Shown here one piece after another: positions 1-56,932 of a stretch of 56,932 bases of DNA. Both the position numbers and the translations under genes were made by a program. Below the pieces are notes generated by a model that searched no databases, was not told the origin of the DNA, and saw nothing but the letters and a program-made list of their open reading frames with translations. Positions within the stretch are counted from its first letter, which is position 1. Each line of letters begins with the position of its first letter. The stretch is from positions 1 to 56,932 of the forward strand of contig JAUXAL010000016.1 of the NCBI GenBank assembly GCA_030619925.1, written 5' to 3'. Origin of the DNA: Phycisphaerae bacterium (GTDB lineage Bacteria; Planctomycetota; Phycisphaerae; Sedimentisphaerales; Anaerobacaceae).

Positions 1-20
1 GGTTTCAGCAGCGAACGAAT

Positions 21-2852
21 TCATCTGGCCGGATACAGCCTGATATCATCAAAGTACACCGTACCTGAACCACCAGCCTGCATACTGTTTTTATCGCCGA
101 AGCCAATAGAAATCGTATTGACATTGGTCAGGTTCACACCGCCATCGCTGAACTGCTTCAGGTCGACAGCCCACTCCGTCCAGGCACCTATCTGCGATGC
201 ACTCGGGTCATCGTGACGCACTACGGCAGGAGTACCGCCACTGCTGGCTACAGCCACGTACATGGACTCAGGTTCGTTAGCAGGCATATCAACGCCGATG
301 GGCTGCTGCGTGAACACTCCAGTAACCGCACCGGTGGTGGTGACGTCGGAGAATACGGCCTCGCTCGTTACGCCGGAGCTGTGCGACGTCAGCGCCAGGC
401 CTATATACACCGGGTCCACCATCGGAACCGTAGCCGACTCACCTTCCTGCTGCCACTGGCCGTCCAGGAAGACATAGCCGGTGAACATGTTACCTTCACG
501 CACCAGCTTGATAGAAGAAGGCGGCGATATTCCCACCAGTGTACGCGATGAACTGGAGCTACCACCAGCACTATTACGCCACTGGAAAGTTGCGCCATCG
601 CCCGAGCCACTACTGAGAGCTACGAACGCATTGGGTGAGCCGGCATCCAGCGTACCACGTATCATCACGCCAGCCTTGGTCCAGTCGTTGGAGCCGGGGA
701 CCCAAAGGACGCTCTCGACCGTTGCTGTGATCGAGCCATCGCCGGACAGTTGCTTCCAGGCGTAGCGGAACTCGTCGGCCGTACCCCAGATATCTGCGCC
801 AGCGGCGGTCATCGTGTAGGTGCCGGCCGGTTCCTCTACAAAGCCTGCCGGATTGCCCTTGAACCACAGCACTAATGTTTCAACAGCTTTTAGAGTCCAA
901 TCCCGCTGGGAGCTCAACGTCAAAGTCGCTTCCGAATACCTTGCCGTGCCGGAGTTGTCGTAGAAGAGCGGCATTGACTGCGTACCACTGTGAACGATAG
1001 TTTGCTCGCAGAAAGGAGCAACATCATAACCAACGAGAGAGCCATTTGTCGGGATACCGTATCCGTCTATCCACATGTTAAATATCCTGTTGCTCTCGGG
1101 GTCAGTGGGGTCAAGGTCATTGTAGCTTTCAAAATCGTCCACGACAAAATATTCTTGTGTCGCAAAGTCCCAGATCTCGCCTTGCCACATGTTGGGGGTC
1201 TCGGCTTCATTGACCTCATCGACCCGCCAGTAGTAAGTCTTGCCTAAATCGAGCGACAAGGGACCATGGCTGGTCTCGGTCACGGTAGTGACAGCGGCAG
1301 TACCGTCTACCACAGCCTGCTGGTCGGTGCTGAGGTACACATCGTGCTTAGCTGCCTCTCTTCCCGGATTCCAGTCAAGGACCACATCCAGGGGCACGCC
1401 TGTTGCCCCGAGAGCAGGGTCGGGATCTTTTGCATGTACAGGAATATATAGGAAGCGAACCTCACTGAGACCATATTGGTTCAGGATGCCTCCCCAGTTG
1501 CTGTTAGCTGTAAGCCTGACGTACTTTGCCGCTACACTACTCAAATCGACAGTTGTGTTGTGTTCGTAGTCGGGTGCTCCGGGCGCTCGGGCAAATTCGG
1601 CAGTAGTGCCCAATGTTGTATAGTCGGTGCCATTGGCCGAATATTCAATCGTAACATCTTTGAATCCGAAACCGATCACTGGCTCCAGACTCGTATTCGA
1701 GTTCCATACCCACATCTCGTGCAGTTTGTAAACGTTGTCAAACTCATATTCGATCCAGCTCGGCTGCGGCCCTGCAGCATCGCTCAGCCACATATTAAAG
1801 TCACCCACGATACTGTGCAATAAGCCGCTGTCATCCAGTCCCGAGCCATTCACGGTATTTTCAGGCCCTCTATCTGTAGCGCTGCTGGAAGCTGTGGCGG
1901 TTATATTCTCGATGGGGTAAGCAAGTAGCTCGGTCGTAAAACTCCAGACTTTGCCTTCGAATACCGTATAGTCTGGTGGCCCATTGACCTCATCGACGCG
2001 CCAGTAGTAAGTCGTGCCCAAATCAAGGCGTTGGGCAGGAGCAAAGCTGCTGGCATCCTGAGCGATACCGCCGATGCCGGCGTTGACGTCTTCGAAGCTC
2101 TCACCAAAGTAAACTTTGTGCCCGTTTGTTGGGGCTAGAAATGGTCCCGGGTCCCAGCTAAGGACCACGTCTCGCGGCACATCTGTTGCCCCATTAGCCG
2201 GACTTGGATTAGAGGCTGGGCCAGGAACAAATGTCTTGGCATTTTGATAATCCTCATCGGTGGGCACATAGTCAAGGCTATCCGTCCACACGAAAACATC
2301 CCAGAACACGCTCGAATTCCCTTGCCTGTCAAAGATGTACATCGTGTTCTGGCCATCTTGAAGCACTTTGTCGCTTCCTTCTTCATTTCCCCACCAACCC
2401 CAAGTTGTAGCCGTTTCCTCAAAGACTCGGTCATCATCGTCAGTGAATTCCGGTGCGCTGCTACCTCCCGGGTAGGGTGGGCCAGGAATCTGTGGGTCAC
2501 CTGGGTGTCCCTCCACGAGCATAAAGTCCGACCGATTGTCCGGATTCAAAACACGCCCCCAAAAGTACCACGTACCTCCCTTGCCACCGGCTGCACTGAT
2601 ATCGAATGTCCAGCGAACCCTGCCGCTGCCACCTCCCCGGGTAACTGCTTGACCGAACGCGCCATCCACGTCAACAACCGGGCAGAACTCATCGGGATCG
2701 CGTTCATCGAAATCCTCGGCTTCAAACCAGATCTGGTGTCCACCTCCGTAGTCGGAGATTTTGAAGTTTTCTACAGCATAGACTGGCATTGTTATTAACA
2801 ACAATGCGACAAAAATACTGAGTAAAATTTGTTTAGATGATTGGTGAAACAT
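21..2852 (-). CDS. Large secreted multidomain protein (Ig-like, discoidin-like and LamG-like modules)
   Basis: 943 codons with an N-terminal signal peptide (basic start, hydrophobic stretch about residues 8-24, then AVENF). Rough module order: a carbohydrate-binding-like N-terminal region (30-195); an Ig/FN3-like repeat ending in TYYWRVDEVN (about 212-308); a discoidin (F5/8 type C)-like domain (about 312-470); a second Ig-like repeat with the same TYYWRVDEVN signature (475-565); and a C-terminal region starting FVVDDFESY and ending VYFDDIRLYPAR. A LamG/DUF1349-like module with WTKAGVMIRG sits inside this last region. No catalytic motif was recognised, so the likely role is extracellular glycan or surface binding. 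A paralogue of its C-terminus lies at the far end of the window. The start is the first Met before the signal peptide, behind a purine-rich AAAAGGAGAAAAA tract. Confidence 0.8.
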   Translation of the reverse strand: MFHQSSKQILLSIFVALLLITMPVYAVENFKISDYGGGHQIWFEAEDFDERDPDEFCPVVDVDGAFGQAVTRGGGSGRVRWTFDISAAGGKGGTWYFWGRVLNPDNRSDFMLVEGHPGDPQIPGPPYPGGSSAPEFTDDDDRVFEETATTWGWWGNEEGSDKVLQDGQNTMYIFDRQGNSSVFWDVFVWTDSLDYVPTDEDYQNAKTFVPGPASNPSPANGATDVPRDVVLSWDPGPFLAPTNGHKVYFGESFEDVNAGIGGIAQDASSFAPAQRLDLGTTYYWRVDEVNGPPDYTVFEGKVWSFTTELLAYPIENITATASSSATDRGPENTVNGSGLDDSGLLHSIVGDFNMWLSDAAGPQPSWIEYEFDNVYKLHEMWVWNSNTSLEPVIGFGFKDVTIEYSANGTDYTTLGTTAEFARAPGAPDYEHNTTVDLSSVAAKYVRLTANSNWGGILNQYGLSEVRFLYIPVHAKDPDPALGATGVPLDVVLDWNPGREAAKHDVYLSTDQQAVVDGTAAVTTVTETSHGPLSLDLGKTYYWRVDEVNEAETPNMWQGEIWDFATQEYFVVDDFESYNDLDPTDPESNRIFNMWIDGYGIPTNGSLVGYDVAPFCEQTIVHSGTQSMPLFYDNSGTARYSEATLTLSSQRDWTLKAVETLVLWFKGNPAGFVEEPAGTYTMTAAGADIWGTADEFRYAWKQLSGDGSITATVESVLWVPGSNDWTKAGVMIRGTLDAGSPNAFVALSSGSGDGATFQWRNSAGGSSSSSRTLVGISPPSSIKLVREGNMFTGYVFLDGQWQQEGESATVPMVDPVYIGLALTSHSSGVTSEAVFSDVTTTGAVTGVFTQQPIGVDMPANEPESMYVAVASSGGTPAVVRHDDPSASQIGAWTEWAVDLKQFSDGGVNLTNVNTISIGFGDKNSMQAGGSGTVYFDDIRLYPAR

Positions 2853-3526
2853 TTTTTTTTCTCCTTTTATTTGCTAATATTTGTAATCTGTTCTTGGTGA
2901 AAAACTTCAAGTTAAAACACTTTATAAAAAGGAATTAGTTTTTTACACATGGCTATCCTCCTACAAAAAATAAAGAAATACAAAACGGCCGATAACAATT
3001 TACACTCTCACTAAATTCTATCCTTTTCTGCTCAGGACAATTTTTCTACGATTTTACTTTGCCTCCTTCCTTTCCGGCGCCGGCCGGCCTTCGCCGGACG
3101 AGCAAAAGCTCAATATTAGCTGTCAATTGAAATGTAAAAATCTTCGCTCTGCAGCACAAAGTTCCTATACAGCTCTGTGCTTCGCATAATGGCCCGGCCT
3201 CTATCGAAAAACTGCGAAGATTCCACAGGTCAGAGGTCCGAAATCCACAAATCCACTCAATATCATTTGTACCAGATTAGCTACCTTCCCGTCAAGAGAA
3301 ATATGTGCAAAATTATCGTTGCAGCGACTATTTTTCATCGCCGCGCTCACGCCGGCACTTGCCGCTAGCGAGGGCAAGGCGAGCAGGGGGAGAATGCATC
3401 CGGTTCACGTACGGGCAGACCTATGTGCCTGCCCTCAGGGCGACCACGAAGGGTCGCCCCTGACCGTTTTGGCTTCAAGCGGCCGAAAACCGTGTTTTTC
3501 GATGATACAGGAAAGTGAACTGTGAT
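2853..3526. other. Gene-poor intergenic stretch
   Basis: About 670 bases between two minus-strand genes. It should hold the promoter of the downstream secreted-protein gene. It is AT-rich near that gene, with a GC-rich inverted repeat at 3073-3098 (arms TCCGGCG and CGCCGGA) and a double-hairpin REP-like element at 3413-3462. Short open frames here show no recognisable protein and no good ribosome binding site. Confidence 0.5.
3413..3462. repeat. REP-like double hairpin
   Basis: Two adjacent hairpins: GGGCAG/CTGCCC (3413-3418 with 3429-3434) and CAGGGCGACC paired with GGTCGCCCCTG, one C bulged (3436-3462). The second resembles the GGGGC-rich palindrome at 16876-16907, which suggests a dispersed intergenic palindrome family in this genome. 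There is no T-tract, so an intrinsic terminator is unlikely. Confidence 0.45.
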
Positions 3527-5164
3527 TTATGCCGTCGATTTGCCGGTGCGGGGCTTAACCCAGATGGGGCTGGACCAGGCAAGCTGCTCGTTGGCCTGCA
3601 CCGCCCGCAAATAATACCAGTTCAAACCTTTTCCATCATCAGTGTCGGAGACTTTGTAGGACGTGTGGTAGTGCTCGTGGAAGACTAACCGATGAAGCAT
3701 AGCCGATTCCTTGGGGAAATCACCGGTGAACAACATTTCTCCGCTCTGGGCCAACTGTTCTAATCTTTGAGATAACGATACCCTGGTAGGCGCCCGCAGG
3801 GTAATCTTGACCCGTGTATCTGGCCGGCCGCGTATCTTCAACACAACGGCCTTGGTAGAAATGTCCTCAAACTGCTGGCGAAGGGCGGTGAAAGACCGCA
3901 CCCGCACATGGTTATCAGAGCGTTCGATTATCCTGTCTCGTCGCATCTCGTCGAGTGGTCCTGATTGAAAGCAAGTTTGAACCTCTTCCAACAGACCGTC
4001 TTCTAATGCAATATTGATGTCCCAGTCACAGATACGGGTCATATCGAGCGCAGGCCAAGGCCCCCAGCCGTATTCGAACCGCAGGAGTACCGGCTCGTTC
4101 CAGCTTTGGGCCGTTGGCACCCGGTCCATAGGAAAATCGCGGGCGAGCACCCTGTTGTTCTTGAGGATTTCCACTCTGTCGAGCTGGTCCCATCCGGTGA
4201 CGGTAACGGCCAGCTCACGATGGCGCGTGTACGGCAATTCCCTGCCCATAAGCCGGCCGTTGAGCTGAAAATCCAGACCGATGCGGTCGCCGGTGACCGC
4301 ATACGTTCGGCGGTTCCGAATCGCATCAAAGATTGCCTCGCGAGTCAGTTCGGTCGCCAGCACCGCTGCTAAGCCTTCGCGGTACCCGCCGGGGAAGCCG
4401 AGGTGGTCATCCGTACTGGCGATGATGCCAAGGCGGCGGCCCTGGGCAAGGAAATGATGGAGCGTATTTTTGGTCCAGCGTCCACCTTCGGTATGCCGGA
4501 TATATGGATACGGCGCCCGGTCGTGTTCGGCGTTGCCCCATTCGGAATAGATCTCGATAACAGGTGAGACCTCGGGATCAAGCCAATCAAGATTGGCACC
4601 ACGATGGCCGAGACGATTGGCCGGATGATGCGGAATCATAAGCGCACGCCGTTGTTTGGCAAACTGCTGAAATTGACGCAGATTGTCGAACCGGACATAC
4701 TCGGCGTCCAGAGTCGGGAAGAGAATGTGGTAATCGCCGAGACTTGTCGAGTGCCACTCAAAGCCGGCTATAGTCACAAACTTGCCCGGCTCATCATACT
4801 TGCGCACCATTGCTAGGACTTCCGGCCAACGTTTCTTTGTTACCTCGAATCCATCGAGCCATTTCTTCTCGATATTATTTTCGTACCGGCCGATATCATG
4901 CCAGTAGCCGTGCGGCGTAAAGCCGAAGAAATCGAGGTGGTTGCTCGCAATCTCAAAAGCTCTTTCAAGTGACCCCTGCGCATAACCAACTTTGTTGTGG
5001 TTGTGTAAATCGCCGAAGTAGACGTGATAACCGCCTGCCTGCGGACGGTCTGACGGCTTCGGCGCCAATCCGGGTGCCAATTCTGAGCACCCAAACGATG
5101 CCAGCGATAGTGAGCCGGCCGTAGAAGTTTTCAAGAACTCCCGTCGTGTCATTGATCTTGTCAT
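3527..5164 (-). CDS. Tat-exported PHP-type protein (DUF3604-like)
   Basis: 545 codons. The N-terminus carries a twin-arginine motif (TRREFLKTS) followed by a hydrophobic stretch and SFGCSE, which could be a lipobox, so export by Tat with possible lipidation is likely. The mature part opens with VYFGDLHNHNKVGYAQGS, the metal-binding HxH motif of PHP/DUF3604 proteins, followed by DFFGFTPHGYW and later histidine-rich segments (FEWHSTSLGDYHILF, MIPHHPANR) and ASTDDHLGFPGG, all expected of the PHP metal site. The family is widespread in planctomycetes and its substrate is not established; hydrolysis of a phosphoester or related ester outside the cytoplasm is an inference. A second Met at codon 5 is an alternative start. 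Confidence 0.8.
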   Translation of the reverse strand: MTRSMTRREFLKTSTAGSLSLASFGCSELAPGLAPKPSDRPQAGGYHVYFGDLHNHNKVGYAQGSLERAFEIASNHLDFFGFTPHGYWHDIGRYENNIEKKWLDGFEVTKKRWPEVLAMVRKYDEPGKFVTIAGFEWHSTSLGDYHILFPTLDAEYVRFDNLRQFQQFAKQRRALMIPHHPANRLGHRGANLDWLDPEVSPVIEIYSEWGNAEHDRAPYPYIRHTEGGRWTKNTLHHFLAQGRRLGIIASTDDHLGFPGGYREGLAAVLATELTREAIFDAIRNRRTYAVTGDRIGLDFQLNGRLMGRELPYTRHRELAVTVTGWDQLDRVEILKNNRVLARDFPMDRVPTAQSWNEPVLLRFEYGWGPWPALDMTRICDWDINIALEDGLLEEVQTCFQSGPLDEMRRDRIIERSDNHVRVRSFTALRQQFEDISTKAVVLKIRGRPDTRVKITLRAPTRVSLSQRLEQLAQSGEMLFTGDFPKESAMLHRLVFHEHYHTSYKVSDTDDGKGLNWYYLRAVQANEQLAWSSPIWVKPRTGKSTA

Positions 5165-5476
5165 TTTGGATTTGCCTTATTAACAGAAACTTCGTTAGAA
5201 TTTAGTACTTTTGTATATTTTGGGCACCATACCAGATGGTAGTTGCTCTGATAAACAGCATGACTTGTACTGCTTGGTACCACAAAGGTATTATATCAAT
5301 ATATTTCCCATTGAGGGAAATATATTGATGCGATTTTCATCTCCGACTAAAAGTCGGAGCATTCAATTTGCCCCGTCAATAGTGTATGCAGAAATACTAT
5401 AACCGGTTCCAAACTCACAGCTTTTAGCCGGAGCTCCTTCAAAAATGGGTCATCGCGGGTTTTTTGGCAAAAAGGA
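5165..5476. other. Intergenic stretch with two perfect hairpins
   Basis: No gene is visible. A 15-bp perfect hairpin occupies 5295-5329 (arms ATCAATATATTTCCC and GGGAAATATATTGAT, 5-nt loop), and an 8-bp hairpin occupies 5341-5359 (CTCCGACT, AAA, AGTCGGAG). Neither is followed by a T-tract. They lie between the divergent PHP gene and tRNA-Lys. Confidence 0.5.
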
Positions 5477-5506
5477 TTGACAGCGTGTCTGGGAAACTAT
5501 TATATT
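5477..5506 (+). promoter_or_regulatory. Sigma70-type promoter for tRNA-Lys
   Basis: Perfect -35 TTGACA at 5477-5482, an 18-nt spacer, and -10 TATATT at 5501-5506. The -10 box ends about 20 bases before the tRNA 5' end. Confidence 0.6.
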
Positions 5507-5526
5507 ACGGCGGTTTAGAACTCGTT

Positions 5527-5599
5527 GGGAGTGTAGCTCAGTTGGTAGAGCAACGGCCTTTTAAGCCGTAGGTCTTGGGTTCGAGTCCCAACACTCTCA
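5527..5599 (+). tRNA. tRNA-Lys, anticodon TTT
   Basis: A full cloverleaf can be folded by eye. The acceptor stem GGGAGTG (5527-5533) pairs with CACTCTC (5592-5598), with one G-U. The D stem is GCTC/GAGC, the anticodon stem ACGGC/GCCGT with loop CTTTTAA (anticodon TTT, 5560-5562), and the T stem TTGGG/CCCAA with loop TTCGAGT. The discriminator base is A and the CCA end is not encoded. It would read AAA and AAG codons. Confidence 0.97.
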
Positions 5600-5718
5600 T
5601 TTATACGGCCATTGGACGGGCAGAGAACCTGGCGGCAGTGGCGGCAGAGGACCAGGGTAAGACGCCGAACAATATGGGCAATGCTCAGATGTATAGCTCA
5701 TAAGGGAGATATCGCAAG

Positions 5719-6450
5719 GTGAGCAGGCTATTCTACAACTTGGGCAGAATGGTCGGCCCAAAGGTTCGCAAGGCTAAGTGGATATGGCAGTCAATGGTCG
5801 GCAGCGAAGCTGACGCTATCAAAGTCGAACACGATGTCGGCCAGGACCTGGCGCGCGAAGTCCGGCATCAGCTGGGGCTTGACCGGGAACCGCAGATTAG
5901 ACAAATGTTGAATGAGGTGGGTCCTCGTCTGGCCGCTTGCGTGGCCAACAAGTCTCGTACGTTCAATCTCGAAGTCGTCAAAGGCACCGAACCTAATGCG
6001 TTCGCTCTGCCGGGCGGTTTTATCTTTGTGACCAGGTCGCTGGTGGAACTGTGCCAGTGGAATCAAGACGAGGTTGCATTCATTCTCGGGCACGAGATGG
6101 GCCACGTCATCCGAGGACACGCAATGAACCGTATCATCAGTAATTCGGCTATTGCCGCCGCATCCCGGGCCGCACCGGTTCGCGGCCTTGTGACCGGTTG
6201 GCTGCGCAGGGTGGGTGTGCAGTTCCTTGAAAGTGCCTATTCCCAGGACCTGGAGTCGGAAGCGGACAAGCTCGGCGTGCGTCTGACTGCTGCTGCCGGT
6301 TACGACCCTCACGCGGCCGTGCAATTACTCGGGCGCCTGGCCAAACTGAACTCGCCTGCCAGCCAATTGGACCTCGGCAGTTACTTTTCGTCACATCCTG
6401 CCTTCAATGTCCGTATCCATAATATTAATCGTCTGCTGCAGAAATATTGA
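5719..6450 (+). CDS. M48-family zinc metalloprotease
   Basis: 243 codons starting at GTG, with AAGGGAGAT a little upstream as a loose Shine-Dalgarno. The HExxH zinc motif is H125-E-M-G-H129 inside FILGHEMGHVIRGH, and the third ligand is most likely E181 in SQDLESEADKLG. The preceding NAFALPGGFIFVTRSLV is typical of M48 peptidases of the LoiP/YcaL/BepA kind. There is no signal peptide or transmembrane segment, so unlike most relatives it appears cytoplasmic unless the basic N-terminus attaches it to the membrane. Likely role: degradation of damaged proteins. It follows tRNA-Lys but seems to be a separate transcription unit. Confidence 0.88.
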   Translation: MSRLFYNLGRMVGPKVRKAKWIWQSMVGSEADAIKVEHDVGQDLAREVRHQLGLDREPQIRQMLNEVGPRLAACVANKSRTFNLEVVKGTEPNAFALPGGFIFVTRSLVELCQWNQDEVAFILGHEMGHVIRGHAMNRIISNSAIAAASRAAPVRGLVTGWLRRVGVQFLESAYSQDLESEADKLGVRLTAAAGYDPHAAVQLLGRLAKLNSPASQLDLGSYFSSHPAFNVRIHNINRLLQKY

Positions 6451-6518
6451 ATTTTCAGGTGGGGTTGGCAATTATTTGTGGGCCGTCCGCTGCACCATTT
6501 ACGTAAGTTGTATTTAAT

Positions 6519-7793
6519 TTACAAGTACTTTTGAATAATGGAGTTGATATTGTCCAGTTTCGTTTGAAGCAGAACAAGACGTTCCTCCGCTTGCTTTCGT
6601 TTAGAGATTTCGCGTTGGAGCCGTTTATTGGTAGCCGTTAATTCGTCACTCTGCTGCGTTAAGCGCTGCTCAAGCTGGTCGCGGTATTCTTGTAATTCGT
6701 TTTGCACCGGCTCGTGTTCGGCGATTTGCTTTTGAAGCTGTTCGTTTGCCACTGTTAATTCGGCGGTCTGCTGCGTCAAACGCTGCTCAAGCTGGTCGCG
6801 GTATTCTTGTAATTCGTTTTGCACCAGCTCGTGTTCAGTGATTTGATTTTGAAGCTGTTCGTTTGCTGCTGTTAATTCGGCAGTCTGCTGCTTGAGGCGC
6901 TGCTCCGCTTGCTCACGTTCGGCGGTTTGCTTTTGGAGCTGTTCGTTTGCCGCTGTTAATTCGTCAGTCTGCTGCTTGAGGCGCTGCTCCGCTTGCTCAC
7001 GTTCGGCGATTTGATTTTGAAGCTGTTCGTTTGCTGCTGTTAATTCGTCGGTCTGCTGCTTGAGGCACTGCTCCGCTTGCTCGTGTTCGGCGATTTGCTT
7101 TTGGAGCTGTTCGTTTGCTGCTGTTAATTCGGCGGTCTGCTGCTTGAGGCACTGCTCTGCTCGCTCGTGTTCGGTGATTTGATTTTGGAGCTGTTCATTT
7201 ACCGCTGTTAATTCGTCAGTCTGTTGCGTCAAGCGCTGCTCAAGCTGGTCGCGGTATTCTTGTAATTCGTTTTGCACCGGCTCGTGTTCGGCGATTTGCT
7301 TTTGGAGCTGTTCGTTTGTTGCTGTTAATTCGGCAGTCTGCTGCTTGACGAGTTCCTCGAGGTGGTTACGGTATCGTTTCAGTTCATCCTTTGTGCGTTC
7401 ATGCTCGGTGAGATCTGTAGCAAAACAGATAAGTCCTGCGGCCTTGCCCGCCTCGTCTTTGAAGACGACCATTAGCATCTCTGTGGGCAGTGGTGTTCCA
7501 TCTCTTCGTACGTGTTCCACCGGCCCGGCGAGCTGGCCTCTACGTTTGGTTTCTTCCATGAAAGGAATCACATCAGTTTTCATCTGCTCTTTAGTGTGGA
7601 ATATGCTAATCTGTTTGCCAATCAGCTCGTGCCCAGCTTCGTACCCATGCATCGTGGCCCAGGCCGCATTGACGAACCGAAGGGCGCCGTTGAGGTCGAC
7701 CACAATAATTCCCTCACGCGCCCGCTCAGCGATTACTGTCAGATGGCGCAGCGCTTGCTCACCCTGTTCATGCGCAGCAATTATATCATCCAT
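6519..7793 (-). CDS. PAS-domain protein with long tandem-repeat coiled coil
   Basis: 424 codons. Residues about 18-135 form a PAS domain (GIIVVDLNGALRFVNAAW, then RRDGTPLPTEMLMVVFKDEAG, ending LTEHERTKDEL). The rest is a continuous coiled coil built from near-identical units of about 28 residues such as QTAELTAANEQLQKQIAEHE, interspersed with longer EYRDQLEQRLTQ units. No histidine kinase, GGDEF, HTH or other output domain follows, so it may pass a ligand or redox signal by oligomerisation or partner binding. The internal DNA repeats make copy-number change by slippage likely. No strong ribosome binding site was seen before the chosen ATG. Confidence 0.8.
   Translation of the reverse strand: MDDIIAAHEQGEQALRHLTVIAERAREGIIVVDLNGALRFVNAAWATMHGYEAGHELIGKQISIFHTKEQMKTDVIPFMEETKRRGQLAGPVEHVRRDGTPLPTEMLMVVFKDEAGKAAGLICFATDLTEHERTKDELKRYRNHLEELVKQQTAELTATNEQLQKQIAEHEPVQNELQEYRDQLEQRLTQQTDELTAVNEQLQNQITEHERAEQCLKQQTAELTAANEQLQKQIAEHEQAEQCLKQQTDELTAANEQLQNQIAEREQAEQRLKQQTDELTAANEQLQKQTAEREQAEQRLKQQTAELTAANEQLQNQITEHELVQNELQEYRDQLEQRLTQQTAELTVANEQLQKQIAEHEPVQNELQEYRDQLEQRLTQQSDELTATNKRLQREISKRKQAEERLVLLQTKLDNINSIIQKYL
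6640..7360 (-). repeat. Coding tandem repeats in the PAS coiled-coil gene
   Basis: Near-identical blocks of about 84 and 114 bases recur here and encode the heptad-based units of the coiled coil (ELTAANEQLQ cores). The blocks differ mainly at Q/E and K/N codons, as expected from recent duplication within the gene. Confidence 0.75.
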
Positions 7794-8031
7794 TTGACTA
7801 ATCCAGAAAAGAATAGCGCCACTTTACCACTAATACCTCCTGAGGATTTATGAATAAACAGCAAAATACATGCGCTTACAGCGCGATGCACATATACTTT
7901 CTCCATCCATGATAGGCAACGAAACTATTATAGCAACTTGTAGGCCGAAAGTCAAGATTTTGGCTGCTATTAAGCGAGGCAATTGTTATGAAATTATGAA
8001 ATAACAATGAACCGCTGAGCAACTTGAGAAT

Positions 8032-9720
8032 TTATGAGGGGTTTCCATTGTCCTTGTCGATTGAGTTGTCCTGCGGTGAGGAGGATGTGATAGATGCGGG
8101 TTGTCCCTGACGCACCTTGTCTGAGGCGGATATGTGTGAATCGCCGTTTAGTTTTACTAATGCCTTGAAGATATTAACTTCTGCTACTAAGCCCTGCACT
8201 TTGCCCTGTTGATCTACCACAGGCAAACATGGCACGCTGAGTTGACGCATATTGTCCACTATTGTTGCAAACGATGTTTCGGGCCTTATAGTGCAAACAG
8301 GCCTGTTCATTATCCATTTGATTTTTATTTGAAGCGTAGCATCATCCAATGGCCGACGCCATTTGGCAAATATAGGTCGCAGGTAGGTGCTCATCGCGCC
8401 TGTTAGATCAGACTTTGATACAATACCTTCCAGTACTCCCTCCTGACCTACCATTATATAGCCTACATCGTGTTGCTGCATTTTTGCAAAAGCTTGCTGG
8501 ACGCTGTCATCGGGACTTCCCCAAACAAGCTCTTTTTGCATAATGTCTTTTGCACATAATGCTAACGCTGTGGGTGGGTGCTCGCCCGGGAGAACTGCCG
8601 GCGACTGTGCCATTCTTTGGATGGTTTCGGAAACCGGCTGGGTTCCCGACTTGCGGGGTCCCTGCTCTTTACTCTCATCTGTCATCGCCGCTTTTTCTTC
8701 AGCTTCGACTTCGCCTATCGCCTCTTCGGCTTCAGCCTTGACTTCGCCTATCGTTTCTTGGGCTTCAGCCTCCGGCTCTGTCTCTTGCCCGGCTACCGCT
8801 TCTTGGGCTTCAGCCTCCGACTCTGCCTCTTGCTTGGCTACTGCCTCTTGGGCTTCAACCTCCGACTCTGTCTCTTGCCCGGCTGCTGCCTCTTGGGCTT
8901 CAGACTTGAACTTGGCTATCGTCTCCTCGGCTTCGGCCTTGGCTTCGGCCTTGGCTTCGGCTATCGCCTCTTGGGCTTCAGCCTTGACCTTAGCTATCAC
9001 CTCTTCGGCTTCAGCCTTGACCTTGGCTATCACCTCTTCTGCTTCAGCCTGTGACTCTGCCTTTTGCCCGGCTACCGCCTCTTGGGCTTCAGTCTCCGAC
9101 TCTGTCTCTTGCTCGGCTGCTGCCTCTTGGGCCTCAGCCTCCGATTCTGTCTCTTGCCCGGCTGCTGCCTCTTGGGCCTCAGCCTCCGACTCTGTCTCTT
9201 GCTCGGCTGCTGCCTCCTGGGCTTCAGCCTCCGACTCTGTCGCTTGCCCGGCTGCTGCCTCCTGGGCTTCAGCCTCCGACTCTGTCTCTTGCTCGGCTGC
9301 TGCCTCTTGGGCTTCAGCCTTGACCTTGGCTATCGTCTCAGCGGCTTCAGCCTGTGACTTTGCCTTTTGCTCGGCTATTATCTCTTGGGCTTCAGCCTTG
9401 ACCTTGGCTATCGTCTCTTGGACTTCGGCCTTGGCTTCGGCTATCGCTTCAGCGGCTTTGGCCGTGACTTTGGCTATTGTATCGGTGTATACCCTTACCT
9501 TTTCTTCGGCCTCAGCCTTGACCTTGGCTATCGTCTCTTGGGCTTCGGCCTGTGACTTTGCCTTTTGCTCGGCCATTGTCTCTTCGGCCTCAGCCTTAAC
9601 CTTGGCTATCGCATCCCCGAAAAGTTCCCCAACCGTAGTCGAAAGCTTGGGAGGGCTGCTTACACTGACCTCAAGCAGCCTTCTTCTGGGTAGCAAGTTC
9701 TTTTGTTTCATCCTGCTCAT
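8032..9720 (-). CDS. Ala/Glu-rich repeat protein with C-terminal CBS-domain pair
   Basis: 562 codons. After a short basic N-terminus comes about 340 residues of low-complexity helical repeats: 11-residue units such as IAKVKAEAEEV (LEA/apolipoprotein-like) and 15-residue units such as EAQEAAAEQETES. The C-terminal part (about 385-530) is a CBS pair: CAKDIMQKELVWGSPDDSV and VSKSDL in the first, IMNRPVCTIRPETSF and PCLPVVDQQGKVQGLV in the second. CBS pairs usually bind adenine nucleotides, so a regulatory or structural scaffold is plausible. The upstream sequence offers a GAAGG ribosome binding site. It is transcribed in the same direction as the PAS coiled-coil gene. Confidence 0.8.
   Translation of the reverse strand: MSRMKQKNLLPRRRLLEVSVSSPPKLSTTVGELFGDAIAKVKAEAEETMAEQKAKSQAEAQETIAKVKAEAEEKVRVYTDTIAKVTAKAAEAIAEAKAEVQETIAKVKAEAQEIIAEQKAKSQAEAAETIAKVKAEAQEAAAEQETESEAEAQEAAAGQATESEAEAQEAAAEQETESEAEAQEAAAGQETESEAEAQEAAAEQETESETEAQEAVAGQKAESQAEAEEVIAKVKAEAEEVIAKVKAEAQEAIAEAKAEAKAEAEETIAKFKSEAQEAAAGQETESEVEAQEAVAKQEAESEAEAQEAVAGQETEPEAEAQETIGEVKAEAEEAIGEVEAEEKAAMTDESKEQGPRKSGTQPVSETIQRMAQSPAVLPGEHPPTALALCAKDIMQKELVWGSPDDSVQQAFAKMQQHDVGYIMVGQEGVLEGIVSKSDLTGAMSTYLRPIFAKWRRPLDDATLQIKIKWIMNRPVCTIRPETSFATIVDNMRQLSVPCLPVVDQQGKVQGLVAEVNIFKALVKLNGDSHISASDKVRQGQPASITSSSPQDNSIDKDNGNPS
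8700..9640 (-). repeat. Coding tandem repeats (33- and 45-base units)
   Basis: The DNA behind the Ala/Glu repeats consists of many near-identical 45-base units (encoding EAQEAAAGQETESEA-like segments) and 33-base units (encoding IAKVKAEAQET-like segments). The opposite strand stays open across the array only because of this composition. Confidence 0.75.
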
Positions 9721-10164
9721 CCAAATATGCCTTCAGGCTCCAAGGTTCTTTATATCCGCCGACCCGTTGGAAATGCTTTTCAGTTTCAAGGAATGCCGCG
9801 ATTGTCCAATCCCGCCGCACCCAAGACTATGCCAGAAATGGCAATCCAACCGACCCGATTTTCGATTAACCTCCTACCACAAAAACCCCGCCATAATACC
9901 GGCAGACCCTATGATTTTGAGCCTTGGGCTATTTATCACAGATACTATCGGGCGAAGAAGGCTATCTTCTTGAAAAAAAAGAAAAAGTATTTGCAGAGGA
10001 TCCAAAACTCTTACCGGCTATTACTACTCTGAGGCCAGATTCTGCCGGAATCGGTCAGTTTGAGTGACTATTTTCTCAAGTGGGGCCGTCTTTCTCACGA
10101 TAATAGCTGTAGTAAACGAGTGATGAATAGAGATTGAAAGCTTCTACCGAATGAGGAGATAAAT
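9721..10164. other. Intergenic stretch, no gene recognised
   Basis: About 440 bases between the divergent CBS-repeat and HEAT-repeat genes. Open frames run through it but have no ribosome binding site and no recognisable protein signature. The promoters of both flanking genes should be here; no clear -35/-10 pair was identified. Confidence 0.4.
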
Positions 10165-10935
10165 GTGATGATTAAAAAACTCGGGTCTCGACAGAAAAAG
10201 GCTGAGGCCAAGGCACCAAGCCCTCCTGATGTGACACTAAAAGAGGCGCACATGGCTGCTTTCCCGAACGTAGCCGATAAGATAACCTTCACAAGGGCCC
10301 TTTCTGACATTGTTAGTCATGACCCCGGTATGCGCGCAGATGCGGCCAGAGTAATAGCCGGCGTCCGCCATAAGTCGTCAGTCAAGGCTATTGTGGCTCA
10401 GATGGCGAGCGAACCATCGGCGCAAGTACGACGAGAGTACGTTAAGGCCCTGATGACACTGGAGATGAAGGAAGGAGTGCCTGCGGTTAAACGCGCTTTG
10501 ACCGACGAGGAAGCTTCGGTCCGCTTGGCTGCTGTGTGGGCCCTATACCATTTGGCTGGAGCGGAGAGTGCCCCTACACTGGCACATATGTTTTCCGATG
10601 AGGACGAAGAGGTCCGACGGAGGGCCGCCGCCTGTGTTGGCTGGCTGGGTCAAGAGAAACTTGCTGTAAAGTTGTTGCCGCTCTTGGCCGATAGCAGGGT
10701 TTCGGTCCGCCTGGCGGCAATCGAGGCAATGGGCAAACTGCGTTCTCGGCAAGTGGTCTCGACCCTCATTAAACGCCTCAATGATCCTGAAGAGTCAATC
10801 AGAAAGGCTATTGTTTGTGCCCTAAAAACAATCACCGGTAAGAGGATGTATGGGCCGTTTCCAACAGATGAAAGGTCGCTTCAGCGTCTGATTGTACGGT
10901 GGCGCGAATGGTGGCAGGAGGAGCACCCCGGATAA
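10165..10935 (+). CDS. HEAT-repeat protein
   Basis: 256 codons. From about residue 50 the protein is a series of helical repeats of about 31 residues with the HEAT/PBS-lyase pattern, for example PAVKRALTDEEASVRLAAVWAL, HMFSDEDEEVRRRAAACVGWLG and PLLADSRVSVRLAAIEAMGKL. The basic N-terminal 25 residues are unstructured. Such proteins are usually binding scaffolds. GAGGAG precedes the start at a usable distance; a GTG one codon upstream is an alternative. It sits next to two coiled-coil genes, but a shared function is not evident. Confidence 0.82.
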   Translation: MMIKKLGSRQKKAEAKAPSPPDVTLKEAHMAAFPNVADKITFTRALSDIVSHDPGMRADAARVIAGVRHKSSVKAIVAQMASEPSAQVRREYVKALMTLEMKEGVPAVKRALTDEEASVRLAAVWALYHLAGAESAPTLAHMFSDEDEEVRRRAAACVGWLGQEKLAVKLLPLLADSRVSVRLAAIEAMGKLRSRQVVSTLIKRLNDPEESIRKAIVCALKTITGKRMYGPFPTDERSLQRLIVRWREWWQEEHPG

Positions 10936-11158
10936 GGCTGTGTCCACATAATAGATGGGAAATTGTGATATTCGTGTTGGCACAAGTTTTCGATTAGAAG
11001 TCGCGGGTGCGGTTTTGTAGTCTCTAAACCAATCCCGATAAAATTGAGATTGGGGGTTGTAGAAGGCGCGTTTTTTGACATCGACCTTGTGGTCCTTGAT
11101 GGAAAACGGCGCCGATTGAAACCCTCGCTGACGAGTAATTAAGTCAAGGAGTCAACTT

Positions 11159-12148
11159 ATGTCAAAAAGTCGGAAACATCGGAAACAAAAGACAAGCGTG
11201 AAGAAAAAGAAGAAGCGAATCGCAAAGAGGAGAAGTATCAACGAGCCCCTTTTGGAGTCGACCACAAAGAGGACGCCCAAGGCCGCTGCGGTAGACGGTA
11301 CCGTTGCCACACTGCTGGCCGCCCCCGCCGGCAAGAGGGGCAAGAAGCAGCCAACGGTTGCCAAATCAGCCCACGAGCTGAAAATGAAGCGGGTTGGCAG
11401 CGGCACAAAGAAGAGCGAAATCAAGATGGAGGGCTTCGCGGATGTTCTCGAGGAGAGGGCCAGCATCATCTCTATTGTCAAGGGCCTCGAAGAACAGGTT
11501 GACGCAGCATTTGAGCTGAAAGAGGTCCTGGAAGCTGAGCTTGATATAACTCAGAAGATGCTATTTGAAGAGCTGACTGCTCGTGCTCAGTTAGAGGCAC
11601 AAGTCAAGTCGCTCGAAGCACAGAGTGTTCTGGCCGACCAGCTAAGCGAGGACATCTCCTTTGTCGAGGAAGAGCGGAGCAAGTTTGCCAACTTGCTCGC
11701 GGAGACCCAGCCACAGCTTGAGGCAGTGGTTGAGGAGCGTGACTCGCTTGACAAGAAGGCGGCCTCTGTCGAGAAGTACGCTAAGAAAGTCGAGGGCGAT
11801 AAGACAACCCTTGAGGCCCGCGTGATGAATCTCAAGGACAAGGTCACAGATGTGAACCGTCTACGCGGGGAAGTGGATAACCTCCGAAAGGAACTTATAG
11901 ACGGCGACAGCCGGGTGGCTAACCTACGCATCCAGCTTGGGGAGCAGCGGGCTATGAATAAGGGTCTCATTGAGACCAGGACACGCCTCGAATGCGAGAT
12001 GAAAATAGCGAAGGACGACCATAAGACCGCCAAGAATGAAACCAATGTGGTCAGGAAAGCCTTGCATGATGTACGTGGCCAGGCAGCTCGCTCCAGCGGG
12101 CGCGTCCGCCAGCGGTACTTCAAACCGAAGGGTAAGAATAAGAAATAG
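11159..12148 (+). CDS. Basic coiled-coil protein of unknown function
   Basis: 329 codons preceded by a good Shine-Dalgarno (AAGGAG, 8 bases before ATG). Residues 1-90 are very Lys/Arg-rich (VKKKKKRIAKRR near 15-27); residues about 105-300 form a long coiled coil rich in Glu, Lys and Leu, and the C-terminus is basic again (RQRYFKPKGKNKK). No signal peptide or membrane segment. The basic ends suggest nucleic-acid or membrane-surface binding, which is inference only. No family was recognised. Confidence 0.75.
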   Translation: MSKSRKHRKQKTSVKKKKKRIAKRRSINEPLLESTTKRTPKAAAVDGTVATLLAAPAGKRGKKQPTVAKSAHELKMKRVGSGTKKSEIKMEGFADVLEERASIISIVKGLEEQVDAAFELKEVLEAELDITQKMLFEELTARAQLEAQVKSLEAQSVLADQLSEDISFVEEERSKFANLLAETQPQLEAVVEERDSLDKKAASVEKYAKKVEGDKTTLEARVMNLKDKVTDVNRLRGEVDNLRKELIDGDSRVANLRIQLGEQRAMNKGLIETRTRLECEMKIAKDDHKTAKNETNVVRKALHDVRGQAARSSGRVRQRYFKPKGKNKK

Positions 12149-12377
12149 TTCTTTATGGTTGAGCATTCAAACCGCTGAATGTCTCTTTATGAGCGGAAGA
12201 TAAATATAATTGTCTGTGTCAGCCAAGTTCCTGATACGCTTGAGGTCGACGTTATATCTCCTCATCCATATACTGAACCGTATGTCTGCCCCGACAGCGG
12301 TCTTGTCTGTGCTGACGGGAAAAATATTTAGCAGGCCCGGTACGTTTCACCTCTGCAACCGTTATTGAATTTTTGGC

Positions 12378-13469
12378 TCAGATTGTGCCCCCGCCGGTTG
12401 CAGGCGGGGGTTGGAAGTCCGGCAGATGCTTTACGAAATCTGTCAAAGCATAAATATTATTAATATTGTAACCGGGTTCAAGATGATATATGTATTCCAG
12501 GTTGCCGCCGTTGTTTTCTTCGAGAATGCGCTTGGCCCAGCTCAAAATCGGCTCTGTACTTTGAACAGACATATCATGCGGTAAGGGAGCCACACTGATA
12601 AGCATTTTTTTTCCGAACACTTCACGCGCCCGCCTGATGGATGTATCACCGCCGAGATCCAGAGAATATAGATTCGTAATTTTGGAGAATGTCTCCAGAT
12701 GACCGGTGCTGGGCCCGCACGAATGCAGGCGAACGGGGCCGAGCTCCCGTCCGATCTTTGACGTCACCGGCACTACAAAACGTTCAATCACTTCCGGGCC
12801 GACCATGCAGGATGAACATTCTCCCACATGTATGCCGGTTATGGGCAGATTGGCTATTTCCGAAAAGTGCCGGCAAAGGACAATGAAGGCCTCTGCAATC
12901 GAGTACATGATTTCGAGGGCCCGCTGTGGTTCGGTCATCATATCCATGAAAATGTTTTCACCGAGAAATTTCTGGGTGGAGGTCATCGCTCCGTGCACAG
13001 CGGCACGGCCGGATAGGTCCCAGAAGAACGGCGGAATGGGACGGAGCCGCCTCTGGGAATCGTCCTGGACCTGGCGAATCTGTTCGTCAAAAAGCATGGT
13101 CAACCGGTGACCAAGCAAACTCTCAGGCATGAGCAACTCGGCAGCATTCTTTCCCGCGAGGCAGCCTGGTGTGATATCGGCGTCACCGCTGTCCTGCGGT
13201 ACAAAATCGGCACCCAGCAACATCCCGAGAATCATATTCGGCTGAATACCCCCGATCTGAATTTGGCTCTTGTCCCAATAGTCGATCTGCCCCAAATTAG
13301 ATTCCGAATAGAAAAGTCGCATCTCGGGGAAGCGCTCCGCGGCGTATTCATTGCACTGACAGTCAACGGCATAGCGTCTGCTCGGCTCAAAATAGTAGTC
13401 GCGGTCAAACACTACACCCAGGGCTTTGGCCATCCATCCTTTTGAAAGTGTTCCTGAGATAGTAATCAT
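12378..13469 (-). CDS. Uroporphyrinogen decarboxylase-like (URO-D fold) protein
   Basis: 363 codons. The fold is indicated by GRAAVHGAMTSTQKFLGENIFMDMMTEP, the TGIHVGECSSCMVGPEVIERFVVP segment and RLHSCGPSTGHLETFSKI, which correspond to the C-terminal half of URO-D/MtaA-type methyltransferases. The HxC in LHSCG matches the zinc-site histidine and cysteine of the corrinoid:thiol methyltransferase branch. It is not expected to act in haem synthesis, because it sits with Gfo/Idh oxidoreductases and a second URO-D-like gene. Demethylation of a substrate or a sugar-related reaction is possible; the true substrate is unknown. No strong ribosome binding site was seen. Confidence 0.75.
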   Translation of the reverse strand: MITISGTLSKGWMAKALGVVFDRDYYFEPSRRYAVDCQCNEYAAERFPEMRLFYSESNLGQIDYWDKSQIQIGGIQPNMILGMLLGADFVPQDSGDADITPGCLAGKNAAELLMPESLLGHRLTMLFDEQIRQVQDDSQRRLRPIPPFFWDLSGRAAVHGAMTSTQKFLGENIFMDMMTEPQRALEIMYSIAEAFIVLCRHFSEIANLPITGIHVGECSSCMVGPEVIERFVVPVTSKIGRELGPVRLHSCGPSTGHLETFSKITNLYSLDLGGDTSIRRAREVFGKKMLISVAPLPHDMSVQSTEPILSWAKRILEENNGGNLEYIYHLEPGYNINNIYALTDFVKHLPDFQPPPATGGGTI

Positions 13470-13536
13470 CAGGTTCCCGCCTTGCGGGGTCCCTACACAG
13501 GTGACTCGAAAGACACTGACACTAACTCCTGCTACA

Positions 13537-14562
13537 TTATCGCTTATTTTCTAATTCGCTGATCGCCACCGGCTTGCCCGATTGCGCGGAAAGGTCTGCT
13601 GCAAAGCACACGTCCATAGTTTTGGCAGCGTCATCCAGGTCCGGGAACGGTCGTTTATCGTCAATTATGCAATCGAGAAAATGCGAGACTTCGTCCACAA
13701 ATGGATGATGGGCAACGTCGGCGCTGTGCGGCAGGATGCATGGAATTTTCATAAAATCCTTCTGACCGGGAAAAAGTTTTGGCGCAAAGAGTTCATCATT
13801 ACGAAGGGTGCCCTCGGTCCCATAGACCCCTATGTTGAACCGGTACGGCATTTGGGCATCAAAGGTCGTTGTACTTCGCCCAATCTTGCCATCCTTAAAC
13901 TTCACATTAACTGAAATCGTCCCTGGATATTCTATGGGGTTTTCAGTTTTTACCTGATAGGCGCAGACCTGCTCGACCTGACTTCGTGCGAACCAGCGCA
14001 GTGCATCGACCGCGTGGCATCCGCCGGTCAGGATTGCCGTTCCGCTCTTTTCCCGGCTGCCATACCATTTCAAATCCGTCGTCATCCATATCCGGTGCAG
14101 ATAATCGACCTCGATCATAAAGACGTCTCCGAAGACCTCTTGCTCGAGCAGCCGGTCGATTGTCATTAGCAACGGGTTCCAGTGCAGTACAAAACTGATG
14201 ATGGTCTTGACCTTGTTCTTTCTGACGGCCTCCTGCTGCTTTCGCACACCTTCGGTTGTCAACGCTACCGGCTTTTCGATGATAATATGCTTGCCAGCCT
14301 CGGCTGCAGCTACGACGTATTCGGTGTGTACGTTATGCGGCGTACATACTGCCACGATGTCGACGTCATCTTGCCCAAGCATCTTAGAAGCGTCGGTCTC
14401 GATAGTGCACTGTAAGTCGTAGCGGTCGCGGTACCGTTGTGCGTTTGCGCGATTCCGGCTAACCAGCGAACGCACTTGCGAACGGTCATCTTTCTGAAAG
14501 GCTTTTACGTACTCCTCCGCCACCTGACCACAGCCAATAATTGCAGCGCCAAGCTTTTTCAT
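13537..14562 (-). CDS. Gfo/Idh/MocA family oxidoreductase
   Basis: 341 codons. The N-terminal Rossmann domain begins AAIIGCGQVAEEYVKAF; the conserved IIEKPVALTTEGV (Lys of the EKP motif) and the C-terminal alpha/beta domain (GGCHAVDALRWFA, VSVNVKFKDGKIGRSTTTFDA) are present. The family oxidises or reduces sugars, inositols or sugar derivatives with NAD(P). GGCHAVDAL contains the usual catalytic His region. It is cytoplasmic, with no signal peptide. It lies between two URO-D-like genes on the same strand, with gaps of 67 and 73 bases, suggesting co-transcription and a shared catabolic pathway. Confidence 0.9.
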   Translation of the reverse strand: MKKLGAAIIGCGQVAEEYVKAFQKDDRSQVRSLVSRNRANAQRYRDRYDLQCTIETDASKMLGQDDVDIVAVCTPHNVHTEYVVAAAEAGKHIIIEKPVALTTEGVRKQQEAVRKNKVKTIISFVLHWNPLLMTIDRLLEQEVFGDVFMIEVDYLHRIWMTTDLKWYGSREKSGTAILTGGCHAVDALRWFARSQVEQVCAYQVKTENPIEYPGTISVNVKFKDGKIGRSTTTFDAQMPYRFNIGVYGTEGTLRNDELFAPKLFPGQKDFMKIPCILPHSADVAHHPFVDEVSHFLDCIIDDKRPFPDLDDAAKTMDVCFAADLSAQSGKPVAISELENKR

Positions 14563-14635
14563 ATTCTGTTTCCTTTCTTGTTACCGCTATTACAAATGTC
14601 TTTGTGAGCAAACAGGATTATAATAAGACAAATCG

Positions 14636-15712
14636 TTAAGAATAGAAAGCAGCATATCGCTCCATTGCATCCATGATTGCCTTTACATTTTCAAGAGGCA
14701 CACCCGGATAAAGTCCATATATCATCATAAGGCCTCCTTCGGGACTTCCAAGCTTTTTGACCTCCTGATGAATTAGATTGTCGATTTGCTCAGGGGTGCC
14801 AAAGCGAGTGATTTGTTGCCGGTCTATGTCAATATCGATACAGATTCGCCCTTTGAGATTCGCAGCTATCCAGTCAATACCATTAACGAGGTCCTGAAGG
14901 TTAAGGGCGTCCACTCCGCAGCTTGTAAGATCGCCGGCGAGGTCACGAATGTCACCGTCGGAATGCATGTGCACGAGACGGCCTGCCTCGTGAGCCGGTG
15001 CTATTAAGTGTTCGTAGATTGGCTTGATATAGGTCCTGAAGTGCTCCGGCGAAAGCATGGGGCCGACCTGCATACCCAGATCTTCGGGATAACATATCAT
15101 CTCAACGCCCAGGTCAAGGTAGCGCTGGACGATCCCTATGCTGAAGGTTTCAACCATTTCGATCAGTTGCCAAAGTCTGGCGTTCCTATCTGTCATGTCA
15201 AATATAAGATTTTCATACCCTCGCAGGTAGCAGAGCCGTTGAAATGCATGACCGTGTTCCAAGCTGCCAACACCGTGTTTTCCTTCTGACTTGGCCCTGT
15301 GGATTCTGTCGTTGATTGTCGGCCAATCAATTTCGCCTATGCCGTTCGTCTTAGCTGGATTGGGCGGAGTAAAACGTTCAAAAGCGTCCCAATCTGCCAA
15401 AGGGTGGCCCGTCACCGTACCCGTGATGCCGTCGTCAGTGGTTTCCCAGATGCAGCCCCAGGCATCGGTATAAGGCACGCCGGCACGCTCCCACGGAGCT
15501 ATCTGGGGTAGCAGTTCTCTTTCCGGATTTATCCGCCACGCGGATGGCGGATTAAATTCAGCAAACAAGATGCGGTGCTCAGCCATAAGTTCAAGCAAAA
15601 CGTCTTTATGGTAATGATGCCAGCATGCGGGGTTAATCCAGAAAACAACCGGGATATACTCCGGCCGCTCAAATCGGATAGCTCTCAGGGTGTTCTCGCT
15701 GATAGTATCCAT
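14636..15712 (-). CDS. Uroporphyrinogen decarboxylase family protein
   Basis: 358 codons. Family signatures: IRFERPEYIPVVFWINPACWHHY at the N-terminus, GSLEHGHAFQRLCYLRGYENLIFDM, the MICYPEDLGMQVGPMLSPEHFRTYIKP segment, and LVHMHSDGDIRDLAGDLTSCGVDALNLQD near the C-terminal half of the barrel. HMHSDGD replaces the HxC zinc motif, so it differs from the neighbouring URO-D-like protein at the putative metal site. Proteins of this type are abundant in planctomycete and lentisphaere sugar loci, and their substrates are mostly unknown. The start is the first in-frame ATG. Confidence 0.82.
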   Translation of the reverse strand: MDTISENTLRAIRFERPEYIPVVFWINPACWHHYHKDVLLELMAEHRILFAEFNPPSAWRINPERELLPQIAPWERAGVPYTDAWGCIWETTDDGITGTVTGHPLADWDAFERFTPPNPAKTNGIGEIDWPTINDRIHRAKSEGKHGVGSLEHGHAFQRLCYLRGYENLIFDMTDRNARLWQLIEMVETFSIGIVQRYLDLGVEMICYPEDLGMQVGPMLSPEHFRTYIKPIYEHLIAPAHEAGRLVHMHSDGDIRDLAGDLTSCGVDALNLQDLVNGIDWIAANLKGRICIDIDIDRQQITRFGTPEQIDNLIHQEVKKLGSPEGGLMMIYGLYPGVPLENVKAIMDAMERYAAFYS

Positions 15713-15807
15713 AAATGCTTATCTTGACTTCATTAGAGATTTCCGCCTATCGCTGGGCATTATGTGGCTTCTACAAACAGTAATTGAGTTCATTACTGTT
15801 AGGAGCT

Positions 15808-16851
15808 TCAGCCCACTTCGACCACCTTACCCAGCTTGGCGGACTCGTAGCAGGCAGCTAAGATTTTCTGATTGCGCAGGCCAAGCTCGGCACCGATGAG
15901 TGGCTCGCGGTCCTCTATAATCGCTTGGCTGAACTCTTCAATCTCGGCCTGATAGGTGTTTACCGGTTCGGGAGCAATAATCATGCCTTGAGCTTCGGTG
16001 CGCGCCTGCTGGGCGTCGTAATCCTTACCCTCTTGTTCCAGAAATGCAACCATCTCGCCGGCAGGTCCCTGCCCGATGGTTCCCCTCGCTAATATCGAGC
16101 CCTTTGAGCCGTAAAGTTCGAGCGCGTTCTTACTGCTGTTGTCGGGAATGCAAAAAAAGGTGTCAACGCTGGCCAGGGCGCCATTTTCAAAAAACAGCGT
16201 GGCCACCGCGCTGTCTTCGGATTTGTAATCGTGGACGGTATTGTTTATGAAGCAGCTAACCCTGGCGACTTTTCCGAAGAACATCTCCAGCAGGTCAACG
16301 CAGTGGCCACCCATATCAATCAGCGCCCCACCTCCACCGGTGGCAGGGTCCTGGCGCCAGGCACCTTCGAAGGGTGGATACCAGCAGGAAAGCTGGGCGC
16401 GGGCATAGGTCGGTTTACCGAGCCTGCCTTCTCGGATGAGCTTCAGTGCTTCGGCGTGCTGGGCAACAAAGCGCATCATCAATGCACAACCGAGCTTAAC
16501 CACCTTCTGCCTGCACGTCTCGATCATTGCTTCCGCCTCGGCAACTGTCATACCCAAAGGCTTCTCACAGAGAACGCCCTTGCCGGCTTTGGCGCAGGTT
16601 TGAACCTGGCCGCTATGAAGGCCGGCGGGGGTGGCAATGTACACAGCGTCGATATCGGCATCCAGCAGGGCCTCGATGCTCCCTGCATCCTTGGCGCCGG
16701 ACTCTTTGGCCACCTCAGCGTTCACCTGCGCGTTGATATCAAATACCACGGACAATTCGGCATTATCAGCTTTTAAGATACCTTCCGGAATTGTTCTTCT
16801 TCGGGCAATTCCGCCCGAGCCAATCACGCCCCATTTGATTTTTCTGGACAT
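15808..16851 (-). CDS. Gfo/Idh/MocA family oxidoreductase
   Basis: 347 codons from the chosen ATG at 16851, which has AAGGA 8 bases upstream and is followed directly by the Rossmann motif (WGVIGSGGIARRRTI). An in-frame ATG at 16890 would add 13 residues with no family match. The conserved EKP motif is CEKPLGMTVAEAE, and the C-terminal domain contains LIDMGGHCVDLLEMFFGKV with the usual catalytic-region His. NAD(P)-dependent oxidation of a sugar or cyclitol is likely. It ends the minus-strand cluster that begins with the DegT-type aminotransferase about 50 bases upstream. Confidence 0.9.
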   Translation of the reverse strand: MSRKIKWGVIGSGGIARRRTIPEGILKADNAELSVVFDINAQVNAEVAKESGAKDAGSIEALLDADIDAVYIATPAGLHSGQVQTCAKAGKGVLCEKPLGMTVAEAEAMIETCRQKVVKLGCALMMRFVAQHAEALKLIREGRLGKPTYARAQLSCWYPPFEGAWRQDPATGGGGALIDMGGHCVDLLEMFFGKVARVSCFINNTVHDYKSEDSAVATLFFENGALASVDTFFCIPDNSSKNALELYGSKGSILARGTIGQGPAGEMVAFLEQEGKDYDAQQARTEAQGMIIAPEPVNTYQAEIEEFSQAIIEDREPLIGAELGLRNQKILAACYESAKLGKVVEVG

Positions 16852-16875
16852 AATAAGAATCCTTATTTCCCAAAC

Positions 16876-16907
16876 AGTAGGGGCCGCCACACGGGGCCGC
16901 CCCTACT
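16876..16907. repeat. GC-rich intergenic palindrome (REP-like)
   Basis: Arms AGTAGGGG (16876-16883) and CCCCTACT (16900-16907) enclose further GC pairs. The hairpin overlaps the stop codon of the DegT-type gene. It resembles the GGGCGACC palindrome at 3436-3462 and may belong to the same dispersed family. Confidence 0.5.
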
Positions 16908-18177
16908 TTGAATACGCTTTTATTACCTTGGCCAACGCATTGCCTATCTGCCGGCAGTCTTCCTCCATGAGCGTTGGAAAAGCGAAGCAGGTAAAAGTGT
17001 GGCTCTGGTGCCAGAGTGCGTTGGGGACTTCTACTTTGCTGTAGTCCACACTCTCGGGGTCGGTATACTCTTTGGATTTGAACGGAAAGCCGCTCTTGCC
17101 GAAGGAATTATATTCCTGGAAGGCCCGTTCTGTATGGCACTGTGGCCAGAATACTCTCCAGCAAGGAGCGCCTTCGGCGCTGCCCGCGGAAACAAATTCA
17201 TTTATGTCGCAGGTCATATTTTCAATGTCCAGAGAAAACGCCATAACGTACCAGCCATTCTGACGTTCCTCGGTGTCGATTGGGGTGTACTTGACCTGGG
17301 GCAAATCCTTTATGGCATCGATTATGATATGAGCGTTACGTTTGCGCGTGGGCAGATTCCAGGTGTCAATCCGTTCGAGCTCCGCCAGGCCGATGGCCGA
17401 CTGCATCTCGGTCATACGATAATTCCAGCCGACCATGTTATGAATGTAGGGCAGTTTCTGCTCCAGCTCCAGCAGGCTCAAACGCTGCTTGACGTCGTAG
17501 CCATGGTCACGAAAGCTCCTCGCCTGCCAGGCCAGCTCCTCGTCGTCGGTGGTCACCATGCCACCTTCCCCGCCGGTGGTAAACGTCTTGTTCTGACAGA
17601 AGCTGCAAGCCGCGATGTCACCGATAGTGCCGGTTTTTTTGCCCTTGTAGACGCCGCCAAAGGCCTCGGCGTTGTCTTCGATAACAAACAGATTATGCTT
17701 CTTCGCAAAGGCCGTCACTTTGTCCATATCGCAGACATTGCCATACAGGTGCACCGGCATAATCGCCTTGGTCCGCTCGTTGACCAGCTTTTCCGCCGAC
17801 TCGACGCTGATGCAATGGTCGTCGATATTCACGTCGGCAAATCGCGGTATTGCCCCGGCCTGCACCACGGAAAAACTGCTGGCAATAAAAGTGTAACTGG
17901 GCACGATAACTTCATCGCCGGGCCCGATCCCCAAAGCGGTAATCGCAATGTGCAGAGCTGAGGTGCCGCTTGAGGCGCTGATGGCGTATTTGCTGCCCTG
18001 CCAGGCGGCATACTTTTTCTCGAATTCCATTCCCTTTGGACCGGTCCAGTAATTGACCTTGCCGGACCTGAGGACCTCTTCTACAGCCTTGATCGCCTTT
18101 TCATCGAAACTCGGCCAGCCGCTCAGTTTGTTTGTTACGGCCTTAGGGCCGCCATTAATTGCCAATTTTTCTGCCAT
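16903..18177 (-). CDS. DegT/DnrJ/EryC1/StrS-family PLP aminotransferase
   Basis: 424 codons. The fold-type I pattern is clear: SSGTSALHIAITALGIGPGDEVIVPSYTFIAS, FVIEDNAEAFGG (the Asp that contacts the pyridine nitrogen), and SFCQNKTFTTGGEGG, where K197 is the expected Schiff-base lysine. WNYRMTEMQSAIG is another family hallmark. Members transaminate keto-sugars, often nucleotide-linked, or act in related sugar chemistry. Here the neighbours are Gfo/Idh/MocA and URO-D-like genes rather than glycosyltransferases, so a catabolic role, or action on free sugars, is as likely as surface-glycan synthesis. Confidence 0.9.
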   Translation of the reverse strand: MAEKLAINGGPKAVTNKLSGWPSFDEKAIKAVEEVLRSGKVNYWTGPKGMEFEKKYAAWQGSKYAISASSGTSALHIAITALGIGPGDEVIVPSYTFIASSFSVVQAGAIPRFADVNIDDHCISVESAEKLVNERTKAIMPVHLYGNVCDMDKVTAFAKKHNLFVIEDNAEAFGGVYKGKKTGTIGDIAACSFCQNKTFTTGGEGGMVTTDDEELAWQARSFRDHGYDVKQRLSLLELEQKLPYIHNMVGWNYRMTEMQSAIGLAELERIDTWNLPTRKRNAHIIIDAIKDLPQVKYTPIDTEERQNGWYVMAFSLDIENMTCDINEFVSAGSAEGAPCWRVFWPQCHTERAFQEYNSFGKSGFPFKSKEYTDPESVDYSKVEVPNALWHQSHTFTCFAFPTLMEEDCRQIGNALAKVIKAYSK

Positions 18178-18232
18178 TTTCAGTACCCTTTTGTTATGTT
18201 CTTATTGATATGCTTGTCCTGACACAGACCTC

Positions 18233-18317
18233 AGAAGTCAGATGTCAGAAGTCGGAAGTCAGAAGTCAGATGTCAGATTTTTCTGCCTTCTGTCCTCTGT
18301 CTTCTGTCCTCTGTCCT
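18233..18317. repeat. Inverted array of 7-nt repeats (AGAAGTC / CTGTCCT)
   Basis: Six units of the type AGAAGTC, AGATGTC or GGAAGTC in perfect 7-base register (18233-18274), a short AGATTTTT spacer, then five units of the type CTGTCCT (18283-18317), also in perfect register. The right arm is roughly the reverse complement of the left, so the element could fold as a long imperfect hairpin. It lies upstream of the DegT-type gene. Confidence 0.7.
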
Positions 18318-18459
18318 CATTTCGTACCGCCAGTCAACGGTTAGTTTGGCACGCTTTGTTGGCCGGCACCGTCGGCCATGATAATACCCGCCTACGGCGG
18401 GCACAAGGAAAAATCATCTTTTCGATATGAAAAATCGCTGAAAATAGGCGTGAAGGTAA

Positions 18460-18518
18460 ACTCGATACTGGATACTCGATACTCGACAAGAATCGAGCAT
18501 CCAAAATCGAGAATCGAG
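18460..18518. repeat. Inverted array of 7-nt repeats (ACTCGAT / AATCGAG)
   Basis: Four left units ACTCGAT, ACTGGAT, ACTCGAT, ACTCGAC (18460-18487), then right units AATCGAG (18491), CATCCAA (18498), AATCGAG (18505) and AATCGAG (18512). The variant unit ACTGGAT has a matching variant CATCCAA in the other arm. An outer stem GTGAAGGTA/TATCTTCAC extends the fold. It lies just downstream of the TIGR04076-like gene. Confidence 0.7.
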
Positions 18519-18529
18519 AAGTGGTATCT

Positions 18530-18823
18530 TCACCTTTGATGACCCTTGGTTATCTCAAATGTTACTGTTCCGCCGTTTGTGTGCTCTGCAGGGTCGGGGC
18601 ACTGAATGTAGGCCTTGGTCTTATCGTCTTTGCCTTCCAGGCCCCATTGGGCAGGTTCGGAGACGCGCAGGGCGTTGTAATAGGGCATTAAAGCCGCCAG
18701 TGCGTGCATGCAAACAGGAATGTCACTTACAAGCTGATAGCCTGCCTTAAGGGTGAAAGAATCCCCCAGTTTGTACGTTGGGCAATGGCCTTTAATCTCT
18801 TTTACCGTAACTACCAGGTCCAT
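18530..18823 (-). CDS. Small TIGR04076-like protein
   Basis: 97 codons from the chosen ATG at 18823, which has a strong GGAGG at proper spacing and the N-terminus MDLVVTVKEIKGHCPTYKLGD. An ATG 20 codons upstream would add residues without family character. Conserved features: KGHCPTYKLGDSF, then CMHALAALMPYYNALR, then a C-terminal Cys in AYIQCPDP. This matches the general pattern I know for TIGR04076, a family of about 100 residues and unknown function. Conserved cysteines suggest metal or redox binding, but that is not shown. It appears monocistronic. Confidence 0.72.
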   Translation of the reverse strand: MDLVVTVKEIKGHCPTYKLGDSFTLKAGYQLVSDIPVCMHALAALMPYYNALRVSEPAQWGLEGKDDKTKAYIQCPDPAEHTNGGTVTFEITKGHQR

Positions 18824-19003
18824 ATCGGCTAACCTCCAATAGTGAAAATTCGCTAAGACAGGTTGTATTATCATAGTGACCACAGCGTAGTCAAGGCATT
18901 TTAGAGTTATAAGGCGATTTTCGGGCCGCCCTTAAAAACAATTGTAAACCGGCGGCAAAGCAATTACTATAGTTGCCAATCAGAGCAAAGGAGGCGAAAG
19001 ATT

Positions 19004-19879
19004 ATGGCAGAAGAACTGGTCGGTATAATAGGCGGCACTGGCCTGGGCGATGCGCTGGCTGAGCAGATAGCTGATGTGGAATTTCACGATATCGATACGC
19101 CGTTCGGCAGGCCAAGCACGGCCATTTTGGTCGGCAGGATAGGGCAAAAGCGAGTTGCATTTTTGAATCGGCACGGCAAGGGACACAAACTTTCGCCGAG
19201 TGAGGTCCCGTTTGCAGCCAACATTTTTGCCCTGAAGAAGCTCGGCGTTCATACAGTGATAGGCAGCGGGGCGGTAGGGTCGCTTCGTGACCAAATCGCT
19301 CCAGGAAATTTGGTCATCGTCGACCAATTTATTGATAAGACGTTCAAACGGACAAACAGCTTCTTCGCAGGTTTCGCAGCGGTGCACTGCGAAATGGCTG
19401 AGCCGGGTTGCCGGCGAGTGCGAAAGATACTTATCGATACGGCAAAAGACATCGATATAAAGACCCATCCAAAGGGCACCTACGTATGCATGGAAGGGCC
19501 TCAATTTTCCACGCGGGCTGAGTCGCTTATGCACCAGAGCTGGGGCGGTGATTTGATTGGTATGACCGCTATGCCGGAAGCCAAATTGGCCAGAGAAGCA
19601 CAAATCTGCTACGCACTGATTGGGTTGGCCAGTGATTATGACTGCTGGAAACCGCACGGGGCGCAGAAAAATAAGCAGATTCTGCTCAAAGAGATAATCG
19701 GGAATTTGCAGGCGGCAACAAGTAATTGCCTGGAACTTATAAAGGCCGTTTTGACGAGCGAGCGTGAACTTGTCTGCGAGGATTGTCACTGTAGAAACAG
19801 TCTCGATCTGGCTGTTTGGACCGACCAGAGTCAAATCAAGATGGCTGACGAAGAAAAGTTGAAAGTGCTTTTCGAATAG
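19004..19879 (+). CDS. mtnP: S-methyl-5'-thioadenosine phosphorylase
   Basis: 291 codons, preceded by GGAGG 9 bases before ATG. It shows the PNP/MTAP family motifs: GIIGGTGLGDAL (phosphate loop), FLNRHGKGHKLSPSEVPFAANIFALKKLG, TYVCMEGPQFSTRAES, and DLIGMTAMPEAKLAREAQICYALI. It should cleave 5'-methylthioadenosine to adenine and 5-methylthioribose-1-phosphate with phosphate, in methionine salvage after polyamine synthesis. TAMPEAKLARE followed by DYDCW fits the MTAP branch better than purine nucleoside phosphorylase. A small lipoprotein gene follows 20 bases later; no other salvage gene is in the window. Confidence 0.92.
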   Translation: MAEELVGIIGGTGLGDALAEQIADVEFHDIDTPFGRPSTAILVGRIGQKRVAFLNRHGKGHKLSPSEVPFAANIFALKKLGVHTVIGSGAVGSLRDQIAPGNLVIVDQFIDKTFKRTNSFFAGFAAVHCEMAEPGCRRVRKILIDTAKDIDIKTHPKGTYVCMEGPQFSTRAESLMHQSWGGDLIGMTAMPEAKLAREAQICYALIGLASDYDCWKPHGAQKNKQILLKEIIGNLQAATSNCLELIKAVLTSERELVCEDCHCRNSLDLAVWTDQSQIKMADEEKLKVLFE

Positions 19880-19899
19880 CTTATTAAAGGGTAACGAAA

Positions 19900-20304
19900 A
19901 TGAAAAAAGCGGTCAGGAAAGGATTTGTTTTAGTAGTTAGCGTTGTTGTTGTCATTATGTTAATTGCAGGCTGCGAAGAACAGCAACTGCCAAGCGCAAA
20001 AAAGAGCAGACTCATAGCCGCTGAAAATATGCAGTTGAAGAAGGAATTGGAGCGGCGCAGCAAGGACATCAAAGGGCTAAAAGAGCTGCATGACAGGGAA
20101 ATCGAAAAACAAGAAAAGCTGCTTGCAAAATGTCTGGACGAAAAAGAGACCTGGAAAGAGAAGTCACGGCAAAACATTAGAAACCAGGTGAATGGCGTTG
20201 TAGACGCTATTATGGAACAAAACGCAAAACTGCGCCGGGAAAATGAAAAACTCAAAGCGCAAATAGAGAAACTAACAGCAACGAAGCCAAGGCCGCTCGA
20301 ATAA
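19900..20304 (+). CDS. Small coiled-coil lipoprotein
   Basis: 134 codons. The N-terminus is basic, then hydrophobic (LVVSVVVVIMLIAGC), ending in a clear lipobox LIAGC with the lipidated Cys at about residue 25. The remainder is one charged coiled coil (ENMQLKKELERRSKDIKGLKEL onward to EKLKAQIEKLTATK). It is expected to be anchored to a membrane with the helix in the periplasm. No family was recognised. It follows mtnP closely and may be co-transcribed, though no functional link is apparent. Confidence 0.75.
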   Translation: MKKAVRKGFVLVVSVVVVIMLIAGCEEQQLPSAKKSRLIAAENMQLKKELERRSKDIKGLKELHDREIEKQEKLLAKCLDEKETWKEKSRQNIRNQVNGVVDAIMEQNAKLRRENEKLKAQIEKLTATKPRPLE

Positions 20305-20325
20305 TCTGGTCTTTTTCAGCAGCCA

Positions 20326-22143
20326 CTAATCGGTGCGATTACATATTTTCCGAACGGCTTTTATGCAATCGGGCAGTTTTTTATCGGGGTAACGTTTTTG
20401 CATCGCCGCTGCAACGAGTCCTACGAACATCGGCTGTGGCTTGAGTGGTCGGGAGGTCAGGCATGGATGCGCCTGGGTGCCGCAAAAGTACGGATGGGAT
20501 GGAAGCTCCAGTATCTGCATAATCGGCTGATTGGGGGCTTTTCCGGAAAACACCAGGCCGGCTTTTTCCAGCCGTTCAATATAACGCGGGTCAACCTCGT
20601 AACGATGTCTAAATCGCATTCTGACCGAATTTGTTTTGCCAAAAAGCTCCCACGCCAACGTCTGGGTTTTTAATTCTATATCCCTACCGCCGAGACGCAT
20701 ATTCCCTCCGAGGCCCTCAATCTTTTTCTGCTCCGGTAATGGATCAATTACCGGCTCAGGACAGTCCGGCTCAATCTCGGTGCTATTGGCTTGCGTTAGG
20801 CCGCAGACATTACGGGCAAATTCTATAACAGCCATTTGGAAGCCGAAGCAAAGCCCCAGGTAAGGCAAATTATTCTCTCTTGCATATTTTATGCAGGCAA
20901 TTTTTCCTTCTGCGCCGCGGGTTCCGAATCCGCCGGGGACAATAATACCGTCAACGTCGGCCAGATGCTGCGCTGCGTTTTCGTCGGTAATAGCGGTTGT
21001 CTCGATCCATTTTATATTGACATCGCAGGCCAGGGCGATGCCGGCGTGTTCGAGGGCGTTGATTATCGAGGCATAACTGTCACGGACGGCTGTGTATTTG
21101 CCGGTAATGCCAATCGTTATTTTATACTTTTGGGCGTCGATTTTGTCGGTGAAATCGCACCACCGGCCCCAGGCCTTGCGTTCGTGTCGCAGACTTATTC
21201 TGTCCTCGATTCTGAGCAGTCTTAAGATCTCGAAGTCTAAGCCGGCGTCTCTGAGCATCGCCGGTATCATATAGATACTGGCCGAATCCGGCAGACTTAT
21301 GACTCGTTCAAAGGGGACATTACTGTACACACTAATTTTTTGCCGGACCTTTTCAGTAGCGGGGTGGGCTGCCCTGCAGGCGATGATGTCCGGCTGAATA
21401 CCGCATTGCATAAGCTGCTTTATTCCCAATTGTGCCGCCTTTGATTTCTGTTCGCCGAGGGTTTTCGGTTCCAATATATATGTCAGGGCCACGAAGCAGC
21501 TGCTATTGGGGCCTTCTTCGTAGGCTAACTCGCGCGTCGCCTCGATATAATAGGCATTTTCCAGGTCACCGACAGTGCCGCCAATCTCGACAAATACAAT
21601 GTCGGCATCAGATTCGGTTGCCAGCTGACGCAATTTCAATTTGACCTCGCCGGTAACGTGAGGGATCATCTGGACGTCTCTGCCGAGATAGTCGCCGTGG
21701 CGTTCCTTGTGGAGGATGGAGCTGAATATCTGTCCGCTTGTGGCGAAATTTGCCCTGCTTAGGTCCTGGTCGAGCATTCTCTCGTATGTGCCCAGGTCCA
21801 TATCACATTCCATACCGTCATCCAGCACAAATACCTCGCCGTGCCGAAACGGATTTAGTGTGCCGGAGTCTATGTTCAAGTAGCCTTCGAGCTTAATTGG
21901 TGCGACCTTGAGCCTCTTATTCTGACAGAGCAAAGCCAGACAGGATGAGAATATCCCTTTGCCCAGGCCGCTCATCACAGTGCCCATAACGAAACAATAG
22001 CGGGTCTTTCCTTTTTTATAACCAGCCGGCATCGGTGAGAAAAATTCGCTCTCAGTTGAAGTATCGCTGACTGAAGCTAATAAATTGACCGGTTTTTGGT
22101 CATCCCGAGCGGAGTCGAGGGACCTGTTGTTTTCGTTCGACAT
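20326..22143 (-). CDS. pyrG: CTP synthase (glutamine-dependent), divergent
   Basis: 605 codons from the ATG at 22143, which has GAGGTG 6 bases upstream; a GTG overlapping the kdsB stop (22152) is an alternative. The synthetase domain starts near residue 47 (FVMGTVMSGLGKGIFSS, where the family has FVTGGVVSSLGKG) and keeps HGEVFVLDDGMECDMDLGTYER and FVEIGGTVGDLEN. The glutaminase domain has the nucleophile in YLGLCFGFQMAVIEF. Where the family has HPE, this protein reads HPC (QAHPCLTSRP), so the acid of the Cys-His-Glu triad is missing. The first 45 residues are extra and are partly encoded by a dispersed-repeat-like sequence. It makes CTP from UTP; its neighbour KdsB uses CTP. Confidence 0.92.
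   Translation of the reverse strand: MSNENNRSLDSARDDQKPVNLLASVSDTSTESEFFSPMPAGYKKGKTRYCFVMGTVMSGLGKGIFSSCLALLCQNKRLKVAPIKLEGYLNIDSGTLNPFRHGEVFVLDDGMECDMDLGTYERMLDQDLSRANFATSGQIFSSILHKERHGDYLGRDVQMIPHVTGEVKLKLRQLATESDADIVFVEIGGTVGDLENAYYIEATRELAYEEGPNSSCFVALTYILEPKTLGEQKSKAAQLGIKQLMQCGIQPDIIACRAAHPATEKVRQKISVYSNVPFERVISLPDSASIYMIPAMLRDAGLDFEILRLLRIEDRISLRHERKAWGRWCDFTDKIDAQKYKITIGITGKYTAVRDSYASIINALEHAGIALACDVNIKWIETTAITDENAAQHLADVDGIIVPGGFGTRGAEGKIACIKYARENNLPYLGLCFGFQMAVIEFARNVCGLTQANSTEIEPDCPEPVIDPLPEQKKIEGLGGNMRLGGRDIELKTQTLAWELFGKTNSVRMRFRHRYEVDPRYIERLEKAGLVFSGKAPNQPIMQILELPSHPYFCGTQAHPCLTSRPLKPQPMFVGLVAAAMQKRYPDKKLPDCIKAVRKICNRTD
22100..22123. repeat. Dispersed-repeat-like segment inside the pyrG 5' end
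   Basis: Read on the minus strand it begins GTCCCTCGACTCC and ends GGGATGA, and is translated as SLDSARDD in the N-terminal extension of PyrG. I associate this short sequence with repeats scattered in many bacterial genomes. It is outside the conserved CTP synthase domain. Confidence 0.4.
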
Positions 22144-22148
22144 AAATT

Positions 22149-22925
22149 TCACCTCGTATCTCGTATTTCGCTTGAGGCCTCACGGTTTGCACGATACCGA
22201 GCAACAAACTCGGCGTACTGCTGCGGTGTGTCTATACCGTCACAGGTGTGTTCGACTTTGCCGACCAAAATATCAAAGCCGTTTTCAATCGCTCGCAATT
22301 GCTCAAGTTTTTCGATTTTTTCCAACGGCGTTTGCGGTAAGGCGGTGATTTTTAGTAAAAACTCCTTGCGATAGGCGTAAATACCAAGGTGCCGTAGATA
22401 TTGCTGGACATTTCCTACGCCGGATTTTTCTCTGTCGTAAGGAATGGGAGCACGCGAAAAATAAATTGCTTTGTCGTTACGATCGATTATAACCTTTACA
22501 ATGTTAGGGTCGGCAACCTGCTGGGCGTTCTGGAAATCGGCGGCGAGTGTAGCCATCTGGCAGTGGGGATTCTCTATTAGAAGCCGGGCAAGATAGTCAA
22601 TGTTGTCCGGGTCGATTTCCGGCTCATCGGCCTGCAGGTTCACCACAATCTCGACATCCATATCGCTAACAGCTTCTGCGATGCGGTCGGTGCCGCTTTT
22701 GTGCTCTGGTGAGGTTAGAATACATTCGGCGCCGAACGTTTTGGCGGCGGCGGCAACCTTTTGGTCATCGGCTGCTATTATTACCTTCTCGGGTAATTTA
22801 GCCAGGCAGGCTTGCTCGTAGGTGTGCTGGAAAAGAAATTTGCCCGTGTCTTTGGCGAGAACTTTACCGGCGAATCTGGTAGAACCAAAACGGGCAGGGA
22901 TTAAGGCTAAAACCTTTTCAGACAT
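22149..22925 (-). CDS. kdsB: 3-deoxy-manno-octulosonate cytidylyltransferase (CMP-Kdo synthetase)
   Basis: 258 codons. The nucleotidyltransferase fold begins VLALIPARFGSTRFAGKVL (CTP-binding loop), followed by SPEHKSGTDRIAEAV, VVNLQADEPEIDP and YFSRAPIPYDR, all typical of KdsB; length matches the family. It activates Kdo with CTP for lipid A-core assembly, implying an LPS-like outer membrane. The last codons (EIRDTR) are encoded by 7-nt repeats (CTCGTAT twice, 22153-22166), which suggests that a repeat has replaced the native C-terminus. The stop lies 5 bases before the chosen pyrG start, so the two genes are probably co-transcribed. Confidence 0.93.
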   Translation of the reverse strand: MSEKVLALIPARFGSTRFAGKVLAKDTGKFLFQHTYEQACLAKLPEKVIIAADDQKVAAAAKTFGAECILTSPEHKSGTDRIAEAVSDMDVEIVVNLQADEPEIDPDNIDYLARLLIENPHCQMATLAADFQNAQQVADPNIVKVIIDRNDKAIYFSRAPIPYDREKSGVGNVQQYLRHLGIYAYRKEFLLKITALPQTPLEKIEKLEQLRAIENGFDILVGKVEHTCDGIDTPQQYAEFVARYRANREASSEIRDTR

Positions 22926-22951
22926 TCTCGTTCAAACCTTACTTGAGTGAT

Positions 22952-22997
22952 GAATATCGAAATTCGTTATTCGACGTTCATTATTCGATATTCAATG
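22952..22997. repeat. 7-nt repeat array (TTCGTTA type)
   Basis: Five units in perfect 7-base register, TTCGTTA, TTCGACG, TTCATTA, TTCGATA and TTCAATG (22963-22997). They are preceded by GAATATCGAA (22952-22961), which is perfectly complementary to TTCGATATTC (22984-22993). It lies just upstream of kdsB. Confidence 0.7.
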
Positions 22998-23096
22998 GGT
23001 TTGTCAACAGGCCCGGTCAGAAATTTTCCTTTTTACACTATTAATTATGGAATTCTTAGTGGGGGCTATTTTCCTGGTTAATTTTGAAATGCCGGC

Positions 23097-23124
23097 TTGT
23101 AATCGATAGTAGAAGAGATATACT
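23097..23124 (+). promoter_or_regulatory. Possible promoter of the sugar ABC importer operon
   Basis: TTGTAA at 23097-23102, a 16-base spacer, and TATACT at 23119-23124, about 50 bases before the binding-protein start. The match is reasonable but not perfect, and no operator was identified. Confidence 0.4.
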
Positions 23125-23173
23125 TTAGTGACTATTCATTGTTGTCAAAACGAAAATTCAGGAAGTGATAATT

Positions 23174-24193
23174 ATGAAAAAAGCATTAGCAGTAGTTGTA
23201 TTCGTCGCTATAGCTGTTGTTTTTATTGCAATTGGTTGTAAGTGGAAGGAAGAAACCGAGGGCAAGTACCGTATAGCGGTGATTCCCAAGGGGACGACGC
23301 ATGTTTTCTGGAAGTCGATTCACGCCGGGGCGGTCAAGGCCGAGCAGGAATTAAAAGACTCCGGCCTGGAAGTGGAGGTTATATGGAAAGGGCCGCTTAA
23401 GGAGGACGACAGAGAGTCGCAAATCAGGGTGGTGGAAGATTTCGTAACACGCGGCGTCTCAGGAATCGTGCTGGCACCGTTGGACGATGTGGCACTGCGA
23501 ATGTCGGTCAAAGACGCCGTAAACAACGGTATCCCGGTGGTGATAATCGATAGCGGACTAAAAAGCGAAGATTACACCAGTTTTGTGTCGACGGACAACG
23601 AAATCGGCGGCAGAAAGGGCGGCGAACGACTTGCTGAGATTTTGGACGGAAAAGGCAAGGTGATTATGCTGCGTTACCAGGAAGGCTCAGCCAGCACGAT
23701 GAAGCGGGAGCAGGGATTCCTGGATGTGTTAAAAGAAAAATACCCGGAAATCGAGGTGGTCAGCGCAAACCAGTACGGCGGTGCAACAACAGAAAGCGCA
23801 TATATAGCGAGCGAGAACCTGCTGGCGCCGCTGCGTGCATCTGACGGAGGGCTGACGATTGATGGAATCTTCTGCCCGAATGAGTCAACGACATTCGGGA
23901 TGTTACGGGCACTTCAGGACAGCGGGCTGGCGGGCAAGGTCAAATACGTCGGCTTTGACAGCTCCGACCGGCTTGTACAAGCGATGGAGAACGATGAGAT
24001 TCACGGGCTGGTTCTGCAGGACCCAATCAATATGGGTTACTTAGGGGTCAAGATGATGGTGGCACACCTGCGTGGCGAGCAGGTGGACAAACGAATCGAC
24101 ACCGGCTCGTCGGTGGCGACTCCGGAAAATATGGATGACCCGAAGATAAAGAATCTGTTGGAGCCGGATTTCAAAAAATGGCTGAACGAATAG
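23174..24193 (+). CDS. Sugar ABC transporter substrate-binding lipoprotein (RbsB-like)
   Basis: 339 codons from the ATG at 23174, chosen over a GTG three codons upstream because AGGAAG lies 8 bases before it. A hydrophobic N-terminus ends in FIAIGC, a lipobox. The mature part is a periplasmic-binding-protein type I fold of the ribose/galactose class: YRIAVIPKGTTHVFWKSIHAGA, GIVLAPLDDVALRMSVKDA, IPVVIIDSGL and GIFCPNESTTFGMLRAL. It delivers a sugar, possibly a pentose or a derivative, to the downstream ATPase and permease. The 3' end overlaps the ATPase gene by 16 bases, indicating one operon. Confidence 0.9.
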   Translation: MKKALAVVVFVAIAVVFIAIGCKWKEETEGKYRIAVIPKGTTHVFWKSIHAGAVKAEQELKDSGLEVEVIWKGPLKEDDRESQIRVVEDFVTRGVSGIVLAPLDDVALRMSVKDAVNNGIPVVIIDSGLKSEDYTSFVSTDNEIGGRKGGERLAEILDGKGKVIMLRYQEGSASTMKREQGFLDVLKEKYPEIEVVSANQYGGATTESAYIASENLLAPLRASDGGLTIDGIFCPNESTTFGMLRALQDSGLAGKVKYVGFDSSDRLVQAMENDEIHGLVLQDPINMGYLGVKMMVAHLRGEQVDKRIDTGSSVATPENMDDPKIKNLLEPDFKKWLNE

Positions 24194-25719
24194 ATTCGGA
24201 CGAACCAACAGTACGGCTCGAGATGCATGGGGTTTGTAAGCGTTTTGGGGCGACGGTAGCGCTTGAAGATGTGGGCATCAAGGTAGCAGCGGGCCAGGTG
24301 CTGGCGCTGGTGGGAGAAAACGGCGCCGGCAAGAGCACACTGATGAAAGTCTGTTCGGGGGCGGTCAAGGCGGATTCAGGTCAAATGTGGCTGGACGGTG
24401 CGCCGTATCAGCCGGGCAATCCACTCGAAGCTCGACGGGCCGGCGTGGCGATGATTTATCAGGAGCTTTCACTGACGCCGCACCTGAGCGTGCAAGAAAA
24501 CATCATGTTAGGTATGGAACCGGCAACGCTGGGTGTAGTTCACAGGAGGGAGGTACGCCGGCGGGCAATCGAGGCGATTAAGGAATTTGATAATCCGGAG
24601 CTGACCCCGGACGCACGGGTCAGCAAGTTGTCGGTGGGTTCGCAGCAGTTGGTGGAGATTGCGCGGGCTTTGGCCATCGGCTGCCGGGTATTGGTTCTCG
24701 ACGAGCCGACCAGCAGTCTGACGCAGCAGGACGTCGAAAGGCTGTTTGAGCTTATTGGGCGGCTGAAACGGCAGGGCAAAGCCATCGTTTATATTTCGCA
24801 CTTTATTGAAGAGGTCAAGCGCGTCGCGGATCGGGTGACGGTTCTGCGCGACGGAAAGGTAGTCGGCAGCAGCGATGTGGCTGCCATCACGACCGACGAG
24901 ATAATAGCGCTGATGGTGGGTCGGCAGGTTGAGGAGCTTTATCCGCGCTCTGCGCGTAAAGCTGGGGAGGTCATTTTGGAGATTGAAGACTTGGCCGGCG
25001 TGGAGAAACCTGAGTCGGCGAGTTTGCAACTGCGTCGCGGAGAGGTGCTGGGCATCGCCGGGCTGGTGGGGGCGGGGCGAACTGAACTGCTGCGGAGCCT
25101 GTTCGGGCTCGAATCGGTGCGCAAAGGAAGAATTCGCCTTGGGGTTTATACCGGTCCAGCTTCACCGGTGAGGCGATGGATGCAGGGAGCCGGCATCTTA
25201 AGCGAAGACCGCAAGGAAGAAGGATTGGCGCTTTCTCTGAGCGTGGCGGACAACGTGACGCTTTCCAAACTGAGGGGCTTTGGCCCGCTTGGTTTAGTAT
25301 TGCCGAGCAGACAGGATAGAGCTACCCAGCGCTGGATAGAGCGGTTGGGTATCCGCTGCCGTGGGCCTCGACAATCGGTGTCGTCTCTGTCGGGCGGTAA
25401 CCAGCAGAGGGTGGCGCTGGCCCGATTGCTTCAGCACGACGTAGAAGTGTTACTGCTGGACGAGCCGACGCGGGGTATTGACGTAGCAGCCAAGGCGATG
25501 ATTTACAAGTTGATAGACGCATTGGCAAGCGGTTCGGCTGCCGAAGGCCGAGCGCCCAAAGCGGTGCTGATGGTAAGCAGTTACTTGCCGGAGTTGATGG
25601 GCGTCTGCGACCGAGTAGCGGTGATGTGCCGTGGAAGGCTGGGCCTGACGCATCCGATTGATGAAGTGGATGAGCACAAGCTCATGCTGGAGGCGACCGG
25701 ACAGGAGGCAAGTGCATGA
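24178..25719 (+). CDS. Sugar ABC transporter ATP-binding protein (RbsA/MglA-like)
   Basis: 513 codons with two nucleotide-binding domains. The first has Walker A GENGAGKST (46-54), signature LSVGSQQLVEIARAL and Walker B VLVLDEPTSSL. The second has the degenerate Walker A GLVGAGRTE typical of RbsA-class second domains, then signature LSGGNQQRVALARLL and Walker B LLLDEPTRGID. It hydrolyses ATP to drive uptake through the permease encoded next. The gene starts inside the end of the binding-protein gene and ends in an ATGA overlap with the permease gene. Confidence 0.95.
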   Translation: MAERIDSDEPTVRLEMHGVCKRFGATVALEDVGIKVAAGQVLALVGENGAGKSTLMKVCSGAVKADSGQMWLDGAPYQPGNPLEARRAGVAMIYQELSLTPHLSVQENIMLGMEPATLGVVHRREVRRRAIEAIKEFDNPELTPDARVSKLSVGSQQLVEIARALAIGCRVLVLDEPTSSLTQQDVERLFELIGRLKRQGKAIVYISHFIEEVKRVADRVTVLRDGKVVGSSDVAAITTDEIIALMVGRQVEELYPRSARKAGEVILEIEDLAGVEKPESASLQLRRGEVLGIAGLVGAGRTELLRSLFGLESVRKGRIRLGVYTGPASPVRRWMQGAGILSEDRKEEGLALSLSVADNVTLSKLRGFGPLGLVLPSRQDRATQRWIERLGIRCRGPRQSVSSLSGGNQQRVALARLLQHDVEVLLLDEPTRGIDVAAKAMIYKLIDALASGSAAEGRAPKAVLMVSSYLPELMGVCDRVAVMCRGRLGLTHPIDEVDEHKLMLEATGQEASA

Positions 25720-26726
25720 GCGATAAGCAGTTGGCGCCGGCGGAAAAAGAGGTGTTCGGGTCGAATTGGCGAAACTGGCTGAATACTCTGGGCTCGGTAT
25801 TGGCTCTGGCGGCAGTGTACGGACTGTTTGTGCTGATTGCGCCGCCGAGTTTTGCGACCGCGAGGAACCTGGAAATGATTGCCCGGCAGACGACGATAGT
25901 CGGCGTTGCGGCATTGGGCATGACGTTGGTGATTATCTCCGGCGGGATTGACCTGTCCGTCGGTTCGATCGTGGCGCTGAGCACGGTGGTGATTGCCTGG
26001 CTGCTGCAGTATGCCGGCGTCGGTCCGCTGACGGCGGCACTTGGGGGCGTGGCGGCGGCGGCATTTTTCGGATTGGTCAGTGGGTTGCTGATAACACGGC
26101 TGCGTGTGGTGCCGTTTATTGTTACTTTAGGTATGATGTTGGTGGTTCGCGGGGCGGCCAAGGGTATCGGACGGGAGCAGAAAATCGATGTTGACCCGGA
26201 ACGGCTCAGATGGCTGGAGGAGCTGCTGGCCTCGCTGCCGAAAGAGCGAAGCTGGATGTTGCTGCCGCCGGGGGTCTGGCTTTTGATTTTTCTGGCGGTG
26301 GCTGTGGCGGCACTGTTGCGGTATACGCGGCTGGGACGGCATACATTTGCCATCGGTTCGAACGAGCAGACGGCCCGGCTGTGCGGGGTGGCGGTGGAGC
26401 GGGTCAAGGTATTAGTTTTCACCCTATGTGGGGCCTTTGCCGGCCTGGCCGGGCTTATGCAGTTTTCGCGGTTGACCGTGGGTGACCCCACGGTTGCAGT
26501 AGGGCTGGAGTTAAATGTGATAGCCGCGGTGGTAATCGGCGGCGGCAGTCTGGGCGGTGGGGAAGGATCCATCTTAGGTACGCTGGTGGGGGCGCTGATT
26601 ATGACCGTTATCGCTTCCGGGTGCACGCAGAGGGGGCTGCCGAACTGGGTACAGGAGATTATCACCGGCGCGATTATCGTCGTGGCGGTGGCCCTGGACC
26701 GGCTGCGGCACCGTCGTGCGGTCTGA
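25716..26726 (+). CDS. Sugar ABC transporter permease (RbsC-like)
   Basis: 336 codons with about eight to ten hydrophobic helices. Family hallmarks: GVAALGMTLVIISGGIDLSVGSIVALS, then GLLITRLRVVPFIVTLGMM, then YTRLGRHTFAIGSNEQTARLCGV (cytoplasmic loop coupling to the ATPase), and VIGGGSLGGGEGSILGTLVGALI. An insertion of about 35 residues (IGREQKIDVDPERLRWLEELLA onward) precedes helix 5. The start codon overlaps the ATPase stop codon (ATGA). As the last gene of the operon it completes a binding protein-ATPase-permease importer; the substrate cannot be fixed by sequence alone. Confidence 0.94.
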   Translation: MSDKQLAPAEKEVFGSNWRNWLNTLGSVLALAAVYGLFVLIAPPSFATARNLEMIARQTTIVGVAALGMTLVIISGGIDLSVGSIVALSTVVIAWLLQYAGVGPLTAALGGVAAAAFFGLVSGLLITRLRVVPFIVTLGMMLVVRGAAKGIGREQKIDVDPERLRWLEELLASLPKERSWMLLPPGVWLLIFLAVAVAALLRYTRLGRHTFAIGSNEQTARLCGVAVERVKVLVFTLCGAFAGLAGLMQFSRLTVGDPTVAVGLELNVIAAVVIGGGSLGGGEGSILGTLVGALIMTVIASGCTQRGLPNWVQEIITGAIIVVAVALDRLRHRRAV

Positions 26727-26826
26727 ACATACAGGCAGCGGTGGGATTCGGCCATTTACAGGGCTATGCCATTTCACAAAAACGTGGAACGAGAGGGTGT
26801 ACTGCTATGAATTTTTGTGTTTTTTC

Positions 26827-26855
26827 TTGACAAAGGTGCACTGAATTGGTTTAAT
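26827..26855 (+). promoter_or_regulatory. Promoter of the trp operon
   Basis: Perfect -35 TTGACA (26827-26832), a 17-base spacer, and -10 TTTAAT (26850-26855, 5 of 6 matching TATAAT). Initiation would fall near 26861-26863, only a few bases before the leader peptide ATG. Confidence 0.65.
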
Positions 26856-26863
26856 ACTATATT

Positions 26864-26938
26864 ATGAAGCTAATTAGCCGCAAAAATATCAGTAACTGGT
26901 GGTGGCCTGCCGATATATGTTCGACAGGCGAGCGGTGA
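26864..26938 (+). CDS. trpL: trp operon leader peptide with three tandem Trp codons
   Basis: 24 codons from ATG at 26864 to TGA at 26936-26938. The peptide begins MKLISRKNISN and codons 12-14 are TGG TGG TGG (26897-26905), followed by PADICSTGER. It precedes trpE by about 120 bases and lies between the promoter and an intrinsic terminator. This is the architecture of ribosome-mediated attenuation: a ribosome stalled at the Trp codons in tryptophan shortage leaves the second pairing segment free. No ribosome binding site is visible because the predicted transcript starts almost at the ATG, so translation may be leaderless. An in-frame TAA lies 12 bases upstream, so no longer form is possible. 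Confidence 0.82.
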   Translation: MKLISRKNISNWWWPADICSTGER

Positions 26939-26988
26939 TTTGCTGTAAAAAATTTGTTAAGTTGGAGAAGAAAACGCAGCCTGTCGAA
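26905..26988 (+). promoter_or_regulatory. trp attenuator: pause hairpin and competing antiterminator
   Basis: Segment 1 (26905-26913, GCCTG, one mismatch, CGA) pairs with segment 2 (26921-26929, TCG, mismatch, CAGGC) around a 7-nt loop, starting on the last Trp codon. Segment 2 (TTCGACAGGC, 26920-26929) is also perfectly complementary over 10 bases to segment 3 (GCCTGTCGAA, 26979-26988). Segment 3 covers the top of the terminator's 5' arm and most of its loop. The three folds are mutually exclusive, as in classical amino-acid operon attenuators. Confidence 0.78.
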
Positions 26989-27009
26989 AAAACAAGCTGC
27001 GTTTTTTAT
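26971..27009 (+). terminator. Intrinsic terminator of the trp attenuator
   Basis: A perfect 10-bp stem, AAAACGCAGC (26971-26980) with GCTGCGTTTT (26996-27005), has a 15-nt loop and is followed by TTATTTG. Its position before trpE, and the overlap of its stem top and loop with the antiterminator segment, identify it as the attenuation terminator. Confidence 0.85.
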
Positions 27010-27059
27010 TTGTATTTTCGCCTGTTTGCGAATAAAAATTGCAATGGGAGGTTTGAACT

Positions 27060-28652
27060 ATGGACGATTACAGACAAATAATACATAGTGCCGAGCCGGG
27101 CCAAGTTGTGCCTATCGTCAAAGAGATTGATATTGACGAGCCGGTGGATTTTTTTGCCAGGCTAAGCGACTACGGCCGGGCCCAAAACTGCTGCTTATTT
27201 GAGGCGAGTGACTATTTGTCGGAAAATGCCTTGAGTTTCGGCACGGCAAAGCCGGCACTTTACCTTACCGGAACGGGTGCTGATTTTAGCATCAAAGCCC
27301 TGAGTAATACCGGCAGACGCATATTAGATTACTTGTCGACTAAGAAAGAGAGGTTCGCTTTTTGCGAGTCGGTCGAATTCGGCTCGGGAGAAATTATCGG
27401 ACGAATCAAACAGGCCAGAGAGATAGTAGATGAGCAAACACGGCTGACATGCATAAATCAAATGGACGTATTACGGGCGGTTGCGTTTGCCTTTAGCTTA
27501 GCGAGCAAACCGTTCCGTGTAACTTGCGGGCTGCTCGGAGCTTTGAGCTACGATTTTATAGACCAGTTTGAGAAACTTCCTCCCAGCGAAACAGACCTGT
27601 TAGGCAATCCTGATTATGAGCTTTATTTCGCTGACAATATTTTTTTGATGGACCACGAGCACAGCAAAGGGTACGTGATTGTCAACGCAATAATAACCAA
27701 CGACGACCGTGACACTATAGTCGCTGAGGCGCAGGAGTGTTTCGATTACTATTTCAATATTGCAGGGGTCCAGATACCAAAAGGACACCGGTTTACCGGT
27801 CCGCTTCCGGCTACTTCAACTGATACCAGCCAGGAAGAATATGAAAAAATAGTTCGTAACGCCAAGCAGCACATCATCGACGGTGATATTCTTCAGGTTG
27901 TTCTGAGCAGGACAATAACCGAGCCCTGTCCGGATGAGCCGCTGGACGTTTATAAGCGGCTGAGGAAGTTGAATCCTTCGCCATATATGTTCTATCTAAA
28001 TACACCTAATACGATACTGATGGGGTCGAGTCCGGAGTTGAATCTGCGGGTCAGCGGGACCGAAAAGCGCAATGTAGAGATTAGGCCGATAGCCGGTACG
28101 AAGCCTCGGGGCCGAGTCGGCAAGACAATTGATGCCGACACTGATTTTAGATATGAGGCTGAACTGAAGCTCGACCGCAAGGAATTGACTGAGCATATAA
28201 TGTTGGTTGATTTGGCCAGAAATGATATTGCGCGTGTGGCTGAGCCGGGCAGCAGAGTTGTTACCGAGTTACTGACGGTCGAAAAGTATGCTTCGGTGCA
28301 ACACCTGGTAAGTAATGTTAAGGGCACACTCGCATCTGAGCTCGACGCATTGAGTGCGTATCTTGCCACGATGAATATGGGGACACTTACCGGAGCTCCG
28401 AAGATTGAAGCAATGAAGCTTATTCGTCTGTTTGAAAAAACCAAACGGGGCTACTACGGCGGGGCTGTTTGCTATCTGACTGTGGACGGCCAATTCGACA
28501 GTTGTATCACTATAAGGAGTCTGCAGGTCAGAGACCACACGGCTTATATCCGGGTCGGCGCGGGTATCGTGCACGACAGTGTCCCGAAGACCGAATTTGA
28601 GGAGACCGAACATAAGGCAAGGTCCTGTTTGCGCGCGATTCGAGGTGAATAA
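27060..28652 (+). CDS. trpE: Anthranilate synthase component I
   Basis: 530 codons with GGGAGG 9 bases before ATG. The C-terminal chorismate-binding domain is clear: GDILQVVLSRTI, PSPYMFYLNTPNTILMGSSPELNLRV, EIRPIAGTKPRG, EHIMLVDLARNDIARV, GTLTGAPKIEAMKLI and GAGIVHDSVPKTEFEETEHKA. The N-terminal part (about 1-200) is the TrpE-specific region. With TrpG it converts chorismate and glutamine to anthranilate, the first tryptophan-specific step. The N-terminal LLES-type motif for Trp feedback is not exact (FEASDYLSEN near residue 45), so feedback sensitivity cannot be judged. It is the first structural gene after the attenuator. Confidence 0.95.
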   Translation: MDDYRQIIHSAEPGQVVPIVKEIDIDEPVDFFARLSDYGRAQNCCLFEASDYLSENALSFGTAKPALYLTGTGADFSIKALSNTGRRILDYLSTKKERFAFCESVEFGSGEIIGRIKQAREIVDEQTRLTCINQMDVLRAVAFAFSLASKPFRVTCGLLGALSYDFIDQFEKLPPSETDLLGNPDYELYFADNIFLMDHEHSKGYVIVNAIITNDDRDTIVAEAQECFDYYFNIAGVQIPKGHRFTGPLPATSTDTSQEEYEKIVRNAKQHIIDGDILQVVLSRTITEPCPDEPLDVYKRLRKLNPSPYMFYLNTPNTILMGSSPELNLRVSGTEKRNVEIRPIAGTKPRGRVGKTIDADTDFRYEAELKLDRKELTEHIMLVDLARNDIARVAEPGSRVVTELLTVEKYASVQHLVSNVKGTLASELDALSAYLATMNMGTLTGAPKIEAMKLIRLFEKTKRGYYGGAVCYLTVDGQFDSCITIRSLQVRDHTAYIRVGAGIVHDSVPKTEFEETEHKARSCLRAIRGE

Positions 28653-28660
28653 TGATGAAG

Positions 28661-28722
28661 TTCGTAGTTCATTGTTCGTAGTTCATTGTCTATGAACTAC
28701 CAATTGCCAACTATGAACTCGA
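28661..28722. repeat. Inverted 7-nt repeat array between trpE and trpG
   Basis: Left arm: TTCGTAG, TTCATTG, TTCGTAG, TTCATTG (28661-28688). Right arm, after TCTATGA: ACTACCA, ATTGCCA, ACTATGA (28696-28716) in the same 7-base register and largely complementary (AGTTCAT against ATGAACT). Confidence 0.7.
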
Positions 28723-28738
28723 TTAAGGGCAAAATCTT

Positions 28739-29338
28739 ATGGAAGATACAAGTAGAAAAGTTTTGTTCATCGACAATTTTGATTCGTTTACGTACAATCT
28801 GGTCGATGATTTCTGTAAGCGCAGCTGCCGGGCCAAGGTTTACCGTGCCGACACCGAGCTTGAGGAGCTTAAGCGGGTTGCCGATGAATTTGCCCCTGAC
28901 CTTCTCGTGATTTCGCCCGGGCCGGGCACGCCGGACACGGCCGGCGTCTCGCTTTCGGCGGTAGATTATTTCAAAGACAAACTGCCGATATTCGGCGTAT
29001 GCCTGGGGCATCAGGTAATCGTGCAGTATTTCGGCGGGAAAATCGGCCATGCGCCGGAGCCGATGCACGGCAAACCCTCAAGGGTAGCACACAACGAAAA
29101 GGGCGTATTTGCCGGCGTCGAAAATCCACTGCAAGCGGGACGCTATCACAGTCTTTGTGTGCTGGAGCTGCCGGATTGTCTGGAAAAAACTGCTGAGTTC
29201 GAGGGGATTGTTATGGGCGCCCGCCACAGAGAGCTCCCGATATTTGGCGTACAATTTCATCCGGAAAGCATTTTGACACCCGCGGGCGGTAGAATAATCG
29301 AAAATGTGTTGTCGATAGCAGAAAAACAGAAAACCTAA
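28739..29338 (+). CDS. trpG: Anthranilate synthase component II (glutamine amidotransferase)
   Basis: 199 codons. Class I glutamine amidotransferase with all triad residues visible: C88 in FGVCLGHQVIVQYFGG, and H174 and E176 in FGVQFHPESILTP. The N-terminus FIDNFDSFTYNLVDDF and SPGPGTPDTAGVS (oxyanion-hole region) are typical of TrpG/PabA. It supplies ammonia from glutamine to TrpE. A PabA role in folate synthesis alongside is possible, but the operon context favours TrpG. It starts 86 bases after trpE, a gap filled by the 7-nt repeat array. Confidence 0.93.
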   Translation: MEDTSRKVLFIDNFDSFTYNLVDDFCKRSCRAKVYRADTELEELKRVADEFAPDLLVISPGPGTPDTAGVSLSAVDYFKDKLPIFGVCLGHQVIVQYFGGKIGHAPEPMHGKPSRVAHNEKGVFAGVENPLQAGRYHSLCVLELPDCLEKTAEFEGIVMGARHRELPIFGVQFHPESILTPAGGRIIENVLSIAEKQKT

Positions 29339-29345
29339 AAAGAAA

Positions 29346-29393
29346 CCCCACACTTACGTGTGGGGAATGGATACCACACACGTGAGTGTGTGG
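29346..29393. repeat. Double-hairpin repeat, copy 1 (trpG-trpD gap)
   Basis: Hairpin a: CCCCACAC (29346-29353), loop TTAC, GTGTGGGG (29358-29365). Hairpin b: CCACACAC (29374-29381), loop GTGA, GTGTGTGG (29386-29393). The same pair recurs at 31198-31256, with covarying bases in hairpin b. Confidence 0.8.
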
Positions 29394-29441
29394 AGGAAAG
29401 AAACGTAGTACGAGGTTCGAATTTTGTTAAGGTAGCTGAAG

Positions 29442-30461
29442 ATGACAACAATAACAGAATATATTGAGCCGTTACTGCGGAGGGAAAGTTTGAGCTTTGA
29501 GCAGGCGACGAGCCTGCTGGATGTTATTTTTGAAGGACAGGTGCCTGAAGTTCAGATTGCGGCGTTTCTTACAGCGATGCGGGCCAAGAAAGCAACGGCG
29601 CCGGAACTGGCGGGGCTTGCCAAATCGCTGCGAAGCCATGCTGTTGCTGTGAAGGTTGATGTTGATAATTTGGTTGATACCTGCGGCACAGGGGGCGGGT
29701 CGATTAAAACGCTCAATATTTCTACGGCGGCGGCGATAGTGGCAGCCGGTGCGGGGGTCTATGTGGCCAAGCACGGCAATCGCGGGATAACCAGCAAATG
29801 CGGCTCGGCTGACGTGCTTGAGGAATTGGGTGTCAAAATAGATGCTGGTGCTGAGACTGTGGCGGAGTGTATCAGACAGGCGCATATCGGATTTATGTTC
29901 GCACCTATGTTCCATCCGGCGATGAAATATGTTCAGCCGATACGCAAGGGTCTGGGCTTTCGAACGGTATTTAACATTTTAGGACCTTTGGCCAATCCGG
30001 CTAATGCAGCCGCCCAGGTGATGGGCGTGGCTGATGAAAATTTGATGCAGATCGTTGCCGAAGCACTTAAGTTGCTGGGTACTCGGTACGCAATGGTGGT
30101 TCACGGTGATGGAATGGATGAGATAAGCACACTAACAACCACCAAAATACTCGAACTAAAAGAAGGTCAAATCGCAAGCAAAGAATTGAACCCGGAAGAT
30201 TTCGGGATTGCGTTAGCCGGTATAGACGAGTTAAAAGTGACCGATGCCAAAACGAGCGCGAAGGTTTTAAGGGACATACTGAGCGGTAAAGAGACCGGGC
30301 CGCGCAAGGATATTGTTGTTCTAAATGCCGCCGCTGCGATAATCGCCGGCGGCTTAGCCGAGGATTTCACCTCGGCAATCAAGTCAGCAGAGGCCTCAGT
30401 CAGCGATGGGCGCGCGTTAGCGTCTCTGGATAAGTTAATCGAAATCTCGAATAAAGCGTAA
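29442..30461 (+). CDS. trpD: Anthranilate phosphoribosyltransferase
   Basis: 339 codons, the normal length. Signatures: DTCGTGGGSIKTLNISTAAAIVAAGAGVYVAKHGNRGITSKCGSAD divided over the PRPP and anthranilate sites (residues about 80-125), then FMFAPMFHPAMKYVQPIRKGLGFRTVFNILGPLANP, and VVHGDGMDEIS near residue 220. It transfers phosphoribose from PRPP to anthranilate. It is a stand-alone TrpD, not fused to TrpG. It starts 103 bases after trpG, downstream of the double-hairpin repeat. Confidence 0.95.
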   Translation: MTTITEYIEPLLRRESLSFEQATSLLDVIFEGQVPEVQIAAFLTAMRAKKATAPELAGLAKSLRSHAVAVKVDVDNLVDTCGTGGGSIKTLNISTAAAIVAAGAGVYVAKHGNRGITSKCGSADVLEELGVKIDAGAETVAECIRQAHIGFMFAPMFHPAMKYVQPIRKGLGFRTVFNILGPLANPANAAAQVMGVADENLMQIVAEALKLLGTRYAMVVHGDGMDEISTLTTTKILELKEGQIASKELNPEDFGIALAGIDELKVTDAKTSAKVLRDILSGKETGPRKDIVVLNAAAAIIAGGLAEDFTSAIKSAEASVSDGRALASLDKLIEISNKA

Positions 30462-30558
30462 AACTTAAAACGAAAAATGCAAAACCATAGTGTAAAACTC
30501 AAAACTTTTTATTTTTCAATTGTGGTTTTTAATTTTTAGCTTTGAGCTTTCAGTTTTT
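30461..30558. repeat. Inverted 7-nt repeat array between trpD and trpF
   Basis: Left arm from the last base of the trpD stop codon: AAACTTA, AAACGAA, AAATGCA, AAACCAT (30461-30488), then AAACTCA and AAACTTT. Right arm: AATTTTT, AGCTTTG, AGCTTTC, AGTTTTT (30531-30558) in 7-base register. The arms are A-rich and T-rich and roughly complementary. The right arm ends 2 bases before the trpF ATG. Confidence 0.65.
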
Positions 30559-30560
30559 TT

Positions 30561-31184
30561 ATGTTGATACCGAAAGTCAAAATTTGTGGTATTACCAATT
30601 ATGAGGATGCTGTGGCAGCACTGGATATCGGTGCGGATTTATTGGGCTTTAATTTTTATCCGGAAAGCCCGAGGTTTGTAACACCGGAAAAAGCAACGGA
30701 GATAATAAACCAGCTGCCGGGTTTTATAGATATTGTCGGCGTGTTTGTGAATGCTTCGTTTGAGAAAGTCCGGGAGACGATAAGCCAATGCCAATTAGAC
30801 TGGGTTCAATTGCATGGCGATGAAGACCCACAGTTCTGTCGGTTGTTTCTTTCTCTTAATGTAAAAACTATGAAAGCACTGCGGATAAAAGACCAAACAG
30901 ACATCGCAAGGGCAGATGATTTTTTCACAGATGCTGTTTTGTTGGACGCTTTCCAGCCTGAAAGGTACGGCGGCACAGGGCTGACCTTCGACTGGAATAT
31001 CATAGGGCATATCGGCAAGCGTGTTTTCTTGGCTGGCGGAATAAATCCCGATAACGCAGCAGAAGCGGTTAAACTGGGAGTTTACGGGATCGATGTCTGC
31101 AGCGGTATCGAAGCTCAGCCGGGCAAAAAAGACCATAAGAAAATGAAAAAACTGTTCGAGAATATAAAGCACTTGCGAGGGTGA
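30561..31184 (+). CDS. trpF: Phosphoribosylanthranilate isomerase
   Basis: 207 codons. TIM-barrel TrpF signatures: KVKICGITNYEDAVAALDIGADLLGFNFYPESPRFV with the catalytic Cys at residue 9, DWVQLHGDEDPQFC, VLLDAFQPERYGGTGLTFDW with the catalytic Asp, and FLAGGINPDNAAEAV plus GIDVCSGIEAQPGKKDH at the phosphate site. It isomerises N-(5'-phosphoribosyl)anthranilate. It follows trpD directly; the expected trpC is absent from this position. No ribosome binding site is obvious because the repeat array fills the upstream bases. Confidence 0.95.
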   Translation: MLIPKVKICGITNYEDAVAALDIGADLLGFNFYPESPRFVTPEKATEIINQLPGFIDIVGVFVNASFEKVRETISQCQLDWVQLHGDEDPQFCRLFLSLNVKTMKALRIKDQTDIARADDFFTDAVLLDAFQPERYGGTGLTFDWNIIGHIGKRVFLAGGINPDNAAEAVKLGVYGIDVCSGIEAQPGKKDHKKMKKLFENIKHLRG

Positions 31185-31197
31185 GCCGGGCAAGAGA

Positions 31198-31256
31198 CCC
31201 CACACTTACGTGTGGGGAATGTCAGAAAAAGGATACCACACATGTAAATGTGTGGT
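31198..31256. repeat. Double-hairpin repeat, copy 2 (trpF-trpB gap)
   Basis: Hairpin a is identical to copy 1: CCCCACAC (31198-31205), TTAC, GTGTGGGG (31210-31217). Hairpin b: ACCACACAT (31235-31243), loop GTAA, ATGTGTGGT (31248-31256). Compared with copy 1, a C-G pair is replaced by T-A on both sides of the stem, so pairing is kept. Confidence 0.8.
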
Positions 31257-31291
31257 GGCAGACCACGCATACACAATATGAGGAATGAGAT

Positions 31292-32470
31292 ATGAAATAT
31301 AAAGGCAGGTTCGGGGACTATGGCGGCTTCTATGTGCCGGAGGTTTTGATACCGGTCTTGGAAGAGTTGGAGGAGGCGTTTTATCGCTTTTACGAGGACG
31401 AGCAGTTTGTAGCGGAGCTTGCGCAGCTTTCGAAGAATTATGCCGGCAGGCCGAGTTCTCTTTATTATGCGAAAAGATTCAGCGAGCATGTTGGTTTTAA
31501 GGTGTATCTGAAACGCGAAGACCTTCTGCACGGCGGAGCGCACAAGGTCAACAACACACTCGGGCAGGGCCTCTTAGCCAAATATATGGGCAAGGCCAAA
31601 CTCATTGCTGAGACAGGCGCCGGCCAGCACGGTCTGGCTACGGCGATGATTGGGGCCTTGTTTGGGATGGAGACGAAAATCTTTATGGGCGTAACCGATA
31701 TAGAGCGCCAGAGCATCAACGTTCACAAGATGAAGCTCTGTGGTGCGGAAGTTGTCCCTATTGAAGGTGGAACAGGAACGCTCAAAGACGCTATCAACGA
31801 CGCACTTCGCTACTGGACGGCTCACGTTACCGATACATTTTATCTTTTCGGTTCGGCCTGTGGACCGCATCCGTACCCTACGGTGGTAAAACATTTTCAA
31901 ACCTGTATCGGCAAAGAGACCAGGCAGCAGTGTCTCGAACAAATCGGCAGGCTGCCGGATATCGTTGTGGCCTGCGTGGGAGGAGGCAGTAATGCAATAG
32001 GCATTTTTTCCGGCTTTATAGATGATAAGAACGTCAGGTTAATTGGGGTCGAAGCCGGCGGTCGGAGCTTAAGCAGCGGCAAGCACGCTGCGACGCTTGT
32101 AGCCGGGAGGGTCGGTATCCTGCACGGTGCGAAGGCGTATCTGCTCCAGGACAAAGAAGGTCAGATTCATGATACCGAATCGGTAAGTGCGGGGCTGGAT
32201 TATCCTGCTGTTGGTCCGGAGCATTGCCTGCTAAAAGATACCGGCAGAGCCGAGTACGTTGCTGCAGAAGATGAGGATGTGCTTGACGCCTTCGGGCTGC
32301 TGAGCAAAACCGAGGGGATACTGCCGGCCCTGGAACCCTCGCACGCTCTGGCATTTCTTTGCAGCCAGAAAGGAAAGTTGGATGCTGAGCAGATAGTGGT
32401 AGTAAATCTTTCCGGCCGAGGAGATAAGGATGTTGGCATTGTAGAAAAACGTCGACCTCTCGAGAACTGA
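31292..32470 (+). CDS. trpB: Tryptophan synthase beta chain
   Basis: 392 codons, TrpB1-like. The PLP lysine is K85 in [13 protein letters not shown]. Other signatures: [39 protein letters not shown] (family TAAGPHPYP) and the phosphate loop [12 protein letters not shown]. The C-terminus has [11 protein letters not shown]. It condenses indole with serine to give tryptophan, normally in complex with TrpA. GAGGAATGAG lies shortly before the ATG. In this operon trpA does not follow directly; one foreign-looking gene lies between. Confidence 0.96.
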
Positions 32471-32497
32471 TTATTAATTATCAGTAGGAGATCGATT

Positions 32498-33895
32498 ATG
32501 AACAAGATTACAGACCCGACCGAAACGTTTAAGATATGGCTTACAATTATTATGATTATCAGCATAACCAGTCGCTCTTATGGACAGGAGTCGCAATTGG
32601 GATGTGGTACCGGAGAAATAGAATGGCCTATGCACCACATTGATAATGCTCTATACAATCATAACTCCCTGAGTCCGGGGGACGTCGACAAAGATGGTTT
32701 TACGGACTACGCGGTTATTCATGAGGGACCGGATAAATATACGATTGTGTTTCATCCCGGAAAAGACGGTGACGTGCGAAAGCCCTGGAAAAAGGTAACA
32801 ATCGGAGAGGGCGGCAATCCGGAGTATTCATACTTTGGCGACTTTGACGGTGACGGCAATCTTGATGTGGTGGGCTGCGGTGGTTATAGCAGGAAACTCC
32901 CAACAGGGGTTAAGATATTCTGGGGACCTGATTCCAGCCGGGTATTTAATGGTAGCACCTGGACCGATGGAGGTTATATTCCGGGTACTAAGGACCGGGG
33001 TCATTTTCTTTATATCGAAAGCCGCGATATAAACGACAACGGCGCAACAGACATCGTGGCGGGAGGCAGAGTCCACAAGGTCAATCACACAAAAGCCGGC
33101 CTGATATGGATCGAAGCGCCAAGTAATAAGAGTGACCGCCGGGATCTTTCAAAGTGGAAAGTACATGATATTGATTCGAATTTGTTGAGTGGTCACGGTT
33201 TTGTTTTCGTTGATATCGACCAGGATGGAGATGACGACATTGCTGTTGCGAATGCGGACTGGGACACTTCGGACTCCGAAGAACGAGTGCTGTGGTATGA
33301 GAATCCCAGGACTGGTTCAGCGAAGCAGAAGCAGCCCTGGCCTATGCATGTGGTTTATAGTGGTCACGAATTTTTTCCCAAACCCCAGGTTGCAGTCGGT
33401 GATCTGGACGGCGATGGTCTGACTGACCTGTGTGTACAAACCGATAGTCACATTTTCTATTTTAAGAAGATGGGTTTAGAACCGGTTTCCTGGAAACGAA
33501 TAGTAATTAATAAGCCGGAGGTTGCACGATGGGTAAGCAGGCCTACAAAAATGGCTGACATCAACAACGATGGGAAAATGGATATCGTGGGGATGCTTAT
33601 TCATAATTACGGGTACATGCCATCGGGAAAAACCTCTGTTTTTTGGATGGAGTACAGTGGTAACGAGCCGGGGACGGATAATTGGACTACTCACGTCATA
33701 AAATGGTCTGACCCCCTATTTTCTGGTAAGCCATTTCAAGGTGAGAAATGGGACCATTGCCGGTTTGATGATGTGGACAAGGATGGCGACCTGGATATCG
33801 TCGGCAATTGTGAAGAGCATTACAAGTTCGTATCCGGGAAACAGAAGCAGACTCTCGTAGGCGTAGTTTGGTTTGAGAATAAGCTTGTTCCGTAG
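32498..33895 (+). CDS. Secreted FG-GAP/VCBS-repeat protein inside the trp operon
   Basis: 465 codons starting 28 bases after trpB, with AGGAG before the ATG. A hydrophobic stretch near residues 12-26 followed by SYGQES indicates a signal peptide. It has about seven calcium-binding FG-GAP-type loops: DVDKDGFTDYAV, DFDGDGNLDVVG, DINDNGATDIVA, DIDQDGDDDIAV, DLDGDGLTDLCV, DINNDGKMDIVG and DVDKDGDLDIVG, together expected to form a beta-propeller. Planctomycetes have many such exported proteins of unknown role. It is not a tryptophan enzyme; its place between trpB and trpA suggests insertion into the operon and co-transcription. Confidence 0.85.
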   Translation: MNKITDPTETFKIWLTIIMIISITSRSYGQESQLGCGTGEIEWPMHHIDNALYNHNSLSPGDVDKDGFTDYAVIHEGPDKYTIVFHPGKDGDVRKPWKKVTIGEGGNPEYSYFGDFDGDGNLDVVGCGGYSRKLPTGVKIFWGPDSSRVFNGSTWTDGGYIPGTKDRGHFLYIESRDINDNGATDIVAGGRVHKVNHTKAGLIWIEAPSNKSDRRDLSKWKVHDIDSNLLSGHGFVFVDIDQDGDDDIAVANADWDTSDSEERVLWYENPRTGSAKQKQPWPMHVVYSGHEFFPKPQVAVGDLDGDGLTDLCVQTDSHIFYFKKMGLEPVSWKRIVINKPEVARWVSRPTKMADINNDGKMDIVGMLIHNYGYMPSGKTSVFWMEYSGNEPGTDNWTTHVIKWSDPLFSGKPFQGEKWDHCRFDDVDKDGDLDIVGNCEEHYKFVSGKQKQTLVGVVWFENKLVP

Positions 33896-33989
33896 CCAAG
33901 AGCACAATGTCAGCTGACGATAGAGTTTTCTGAGGCTTTGAGTTGCTGACTTCTGAATTCCAGGCCATAGTCAGAAAAGGATATGATTG

Positions 33990-34802
33990 ATGAAAACATA
34001 TAAACAAGTTTTTTCTGAATTAGGAGAACAAAAAAGGGCAGCGTTGATACCGTTTTTCGTAATCGGCGACCCGGATTTTGATACAAGTCTTGCGATTGTA
34101 AAAACAGCTATCGACGCAGGGGCGGATGTTCTGGAATTGGGCATACCATTCTCCGACCCGATAGCGGATGGGCCAACAATCCAAAAGGCCGATATTCGCG
34201 CAATGAGAAGCGGGATGACCGTCCGGAAAGGGCTGGAGTTTATCCGCAAGGTCAAGAATTACAAGGATATTCCAATTGGACTGCTGATGTATTACAACTT
34301 AGTTTACCAGTACGGAACGGAACAATTCTTCACCGATTTTCACCAGGCCGGCGCCAACAGCGTTTTGGTTGCTGACTTGAGCATTGATGATGCGGACGAA
34401 ATTGTTGAACCTGCCGTCTCGGCGGGTCTTGACACTGTCTTTATGGTTACGCCAAACACCGGGCCCGAGAGAATGAAACTGATTGCTTCCAGGACCACCG
34501 GCTTTATCTACACCGTTTCGGTGTTAGGTGTTACCGGCATCAGAGAAAAGCTTTCCGATATGATTGGAGGGCTGGTCGGCAAATTGAAGAAGCTTACCGG
34601 CGTGCCGATATGTGTAGGTTTTGGAATCAGCAAAGCCGAACATGCAGCCACGGTTGCGTCGGCGGGAGCCGACGGTGTAATAATCGGTTCAAAAATAGTG
34701 GGGTTGATTGAGAGTAATTTAGGCAACAGAGAAAAAATGCTTGCTGAGATTTCGACTTTCTTAAGTGAAGTCAAAAGTACGATTTCACCCTGCACTAATT
34801 GA
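33990..34802 (+). CDS. trpA: Tryptophan synthase alpha chain
   Basis: 270 codons from the ATG at 33990, chosen over a TTG one codon upstream; AAAAGGA precedes it. With this start the catalytic residues fall at E49 (VLELGIPFSDP) and D60 (IADGPT), the same numbers as in the enteric enzyme. Further signatures: TTGFIYTVSVLGVTGIRE and VGFGISKAEHAATVASAGADGVIIGSKIV (phosphate site). It cleaves indole-3-glycerol phosphate to indole and glyceraldehyde-3-phosphate. Its substrate normally comes from TrpC, which is not encoded in the window. A long perfect hairpin overlaps its stop codon. Confidence 0.96.
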   Translation: MKTYKQVFSELGEQKRAALIPFFVIGDPDFDTSLAIVKTAIDAGADVLELGIPFSDPIADGPTIQKADIRAMRSGMTVRKGLEFIRKVKNYKDIPIGLLMYYNLVYQYGTEQFFTDFHQAGANSVLVADLSIDDADEIVEPAVSAGLDTVFMVTPNTGPERMKLIASRTTGFIYTVSVLGVTGIREKLSDMIGGLVGKLKKLTGVPICVGFGISKAEHAATVASAGADGVIIGSKIVGLIESNLGNREKMLAEISTFLSEVKSTISPCTN

Positions 34803-34833
34803 GCGTAGGCTCGCGCCTACGCTCAATTAGTGC
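34792..34833 (+). terminator. Perfect 19-bp hairpin overlapping the trpA stop codon
   Basis: GCACTAATTGAGCGTAGGC (34792-34810), loop TCGC, and the exact complement (34815-34833). The stop codon TGA (34800-34802) lies in the left arm. No T-tract follows, so it is not a standard intrinsic terminator. It may act as an mRNA 3' stabiliser or mark the end of the operon. Confidence 0.6.
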
Positions 34834-34979
34834 GGGGCGGATTTTTGGTGGTATTTATCCCCGGCACATTCGGTTTCTCATATCATAGTAATTGTCGCAC
34901 TTTTTGCAGATTACCGCAATAAGAGGCTGGGTATTTGCGTCTTTACCTATATAAGTGTGAGCAGGTGTGTAATCAAACG

Positions 34980-35034
34980 CTAATTCCTGCAGTAGGGATT
35001 AGTCCAATTGTGTTTTTCTAACCTATTTTGGAGG
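34980..35034 (+). promoter_or_regulatory. Conserved 5' leader hairpin, copy 1
   Basis: CTAATTCC (34980-34987) pairs with GGGATTAG (34995-35002), followed by AGTCCAA, a T-rich tract and the Shine-Dalgarno GGAGG (35030-35034). The same arrangement precedes the paralogue at 36067, with base changes that keep the stem. Confidence 0.5.
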
Positions 35035-35042
35035 ATACTATT

Positions 35043-35744
35043 ATGAAGAGGTACCTAATCTCAACCGCGGTCATTCTGGCCGTTCTGGTAACGGCCTGGG
35101 CTGCATTTGGGCAGCAACAGGGCAGAACCAGACAAAGACAGCAACCGGAGGGTATGAGGCAAAGATTTCAGGATATGTCAGAGGAGGAAAGAGAGAAGTT
35201 CAGGGCCCAGATGCGTGAAAAAGGTGGCTCCAGACGTGGCGGATTTATGGGGCGTGAAGGCCAGTTAGAGGCCATTAAAGCGATTGAAGCGCAACTGGCG
35301 AAGCTCAAAGCCGCGCAGACCACACGGCCTGAAGGCGGCAGGTCATATCGAGACCTTTCCGAGGACGAAAGAGCAAAACTAAGAGAGAGGATGACGAAGG
35401 CCCGCCAGGACCGACAGAAAGCACTTCAGACAATTATAGCACAGGTCGCCAGACTTCAGGGTCGAAGGCAGCCAGCGGCAGAAGCCGGACAATACATTAT
35501 AGTCAACGTTGGCGATCTTAAGCCGATTCAGGCGGCGGCAGTAAAAGAGAAAGCCAAGGAAACGACCCAGCTTCTCGAAAGGCTGATTGCCAGAGGTAGT
35601 GGCCAAAGGGGACCGAGAGGCAGGGGGCCAGGACCGGGGATGAGGACAACCACGCCAGGGACTACAGAGCGCCCGCGGGGTCCACGGGGTGCGGAGTCTC
35701 CAAGAGGTTCAGGGCGTCAGGGCAGAGAGGAAAGGGAACGTTGA
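35043..35744 (+). CDS. Secreted Arg/Gln-rich protein, truncated paralogue lacking the redoxin domain
   Basis: 233 codons from the ATG at 35043, chosen because GGAGG lies 8 bases upstream; an in-frame TTG would add five residues. The signal peptide (MKRYLISTAVILAVLVTAWAAFG) is almost identical to that of the next gene. The mature part is highly charged and helical (MRQRFQDMSEEEREKFRAQMREK, then QLEAIKAIEAQLAKLKAAQ), ending in a low-complexity RGPRGRGPG tail. No enzyme domain remains. Downstream, in another frame, is a short remnant of a redoxin domain, so this gene is best read as a truncated duplicate of the following gene that may still make a secreted helical protein. Confidence 0.75.
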   Translation: MKRYLISTAVILAVLVTAWAAFGQQQGRTRQRQQPEGMRQRFQDMSEEEREKFRAQMREKGGSRRGGFMGREGQLEAIKAIEAQLAKLKAAQTTRPEGGRSYRDLSEDERAKLRERMTKARQDRQKALQTIIAQVARLQGRRQPAAEAGQYIIVNVGDLKPIQAAAVKEKAKETTQLLERLIARGSGQRGPRGRGPGPGMRTTTPGTTERPRGPRGAESPRGSGRQGREERER

Positions 35745-35754
35745 AGGTCCAGGC

Positions 35755-35817
35755 AGGACGCCAGAGTTTACACTAAAGAGTTTTGACAACAAGGCGAATT
35801 GTAGTAGCGAGCGTGGA
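35755..35817 (+). pseudogene. Out-of-frame remnant of a redoxin domain
   Basis: In the frame different from the preceding gene, this stretch reads TPEFTLKSFDNKANCSSERG, which matches the start of the redoxin domain of the downstream paralogue (APALRLTSFCGKTVNLSDYRG). Similarity stops at the equivalent of the first beta strand, indicating a frameshift together with deletion of the rest. Confidence 0.6.
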
Positions 35818-36003
35818 GTTATGTGGGGCCAGCTCTGCCCACAGGGCTGGGGGGTACGTTCGCTGTGGCGCCGAGGATATTGAACATCCAGAAGTGTAGG
35901 GCCGGTTTGCCCCGCTTTTGGTGTTGGCCAGATAGGAAAACCTTTTGTGGTTTTTTGGTTTGCGTTCTTACCTGATACATGTTAGTAAGGCTGTAAGTGA
36001 ATG

Positions 36004-36058
36004 CTAATTCCCGCAGGGGGAATTAGTCCAAGTGTTTTTTTTTAACCTATTTTGGAGG
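36004..36058 (+). promoter_or_regulatory. Conserved 5' leader hairpin, copy 2
   Basis: CTAATTCCC (36004-36012), loop GCAGG, GGGAATTAG (36018-36026), then a T-rich tract and GGAGG (36054-36058). The region from the T-tract to about 30 bases into the gene is nearly identical to copy 1. Confidence 0.5.
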
Positions 36059-36066
36059 ATACTATT

Positions 36067-37341
36067 ATGAAGAGGTACCTAATCTCAACCGTGGTCATTC
36101 TGGCCGTTCTGGTGACGGCGTGGACCGCATTTGGGCAACGCGAGGGCAGAACCAGACAAAGACAGCAATTTGAGGGTATGAGGCAAAGATTCGAAAATAT
36201 GTCTGAGGAGGAAAGAGAGAAGTTTAGAGCCGAAATGCGTGAAAGAAGAGAGAGATTTCAGGATATGTCTGAGGAGGAGAAAGAAGAGTTTAGGGCCGAA
36301 ATGCGTAGAAGGATGGGCCCGATGCCTCCACGCTTAGGGCGCGAGGAGCAACTTAAGGCGATTGAAGTCATTCAAGAGCAAGCTGCGAAGCTCAAAGCAA
36401 GCATGGAAGCCGCAAGAAGGCCTGAAGGCCGGAGGCGGCCTCAGAAGCCCTCCGAGGAAGAAATAGCCAAATTGAGAGAAAGATTCGCCAAAGCGAGTAA
36501 GCAGCGACAGAACGCAATCAAAGCGATTGAGGAGCAACTTGCGAAACTCAAAGGTCCAACGCCACCGAGAGCAGAACCTCAAGAATCTGTCAGGGAGTTG
36601 CTGGCGATTCGCCAGTTGGCGCTTAAGGAGAAAGCCGAGGGAACAGCCAAGCGTCTCGCAAGGCTGATTGCCAGGTATCAGAGGGGACCTCAGAGGGAAT
36701 CCGGGCGCAGGCCGCGAGGACCGGGGCGAGAGCGAGAACCGGGGCAGAGGCCTCAAGGACCCGAGAGGCCGCCCAGGGAGCGGCCGGCGAGGTCAAGAAG
36801 AGATGTTGAAGGCGCCGCAGCAGTTTCCAGCAAGAAAGCACCGGCTCTCAGGCTGACCAGCTTTTGTGGTAAAACTGTAAACCTTTCTGACTACAGGGGC
36901 AAAATTGTGGTGCTGGAGTGGCTCAATTTCGAGTGTCCGTTTGTAAAATACCACTACGAGAAAACTAATACAATGATTGACCTGGCCAACAAGTACAAGG
37001 ATGAGAATGTTGTCTGGCTTGCGGTAAACAGTACGAGCCATACAACTCCGGAGGCGAACAACGACTTTGCGAAGAAACACAAGCTTCCGTATCTGATACT
37101 CGACGACAGGTCAGGCAAGGTGGGCCGAGCCTACGACGCCAAGACAACGCCCCATATGTACGTCATAAATACCAGGGGCAATGTCCTCTACGCCGGCGCA
37201 ATCGATAATTCGCCGATGGGCAAAAAAAAGGAAGGCGTAATTAACTATGTTGACCGGGCTTTGGCGGAGCTGACGGCCGGTAAACCGGTAAGCACCCGCA
37301 ATACAAAGCCTTACGGCTGCAGTGTAAAGTACCCTCGATAG
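36067..37341 (+). CDS. Secreted protein with charged helical region and C-terminal redoxin (AhpC/TSA-like) domain
   Basis: 424 codons from the ATG at 36067 (GGAGG 8 bases upstream). Signal peptide MKRYLISTVVILAVLVTAWTAFG. Residues 25-250 are charged and helical with duplicated RQRFENMSEEEREKFRAEM units and a Pro/Arg/Gly-rich linker. Residues about 258-424 form a thioredoxin-fold domain: APALRLTSFCGKTVNLSDYRGKIVVLEW in part, then FECPFVKYHYEK with a single conserved Cys, YLILDDRSGKVGRAYDAKTTPHMYVI (cis-Pro region), and a C-terminal YGCSVKY with a second Cys. A periplasmic thiol-redox or peroxiredoxin-like role is likely. It is a tandem paralogue of the gene before it and ends in a strong terminator. 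Confidence 0.82.
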   Translation: MKRYLISTVVILAVLVTAWTAFGQREGRTRQRQQFEGMRQRFENMSEEEREKFRAEMRERRERFQDMSEEEKEEFRAEMRRRMGPMPPRLGREEQLKAIEVIQEQAAKLKASMEAARRPEGRRRPQKPSEEEIAKLRERFAKASKQRQNAIKAIEEQLAKLKGPTPPRAEPQESVRELLAIRQLALKEKAEGTAKRLARLIARYQRGPQRESGRRPRGPGREREPGQRPQGPERPPRERPARSRRDVEGAAAVSSKKAPALRLTSFCGKTVNLSDYRGKIVVLEWLNFECPFVKYHYEKTNTMIDLANKYKDENVVWLAVNSTSHTTPEANNDFAKKHKLPYLILDDRSGKVGRAYDAKTTPHMYVINTRGNVLYAGAIDNSPMGKKKEGVINYVDRALAELTAGKPVSTRNTKPYGCSVKYPR

Positions 37342-37415
37342 GGCAGTCCCTGGCCAGAGGAAAAACTCAAGAGCGACAGTCGCTACAGGTTATTTACTTC
37401 TAACGGGGTGAACAT

Positions 37416-37482
37416 AGGCTCTCCTTGGCAATGTGTCTTGTTTTTTTACCGAACACATTGGCAAGGATGAGCCTTTTTTATT
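37416..37482 (+). terminator. Long-stem terminator
   Basis: Arms AGGCTC, CCTTG, CAATGTGT (37416-37436) and ACACATTG, CAAGG, GAGCCT (37453-37474) pair with small internal loops. The structure is followed by TTTTTTATTA. Confidence 0.8.
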
Positions 37483-37599
37483 AGAATACAGCACTCTTGA
37501 GGAATCAAATTAACAGAGCTCAAATGCTCGCACCTGCGGTAGCGCGAGTACAGATGTCGTCAAACTCCTCTGTGTTAGAATAGAGAAAGGAAGTGAACG

Positions 37600-40500
37600 A
37601 TGGGAAAATTTTGGATGACTGTGATTGGGTTTGTGGTTTGCAGCTTTCTTGTAATGTTCCACGGCACGGCCGAAGGCATTGAGATACGGCCGGGACATGT
37701 CATTCCCGTGGATAAGAAGCTCTCGCAGGATGCGGTGCAGTGTCTTTTTGAGCGGGGCCAGCGCGAAGTCTATAGCGGCGAAGAGCTCGAGACGATCGGC
37801 ATGCCGGTCAGCGGAATCGCAACGGGACAACTATATCTTCGTGGGGATGGAACACTCGGCCTCTGGCAAATCTTTAACCGCCACGTATTTTCCGGTTATG
37901 GACGGGATAATTACCGCACTTATAAGCCCGACTCGCCGGTGGACTCGGGCTTCGCTGTGGTCGCTGAATCGGATGGCAGGACACTCATAAGGCCATTGGA
38001 TCGGAGTTTCTCCACCGTAGAGTTCGCGGGTGAATATCCTATCGGCATCGTCCGCTACCGCGAAAAGGGTTTTCCCGTGGAGATTGAGACCGAGGCCTTT
38101 TCTCCTTTTATTCCGCTTAATGCAAAAGACTCCGCGCTGCCGGCCACGTTGTTCCACATCACCCTGGAGAACACTTCTCAGAGCACGGTAAGGGTCGGTG
38201 TGCTCGGCTGGCTTGAGAATGCGGTCTGCCTTGATTCAGCAAAGGCCGTTCATGCCCTGCGCCGAAGCCGTATTGTCAACGAGAAAGGCCGGACCTTGGC
38301 TGTACACACAGTTGAGGAGGCGCCCATACCTAAAGGCACCACAGGTCCCAGGCCAAAGATTGTCCTGGCTCACTTCGAAGGCCCGGACTATGGTGGCTGG
38401 AAGGTGACCGGAGCAGCTCTGGGGAAAGGACCTGCGAAAGGTACGCTGCCAAGGCAGCAAAGGGTGACTGGCTTTTTCGGAAAAGGGCTTGTTAATACTT
38501 TTCTCGGTGGGGACGGGCCTGGCGGAACGTTGACTTCGCCACGCTTCAATGTCTCGCGGAAGTTCATCAACTTCCTCATCGGCGGAGGCAATCACGCCGG
38601 TAAAACCTGCATCAACCTGCTCATCGACGACAAAGTTGTACGGACCGCAACCGGCAAAAACAACGAAAAGCTCGAATGGTATTTCTGGAACGTTCAGGAA
38701 TTCGAGGGCAGGACAGCTCAGATCGAAATTGTCGATCGCTTTTCCGGCGGATGGGGACACGTTAATATCGACCAGATTGAGCTGTCGGATGAGCCACAGA
38801 AAGGGCCAATGGGTCCGCTCGACAAACTTCCTGACTATGGCTCGCTGGTATTGGCTCTTTCGAGAGAGGGAAGTTCGCCTCAGGGAATTCGCAAGCTTTT
38901 TGCATCCCTCGACGATAGAGATGTAGAGCTGCATGCCGAGCAGAATGTTAGCTATCCGGTTACCGAAAGGCGAAGCGCGGCGCTGGCCACCGACACTGTC
39001 GAATTGGCGCCGGGTGCTAAGTGCGCTTTCATCTTTGTTCTGGCCTGGTTCTTTCCTAATCACCCGAACGGCCGCGAATATGCCAACCGCTTCGACACTG
39101 CTGCCGAGGTCGCTCATTATGTCCTCGATGACTACGACCGCCTTGCCGGCGATACCGCCAAGTGGTACAAGACCTACTACGAGCACAGCACACTGCCTCG
39201 GTGGCTGCTTTTCCGGCTACACTCAACCGTGTGCAACCTGGCGACGGGAACGTGTCAGTGGTGGAAGAGCGGCCGTTTCTGGGCGTGGGAGGGCGTCGGC
39301 TGCTGCCGCGGTACCTGTACCCACGTGTGGAATTATGCCCACGCTCCTGCTCGCCTTTTCCCCGAGCTTGAGCGAAGCGTCAGGGAGATGCAGGACTTTG
39401 GCGAGGGCTTTGACCCCAACAGCGGCCTGGTCGGCTTCCGCAGCAACCGCGCTTATGCTGCAGACGGCCAGTGCGGCAGCATACTTAAAGCCTATCGCGA
39501 GCACCAGATGTCCGCCGACAACTCTTTCCTGAAGCGCAACTGGCCGCGCATCAAAAAGGTCCTGGAGTTCTCCATCGCCCGCGATGGCAACGACGACGGC
39601 CTCATCGAGGACAGCCAGCACAACACCTACGACATCAATTTCGAGGGACCCAACACGTTTGTCGGCTCGCTGTATCTGGCTGCCCTTCGCGCCGGCGAGG
39701 AAATGGCAAAGGAAATGGGCGATGAGCAGTTCGCCGAACGCTGCCGAAAAATCTTTGCCAGTGGCAGACGTCTCACCGTCAAGCGACTCTGGGACGGTGA
39801 ATACTTTATTCAGCTCGTCGACTTAAAGAAACATCCGAAACATCAGTATGCGAAAGGGTGCCTGTCCGACCAGCTTTTCGGCCAGGGCTGGGCACATCAG
39901 CTCGGCCTCGGCTACATATATCCGCCGCGGTACATCACCGAGGCGCTGCGGTCAGTCTGGAAATACAATTGGACGCCCGATGTCGGGCCGTATAACGCCG
40001 CGCACGAGCCGGAGCGCTGGTTTGCAGGGGCAGGTGAGCGGGGCCTGTTCACCTGTACCTGGCCTAAGAGTCCGTACCTCGCCGCCGGCGTTCGTTACAA
40101 AAATGAGGTCTGGACCGGCATCGAGTATCAGGTGGCCGGCCACATGGTCTGGGAAGGAATGGTCACCGAGGCCCTTGCAATCTGTCGCGGCATTCACGAG
40201 CGCTACGACCCGGCCAAGCATAACCCTTTCAACGAGATTGAATGCGGCGACCACTATGCGCGGGCAATGGCGAGCTGGGGCGTTTACACAGCTCTTGCAG
40301 GCTATGAGTATCACGGCCCGAAAGGTCATCTCGGCTTTGCTCCGAGACTAACGCCCGAGAACTTTCGCGCCGCCTTCACCGCCGCCGAGGGCTGGGGCAC
40401 ATTTGCTCAGAAGCGGGACGGCCGGATGCAGCGCGAGCGGATCGAGCTGCGTTGGGGTCGGTTGAGTCTGAAATCTCTTGCCTTTGTCGTTCCTCAAGAA

Positions 40501-40656
40501 TTCCGGCCGCTGAAAGTTTCCGTAACAGCGGCAGGCAAACCCATCGAGAGCAACCACAAGCTAAAAGACAGGCGTGTTGAGATAACCTTGAGCAAAGAGT
40601 TGACCATTTATGAAGGCCAGATGCTGGAGGTAACCATTGAACGGCAGGGCAGATGA
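37600..40656 (+). CDS. Secreted GH116-family glycoside hydrolase with nested beta-sandwich module
   Basis: 1018 codons; AAGGAAGTG precedes ATG. Signal peptide to about residue 26. The N-terminal GBA2-like domain ([58 protein letters not shown]) is interrupted at about 254-402 by a module, [23 protein letters not shown] and later [19 protein letters not shown] to [15 protein letters not shown], that I know from GH32/levanase-type proteins. The catalytic (alpha/alpha)6 domain has [55 protein letters not shown] and [17 protein letters not shown]. GH116 enzymes hydrolyse beta-glucosides, xylosides or glucosylceramides. The exact substrate is not predictable. A nitroreductase-family gene follows. 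Confidence 0.9.
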   Translation: [1018 protein letters not shown]

Positions 40657-40684
40657 AGGCGTCACTTCAATAGGGGAAATTATA

Positions 40685-41254
40685 ATGATAAGAGATTTAG
40701 TAATGAAGAACCGGACCTATCGGCGTTTCTTTCAGGAAGTCGCCATAGAACGCCAGACGCTCAGAGAGCTTGTTGACCTTGCGAGACTTTCTGCGGCCGC
40801 TGGCAATATGCAGCCGCTAAAATATATTCTTTCCTGCGAGCCTCAGAAAAACGCTTTGATATTTCCACACCTTGCCTGGGCCGGTTATCTCAAGGACTGG
40901 CCGGGTCCGCGTGAGGGCGAGAGGCCTTCTGCTTACATCATCATACTTGGCGATACGCAGATAACTCAGTCTTTTGGCTGTGACCATGGAATAGCCGCCC
41001 AGAGTATTCTCTTAGGTGCGACCGAGAGAGGTTTGGGTGGCTGTATCATCGGCACAGTACAGAGACAGAAACTCCGCAAAGCTTTGGATATACCATCCGC
41101 CTACCAGATACTTCTGGTCTTAGCCCTCGGCAAGCCCAGGGAGACCGTAGTGATAGAGACAGTCGGGGCCGCTGGAGACGTCAAGTACTGGCGCGACAGC
41201 GAAGGTGTGCACCACGTGCCAAAGCGGGCGTTGGATGATATTATCCTTGATTAG
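40685..41254 (+). CDS. Nitroreductase-family FMN protein
   Basis: 189 codons from the ATG at 40685, which has AGGGGA 9 bases upstream; a longer frame starting inside the GH116 gene has no family match. Family pattern: MKNRTYRRFFQEVAI, then LVDLARLSAAAGNMQPLKYILS (FMN-contacting Ser/Asn/Pro region), and GIAAQSILLGATERGLGGCIIGTVQRQKLRKALDIPS with LVLALGKPRETV. It is expected to be a dimeric FMN-dependent oxidoreductase using NAD(P)H in the cytoplasm. It starts 29 bases after the GH116 gene and is probably co-transcribed. Its natural substrate is unknown. Confidence 0.85.
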   Translation: MIRDLVMKNRTYRRFFQEVAIERQTLRELVDLARLSAAAGNMQPLKYILSCEPQKNALIFPHLAWAGYLKDWPGPREGERPSAYIIILGDTQITQSFGCDHGIAAQSILLGATERGLGGCIIGTVQRQKLRKALDIPSAYQILLVLALGKPRETVVIETVGAAGDVKYWRDSEGVHHVPKRALDDIILD

Positions 41255-41494
41255 ATGTAAACCGAGTTCATATAAGAGCTTGTTGGTGGTTTGCTTCGCT
41301 CATTTCGGTCGTGCCATTTGCCAATGCCGCAGGCTCTGGGAAATGTAAAAAATCTTCTTGTATTCTTCCAAAATAATAGCAAAATGTTATGGCACTCTGC
41401 ACGGTTGCCTGATTTTGAGGAAAAAACCGGCACGGGTGAGTGTCAGTGGAGTTGCAATCTCATAGGAAGTTAGCTTTAAGTTAAGGAGTGTATT

Positions 41495-42391
41495 ATGAAA
41501 AAAATATCAATTGGCTCATGGGCATATACGATTGGCCCTTACGCAGAAAATCCGGTATCCTGGGAGGAAGTCATAAAGAAGGTTGCAGGCTTGGGTTTCG
41601 ACGGCGTGGAGTTGGGCGGATTTCCGCCACATCCGAACCCGGACAATCTGCCGGAGAAAGAACAGCGGGACGCGTGCAAACAGCAGGTGGCGGATTTAGG
41701 GCTCGGGTGGTCCGGGCTGGCAGCGGATTTGTGGAGCCAGCATCTCATCGATACCGAAGACAATAGCGCATATCTTGCAACGTTCCGGAAGAATTTGCAG
41801 TTCTGCGTGGATATTGGGATTCCGGCTATTCGGGTGGACACGGTTCAGCCGCCGACGATTTTCGATACGGTGGATGCTGATACGGCGCTGAAGCGCGTGG
41901 TCGATACGTGGAAGATTTGTGCGGCCGAGGCGGCGGACGCCGGTGTGCGTATGGCGTGGGAGTTCGAGCCGGGCTTTGCGTTCAATAAACCGTTGGATGT
42001 TCTTCGGATTCTCGATGACGTCGACAACGACAATTTCGGCGTGATGTACGATGCGTGTCACGCTTATATGGTTGCGTGCACTGGTGCGCGGCAGCCGGGC
42101 GAGGCGGAGATTCTTCTGGGCGGGATACTTGAGCTGACCCAGAAGCTCCGCGGAAAAATCAATCACATCCACTTGATCGACTCCGATGGCACGCTCCACA
42201 ATGATGAGACATCGACGCACACTCCCTTCGGCGAGGGCAAGATCGATTTTGACGAGCTGATGCCGGAGCTGGCGAAAAATGATATGGGGCACGACTGGTG
42301 GACGATTGATTTGTGCTTCTGGGCGGACGCCTGGAAAGTGACAGAGCAGTGCAAGAAGGCGGTGGACAAGTTGAATCAGAAGTATGGATGA
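41495..42391 (+). CDS. Sugar phosphate isomerase/epimerase-like TIM-barrel protein
   Basis: 298 codons with AAGGAG 8 bases before ATG. AP endonuclease 2/xylose-isomerase-like TIM barrel: ISIGSWAYTIGPYA at strand 1, GFDGVELGGFPPHPNPDNL, MAWEFEPGFAFNKP (metal-binding Glu), NFGVMYDACHAYMVACTG (metal-binding Asp/His) and INHIHLIDSDGTLHNDETSTHTPFGEGKIDFDELM (His and Glu of the metal site). It has no signal peptide and is cytoplasmic. The next genes are a Gfo/Idh/MocA oxidoreductase and a cupin-type isomerase-like protein, in short gaps. Isomerisation, epimerisation or cleavage of a keto-sugar made by the oxidoreductase is the most likely role. Confidence 0.85.
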   Translation: MKKISIGSWAYTIGPYAENPVSWEEVIKKVAGLGFDGVELGGFPPHPNPDNLPEKEQRDACKQQVADLGLGWSGLAADLWSQHLIDTEDNSAYLATFRKNLQFCVDIGIPAIRVDTVQPPTIFDTVDADTALKRVVDTWKICAAEAADAGVRMAWEFEPGFAFNKPLDVLRILDDVDNDNFGVMYDACHAYMVACTGARQPGEAEILLGGILELTQKLRGKINHIHLIDSDGTLHNDETSTHTPFGEGKIDFDELMPELAKNDMGHDWWTIDLCFWADAWKVTEQCKKAVDKLNQKYG

Positions 42392-42438
42392 TACGGTGAG
42401 CCTGGAGGATTCAGGCGGGGAATTTCAGGAGTGGACTT

Positions 42439-43581
42439 ATGAAGAAAAAACTTAACATAGGATTGATTGGGTGCGGCTTTATGGGCCGGGTGCATTCGAA
42501 CGCATACGTGAAGCTGAACAAGTTCTTTGACGTCGAGCACGAGATGGTTATGAAGTGCATCTGTGACAACAATGCCGAGAAGCTCAAGGCGTTCGCGGCG
42601 AATTGGGGCTGGGAGAGTACCGAGACCGATTGGCGCAAAATGGTTACCAGGGATGATATCGACGTTGTTGACATCTGCACGCCTAACAACACGCACCACG
42701 ACATTGTAATACAGACCGCTGCTGCGGGTAAGATGATTGCTCTGGAGAAGCCGTTGTCGATGGACGCCAAAGAGGGTGTGCCGATGGTCGAGGCGGTGGA
42801 GAAGGCAGGCAAGCCCAATATGGTCTGGTTCAATTACCGTCGTGTTCCGGCGGCGGCGCTGGCCAAGCAGATTATTGAGGAGGGGAGAATCGGGCGGGTC
42901 TTCCATTACCGTGCCAAGTACCTGCAGGACTATACTATCAGCCCGGACGTTCCGCAGGGCGGCGATGCGCTGTGGCGGCTGGACGCGAAGGTGGCGGGCA
43001 GCGGCGTGACCGGTGATTTACTTGCGCATTCCATCGATATGGCTATGTGGTTTATTGGGCCGATCGCCTCGGTCTGTGCAATGACCGAGACGTTTATCAA
43101 GGAAAGAAAGAGTCAGGACTCGGGCAAGGTAGAACCCGTGACGATTGACGATGCTTGTGCTTTTCTTGCCCGGTTCGAGAACGGCGCTCTGGGGACATTC
43201 GAATCGACGCGCTATGCGTGCGGGCGGAAGAACCAGAATACGTTCGAGGTCAACGGTGAAAAGGGGTCGGTGGCGTTCGACCTCGAGACGGCCCACGAGC
43301 TGGAGTACTTCGACCACAGTGATCTGGTAAGTATTCGTGGATGGCGTACGGTTAAAACGTGGGATTCGAAGCACCCGTATATGAAGAACTGGTGGGTGCC
43401 GGGGTGCGGGATTGGCTATGAGCACTGGCATATCAATACCTTGGCCGATTTCGTCAAGGGGATAGAAAAGGGCGAAAAGACCTGTCCCGACCTCAAAGAT
43501 GCGCTGGCGACGCAGTACGTCTGCGACGCCGTGCTCGCTTCTGCCAGGAACAAAAAATGGGAGACAATCAAAAAACCGTGA
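42439..43581 (+). CDS. Gfo/Idh/MocA family oxidoreductase
   Basis: 380 codons with CAGGAG before ATG. Rossmann motif [17 protein letters not shown], then [32 protein letters not shown] with the EKP Lys, and [31 protein letters not shown] covering the catalytic-region Asp and His. The C-terminal domain includes [32 protein letters not shown], a pattern of the sugar-oxidising subgroup of planctomycete and Bacteroidetes members. NAD(P)-dependent oxidation of a sugar or glycoside hydroxyl is likely. It is central in the three-gene set with the TIM-barrel and cupin-like genes. Confidence 0.9.
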
Positions 43582-43596
43582 GAGCGGTAACAAAGC

Positions 43597-43622
43597 AGCA
43601 CAGGTGATTTCTCACTTGTGCT
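43597..43622. other. Intercistronic hairpin
   Basis: AGCACAGGTGA (43597-43607), loop TTTC, TCACTTGTGCT (43612-43622): 11 pairs including one G-T. It sits between the oxidoreductase and cupin-like genes and has no T-tract, so it may set relative mRNA stability. Confidence 0.5.
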
Positions 43623-43666
43623 CCCTGTAACTTATGGACTTGTTAGTGTTGAAGTAAGGAGGACTT

Positions 43667-44884
43667 ATGTCTGCTAATTCTATTGCGACCAAAGCACTTG
43701 AGCAGGGCAAAGGAATTGTCCGCCTGGTGCCGAATTGGGTGCCGCGTTCATTTTGTGTGCCTGGCCGGCGCATCAAGCTCCACCCGGACGACTATTATGC
43801 GCTGGGCGGTGAGCGCGGGGGCCTCGATGAACGCTGGTTTGCGTCAACCACACCCGCGGATAACGGCCCTTTGACCGCGCCGAATGAAGGCTTGAGCTTC
43901 ATTGTCTTTGAGGATAATGGAAAAATAGAACAAGTGCTTCTGAAAGATGCAATTGATGAGCTCAAGGGCGAACTTATTGGGGACAGACTGTGGAAGCAGC
44001 ACCAGCGCTGGCCGATGTACTCAAAGTTCTTCGACAACAAAGGCGCTCTGCCCCACCACATTCATCATCGCGACAAGCACGCGGCGCTGACGGGTCAGCT
44101 GGGCAAGCCGGAGGCGTACTATTTTCCGCCGCAGGCGAACAATTACGGGGGCGATTTCCCCTATACGTTTTTCGGTCTGAATCCCGGCACGACGAAGGAG
44201 CAGGTGCGTCAGTGTCTGGCAGACTTTGAAAAAGGCGACAACAAGATTACGAGTCTTTCGACGGCGTATCGGCTCGATGTTGGGACGGGCTGGGACGTGC
44301 CGCCGGGCGTGCTGCACGCCCCGGGCAGCCTCTGTACTTACGAGCCCCAGAAGGCCTCGGACGTTTTTGCTATGTACCAGTCACTTACAGGCGACCAGGT
44401 TGTTCCCAAGGAGCTTCTCTGGAAAGACACGCCTGAAGACAAAATGGGCGACGTTGACCATTTGCTTGAGGTGATTGACTGGGACCTGAACGTCGACCCC
44501 AATTTCGCTCAGAATCGGTTTATGCATCCCAGGCCCGTCCGGCCGCCAAAACAAATGGAGGCTGAGGGCTACATCGAAAACTGGATATGCTATAAGTCGA
44601 CGGCCTTCAGCGCCAAAGAGCTCACGGTCCTGCCGGGCAAAACCGTCACCATTAAGGACAACGCCGCCTATGGGTTTATCACGATGCAGGGACACGGCAG
44701 AGTCGGACAGTGGGATATAGAGACCCCTGCGCTTATAAGGTATGGCCGGCTAACCTATGATGAATTCTTTGTCAGCGAAAATGCCGCCAAGCAGGGCGTG
44801 ACTATCACTAATCCTTCTAAAACCGACCCAATCGTCCTGCTCAAGCATTTCGGGCCTGATAACCCGGATTTAGTTATCGAATAG
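43667..44884 (+). CDS. Cupin-fold, ManA-like sugar isomerase homologue
   Basis: 405 codons with AAGGAGG before ATG. The protein recalls class I mannose-6-phosphate isomerase: LPHHIHHRDKHA gives clustered histidines for a metal, KPEAYYFPPQANNYGGDFPYTFFGLNPGTTKEQV matches the ManA central region, and WDVPPGVLHAPGSLCTYEP has the second cupin metal motif (PPGxxHA). A C-terminal cupin-like half (GKTVTIKDNAAYGFITMQGHGRVG) is also ManA-like. It could isomerise a free or oxidised sugar. It is the last gene of the TIM-barrel/Gfo set. Function is inferred from fold only. Confidence 0.7.
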   Translation: MSANSIATKALEQGKGIVRLVPNWVPRSFCVPGRRIKLHPDDYYALGGERGGLDERWFASTTPADNGPLTAPNEGLSFIVFEDNGKIEQVLLKDAIDELKGELIGDRLWKQHQRWPMYSKFFDNKGALPHHIHHRDKHAALTGQLGKPEAYYFPPQANNYGGDFPYTFFGLNPGTTKEQVRQCLADFEKGDNKITSLSTAYRLDVGTGWDVPPGVLHAPGSLCTYEPQKASDVFAMYQSLTGDQVVPKELLWKDTPEDKMGDVDHLLEVIDWDLNVDPNFAQNRFMHPRPVRPPKQMEAEGYIENWICYKSTAFSAKELTVLPGKTVTIKDNAAYGFITMQGHGRVGQWDIETPALIRYGRLTYDEFFVSENAAKQGVTITNPSKTDPIVLLKHFGPDNPDLVIE

Positions 44885-44907
44885 TAAATCGAATCGCGAA
44901 TCACGAA

Positions 44908-45834
44908 TTATACGTCGCACAGGGCGACGGCTTCGGTAAGGCCTTCGAGCGGATCGCGTGTCGGGATGAACTCCTGGCCGACATAGCCGGTGTAGCCGCT
45001 CTTGGCGATCTCTTCCATTATAGGTTTGTAGTTGATTTCCTGTTTATTGTCGAGCTCGCGGCGGCCCGGGTTGCCGGCGGTATGGTAATGGCCGATATAG
45101 TCCTTATACTGCCGGATGCGGCTAATGATGTCACCATCCATAATCTGTACGTGGTAGATATCAAACAGCAGCTTCATCCTCGGTGAGCCGACCTTCTTAA
45201 CAATTTCCATGCAGTAGTCCGTGTGGTCGCCCTGGTAGCCGGGATGGCCCTTCATTTCGACCGCCACGCGGCTGTTGAGAATCTCCAAGCAGAGGTTGAC
45301 CTTCTTGGTCTCAGCGTAGCGTACTATTTTCTTGTAACCCTTAACGCAATTTCTGATGCCCGCATTGTCTCGGATGTTCTCGCGGAAACCTGTGAAGGTA
45401 ATAACATTAGGGAAGTTGTATTCGGAGCAGGCATCGATCGAGTCGCGGAGCTTGGCCAGGCACATGTCGTGATACTCGGGATTGTTCATTCCTTTCTCGA
45501 ACCCGTGACTGCCCGCAATGGCGCAGACCAGGCCGTGCTTTCTGAGCGTGGGCCAATCCGTCGGCTCCACCAGTTCGACGCTCTTGCAGCCGAGCTGTCT
45601 GGCGATTTGGCAGGTCTTCTCGACGTCCCAGTGCTTCTCGAAACACCAGTAAACAATGGACTGGTTGATGCGGCCTTTGGTGACCACTCGTTCCCTGCGT
45701 TTGCTTGCAGCGGCGCAAGAGCCAAGGGTTAAGCTCACCGCGCCGGCGGTACTTGCGCCGGCAGCCATTCTGAGCATGCTGCGGCGGCTGATACAGTTAT
45801 ATGTGCGGTTGTTTGATCGACTTTTTTCGCTCAT
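44908..45834 (-). CDS. Tat-exported TIM-barrel protein (hydroxypyruvate isomerase-like)
   Basis: 308 codons from the ATG at 45834, which has AAGGAG 7-8 bases upstream; the upstream in-frame extension of 59 residues lacks any signal character. The Tat signal is SRRSMLRMAAGAST, followed by a hydrophobic stretch and SCAAAS. The mature part is a xylose-isomerase-like TIM barrel: QSIVYWCFEKHWDVEKTCQIARQLGCKSVELV, NLCLEILNSRV (metal Glu), KLLFDIYHVQIMDGD (Asp and His) and DYIGHYHTAGNPGRRELD, with YVGQEFIPTRDP. This resembles Hyi-type isomerases, but Tat export implies action on an extracytoplasmic sugar or glycoside. It is divergent from the operon starting at 46074. Confidence 0.82.
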   Translation of the reverse strand: MSEKSRSNNRTYNCISRRSMLRMAAGASTAGAVSLTLGSCAAASKRRERVVTKGRINQSIVYWCFEKHWDVEKTCQIARQLGCKSVELVEPTDWPTLRKHGLVCAIAGSHGFEKGMNNPEYHDMCLAKLRDSIDACSEYNFPNVITFTGFRENIRDNAGIRNCVKGYKKIVRYAETKKVNLCLEILNSRVAVEMKGHPGYQGDHTDYCMEIVKKVGSPRMKLLFDIYHVQIMDGDIISRIRQYKDYIGHYHTAGNPGRRELDNKQEINYKPIMEEIAKSGYTGYVGQEFIPTRDPLEGLTEAVALCDV

Positions 45835-45994
45835 CTTGGTCTCCTTTTGTATCAGGTTGACTTTGAGTAAAGGTTTTCGGCTCATCTTAATAAACGTCGC
45901 CGGCACAGAGGCCAATTGTAAGTTCCTCAATGCCCTCGTCAAAGAAAAAACGAGATTCTCTAACGATTTGAAGAGGTGTTGTTCGAAATAAAAC

Positions 45995-46023
45995 TTGACA
46001 GACAATAGCAAACGTGCTATGCT
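45995..46023 (+). promoter_or_regulatory. Strong sigma70-type promoter
   Basis: Perfect TTGACA (45995-46000), a 17-base spacer, and TATGCT (46018-46023). It would drive the TIM-barrel/AKR/cytochrome operon beginning at 46074, leaving a 5' leader of about 45 bases. Confidence 0.65.
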
Positions 46024-46073
46024 GCAAAGGCTTAGATATTTCGTGAAAGTTTATTAGAGAAATAAGTTTTGTG

Positions 46074-46970
46074 ATGGGTAAAAACTCGAATCGACGTGAT
46101 TTTTTCAAAGTTGTGTGCTTAGGCACGGCAGCCGGGATTACGGCATCCTTTCTGCCAATATGGGCACAAGAGCCCGCAGCAAGAGAAAAATGGCGGATGC
46201 GGCTGTCGACCTCATCGATTCATTTTATGCAACTGCCTATTGAGCAGGCGTGTGAGCGAATCGCGAAGCTGGGCTTCAAGGCCATCGACATCTGGTCGGC
46301 CCACCAGGGCTGTCCTCACCTCGACGACGTGGCCAAACGCCTCGGGCCGGACGGCCTGAAAAAACTGCTGGCAAAGCACAATCTGAAACTCTTTGCCTTT
46401 TCGGTTTATAAGGGCGGCTACGCCCGTTACGCAGAACTGCTGGGCACGGCCGGCGGCGGCGTGGCCATTCGAGGCAGCGGCCCCCCTTGTAAGCCTGAAG
46501 AATTGACCGCCCGGATGCGCAAGTTTATCGAAGACCTCAAGCCTTTGGTCGAACTGGCTGAGAAACACAACTCTTATCTCGCCATCGAAAACCATGGCAG
46601 GGCGCTGCTTTGCTCGCTCGATTCGCTCAAGGCATTTGTCGACATTAACACATCACCGAGGTTAGGCATTGCACTGGCGCCGTATCACATCCAGACCCTC
46701 AAGGCTTCGGTGCCGGAGGCGATTCGTATCTGTGACAGGCAGCTTTTCTTCTTCTACGCCTGGCAGCACTATCCGGGCCCGAAGCAGCTTCCCGGCATCG
46801 GCCCCACGGATATGACGCCCTGGATGCGAGCCCTTGCGAGGATTCGATACCGTGGGTACGTTAATCCATTCATGCACGGGCACCCGGAACCCGATGTGAT
46901 GACAGCCAATCTGGCCAAATCGCGTGATTATCTCAAGGCGTGCTATAAGAAAGTGAATTTTGAAGCGTGA
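46074..46970 (+). CDS. Tat-exported TIM-barrel sugar isomerase/epimerase-like protein
   Basis: 298 codons from the ATG at 46074 (a GTG one codon upstream is equally possible; no strong ribosome binding site). Tat signal NSNRRDFFKVVCLGTAAGITASF, with cleavage likely after IWAQ. The mature protein is an AP-endonuclease-2-like TIM barrel: MRLSTSSIHFMQLPIEQACERIAKLGFKAIDIWS, YLAIENHGRALL (metal Glu) and LGIALAPYHIQTL. The usual metal-binding Asp/His/Glu set is less complete than in the cytoplasmic homologue at 41495. It is the first gene of an operon with the AKR-like and tetraheme genes. Confidence 0.8.
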   Translation: MGKNSNRRDFFKVVCLGTAAGITASFLPIWAQEPAAREKWRMRLSTSSIHFMQLPIEQACERIAKLGFKAIDIWSAHQGCPHLDDVAKRLGPDGLKKLLAKHNLKLFAFSVYKGGYARYAELLGTAGGGVAIRGSGPPCKPEELTARMRKFIEDLKPLVELAEKHNSYLAIENHGRALLCSLDSLKAFVDINTSPRLGIALAPYHIQTLKASVPEAIRICDRQLFFFYAWQHYPGPKQLPGIGPTDMTPWMRALARIRYRGYVNPFMHGHPEPDVMTANLAKSRDYLKACYKKVNFEA

Positions 46971-47017
46971 AATATAGTCGATAACAAGAACTCAAGTTAA
47001 GAAATGAGGAGAATACT

Positions 47018-48142
47018 ATGGAGCAAAAACAACAGCAGGCCGATAAGGCCAATGACTTAACTCGGCGCGAGTTTATGCGTGATGGTGCAGCGACCGCAAC
47101 GGGTCTGGCTGCGGGTCTCGGCGCAGTGGGCAGCCAAAGCGCCTACGCCGATGGGGTCGTCGAGAAAACTCGCAGCTACAACCCGGCCATGGAGTATCGG
47201 CGGCTCGGGAAGACCAACATTTGGGTCTCAGCGGTGTGCCTCGGTGGGCACTGGAAACGCGTCGATAAGATGGTACCTGGCGTCTTCAAAGGCAAGGGGT
47301 GGTTAAGTGCAGACCTGGACAGCAGCGGCTTCCGGAAAAACCGTCGCGACGTCGTTACCCGATGCATCGAATCGGGCATCAACTATATCGACGCCTGTAC
47401 TATGCAGGAGATACTTGCCTATGCCGAGGCCCTTAGAGGAAGGCGCGACGCGATGTTCCTCGGTTTCTCATGGTACCAGGAGGAAATGCGGAGAGAGCAG
47501 TACCGCACGACCAACGCGCTGCTTGCTACCCTCGACAAGGGCATGCGCGAGGCAAAGCTCGACTACGTGGACGTCTGGCGGATTACTATGCACGAGCAAA
47601 GCGGCCGGCACACTAATGCCGAAGTTGACCAGATGATGGGCGCCCTCGAAAAGGCAAGAAAACAGGGCAAGGTCCACTTCACGGGTCTATCCTCGCACGA
47701 CCGCCCACACATCAAATGGATGATCGAGACCTACCCCACCGTGCTTCAGGTTGTCGTGACGCCCTACACCGCCAAGAGCAAGGTGCTGCCGAGGGACAGC
47801 ATTTTCGATGCGATAAAAAAGCACGACGTCGGTTTCTTCGGCATTAAGCCGTTTGCCGGCACCTCGCTATTTAGGGGCGACAGTTCACCGGACAGCCCCG
47901 AGGCGGCGGAAGATGACCGGCTGGCGCGTATGGCCATCCGCTACATCCTGTGCAATCTTGCCATAGCGGCGCCCATCCCCGGTATGATTAACACCCACCA
48001 GGTGGACAACGTCGTAAAGGCCGTCAAGGAGCGACGTCAGCTCGACGTAGCCGAGGCCGAGGAGCTCGAAAAGGCTATGGACAAGGCGTGGGCCAGACTG
48101 CCGGCGAACTACCAGTGGCTAAAAGACTGGGAATACGTCTAA
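47018..48142 (+). CDS. Tat-exported aldo/keto reductase-like protein
   Basis: 374 codons with GAGGAG before ATG. Tat signal LTRREFMRDGAATATGLAAGLG, cleavage near AYADG. The (beta/alpha)8 AKR fold is recognisable: MEYRRLGKTNIWVSAVCLGGHW, SGINYIDACTMQEILAYAEAL, AKLDYVDVWRITMHEQSG, ALEKARKQGKVHFTGLSSH and FFGIKPFAG, with IPGMINTHQVDNVV near the C-terminus. The tetrad looks degenerate by eye: the Tyr expected after DACT is not there and the Lys and His positions read SW and T. It may therefore bind rather than reduce a substrate, or use other chemistry. It lies 47 bases after the TIM-barrel gene. Confidence 0.82.
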   Translation: MEQKQQQADKANDLTRREFMRDGAATATGLAAGLGAVGSQSAYADGVVEKTRSYNPAMEYRRLGKTNIWVSAVCLGGHWKRVDKMVPGVFKGKGWLSADLDSSGFRKNRRDVVTRCIESGINYIDACTMQEILAYAEALRGRRDAMFLGFSWYQEEMRREQYRTTNALLATLDKGMREAKLDYVDVWRITMHEQSGRHTNAEVDQMMGALEKARKQGKVHFTGLSSHDRPHIKWMIETYPTVLQVVVTPYTAKSKVLPRDSIFDAIKKHDVGFFGIKPFAGTSLFRGDSSPDSPEAAEDDRLARMAIRYILCNLAIAAPIPGMINTHQVDNVVKAVKERRQLDVAEAEELEKAMDKAWARLPANYQWLKDWEYV

Positions 48143-48211
48143 CAGTCCGCTATGCTGAACCAGCACCAAGCCCTAACGAGACAACCAAAGACGCAAGCAA
48201 GGACGTAGAAA

Positions 48212-48784
48212 ATGAAGGTTACAAAAGCAAGGACAGTAACATTGGTTGGATTTGTGATGAGCAGTTTGCTGCTAATTCTGGCAGCAAACTGCTCCTTTGA
48301 AAGGGCGCCCATAGACAAGCCCCCCGGCGAAAAGACCGAAGAGGTCCCGATTGAGCAACAGGCCAAAGCCGAGCCCGTTGCCGAGCAGGCCGAACACGAG
48401 TTGTTTGTCGCCAATCCATTTTGCGCCGTGTGCCACTACGGTTTCGACGAGGAGGAGCTTGCCCTTAACCATGAGCTGGCGGGCATCGGCTGCGAAAGGT
48501 GCCACGGCGAATCCGAACGTCACCGCAGCGACGAAGATAACATCACACCACCTGAGATTATGTACCCCAAAGCGAGGATAAATCCGACCTGCATGATGTG
48601 CCACCCCAGAGGCGAGATCAACCACGTCAGCCACCACAAACCACTGCTTGCCGGCGCCAAAACTATCTTTGACACAGAAGCTGCCAGCCGGAAGATATAC
48701 TGCACCGGCTGCCACGCCGAGCGGCACCGCATCAACGTACGCACCATCCTGTGGAACAAGGCAACCGGCGAGCTGCTGGAATAG
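48212..48784 (+). CDS. Tetraheme c-type cytochrome lipoprotein
   Basis: 190 codons. An N-terminal hydrophobic stretch ends in LILAANC, a lipobox with the lipidated Cys at residue 27, then an acidic Pro/Glu-rich linker to about 65. Four CxxCH haem-binding motifs follow: CAVCH (71-75), CERCH (94-98), CMMCH (127-131) and CTGCH (164-168), with several extra His available as axial ligands. It would be anchored in a membrane facing the periplasm and would carry electrons. As the third gene after two Tat-exported proteins it may accept electrons from an exported oxidation step. The family is cytochrome c3/NapC-like by pattern only. Confidence 0.85.
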   Translation: MKVTKARTVTLVGFVMSSLLLILAANCSFERAPIDKPPGEKTEEVPIEQQAKAEPVAEQAEHELFVANPFCAVCHYGFDEEELALNHELAGIGCERCHGESERHRSDEDNITPPEIMYPKARINPTCMMCHPRGEINHVSHHKPLLAGAKTIFDTEAASRKIYCTGCHAERHRINVRTILWNKATGELLE

Positions 48785-48888
48785 TAAACTCTTGCGGCAC
48801 TTTCGGCCATATCTTTGCGCAGCTATATATGCTGTGCGCATCTACGATTCGCCGGTGAGGTTCCTTTGCTGAGAGTCAATGGTTCGTT

Positions 48889-50421
48889 TTATACTGGCGT
48901 GTCGGTAGTGTCTTTATATTCTTTGCGTAGCCGCTTCAATTCGGGCTTCAGCTTCTTGACAACATCGGCATATGCTGGGTCGTTATAGACGTTCTTCATT
49001 TCGTTCGGGTCTTTTTTCAGGTCGTACAGCTCCCACTCGTCGATGTCGAAGTAGAAGTGTATCAGCTTGTAACGCTTGGTCCGCACGCCGTAGTGTCGTT
49101 TTACGCTGTGCACGGCTGGATACTCGTAGTAGTGATAGTACATCGAGGTCCGCCAATCCCTCGGTGTTTTGCCCCGCAGCACGTTGCGCATGGATCGGCC
49201 CTGCATATCATCCGGTCTGGGAACGCCGGCAAAATCCAAAAACGTCGGACCAAAATCAAGGTTCAGAACAATGTCGTTGTTTATCGAGCCGGCCTTGACT
49301 TCCTTCGGATACCGCACCAGCAGCGGCATACGCAGCGACTCCTCATACATAAACCGCTTATCGAACCAGCCGTGGTCGCCCAAGTAGAAGCCCTGGTCGG
49401 CGGTGTAAGCCACGATGGTGTTCTCAGCCAGGCCCGATTCGTCAAGATAATCCAGGAGCCGGCCGACATTATCGTCAACCGAGGCAATACATCGCAGGTA
49501 GTCTTTGATGTATCTCTGATATTTCCAGCGGATCAGGTCCCTGCCCTGGAGATTTGCCCTGCGGAAGGCCTCGTTTTTAGGTTCGTATGCCGCGTCCCAG
49601 AGCCTCTTCTGCTCAGCCGTCAGGTTTTTAGGGGCCACGAATTTTAGGTCTCTGTCGTTCATCGTTTTTTCGATGCTCATGTCTTGTTCCTTAGCGGCTC
49701 TTCCGCGGTTAGAGTAATCGTCGAACAGGGTTTCCGGCTCCGGTATGGTGACATCGTCATACATTGTCAGGTGTTCGGGGCCCGGCTCCCACGCCCGGTG
49801 CGGAGCCTTATGTTGGTACATCAGACAAAACGGCTTGTCGTCTTTGCGCTCTTTGAGCCATCTGAGACAGTGGTCGGTAATAATGTCAGTAGTATACCCG
49901 GTATATTTTTTTCGCTGGCCCATCTCGATCATAACCGGGTTATAGTACGTTCCCTGGCCGGGCAGAACGTTCCAGTAGTCGAAGCCGGTCGGGTCGGTCT
50001 TGAGGTGCCACTTGCCGATCATAGCGGTCTGGTAACCGGCCTTCTGCAGCAGTTTGGGGAAAGTCTGCTGACTGCCGTCGAACTTCAGCCGATTATCGGT
50101 AACGCCGTTGATATGGCTGTATTTGCCGGTCAGAATCACCGCCCGGCTGGGCGCGCAGATGGAATTCGTGCAGAAGCAGTTATCGAAGCGCATACCCTCT
50201 TTGGCAAGCCGGTCGAGGTTTGGCGTCCGGTTGATCTTGCTTCCGTAGCAGCTCAGGGCGTGCGAGGCGTGGTCGTCCGTCATAATAAATATGATGCTCG
50301 GCTGTTTTCTCCCCGTGATTTGGCTCATACTTGCGCAGCTCTGCAGTATCGGCAGCGCCGCCGCTGAGCCCGCCATAAAGCCGACCGTTTTTAGAAATTC
50401 CCTTCTTGTTTGCTTTGTCAT
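48889..50421 (-). CDS. S1-family sulfatase, Tat-exported
   Basis: 510 codons. The N-terminus has [24 protein letters not shown], a Tat signal that may end in a lipobox. The formylglycine motif is CAPSRA within [21 protein letters not shown], with the metal-binding [12 protein letters not shown] segment before it and [17 protein letters not shown] after it. [34 protein letters not shown] is the second metal/active-site block. The C-terminal subdomain ends in [16 protein letters not shown]. It desulfates a sulfated glycan outside the cytoplasm after Cys-to-formylglycine conversion; the activating enzyme is not in the window. It is the last gene of a minus-strand sulfatase cluster. Confidence 0.94.
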
Positions 50422-50501
50422 TTCGGTTCCTTTCCTGCATCTTTGTAGAGACTATTTACCTACAGAACACAGTTCTTCCACCTTTCTTGCATCTGACGGA
50501 G

Positions 50502-51935
50502 TCATCCCTTGCGCCGCCAAACGTCGGCGTTGGGAACATTCGGTGGCACATCCAGCCTGCGTTCCCAATTTTTGAGCAGTTTTCGGTGTTCCGCCAATAT
50601 AGAGGCATACCGCGACCTTGCTGCGAGATTTTTGGTTTCGCCGGGGTCATCTTTCATATCAAAAAGCTGCTCGACTGCGTCGTCCTTGTACGTGATATAC
50701 TTGTAACGTCCCGTTCGAACCATTCTTCCCGTATTGCTGGTCACTTCCGAAACGATAAAATCACGGCGTGAACCTGCGCTTGCTTCAAAAACCGCCCGCA
50801 AGCTTCTGCCCCGCATATTCGCCGGTGACTCAATCCCCGCGTAGTCACACAAGGTCGGCGTTATATCCAGCCCCGAAGCCAAATGAACTGCATCGGTCTT
50901 ATTCTCTACAATGTGCCCCGGCCAAGAGAATAGCAGCGGCACCCTCGCCGCCTCGTCATAGAAACTGCTCTTTCGCACCATCTGATGATGCGCCGTCCCC
51001 TCCCCGTGGTCGGAAGTAAGCACAACCAATGTATCCTTCGCGTGACCGAAATCTTCCAGTGCCTGTAAAACACGTCCTATCTCGGCATCAACATATTCGA
51101 TGTTGCGATAATAGCTCCACAGGTAGTACCGCCACTGCTCTTTGTCCCAGTTGCCCTTAAACGGCTCATTGCCTAAACGTCTTTTCCTGATTGCCTCCGG
51201 CTCATTCTCATCGAACTGGAAATTATCCGGCAGCTCCGGAAGCTCACCAGCGAGCTGCGGATACCGAAGTTCGCCCGGGTTGTCCATATTCAGCCGCAGC
51301 CACTCACAGATATCGTGCGGCTGCATAAACGACGCCACCAAAAAGAACGGCTTGCGTTTAGACCGGTTCCGCAAAAAGCCCTCACATGCGCGCGACATAA
51401 CCGTATCGCAAAGGTAACCAAAACCACCAATCCCCGTATTTATGACCCTAAAACCCGGTATATCGCTGGTGTAGGTCCTTGGCACATGCCACTTGCCGGC
51501 ATAGAAAGTCTCGTAATCGGTTTGTTGTGAGAGCCATTGGCCGAGGTTTGGAATACCTGAACGGATGGGCCGGCCATTTACGTGAACCCCGGCCTCGCTG
51601 CTGGTTCGCCCGGTGAAAATAGAGCTTCGCGCCGGGCTGCATAATGGGTTGGCGGAGTATGATTGTGTAAAACTGACGCCGTGGGTTTTAAGTCGGTCAA
51701 GTGCCGGTGTTCGCACATGCCGGCAGCCTCCTGCGGCAATTGTATCGAGATGCTGCTGATCAGTGATGATCAAGAGGATATTTTTCGGCTTTGGTCTGCG
51801 GCTTCGGCGTGCGGCAAGAACGTTTCTGCTCAAAGTGCCCTCGGCCAGCAGTGCCACGGCGCTACCGCTTAACTTGATGAAATCCCGGCGGTTTACGAAG
51901 CGGGTAGATCGCTCTATTGTGGTATTTTTATTCAT
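50502..51935 (-). CDS. S1-family sulfatase, Tat-exported
   Basis: 477 codons. Tat-like signal FVNRRDFIKLSGSAVALLAEG. The formylglycine motif CSPARS lies in YSANPLCSPARSSIFTGRTSSEAG, after NILLIITDQQHLDTIAAGG (metal Asp residues; DQQ replaces the more usual DDQ/DDL). YAGKWHVPRTYTSDIPGF and VVLTSDHGEGTAHHQMVRKSSFYDEAARVPLLFSWPG supply the other active-site blocks. The C-terminus has LFDMKDDPGETKNLA. Role: removal of sulfate from a polysaccharide in the periplasm or on the surface. It is placed 80 bases upstream of the sulfatase ending at 48889. Confidence 0.94.
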   Translation of the reverse strand: MNKNTTIERSTRFVNRRDFIKLSGSAVALLAEGTLSRNVLAARRSRRPKPKNILLIITDQQHLDTIAAGGCRHVRTPALDRLKTHGVSFTQSYSANPLCSPARSSIFTGRTSSEAGVHVNGRPIRSGIPNLGQWLSQQTDYETFYAGKWHVPRTYTSDIPGFRVINTGIGGFGYLCDTVMSRACEGFLRNRSKRKPFFLVASFMQPHDICEWLRLNMDNPGELRYPQLAGELPELPDNFQFDENEPEAIRKRRLGNEPFKGNWDKEQWRYYLWSYYRNIEYVDAEIGRVLQALEDFGHAKDTLVVLTSDHGEGTAHHQMVRKSSFYDEAARVPLLFSWPGHIVENKTDAVHLASGLDITPTLCDYAGIESPANMRGRSLRAVFEASAGSRRDFIVSEVTSNTGRMVRTGRYKYITYKDDAVEQLFDMKDDPGETKNLAARSRYASILAEHRKLLKNWERRLDVPPNVPNADVWRRKG

Positions 51936-51996
51936 CGCTCTTACTTTCTTTGTGTTTTTTCCTTTTTTCGTAAGTTTTTTGTTCTTCTTCTACTAT

Positions 51997-52728
51997 TTAT
52001 CTTGTGATTTTCTCTGCTTGTTCATCTAAGATATAGGCCTTGTTCATCGAAACTACCGCTAACAATCTATGATGGTCATCAAGCCAGTATTCACATGGAA
52101 GAATTCCGCTTCCTAATTGAACAAAGCAGTGCAGGGGTATGTTTTCGCTGCCTATCTTCGTTGGGTAAAGTCCGCGGTAAGATAAGTGCTGGTCTTTTTT
52201 CAAGAGGCTCAGTCCTTCAAGCATATCAAAAACCAGCAAAGGTGCTTTCTCGAACGTCAGACGTTGCACCGCCTCAAACAAACACCAATCTCCTGTGCTT
52301 CTGTCCAACCTCTCAGCAGCCACACTATTGTTATTGCTGCTCAGTTCTGAAATGTACTTGCCGTCTGCACCTCTAAACCGGCTCGAAACTTTCCATTGAA
52401 TGGGTGATGCCAATTGATTATTCCGACAATCGACCGTTGCTTCAATAATGTTTACTAATGCGTCAGTCTGCAAGACTTCCTGATGCACCTTCAGTGTTAG
52501 AGACCTTTGTGGATTGATAAGGCGCTCTATCCGCAGAAACCCGACGTTATCATTACCGCTTTCGCGATAACCATGGCACGTCCAAATGCGGTATGTGTTG
52601 ACCCAGTTTCCTGCAGGGTTGAAATCTTCGGATGAAGGCGGGAAATTACCGAGAGCACCTAATTCGTCTAACAGCGTCGGCGTTAAAGGCAAACCAACTA
52701 TCGTTCTTTTGCTTTTTTTCTTGGCCAT
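51997..52728 (-). CDS. Unrecognised protein between sulfatase genes
   Basis: 243 codons from the ATG at 52728 (AAAGAGAA upstream, N-terminus MAKKKSKRTIVG); an earlier ATG at 52800 would overlap the sulfatase gene and adds no family character. No signal peptide, although homologous loci often encode exported proteins. The sequence has WVNTYRIWTCHGYRESGNDNVGFLRIERL, then LKVHQEVLQTDALVNIIEATVDCRNNQLASPIQWKVSSRF and a C-terminal ILPCEYWLDDHHRLLAVVSMNKAYILDE, consistent with a beta-rich domain. I do not recognise the family. Same strand and short gaps (49 and 61 bases) suggest co-transcription with the sulfatases. Confidence 0.65.
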   Translation of the reverse strand: MAKKKSKRTIVGLPLTPTLLDELGALGNFPPSSEDFNPAGNWVNTYRIWTCHGYRESGNDNVGFLRIERLINPQRSLTLKVHQEVLQTDALVNIIEATVDCRNNQLASPIQWKVSSRFRGADGKYISELSSNNNSVAAERLDRSTGDWCLFEAVQRLTFEKAPLLVFDMLEGLSLLKKDQHLSYRGLYPTKIGSENIPLHCFVQLGSGILPCEYWLDDHHRLLAVVSMNKAYILDEQAEKITR

Positions 52729-52777
52729 AATATTCTCTTTTGATTTTGTGAATATCTTCGGATATAGAGCATTTATA

Positions 52778-54184
52778 CTACTTATAATCTTGCCCCGCAA
52801 GACTGTTTTTGCAGGACCTTCGCCACCGGTCGAGTATTGCCTTCATAGATTGTAGAATCTGCGGTTTTTCCGCCGCCAGGTCTCTTGTTTCGCCGGGGTC
52901 CTCGATCAGGTCGAAGAGCATGTAGCTTTTGCCCTTGTCTTTGCTGTAGATCTTGTAACGGTTGTCCGTCAGTGAGACCTGGTTTTTGGATTCAAAGCCG
53001 ATTGGCACAGGACGTCGAATCATTTTGCCATTAATCAATGGCAGCAGGCTGACCCCGTCAATTGGCTCCGGTTGCCCTTTCATCCTGAAGCCGAGTACGT
53101 CCAGAATGGTTGGGAAATAGTCCGACGTGCAGCACGCGATGTCGGTTACCTGTCCACCCCTGATACGCCCAGGCCACTCAAGCAAACCCGGCACGCGCAC
53201 GCCGCCCTCGAATAAACTGCGCTTGCGGCCGCGGAATGGGCCGGCAGAACCGCGATAACGTCCCTTTTTGCCGTCTCTGCCCTCCGGTCCATTGTCGCTG
53301 CAAAACCATAGCATAGTGTTGTCGGCTACGGCCAGCTCTCGCAGCTCGTTGCGGAGCCGACCCATCTGCTCATCCAAAGCAGTAATACATCCATAATAGT
53401 GTTGCTCGTCTTGGCTGTACTGCGAATACATCTTCCTGTATTTCGGCCCCGCCACGACCGGCCCGTGTGGCGCATGAAACCAGATGACAGCCAGGAAAGG
53501 TTTACCTTCGTCCGCAGCTTTTCGGATAAACGGGATAGCACGGTCCATAATGACTCGGCTGTCGTCGCCGTCAAGATTCTTAGTCACCTTTGTGCCGTCT
53601 TGCCTCCAATAGTAGGTTCCATAAGGCTCATTTGTTTCTGGCTTTTTCATGGGATTCCACGTGGGAACCTTTGCTTCTGTCGAAAAGCATACGTCGAATC
53701 CATTCTCCCATGGTGGGCAGTAGTGCTTCGCACCTCCTGGGCCGCCGCGGTTGGAATCCTTTTCTTTAGTGGTAAGTGTCCCCAGGTGCCATTTGCCGAA
53801 ATGGCCTGCCGTGTATCCCTGGCTCTTGAGGGCTTCAGCTAAGGTAATTTCTTCTTTGCGCATGTGTCCGGCATTTGCGAAGAAGATTCCATATCGATAT
53901 GGATGCCGACCTGTAAGGCAGCTTCCGCGAGTAGGCGAGCAAACCGGTGCACCGGCATAAAAACGCGTAAATCGCATTCCAGCTTCTGCCATCGCATCCA
54001 GGCTGGGAGTCTTAATGACCGAATTGCCGTTAAATCCCGGGTCACCCCAGCCTAGGTCATCTGCCATACAGAGGATAATGTTCGGCTTGCCTATGCCTCT
54101 GGTTCTTGAAAACAGACGCTGGGGCAAAGCCATGGCTACAGCACCGCCTGCAACGCAGCGCAGGAAATTTCTTCTACTAACCAT
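52778..54184 (-). CDS. S1-family sulfatase (arylsulfatase-like), Tat-exported
   Basis: 468 codons. Tat signal VSRRNFLRCVAGGAVAMALPQ. The metal site begins NIILCMADDLGWGDPGFNG, and the formylglycine motif is CSPTRG in APVCSPTRGSCLTGRHPYRYG. TAGHFGKWHLGTLT, FHAPHGPVVAGPKYRKMY and LWFCSDNGPEGRDG complete the arylsulfatase-A-like active site. The C-terminus reads LFDLIEDPGETRDLAAE. It is the first gene of the minus-strand sulfatase cluster (four genes, gaps of 49 to 80 bases). Together with the other two sulfatases it suggests stepwise desulfation of a complex marine or host polysaccharide. Confidence 0.95.
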   Translation of the reverse strand: MVSRRNFLRCVAGGAVAMALPQRLFSRTRGIGKPNIILCMADDLGWGDPGFNGNSVIKTPSLDAMAEAGMRFTRFYAGAPVCSPTRGSCLTGRHPYRYGIFFANAGHMRKEEITLAEALKSQGYTAGHFGKWHLGTLTTKEKDSNRGGPGGAKHYCPPWENGFDVCFSTEAKVPTWNPMKKPETNEPYGTYYWRQDGTKVTKNLDGDDSRVIMDRAIPFIRKAADEGKPFLAVIWFHAPHGPVVAGPKYRKMYSQYSQDEQHYYGCITALDEQMGRLRNELRELAVADNTMLWFCSDNGPEGRDGKKGRYRGSAGPFRGRKRSLFEGGVRVPGLLEWPGRIRGGQVTDIACCTSDYFPTILDVLGFRMKGQPEPIDGVSLLPLINGKMIRRPVPIGFESKNQVSLTDNRYKIYSKDKGKSYMLFDLIEDPGETRDLAAEKPQILQSMKAILDRWRRSCKNSLAGQDYK

Positions 54185-54416
54185 CTGCTTACCCTCTCAA
54201 TCCTATATGCAGTTTATTCTCAATACCTTGAAGCTATGGCATAAGTCGAATTTTCGGGTTATAATAAAAAATGTGAGATGCTTTGTCCAATGAAATAGTA
54301 TTTCTGTTGAAAACTACACCGTGTTGGTATAATGCGAAATAGGAGCAAAAGTTACTTCTGCTCTTATAACTTATGTACTGTTGATAAGATACGAGCAGTA
54401 ACAGGGAGGTTTTAAG

Positions 54417-56291
54417 ATACCAAAGCTAAAGAAACAGCTTGGTTGCCTTGATGTATTCGCTGTGGCAGCTGGCGCCATGATAAGTTCAGGCTTATTTATT
54501 TTGCCTGCCATAGCTTTCACAAAAGCCGGGCCCGCCGTAATCTTATCCTATCTTCTTGCGTCGGTTTTGATAATTCCCAGTGTTCTCAGCAAAGCCGAGC
54601 TCGCCACGGCAATGCCGCGAGCAGGTGGAACGTATTTTTTTGTCGAACGGAGTTTAGGTCCGATTTGGGGCTTGTTCAGCGGATTGGCAAGCTGGTTTTC
54701 GCTGGCACTAAAAAGTGCCTTTGCCGTCGTCGGAATGGCGGTTCTTATCGAGGTTGTACTGCAGATGCTCTTTCCCACCCAGCTAAGCCTGTGGCATCTC
54801 AAAGTAATAGCCATAGCCTGCTGCCTCGGCTTTACAGCGCTGAATGTCGTGAGCGTCAAACACACAAGCAGATTTCAGGTTTTGTTCGTGGGAATACTGC
54901 TGGCGATACTTACCTTTTTTGTAATCTTTGGCGCCCGAGCCGTTGAACCTGTCCGATACAAGGGGTTTCTGGAAAAGGGTTGGCCGGCTGTGTTTGCGAC
55001 TGCGGGCTTGGTTTTTATAAGCTTCGGTGGGTTGACGAAAGTTGCCAGCATTGCAGAAGAAGTAAAACAACCTGGTAGAAGTCTACCGTTGGGTATGCTC
55101 TTGGCTTGGCTTATCGTGACCCTTTTTTACGTTGGCGTAATCATAATTACTGTAGGTGTGGTGGCCGGTCCGGAGCTTGGTAGCAGCTTGATGCCGATAT
55201 CACTGGCTGCGAGTAAATTTCTGGGGCCGGCTGGATTTGCACTGCTCAGCGTCGCTGCCATTGCTGCTTTTGTAACTACGGCAAATGGAGGCATACTCGC
55301 CGCATCCCGGTCGCCTATGGCTATGAGCAGAGACCGGTTGCTGCCGCCGCTTTTGGCTCGAATCAACGACCGCTTTAAAACGCCCCACATCAGCATACTG
55401 CTCACGGGCGGATTTATGGTTACGGCAATCGTTTTTCTTGACATTGAATTGCTGGTAAAAACGGCCTCGACCTTAAAGATAATACTTTTCATGCTTACCA
55501 ACGCCAGTGTGATTATAATGCGTGAGAGCAGGATACAAAGCTATCGGCCGAAGTTCAAATCGCCGTTATATCCTTATATTCATATCTTTGCCATCATCGC
55601 TTACGGTGCCTTGATAATAGATATGGGCAGGGTACCGTTACTGATTACTTCCGGCTTTGTCGGTTTGAGCGCCGCCTGGTTCTGGCTCTACGTTTACAGG
55701 CGGGTCAGCAGGGCCTCAGCGGTCATGCACGTCGTAGAACGCGTCACCGACAGAGAGCTTAAAACCGTCACCCTCGAAAATGAGCTTCGAGATATTCTGC
55801 TCGAGCGGGACGAGATCGTTGGGGACAGATTCGACCGGCTTATAAGAGAGTGTGAAATCCTGGACATCCAGGGCAGCCAAAGCGCCGAAAACATTTTCCG
55901 AAAAGTCTCCACTATTTTGGCCGAGAGATTGGAAACGGAGGAATACGTGCTTTTCGAGAAATTCCTCCATCGCGAAGCAGAGGGCGGCACGGTAGTTCAG
56001 CCGGGCTTTGCTATACCGCACATAGTAGTCGAGGGCGAAAATAAATTCGATATTTTACTTGTCCGTGCCCGTGACGGCATCAACTTCCCACACGCTCCGG
56101 ACCCGGTCAGGATAATGTTCGTTTTGGCCGGCAGCGCAGACCAGCGTAATTATCACCTGCGGGCCCTGATGGCTATAGCTCAGGTTGCCCAGGAAAAGCA
56201 CTTCGAGCAGCGATGGCTCGCCGCCAGAGACACACAGGGATTAAGGAACTTGATACTTCTATCCACAAGAACAAGAGATACAAAGGCCTGA
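54417..56291 (+). CDS. APC-superfamily permease fused to PTS EIIA-like domain, probable AUA start
   Basis: 624 codons from the proposed ATA at 54417. GGAGG (54405-54409) sits 7 bases before it, and the first residues, PKLKKQLGCLDVFAVAAGAMISSGLF, include the conserved beginning of APC helix 1. An in-frame TAA at 54399 excludes any upstream start, and the later GTG (54462) or ATG (54477) would cut off part of helix 1 and have no ribosome binding site. About 12 membrane helices follow to residue about 425 (ASIAEEVKQPGRSLP and TANGGILAASRSPMAMSRDRLLP are family motifs), then a cytoplasmic EIIA type 2-like domain with the expected His in GFAIPHIVVEG. Amino acid transport with EIIA-type control is likely. 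Confidence 0.85.
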   Translation: MPKLKKQLGCLDVFAVAAGAMISSGLFILPAIAFTKAGPAVILSYLLASVLIIPSVLSKAELATAMPRAGGTYFFVERSLGPIWGLFSGLASWFSLALKSAFAVVGMAVLIEVVLQMLFPTQLSLWHLKVIAIACCLGFTALNVVSVKHTSRFQVLFVGILLAILTFFVIFGARAVEPVRYKGFLEKGWPAVFATAGLVFISFGGLTKVASIAEEVKQPGRSLPLGMLLAWLIVTLFYVGVIIITVGVVAGPELGSSLMPISLAASKFLGPAGFALLSVAAIAAFVTTANGGILAASRSPMAMSRDRLLPPLLARINDRFKTPHISILLTGGFMVTAIVFLDIELLVKTASTLKIILFMLTNASVIIMRESRIQSYRPKFKSPLYPYIHIFAIIAYGALIIDMGRVPLLITSGFVGLSAAWFWLYVYRRVSRASAVMHVVERVTDRELKTVTLENELRDILLERDEIVGDRFDRLIRECEILDIQGSQSAENIFRKVSTILAERLETEEYVLFEKFLHREAEGGTVVQPGFAIPHIVVEGENKFDILLVRARDGINFPHAPDPVRIMFVLAGSADQRNYHLRALMAIAQVAQEKHFEQRWLAARDTQGLRNLILLSTRTRDTKA

Positions 56292-56373
56292 ATCTTTCCC
56301 TATCATTGTGAGCGGCACAGCGCTGAAAGTCCGCCCCGGGCGGAACGCGACAATCTCAAAATAATCAATTAAA

Positions 56374-56406
56374 GGGGCCTATACCGATTGATTCGGTATA
56401 GGCCCC
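56374..56406. terminator. Perfect 14-bp hairpin between convergent genes
   Basis: GGGGCCTATACCGA (56374-56387), loop TTGAT, TCGGTATAGGCCCC (56393-56406). It lies between two convergent genes and could serve either, although the T-tract is poor. Confidence 0.5.
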
Positions 56407-56495
56407 GAACTGATGCGAATCCATTGACCTATCGTCTGTCATTACGGCTGCGGCCATAGTCCCGATATATCGGGATCAAGGCACGCATCCGCCAC

Positions 56496-56531
56496 GCCCC
56501 CATATCTTGCTTCGTAAGAAGCAATGGGGGC
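56496..56531. terminator. GC-rich hairpin downstream of the last gene
   Basis: GCCCCCA (56496-56502) with TGGGGGC (56525-56531), and inside it TTGCTTC with GAAGCAA, separated by a 4-base bulge. It is downstream of the minus-strand gene at 56579; no T-tract is visible on that strand. Confidence 0.4.
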
Positions 56532-56578
56532 TACTGAGATCGAAATCCGGTTTCAGCAGCAAACGAATTTATCTGAGC

Positions 56579-56932
56579 CTATCTATACAGCAGAATATCA
56601 TCAAAGAACATCATACCTGAGCCACTGGGCTGTGGACTGGTCTTGTCGCCCAAACCAATAGTAATTGAGTTGACATTGGTCAGGACCACACCCTGATTAC
56701 TGAAGTCCGTCAGAGGAATATTCCATTGGGTCCAGGCGCCTATCAGCGCGGCATCGGGATCACCATGAGAGACTGTCGCAGTGCCGTTGAGAGTAATAGA
56801 CATCGGCGCAGCAGTGTTGGCCGAATCACCCCTGAACCAAACCGTTAATGCGCCAACACCTTCCTTGGTCCAATCCCGCTGTGTCAACGTCAAGGTCGCC
56901 TCTGAATACCTTGCCGTGCCGGAGTTGTCGTA
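56579..56932 (-). CDS. C-terminal part of a secreted protein, paralogue of the gene at 21-2852 (cut by window edge)
   Basis: The frame is open to the window edge; only the last 117 codons are present. They read YDNSGTARYSEATLTLTQRDW onward and end GMMFFDDILLYR, aligning with the C-terminus of the 943-residue protein (YDNSGTARYSEATLTLSSQRDW to VYFDDIRLYPAR). The paralogue lacks the large module that interrupts the same region in the other copy and joins LTVWFRGDSANTAAPMSITLNG directly to the later strands. The 3' flanking bases are also similar (GGTTTCAGCAGC motif after both genes). It is probably another multidomain extracellular protein. Confidence 0.85.
   Translation of the reverse strand, partial: YDNSGTARYSEATLTLTQRDWTKEGVGALTVWFRGDSANTAAPMSITLNGTATVSHGDPDAALIGAWTQWNIPLTDFSNQGVVLTNVNSITIGLGDKTSPQPSGSGMMFFDDILLYR

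Follow-up and report, generated by a model that had tools for sequence, protein, structure and literature searches.

The window (the whole 56,932-nucleotide stretch of DNA analyzed here, which forms contig 7 in a draft assembly of 4.0 Mb and 141 contigs) contains tryptophan biosynthesis genes in the order trpE-G-D-F-B-(one unassigned ORF)-A and, immediately ahead of trpE at 26827-27060, a promoter, a short ORF with tandem Trp codons, and a series of possible RNA helices that includes an intrinsic terminator (Table 1). Transporter-like ORFs of permease families lie 5′ of this element, at 23165-26726, and run in the same direction.

Table 1. Features of the trp leader region and of the trp genes that follow it in the window
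Feature	Position	Strand	Evidence
-35 hexamer TTGACA	26827-26832	+	Read from sequence
-10 hexamer TTTAAT	26850-26855	+	Read from sequence
Transcription start (predicted)	26861-26864	+	6-9 nt past the -10; on or at most 3 nt from the leader ATG
Leader ORF, 24 codons + TGA, MKLISRKNISNWWWPADICSTGER	26864-26938	+	Sequence; related ORFs; in-frame pN/pS
Trp sensor, three tandem TGG, codons 12-14	26897-26905	+	Sequence; W.?W in 72/74 regions of the order
Segment 1	26905-26913	+	Pairs with 26921-26929, one mismatch; five core pairs covary
Segment 2	26920-26929	+	Perfect complement of segment 3; covaries
Segment 3	26979-26988	+	Inverted-repeat search and covariation
Intrinsic terminator (3:4), arms 26971-26984 / 26992-27005, T6 27002-27007	26971-27007	+	Inverted repeats; nine inner pairs covary
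Shine-Dalgarno GGGAGG of trpE	27046-27051	+	Sequence
trpE, anthranilate synthase component 1	27060-28652	+	NCBIfam PRK13564, 479.3 bits (cut-off 471)
trpG	28739-29338	+	TIGR00566, 192.7 bits (cut-off 121.05)
trpD	29442-30461	+	TIGR01245, 416.4 bits (cut-off 199.05)
trpF	30561-31184	+	PRK01222.1-4, 236.1 bits (cut-off 215)
trpB	31292-32470	+	TIGR00263, 590.6 bits (cut-off 392.45)
trpA	33987-34802	+	TIGR00262, 308.6 bits (cut-off 102.35)

A first-pass annotation of this DNA had proposed a trp attenuator with a promoter TTGACA-17-TTTAAT, whose coordinates are correct as read directly (17 nt separate the two hexamers), and with a 24-codon leader ORF carrying TGG at codons 12-14, which our reading confirmed base for base, from the ATG at 26864 to the TGA at 26936-26938. 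Segment 1 begins on the final base of the third Trp codon, and the hairpin placed at 26905-26929 is formed by the pairing of 26905-26913 with 26921-26929, with one mismatch. The antiterminator had been described as a perfect 10-bp helix of 26920-26929 with 26979-26988, and our inverted-repeat search likewise found 10 of 10 pairs between these two segments. The terminator described at 26971-27009 was borne out as a hairpin followed by a T tail; its stem had been given as 10 bp, and this part did not hold, the arms being 14 nt long and 93% complementary. Computational folding of the leader, which the same annotation had suggested, gave a z-score of -3.46 for 26864-27015, with none of 200 shuffles equally stable. 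A generic consensus promoter and terminator scan reported neither the leader promoter nor its terminator, the promoter being passed over because the scan rule requires an A at position 2 of the -10. As expected of a ribosome-mediated trp attenuator, a tandem-Trp leader ORF, whose translation is indicated by coding constraint, precedes the trp genes; the pairings 1:2, 2:3 and 3:4 are mutually exclusive, with 1:2 the weakest; and an intrinsic terminator with a U tract, conserved among relatives, lies 5′ of trpE. We class the element as a ribosome-mediated trp transcription attenuator, with a probability of about 93%.

The host group had been taken to be planctomycete, and this agrees with the 77 loci with a related TrpE found in named genomes, nearly all of which are metagenome-assembled genomes labelled, for example, Planctomycetota, Phycisphaerae, Phycisphaerales or Sedimentisphaerales (an order within Phycisphaerae). 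Two of these loci, with the labels Kuenenia and Lokiarchaeota, look mislabelled. The named relatives put the window's genome in Planctomycetota, class Phycisphaerae, order Sedimentisphaerales. Our search for TrpE covered 100 genomes, the window's own among them, from family f1, to which the window belongs, and from further families in the order; it gave matches in 98, and the DNA upstream of trpE was taken for 76 genomes, with 14 of the 100 relatives left out where trpE was cut, absent or weak. Two of the 76 regions were excluded, one ending 24 nt before trpE (G013) and one masked (G001), leaving 74 that could be assessed. An ATG-started ORF of 10-60 codons containing W.?W, with a sigma-70-like promoter (at least 9/12) located 4-13 nt 5′ of the ATG, is present in 72 of these 74 regions, all ahead of the same type of trpE in Sedimentisphaerales. 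The same design occurs in 1 of 1480 dinucleotide shuffles of these regions (71 of 1480 for the ORF alone), and the attenuator is thus more than a product of chance. A typical leader peptide of the relatives is MRQINRKNTxNWWWPAG, and the two remaining regions (G070 and G074, both of genus g56) keep a leader, in which W-R-R-P provides one Trp and two Arg codons. In the promoter table of the relatives, the -35 is TTGACA or one change from it in 68 of 73 rows, the exceptions being G062, G078 and G088, together with the masked G001 and G052, where our script had mis-assigned the promoter. Absence of Trp codons or of the competing pairings from close relatives had been named in the first-pass annotation as grounds for rejecting attenuation; we ran this check, and in addition to the leader in 72 of 74 regions, best 1:2, 2:3 and 3:4 helices were found for each of the 72 leaders.

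Covariation in related trp leaders, another check proposed earlier, was examined in a MAFFT alignment made from sequence only, with 67 of the 72 leaders; those with in-frame insertions (G009, G012, G015, G067 and G083) were left out. Helix cores were chosen after inspecting which pairs hold, and exclude the outermost pair of 2:3, three inner pairs of 1:2 and five outer pairs of 3:4. All three cores show compensatory changes. For the 2:3 core, made up of 9 of the 10 pairs in the window, paired cells amount to 92.4% and double-change cells to 33, where shuffles have 13.7 +/- 4.1; in the 1:2 core (5 of 8 pairs) the values are 94.3% and 15 against 5.1 +/- 1.9; and in the 3:4 core (the 9 inner pairs of 14 columns) they are 92.4% and 53 against 20.4 +/- 5.4. 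For each helix, the cell counts, percentages and covariation scores of the core were reached by none of 500 shuffles, and sliding the partner columns by 1-3 positions lowered pairing to 16-52%. Pairs outside the cores are poorly kept (1:2 inner pairs in 25-59 of 67 leaders, the 2:3 outermost pair in 34 of 67, 3:4 outer pairs in 40-49 of 67). The double-change cell counts are not to be read as probabilities, because the leaders are related sequences and because shuffles frequently equalled the real alignment in how many pairs, and how many pair types, have a double change. A cross-pairing control mostly agreed: for 57 of 72 leaders, segment 2 scored higher with the segment 3 of the same leader than it did on average with those of other leaders; family f7 (8 rows), taken as a whole, showed no preference for its own, scoring 18.2 with its own segment 3 and 18.9 with those of other families. 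With the Trp-codon leader, the competing helices and these compensatory changes, the earlier reading of the region as an attenuator is supported.

Constraint on the leader ORF is visible within its frame. Over codons 2-11 of 36 equal-length f1 leaders, pN/pS is 0.58 in frame, compared with 1.04 and 0.91 in the other two frames, and in 71 of 72 leaders the first TGGTGG is in frame with the ATG. The one taken as a frame exception, G037, has an out-of-frame TGGTGG ahead of its in-frame WWW. The in-frame constraint and the frame of the TGGTGG make translation of the leader ORF very probable and point to mild constraint on the peptide. How the ribosome would reach it is suggested by the position of the promoter, a point absent from the first-pass annotation. 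In the window, 8 nt separate the -10 from the leader ATG; this spacing is 6-10 nt in 65 of 73 rows; the others have 11-13 nt, save the masked G001 and G052 (promoter mis-assigned by script). Agreement with the Shine-Dalgarno consensus over 4 nt or more (an anti-SD match) is found before 4 of 72 leader ATGs versus 56 of 72 trpE starts in the same genomes, and no Shine-Dalgarno was seen in the sequence before the window's leader ATG. Because the spacing from -10 to ATG is short and an anti-SD match is rare before the leader ATG, the leader mRNA is most likely leaderless. The promoter-ATG pattern is found elsewhere in the window's own genome, where exact TTGACA-17-TAnnnT-6/10-ATG occurs at 18 sites, versus 1 for a reversed control, and a TnnAAT version at 3 versus 0. 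Some of the ORFs behind these sites are long, and include what we take to be tsaD-like and polA-like genes; among the short ORFs that follow such sites, none resembling an amino-acid leader was seen by eye.

We then asked the predicted folds for the helices picked beforehand. With segment 1 masked and segment 4 untranscribed, 2:3 is predicted in 68 of 72 leaders (it is partial in G062 and absent in G066, G078 and G088), and with segment 2 masked the terminator is predicted in 71 of 72. When segment 4 is absent and nothing is masked, 2:3 beats 1:2 in 41 of 72 leaders, the window's included, and 1:2 wins in 28 of 72; strong termination without any translation is therefore not predicted. For the whole window leader folded from 26916 (likewise from 26912), the terminator forms even with segment 1 masked. 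After segment 4 has been made, the terminator is thus favoured in stability, and the choice between the folds has to be a kinetic one, as it is in the classical attenuation model of Yanofsky. A ribosome's footprint extends about 12 nt ahead of the A site; segment 1 of the window would accordingly be covered when codon 14 occupies the A site, and segment 2 when the ribosome has reached the TGA. In the mechanism that we propose, RNA polymerase would start at most about 3 nt from the leader ATG, and a ribosome would load on the emerging 5′ AUG. When charged tRNA-Trp is scarce, this ribosome would stop at codons 12-14 and cover segment 1, segment 2 would pair with segment 3 before segment 4 exists, no terminator would form, and the trp genes would be transcribed. 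When tryptophan is abundant, the ribosome would reach the TGA and cover segment 2, and transcription would stop at the 3:4 hairpin and its T6.

The TrpE encoded behind this leader matches PRK13564, which we take to be the enteric-type TrpE family, and aligns over nearly its full length with chains 1i1q and 1i7q (presumably the Salmonella and Serratia enzymes), better than with other solved chains; it matches enterobacterial TrpE at 37-41%. In a 26-row TrpE tree with several long branches, an arbitrary root and trimmed starts, from which f23_G190 and a second TrpE-like protein of the window's own genome were left out, the window's TrpE groups with families f1 and f7 of its order and the long-branched f19_G139 (96/96). 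This group falls outside another one, with 98/96 support, in which all remaining Phycisphaerae rows but those of f5 are placed, and two rows from the wider phylum join Escherichia coli and Buchnera (96/96). Two other families of the order differ in their TrpE: the f5 ORFs are about 700 aa long and, by length, like TrpEG fusions, and two f4 genomes group in the tree with canonical TrpE. A Trp-rich leader ORF ahead of a hairpin and T run is present in all 10 of the f5 and f4 regions taken (7 of 11 f5, and 3 f4), with 8 of the terminators called by script and two (L175 and L176) judged by eye. These results point to a replacement of trpE in some members of the order, perhaps through transfer; attenuation accompanies each kind of TrpE.

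A covariance model, R1, was built from 67 aligned leaders and used to follow the element through the class and phylum. Among 199 genomes of the class, 28 gave a match (27 belong to Sedimentisphaerales), and the model found five leaders unused in its building (G255, where the leader precedes a TrpE-like start, G015, G067, G074 and G083). Among the genomes listed, the order members with no R1 match are G063, G064, G068, G070 and G072; of these, G070 was missed although it keeps the W-R-R-P leader. The single match outside the order, in G135 (E 0.0056), lies on contig C19, and the TrpE-type match of that genome is on C77; second matches in G005 (contig C1, E 0.0081, with no Trp leader in its surroundings) and G071 (on the antisense strand, E 0.0083) were put down to chance. 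Across the phylum, R1 matched 6 of 199 genomes, 2 of them in the order, and the four matches outside it (E 1e-4 to 0.009) were taken as chance terminators; by eye, no trp genes were seen near them among ORFs of at least 60-80 aa within about 1.5 kb on each side. No second leader copy was found in the window's own genome, where the next best R1 match has an E of 2.81.

A scan of 42 regions upstream of trpE covered further families of the class. Of the 7 regions from family f10, 5 contain a Trp-rich leader ORF (for example, with CGWWWRW) located 6-7 nt after a -10-like box, with promoter scores of 8-10 out of 12, and in f16 1 of 12 regions has such an ORF after a -10-like box (score 9); for L197 and a few other regions the trpE frame may be wrong and a second scan of them cut short. 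Short Trp-rich ORFs with promoter scores of 4-7 were also seen in L182, L188, L191, L194, L196, L213, L221 and L222, and were not counted. In the three f10 genomes of genus g78 no U-tract terminator was seen; these have a stretch able to pair with the trpE start over 9-12 pairs, and this helix is in the minimum-energy fold of 2 of the 3. This arrangement would be translational attenuation. A broader picture, which we hold tentatively and would put at somewhat under even odds, is that leaderless translation is a conserved working part of Trp attenuation in Phycisphaerae. The sensor would then be a mobile module placed, within one order, before three kinds of TrpE (enteric-like, canonical and long TrpEG-like, the last two often with Shine-Dalgarno-like leaders), and the f10 lineage would use a similar leaderless Trp leader with another output, in which the ribosome-binding site and start codon of trpE are masked and transcription is not ended.

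Of the other explanations for the element, the closest to ours keeps the attenuator and has its leader translated ordinarily from a longer 5′ UTR, with a promoter further upstream and the near-ATG promoter unused. Leadered versions do seem to exist, given that a Shine-Dalgarno-like stretch was seen by eye close to the leader ATG in 6 of the 10 Trp-rich f5 and f4 leaders; against this, the near-ATG spacing in 65 of 73 rows, the single shuffle in 1480 with the same design and the 4-nt anti-SD match in only 4 of 72 leaders make such a start unlikely for the window's type of leader. Considerably less probable still is that the element serves mainly to make the terminated leader RNA, or the peptide, for action in trans in the manner of rnTrpL/peTrpL in Sinorhizobium meliloti, with attenuation secondary. 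The excerpt of PMC7298713 available to us provides the precedent, the N-terminus of the leader peptide is constrained, and the spacer between segments 2 and 3 (26930-26962 in the window) looks conserved by eye in f1, although it is not needed for the switch. Moderate conservation of the peptide is, however, expected for any translated sensor, the competing pairings covary, and 27 of the 28 class genomes matched by R1 belong to the order and, as far as checked, have the match at the trpE leader position.

Control of the terminator by a different tryptophan sensor, with the Trp codons incidental, would have parallels in other bacteria, where T-box and TRAP control trp terminators. We consider such a T-box or TRAP-like sensor scarcely credible here, since the window has no T-box match at the gathering score and tandem in-frame Trp codons adjoin segment 1 in nearly all relatives. 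The same-direction transporter-like ORFs upstream need a terminator of their own, and an ordinary terminator of that operon together with a random ORF could in principle give the same appearance; this reading has practically no probability left, being already refuted by the conservation of the design beyond shuffles and also by covariation and coding constraint. We retain ribosome-mediated attenuation, with a leader that is most likely leaderless, as the explanation of the element.

The mechanism is textbook and ordinary in its logic; what is new, as far as the literature searched goes, is the lineage and the near-universal, probably leaderless design. The first-pass annotation knew of no description in this group, and this is consistent with our searches of open-licence PubMed Central, judged by title and the start of the abstract, where nothing relevant was found on planctomycete attenuation, leader peptides or leaderless starts, and where an earlier description of attenuators beside different TrpE types did not turn up. 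The part available to us of a 2013 Rfam-based survey (PMC3766115) suggests gamma-proteobacteria as the possible origin of amino-acid attenuators and very few transfers between lineages. The attenuators described here are near-universal in one order and unseen by the Rfam model in the five leaders tested, and such surveys therefore undercount. At the gathering score, a tRNA was the sole Rfam match in the window, with neither T-box nor Trp_leader reported; RF00513 (Trp_leader) gave no match in the window up to E 10, where unrelated weak matches were the only ones, nor in four relatives up to E 1, and scored 93.1 bits on the E. coli leader used as a positive control. The group also lets one test whether the first ribosome is better timed for attenuation when it loads on a leaderless mRNA, because about 70 genomes have probably leaderless leaders and several members of two sister families have Shine-Dalgarno-like ones.

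Comparison with known systems shows which parts of this design are shared. The E. coli trp leader has segments 1-4, and resembles the planctomycete element in having a leader ORF with Trp codons, these segments, and a terminator before trpE. It differs in length, with 45 nt (14 codons plus stop) annotated for trpL and 24 codons for the window's leader ORF, in that it is recognized by RF00513 whereas the window and four relatives are not, and in that the planctomycete leader ORF, unlike that of the enterobacterial attenuator, is probably leaderless. R1 touches the start of E. coli trpL with 17.2 bits (E 0.031), and we make no claim of homology because this barely exceeds the 15.2 bits obtained on the antisense strand of the window's own leader. 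Probably closer in its start is trpLE(G) of S. meliloti, where, in the portion of PMC7298713 available, the 5′ end of the attenuator RNA begins with the ATG of a leaderless trpL that contains Trp codons, with termination before trpE(G). The window differs from it in having separate trpE and trpG (long TrpEG-like ORFs are found in f5), and, for S. meliloti, the same source describes the trans-acting rnTrpL/peTrpL, whereas the planctomycete leader is known here from its DNA. Classical trp attenuators are described in Actinobacteria, as far as the accessible text of PMC1262725 extends. In the excerpt available of PMC4046766, a putative leader with three consecutive Trp precedes the trp operon of Corynebacterium glutamicum, 4 of 8 retrieved small ORFs, a set that includes leader peptides, are leaderless, and a title cited there states that the ilvBNC leader peptide is made without a ribosome-binding site. 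The C. glutamicum trp and ilvBNC attenuators are alike to the window's element in the three-Trp leader and, probably, in leaderless small ORFs and in a leader peptide made without a ribosome-binding site; their host belongs to the Actinobacteria, and the likeness that we draw is one of design.

Variation in the leader peptide was seen among relatives of the window. In one genus (g56; loci L069, L068, L070 and L073), Arg codons are taking the place of Trp codons in the leader, with the motif YWWRPQ in G078 and G088 and YWRRPQ in G074 and G070. The leader ORFs of five other genomes, G009, G012, G015, G067 and G083 (L078, L022, L013, L056 and L052), contain in-frame insertions 5′ of the Trp codons, and some of these insertions resemble small palindromic repeats. 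Two stretches that are not required by the attenuator look conserved by eye within the window's own family (f1).

Further features of the window
Feature	Position	Location	Sequence or motif
Stretch that looks conserved	26930-26962	between segments 2 and 3	AGCGGTGATTTGCTGT
Stretch that looks conserved	27010-27050	3′ of terminator	TTTGTATTTT...AATAAAAATTGCAAT
ORF, 465 aa	32498-33895	between trpB and trpA	repeated DxDGDG-like motifs

The 465-aa ORF has no NCBIfam match, and we take its repeats to be FG-GAP/VCBS-like; trpC is absent among the genes scanned (27060-34802). In the window's genome, exact TTGACA-17-TAnnnT promoters lie 6-10 nt 5′ of the ATG of long ORFs, presumably tsaD-like and polA-like (L261, L263 and L266), a spacing that hints at additional leaderless genes.

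TrpE of the window type is also present on public contigs labelled Candidatus Kuenenia stuttgartiensis (L138; 71% identity) and Lokiarchaeota (L156; 64% over 84 residues), which are probably mislabelled or contaminated bins.

Within the window's order, all ten loci retrieved from families f5 and f4 (L169-L178) have their own Trp-rich leaders, followed by a hairpin and T run, and 6 of the 10 leaders show a Shine-Dalgarno-like stretch by eye. These genomes encode either long TrpEG-like ORFs or canonical TrpE, and attenuation therefore coexists with several kinds of TrpE. Outside the order, in family f10, three loci (L184, L207 and L208, from G102, G111 and G128) carry a Trp-rich, leaderless-looking leader with GWWWRW or GWLWRW, after which no U-tract terminator was seen by eye. 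In 3/3, the trpE start codon region can pair with a stretch ~65 nt upstream, and this pairing potential suggests that trpE in these genomes may be subject to translational attenuation.
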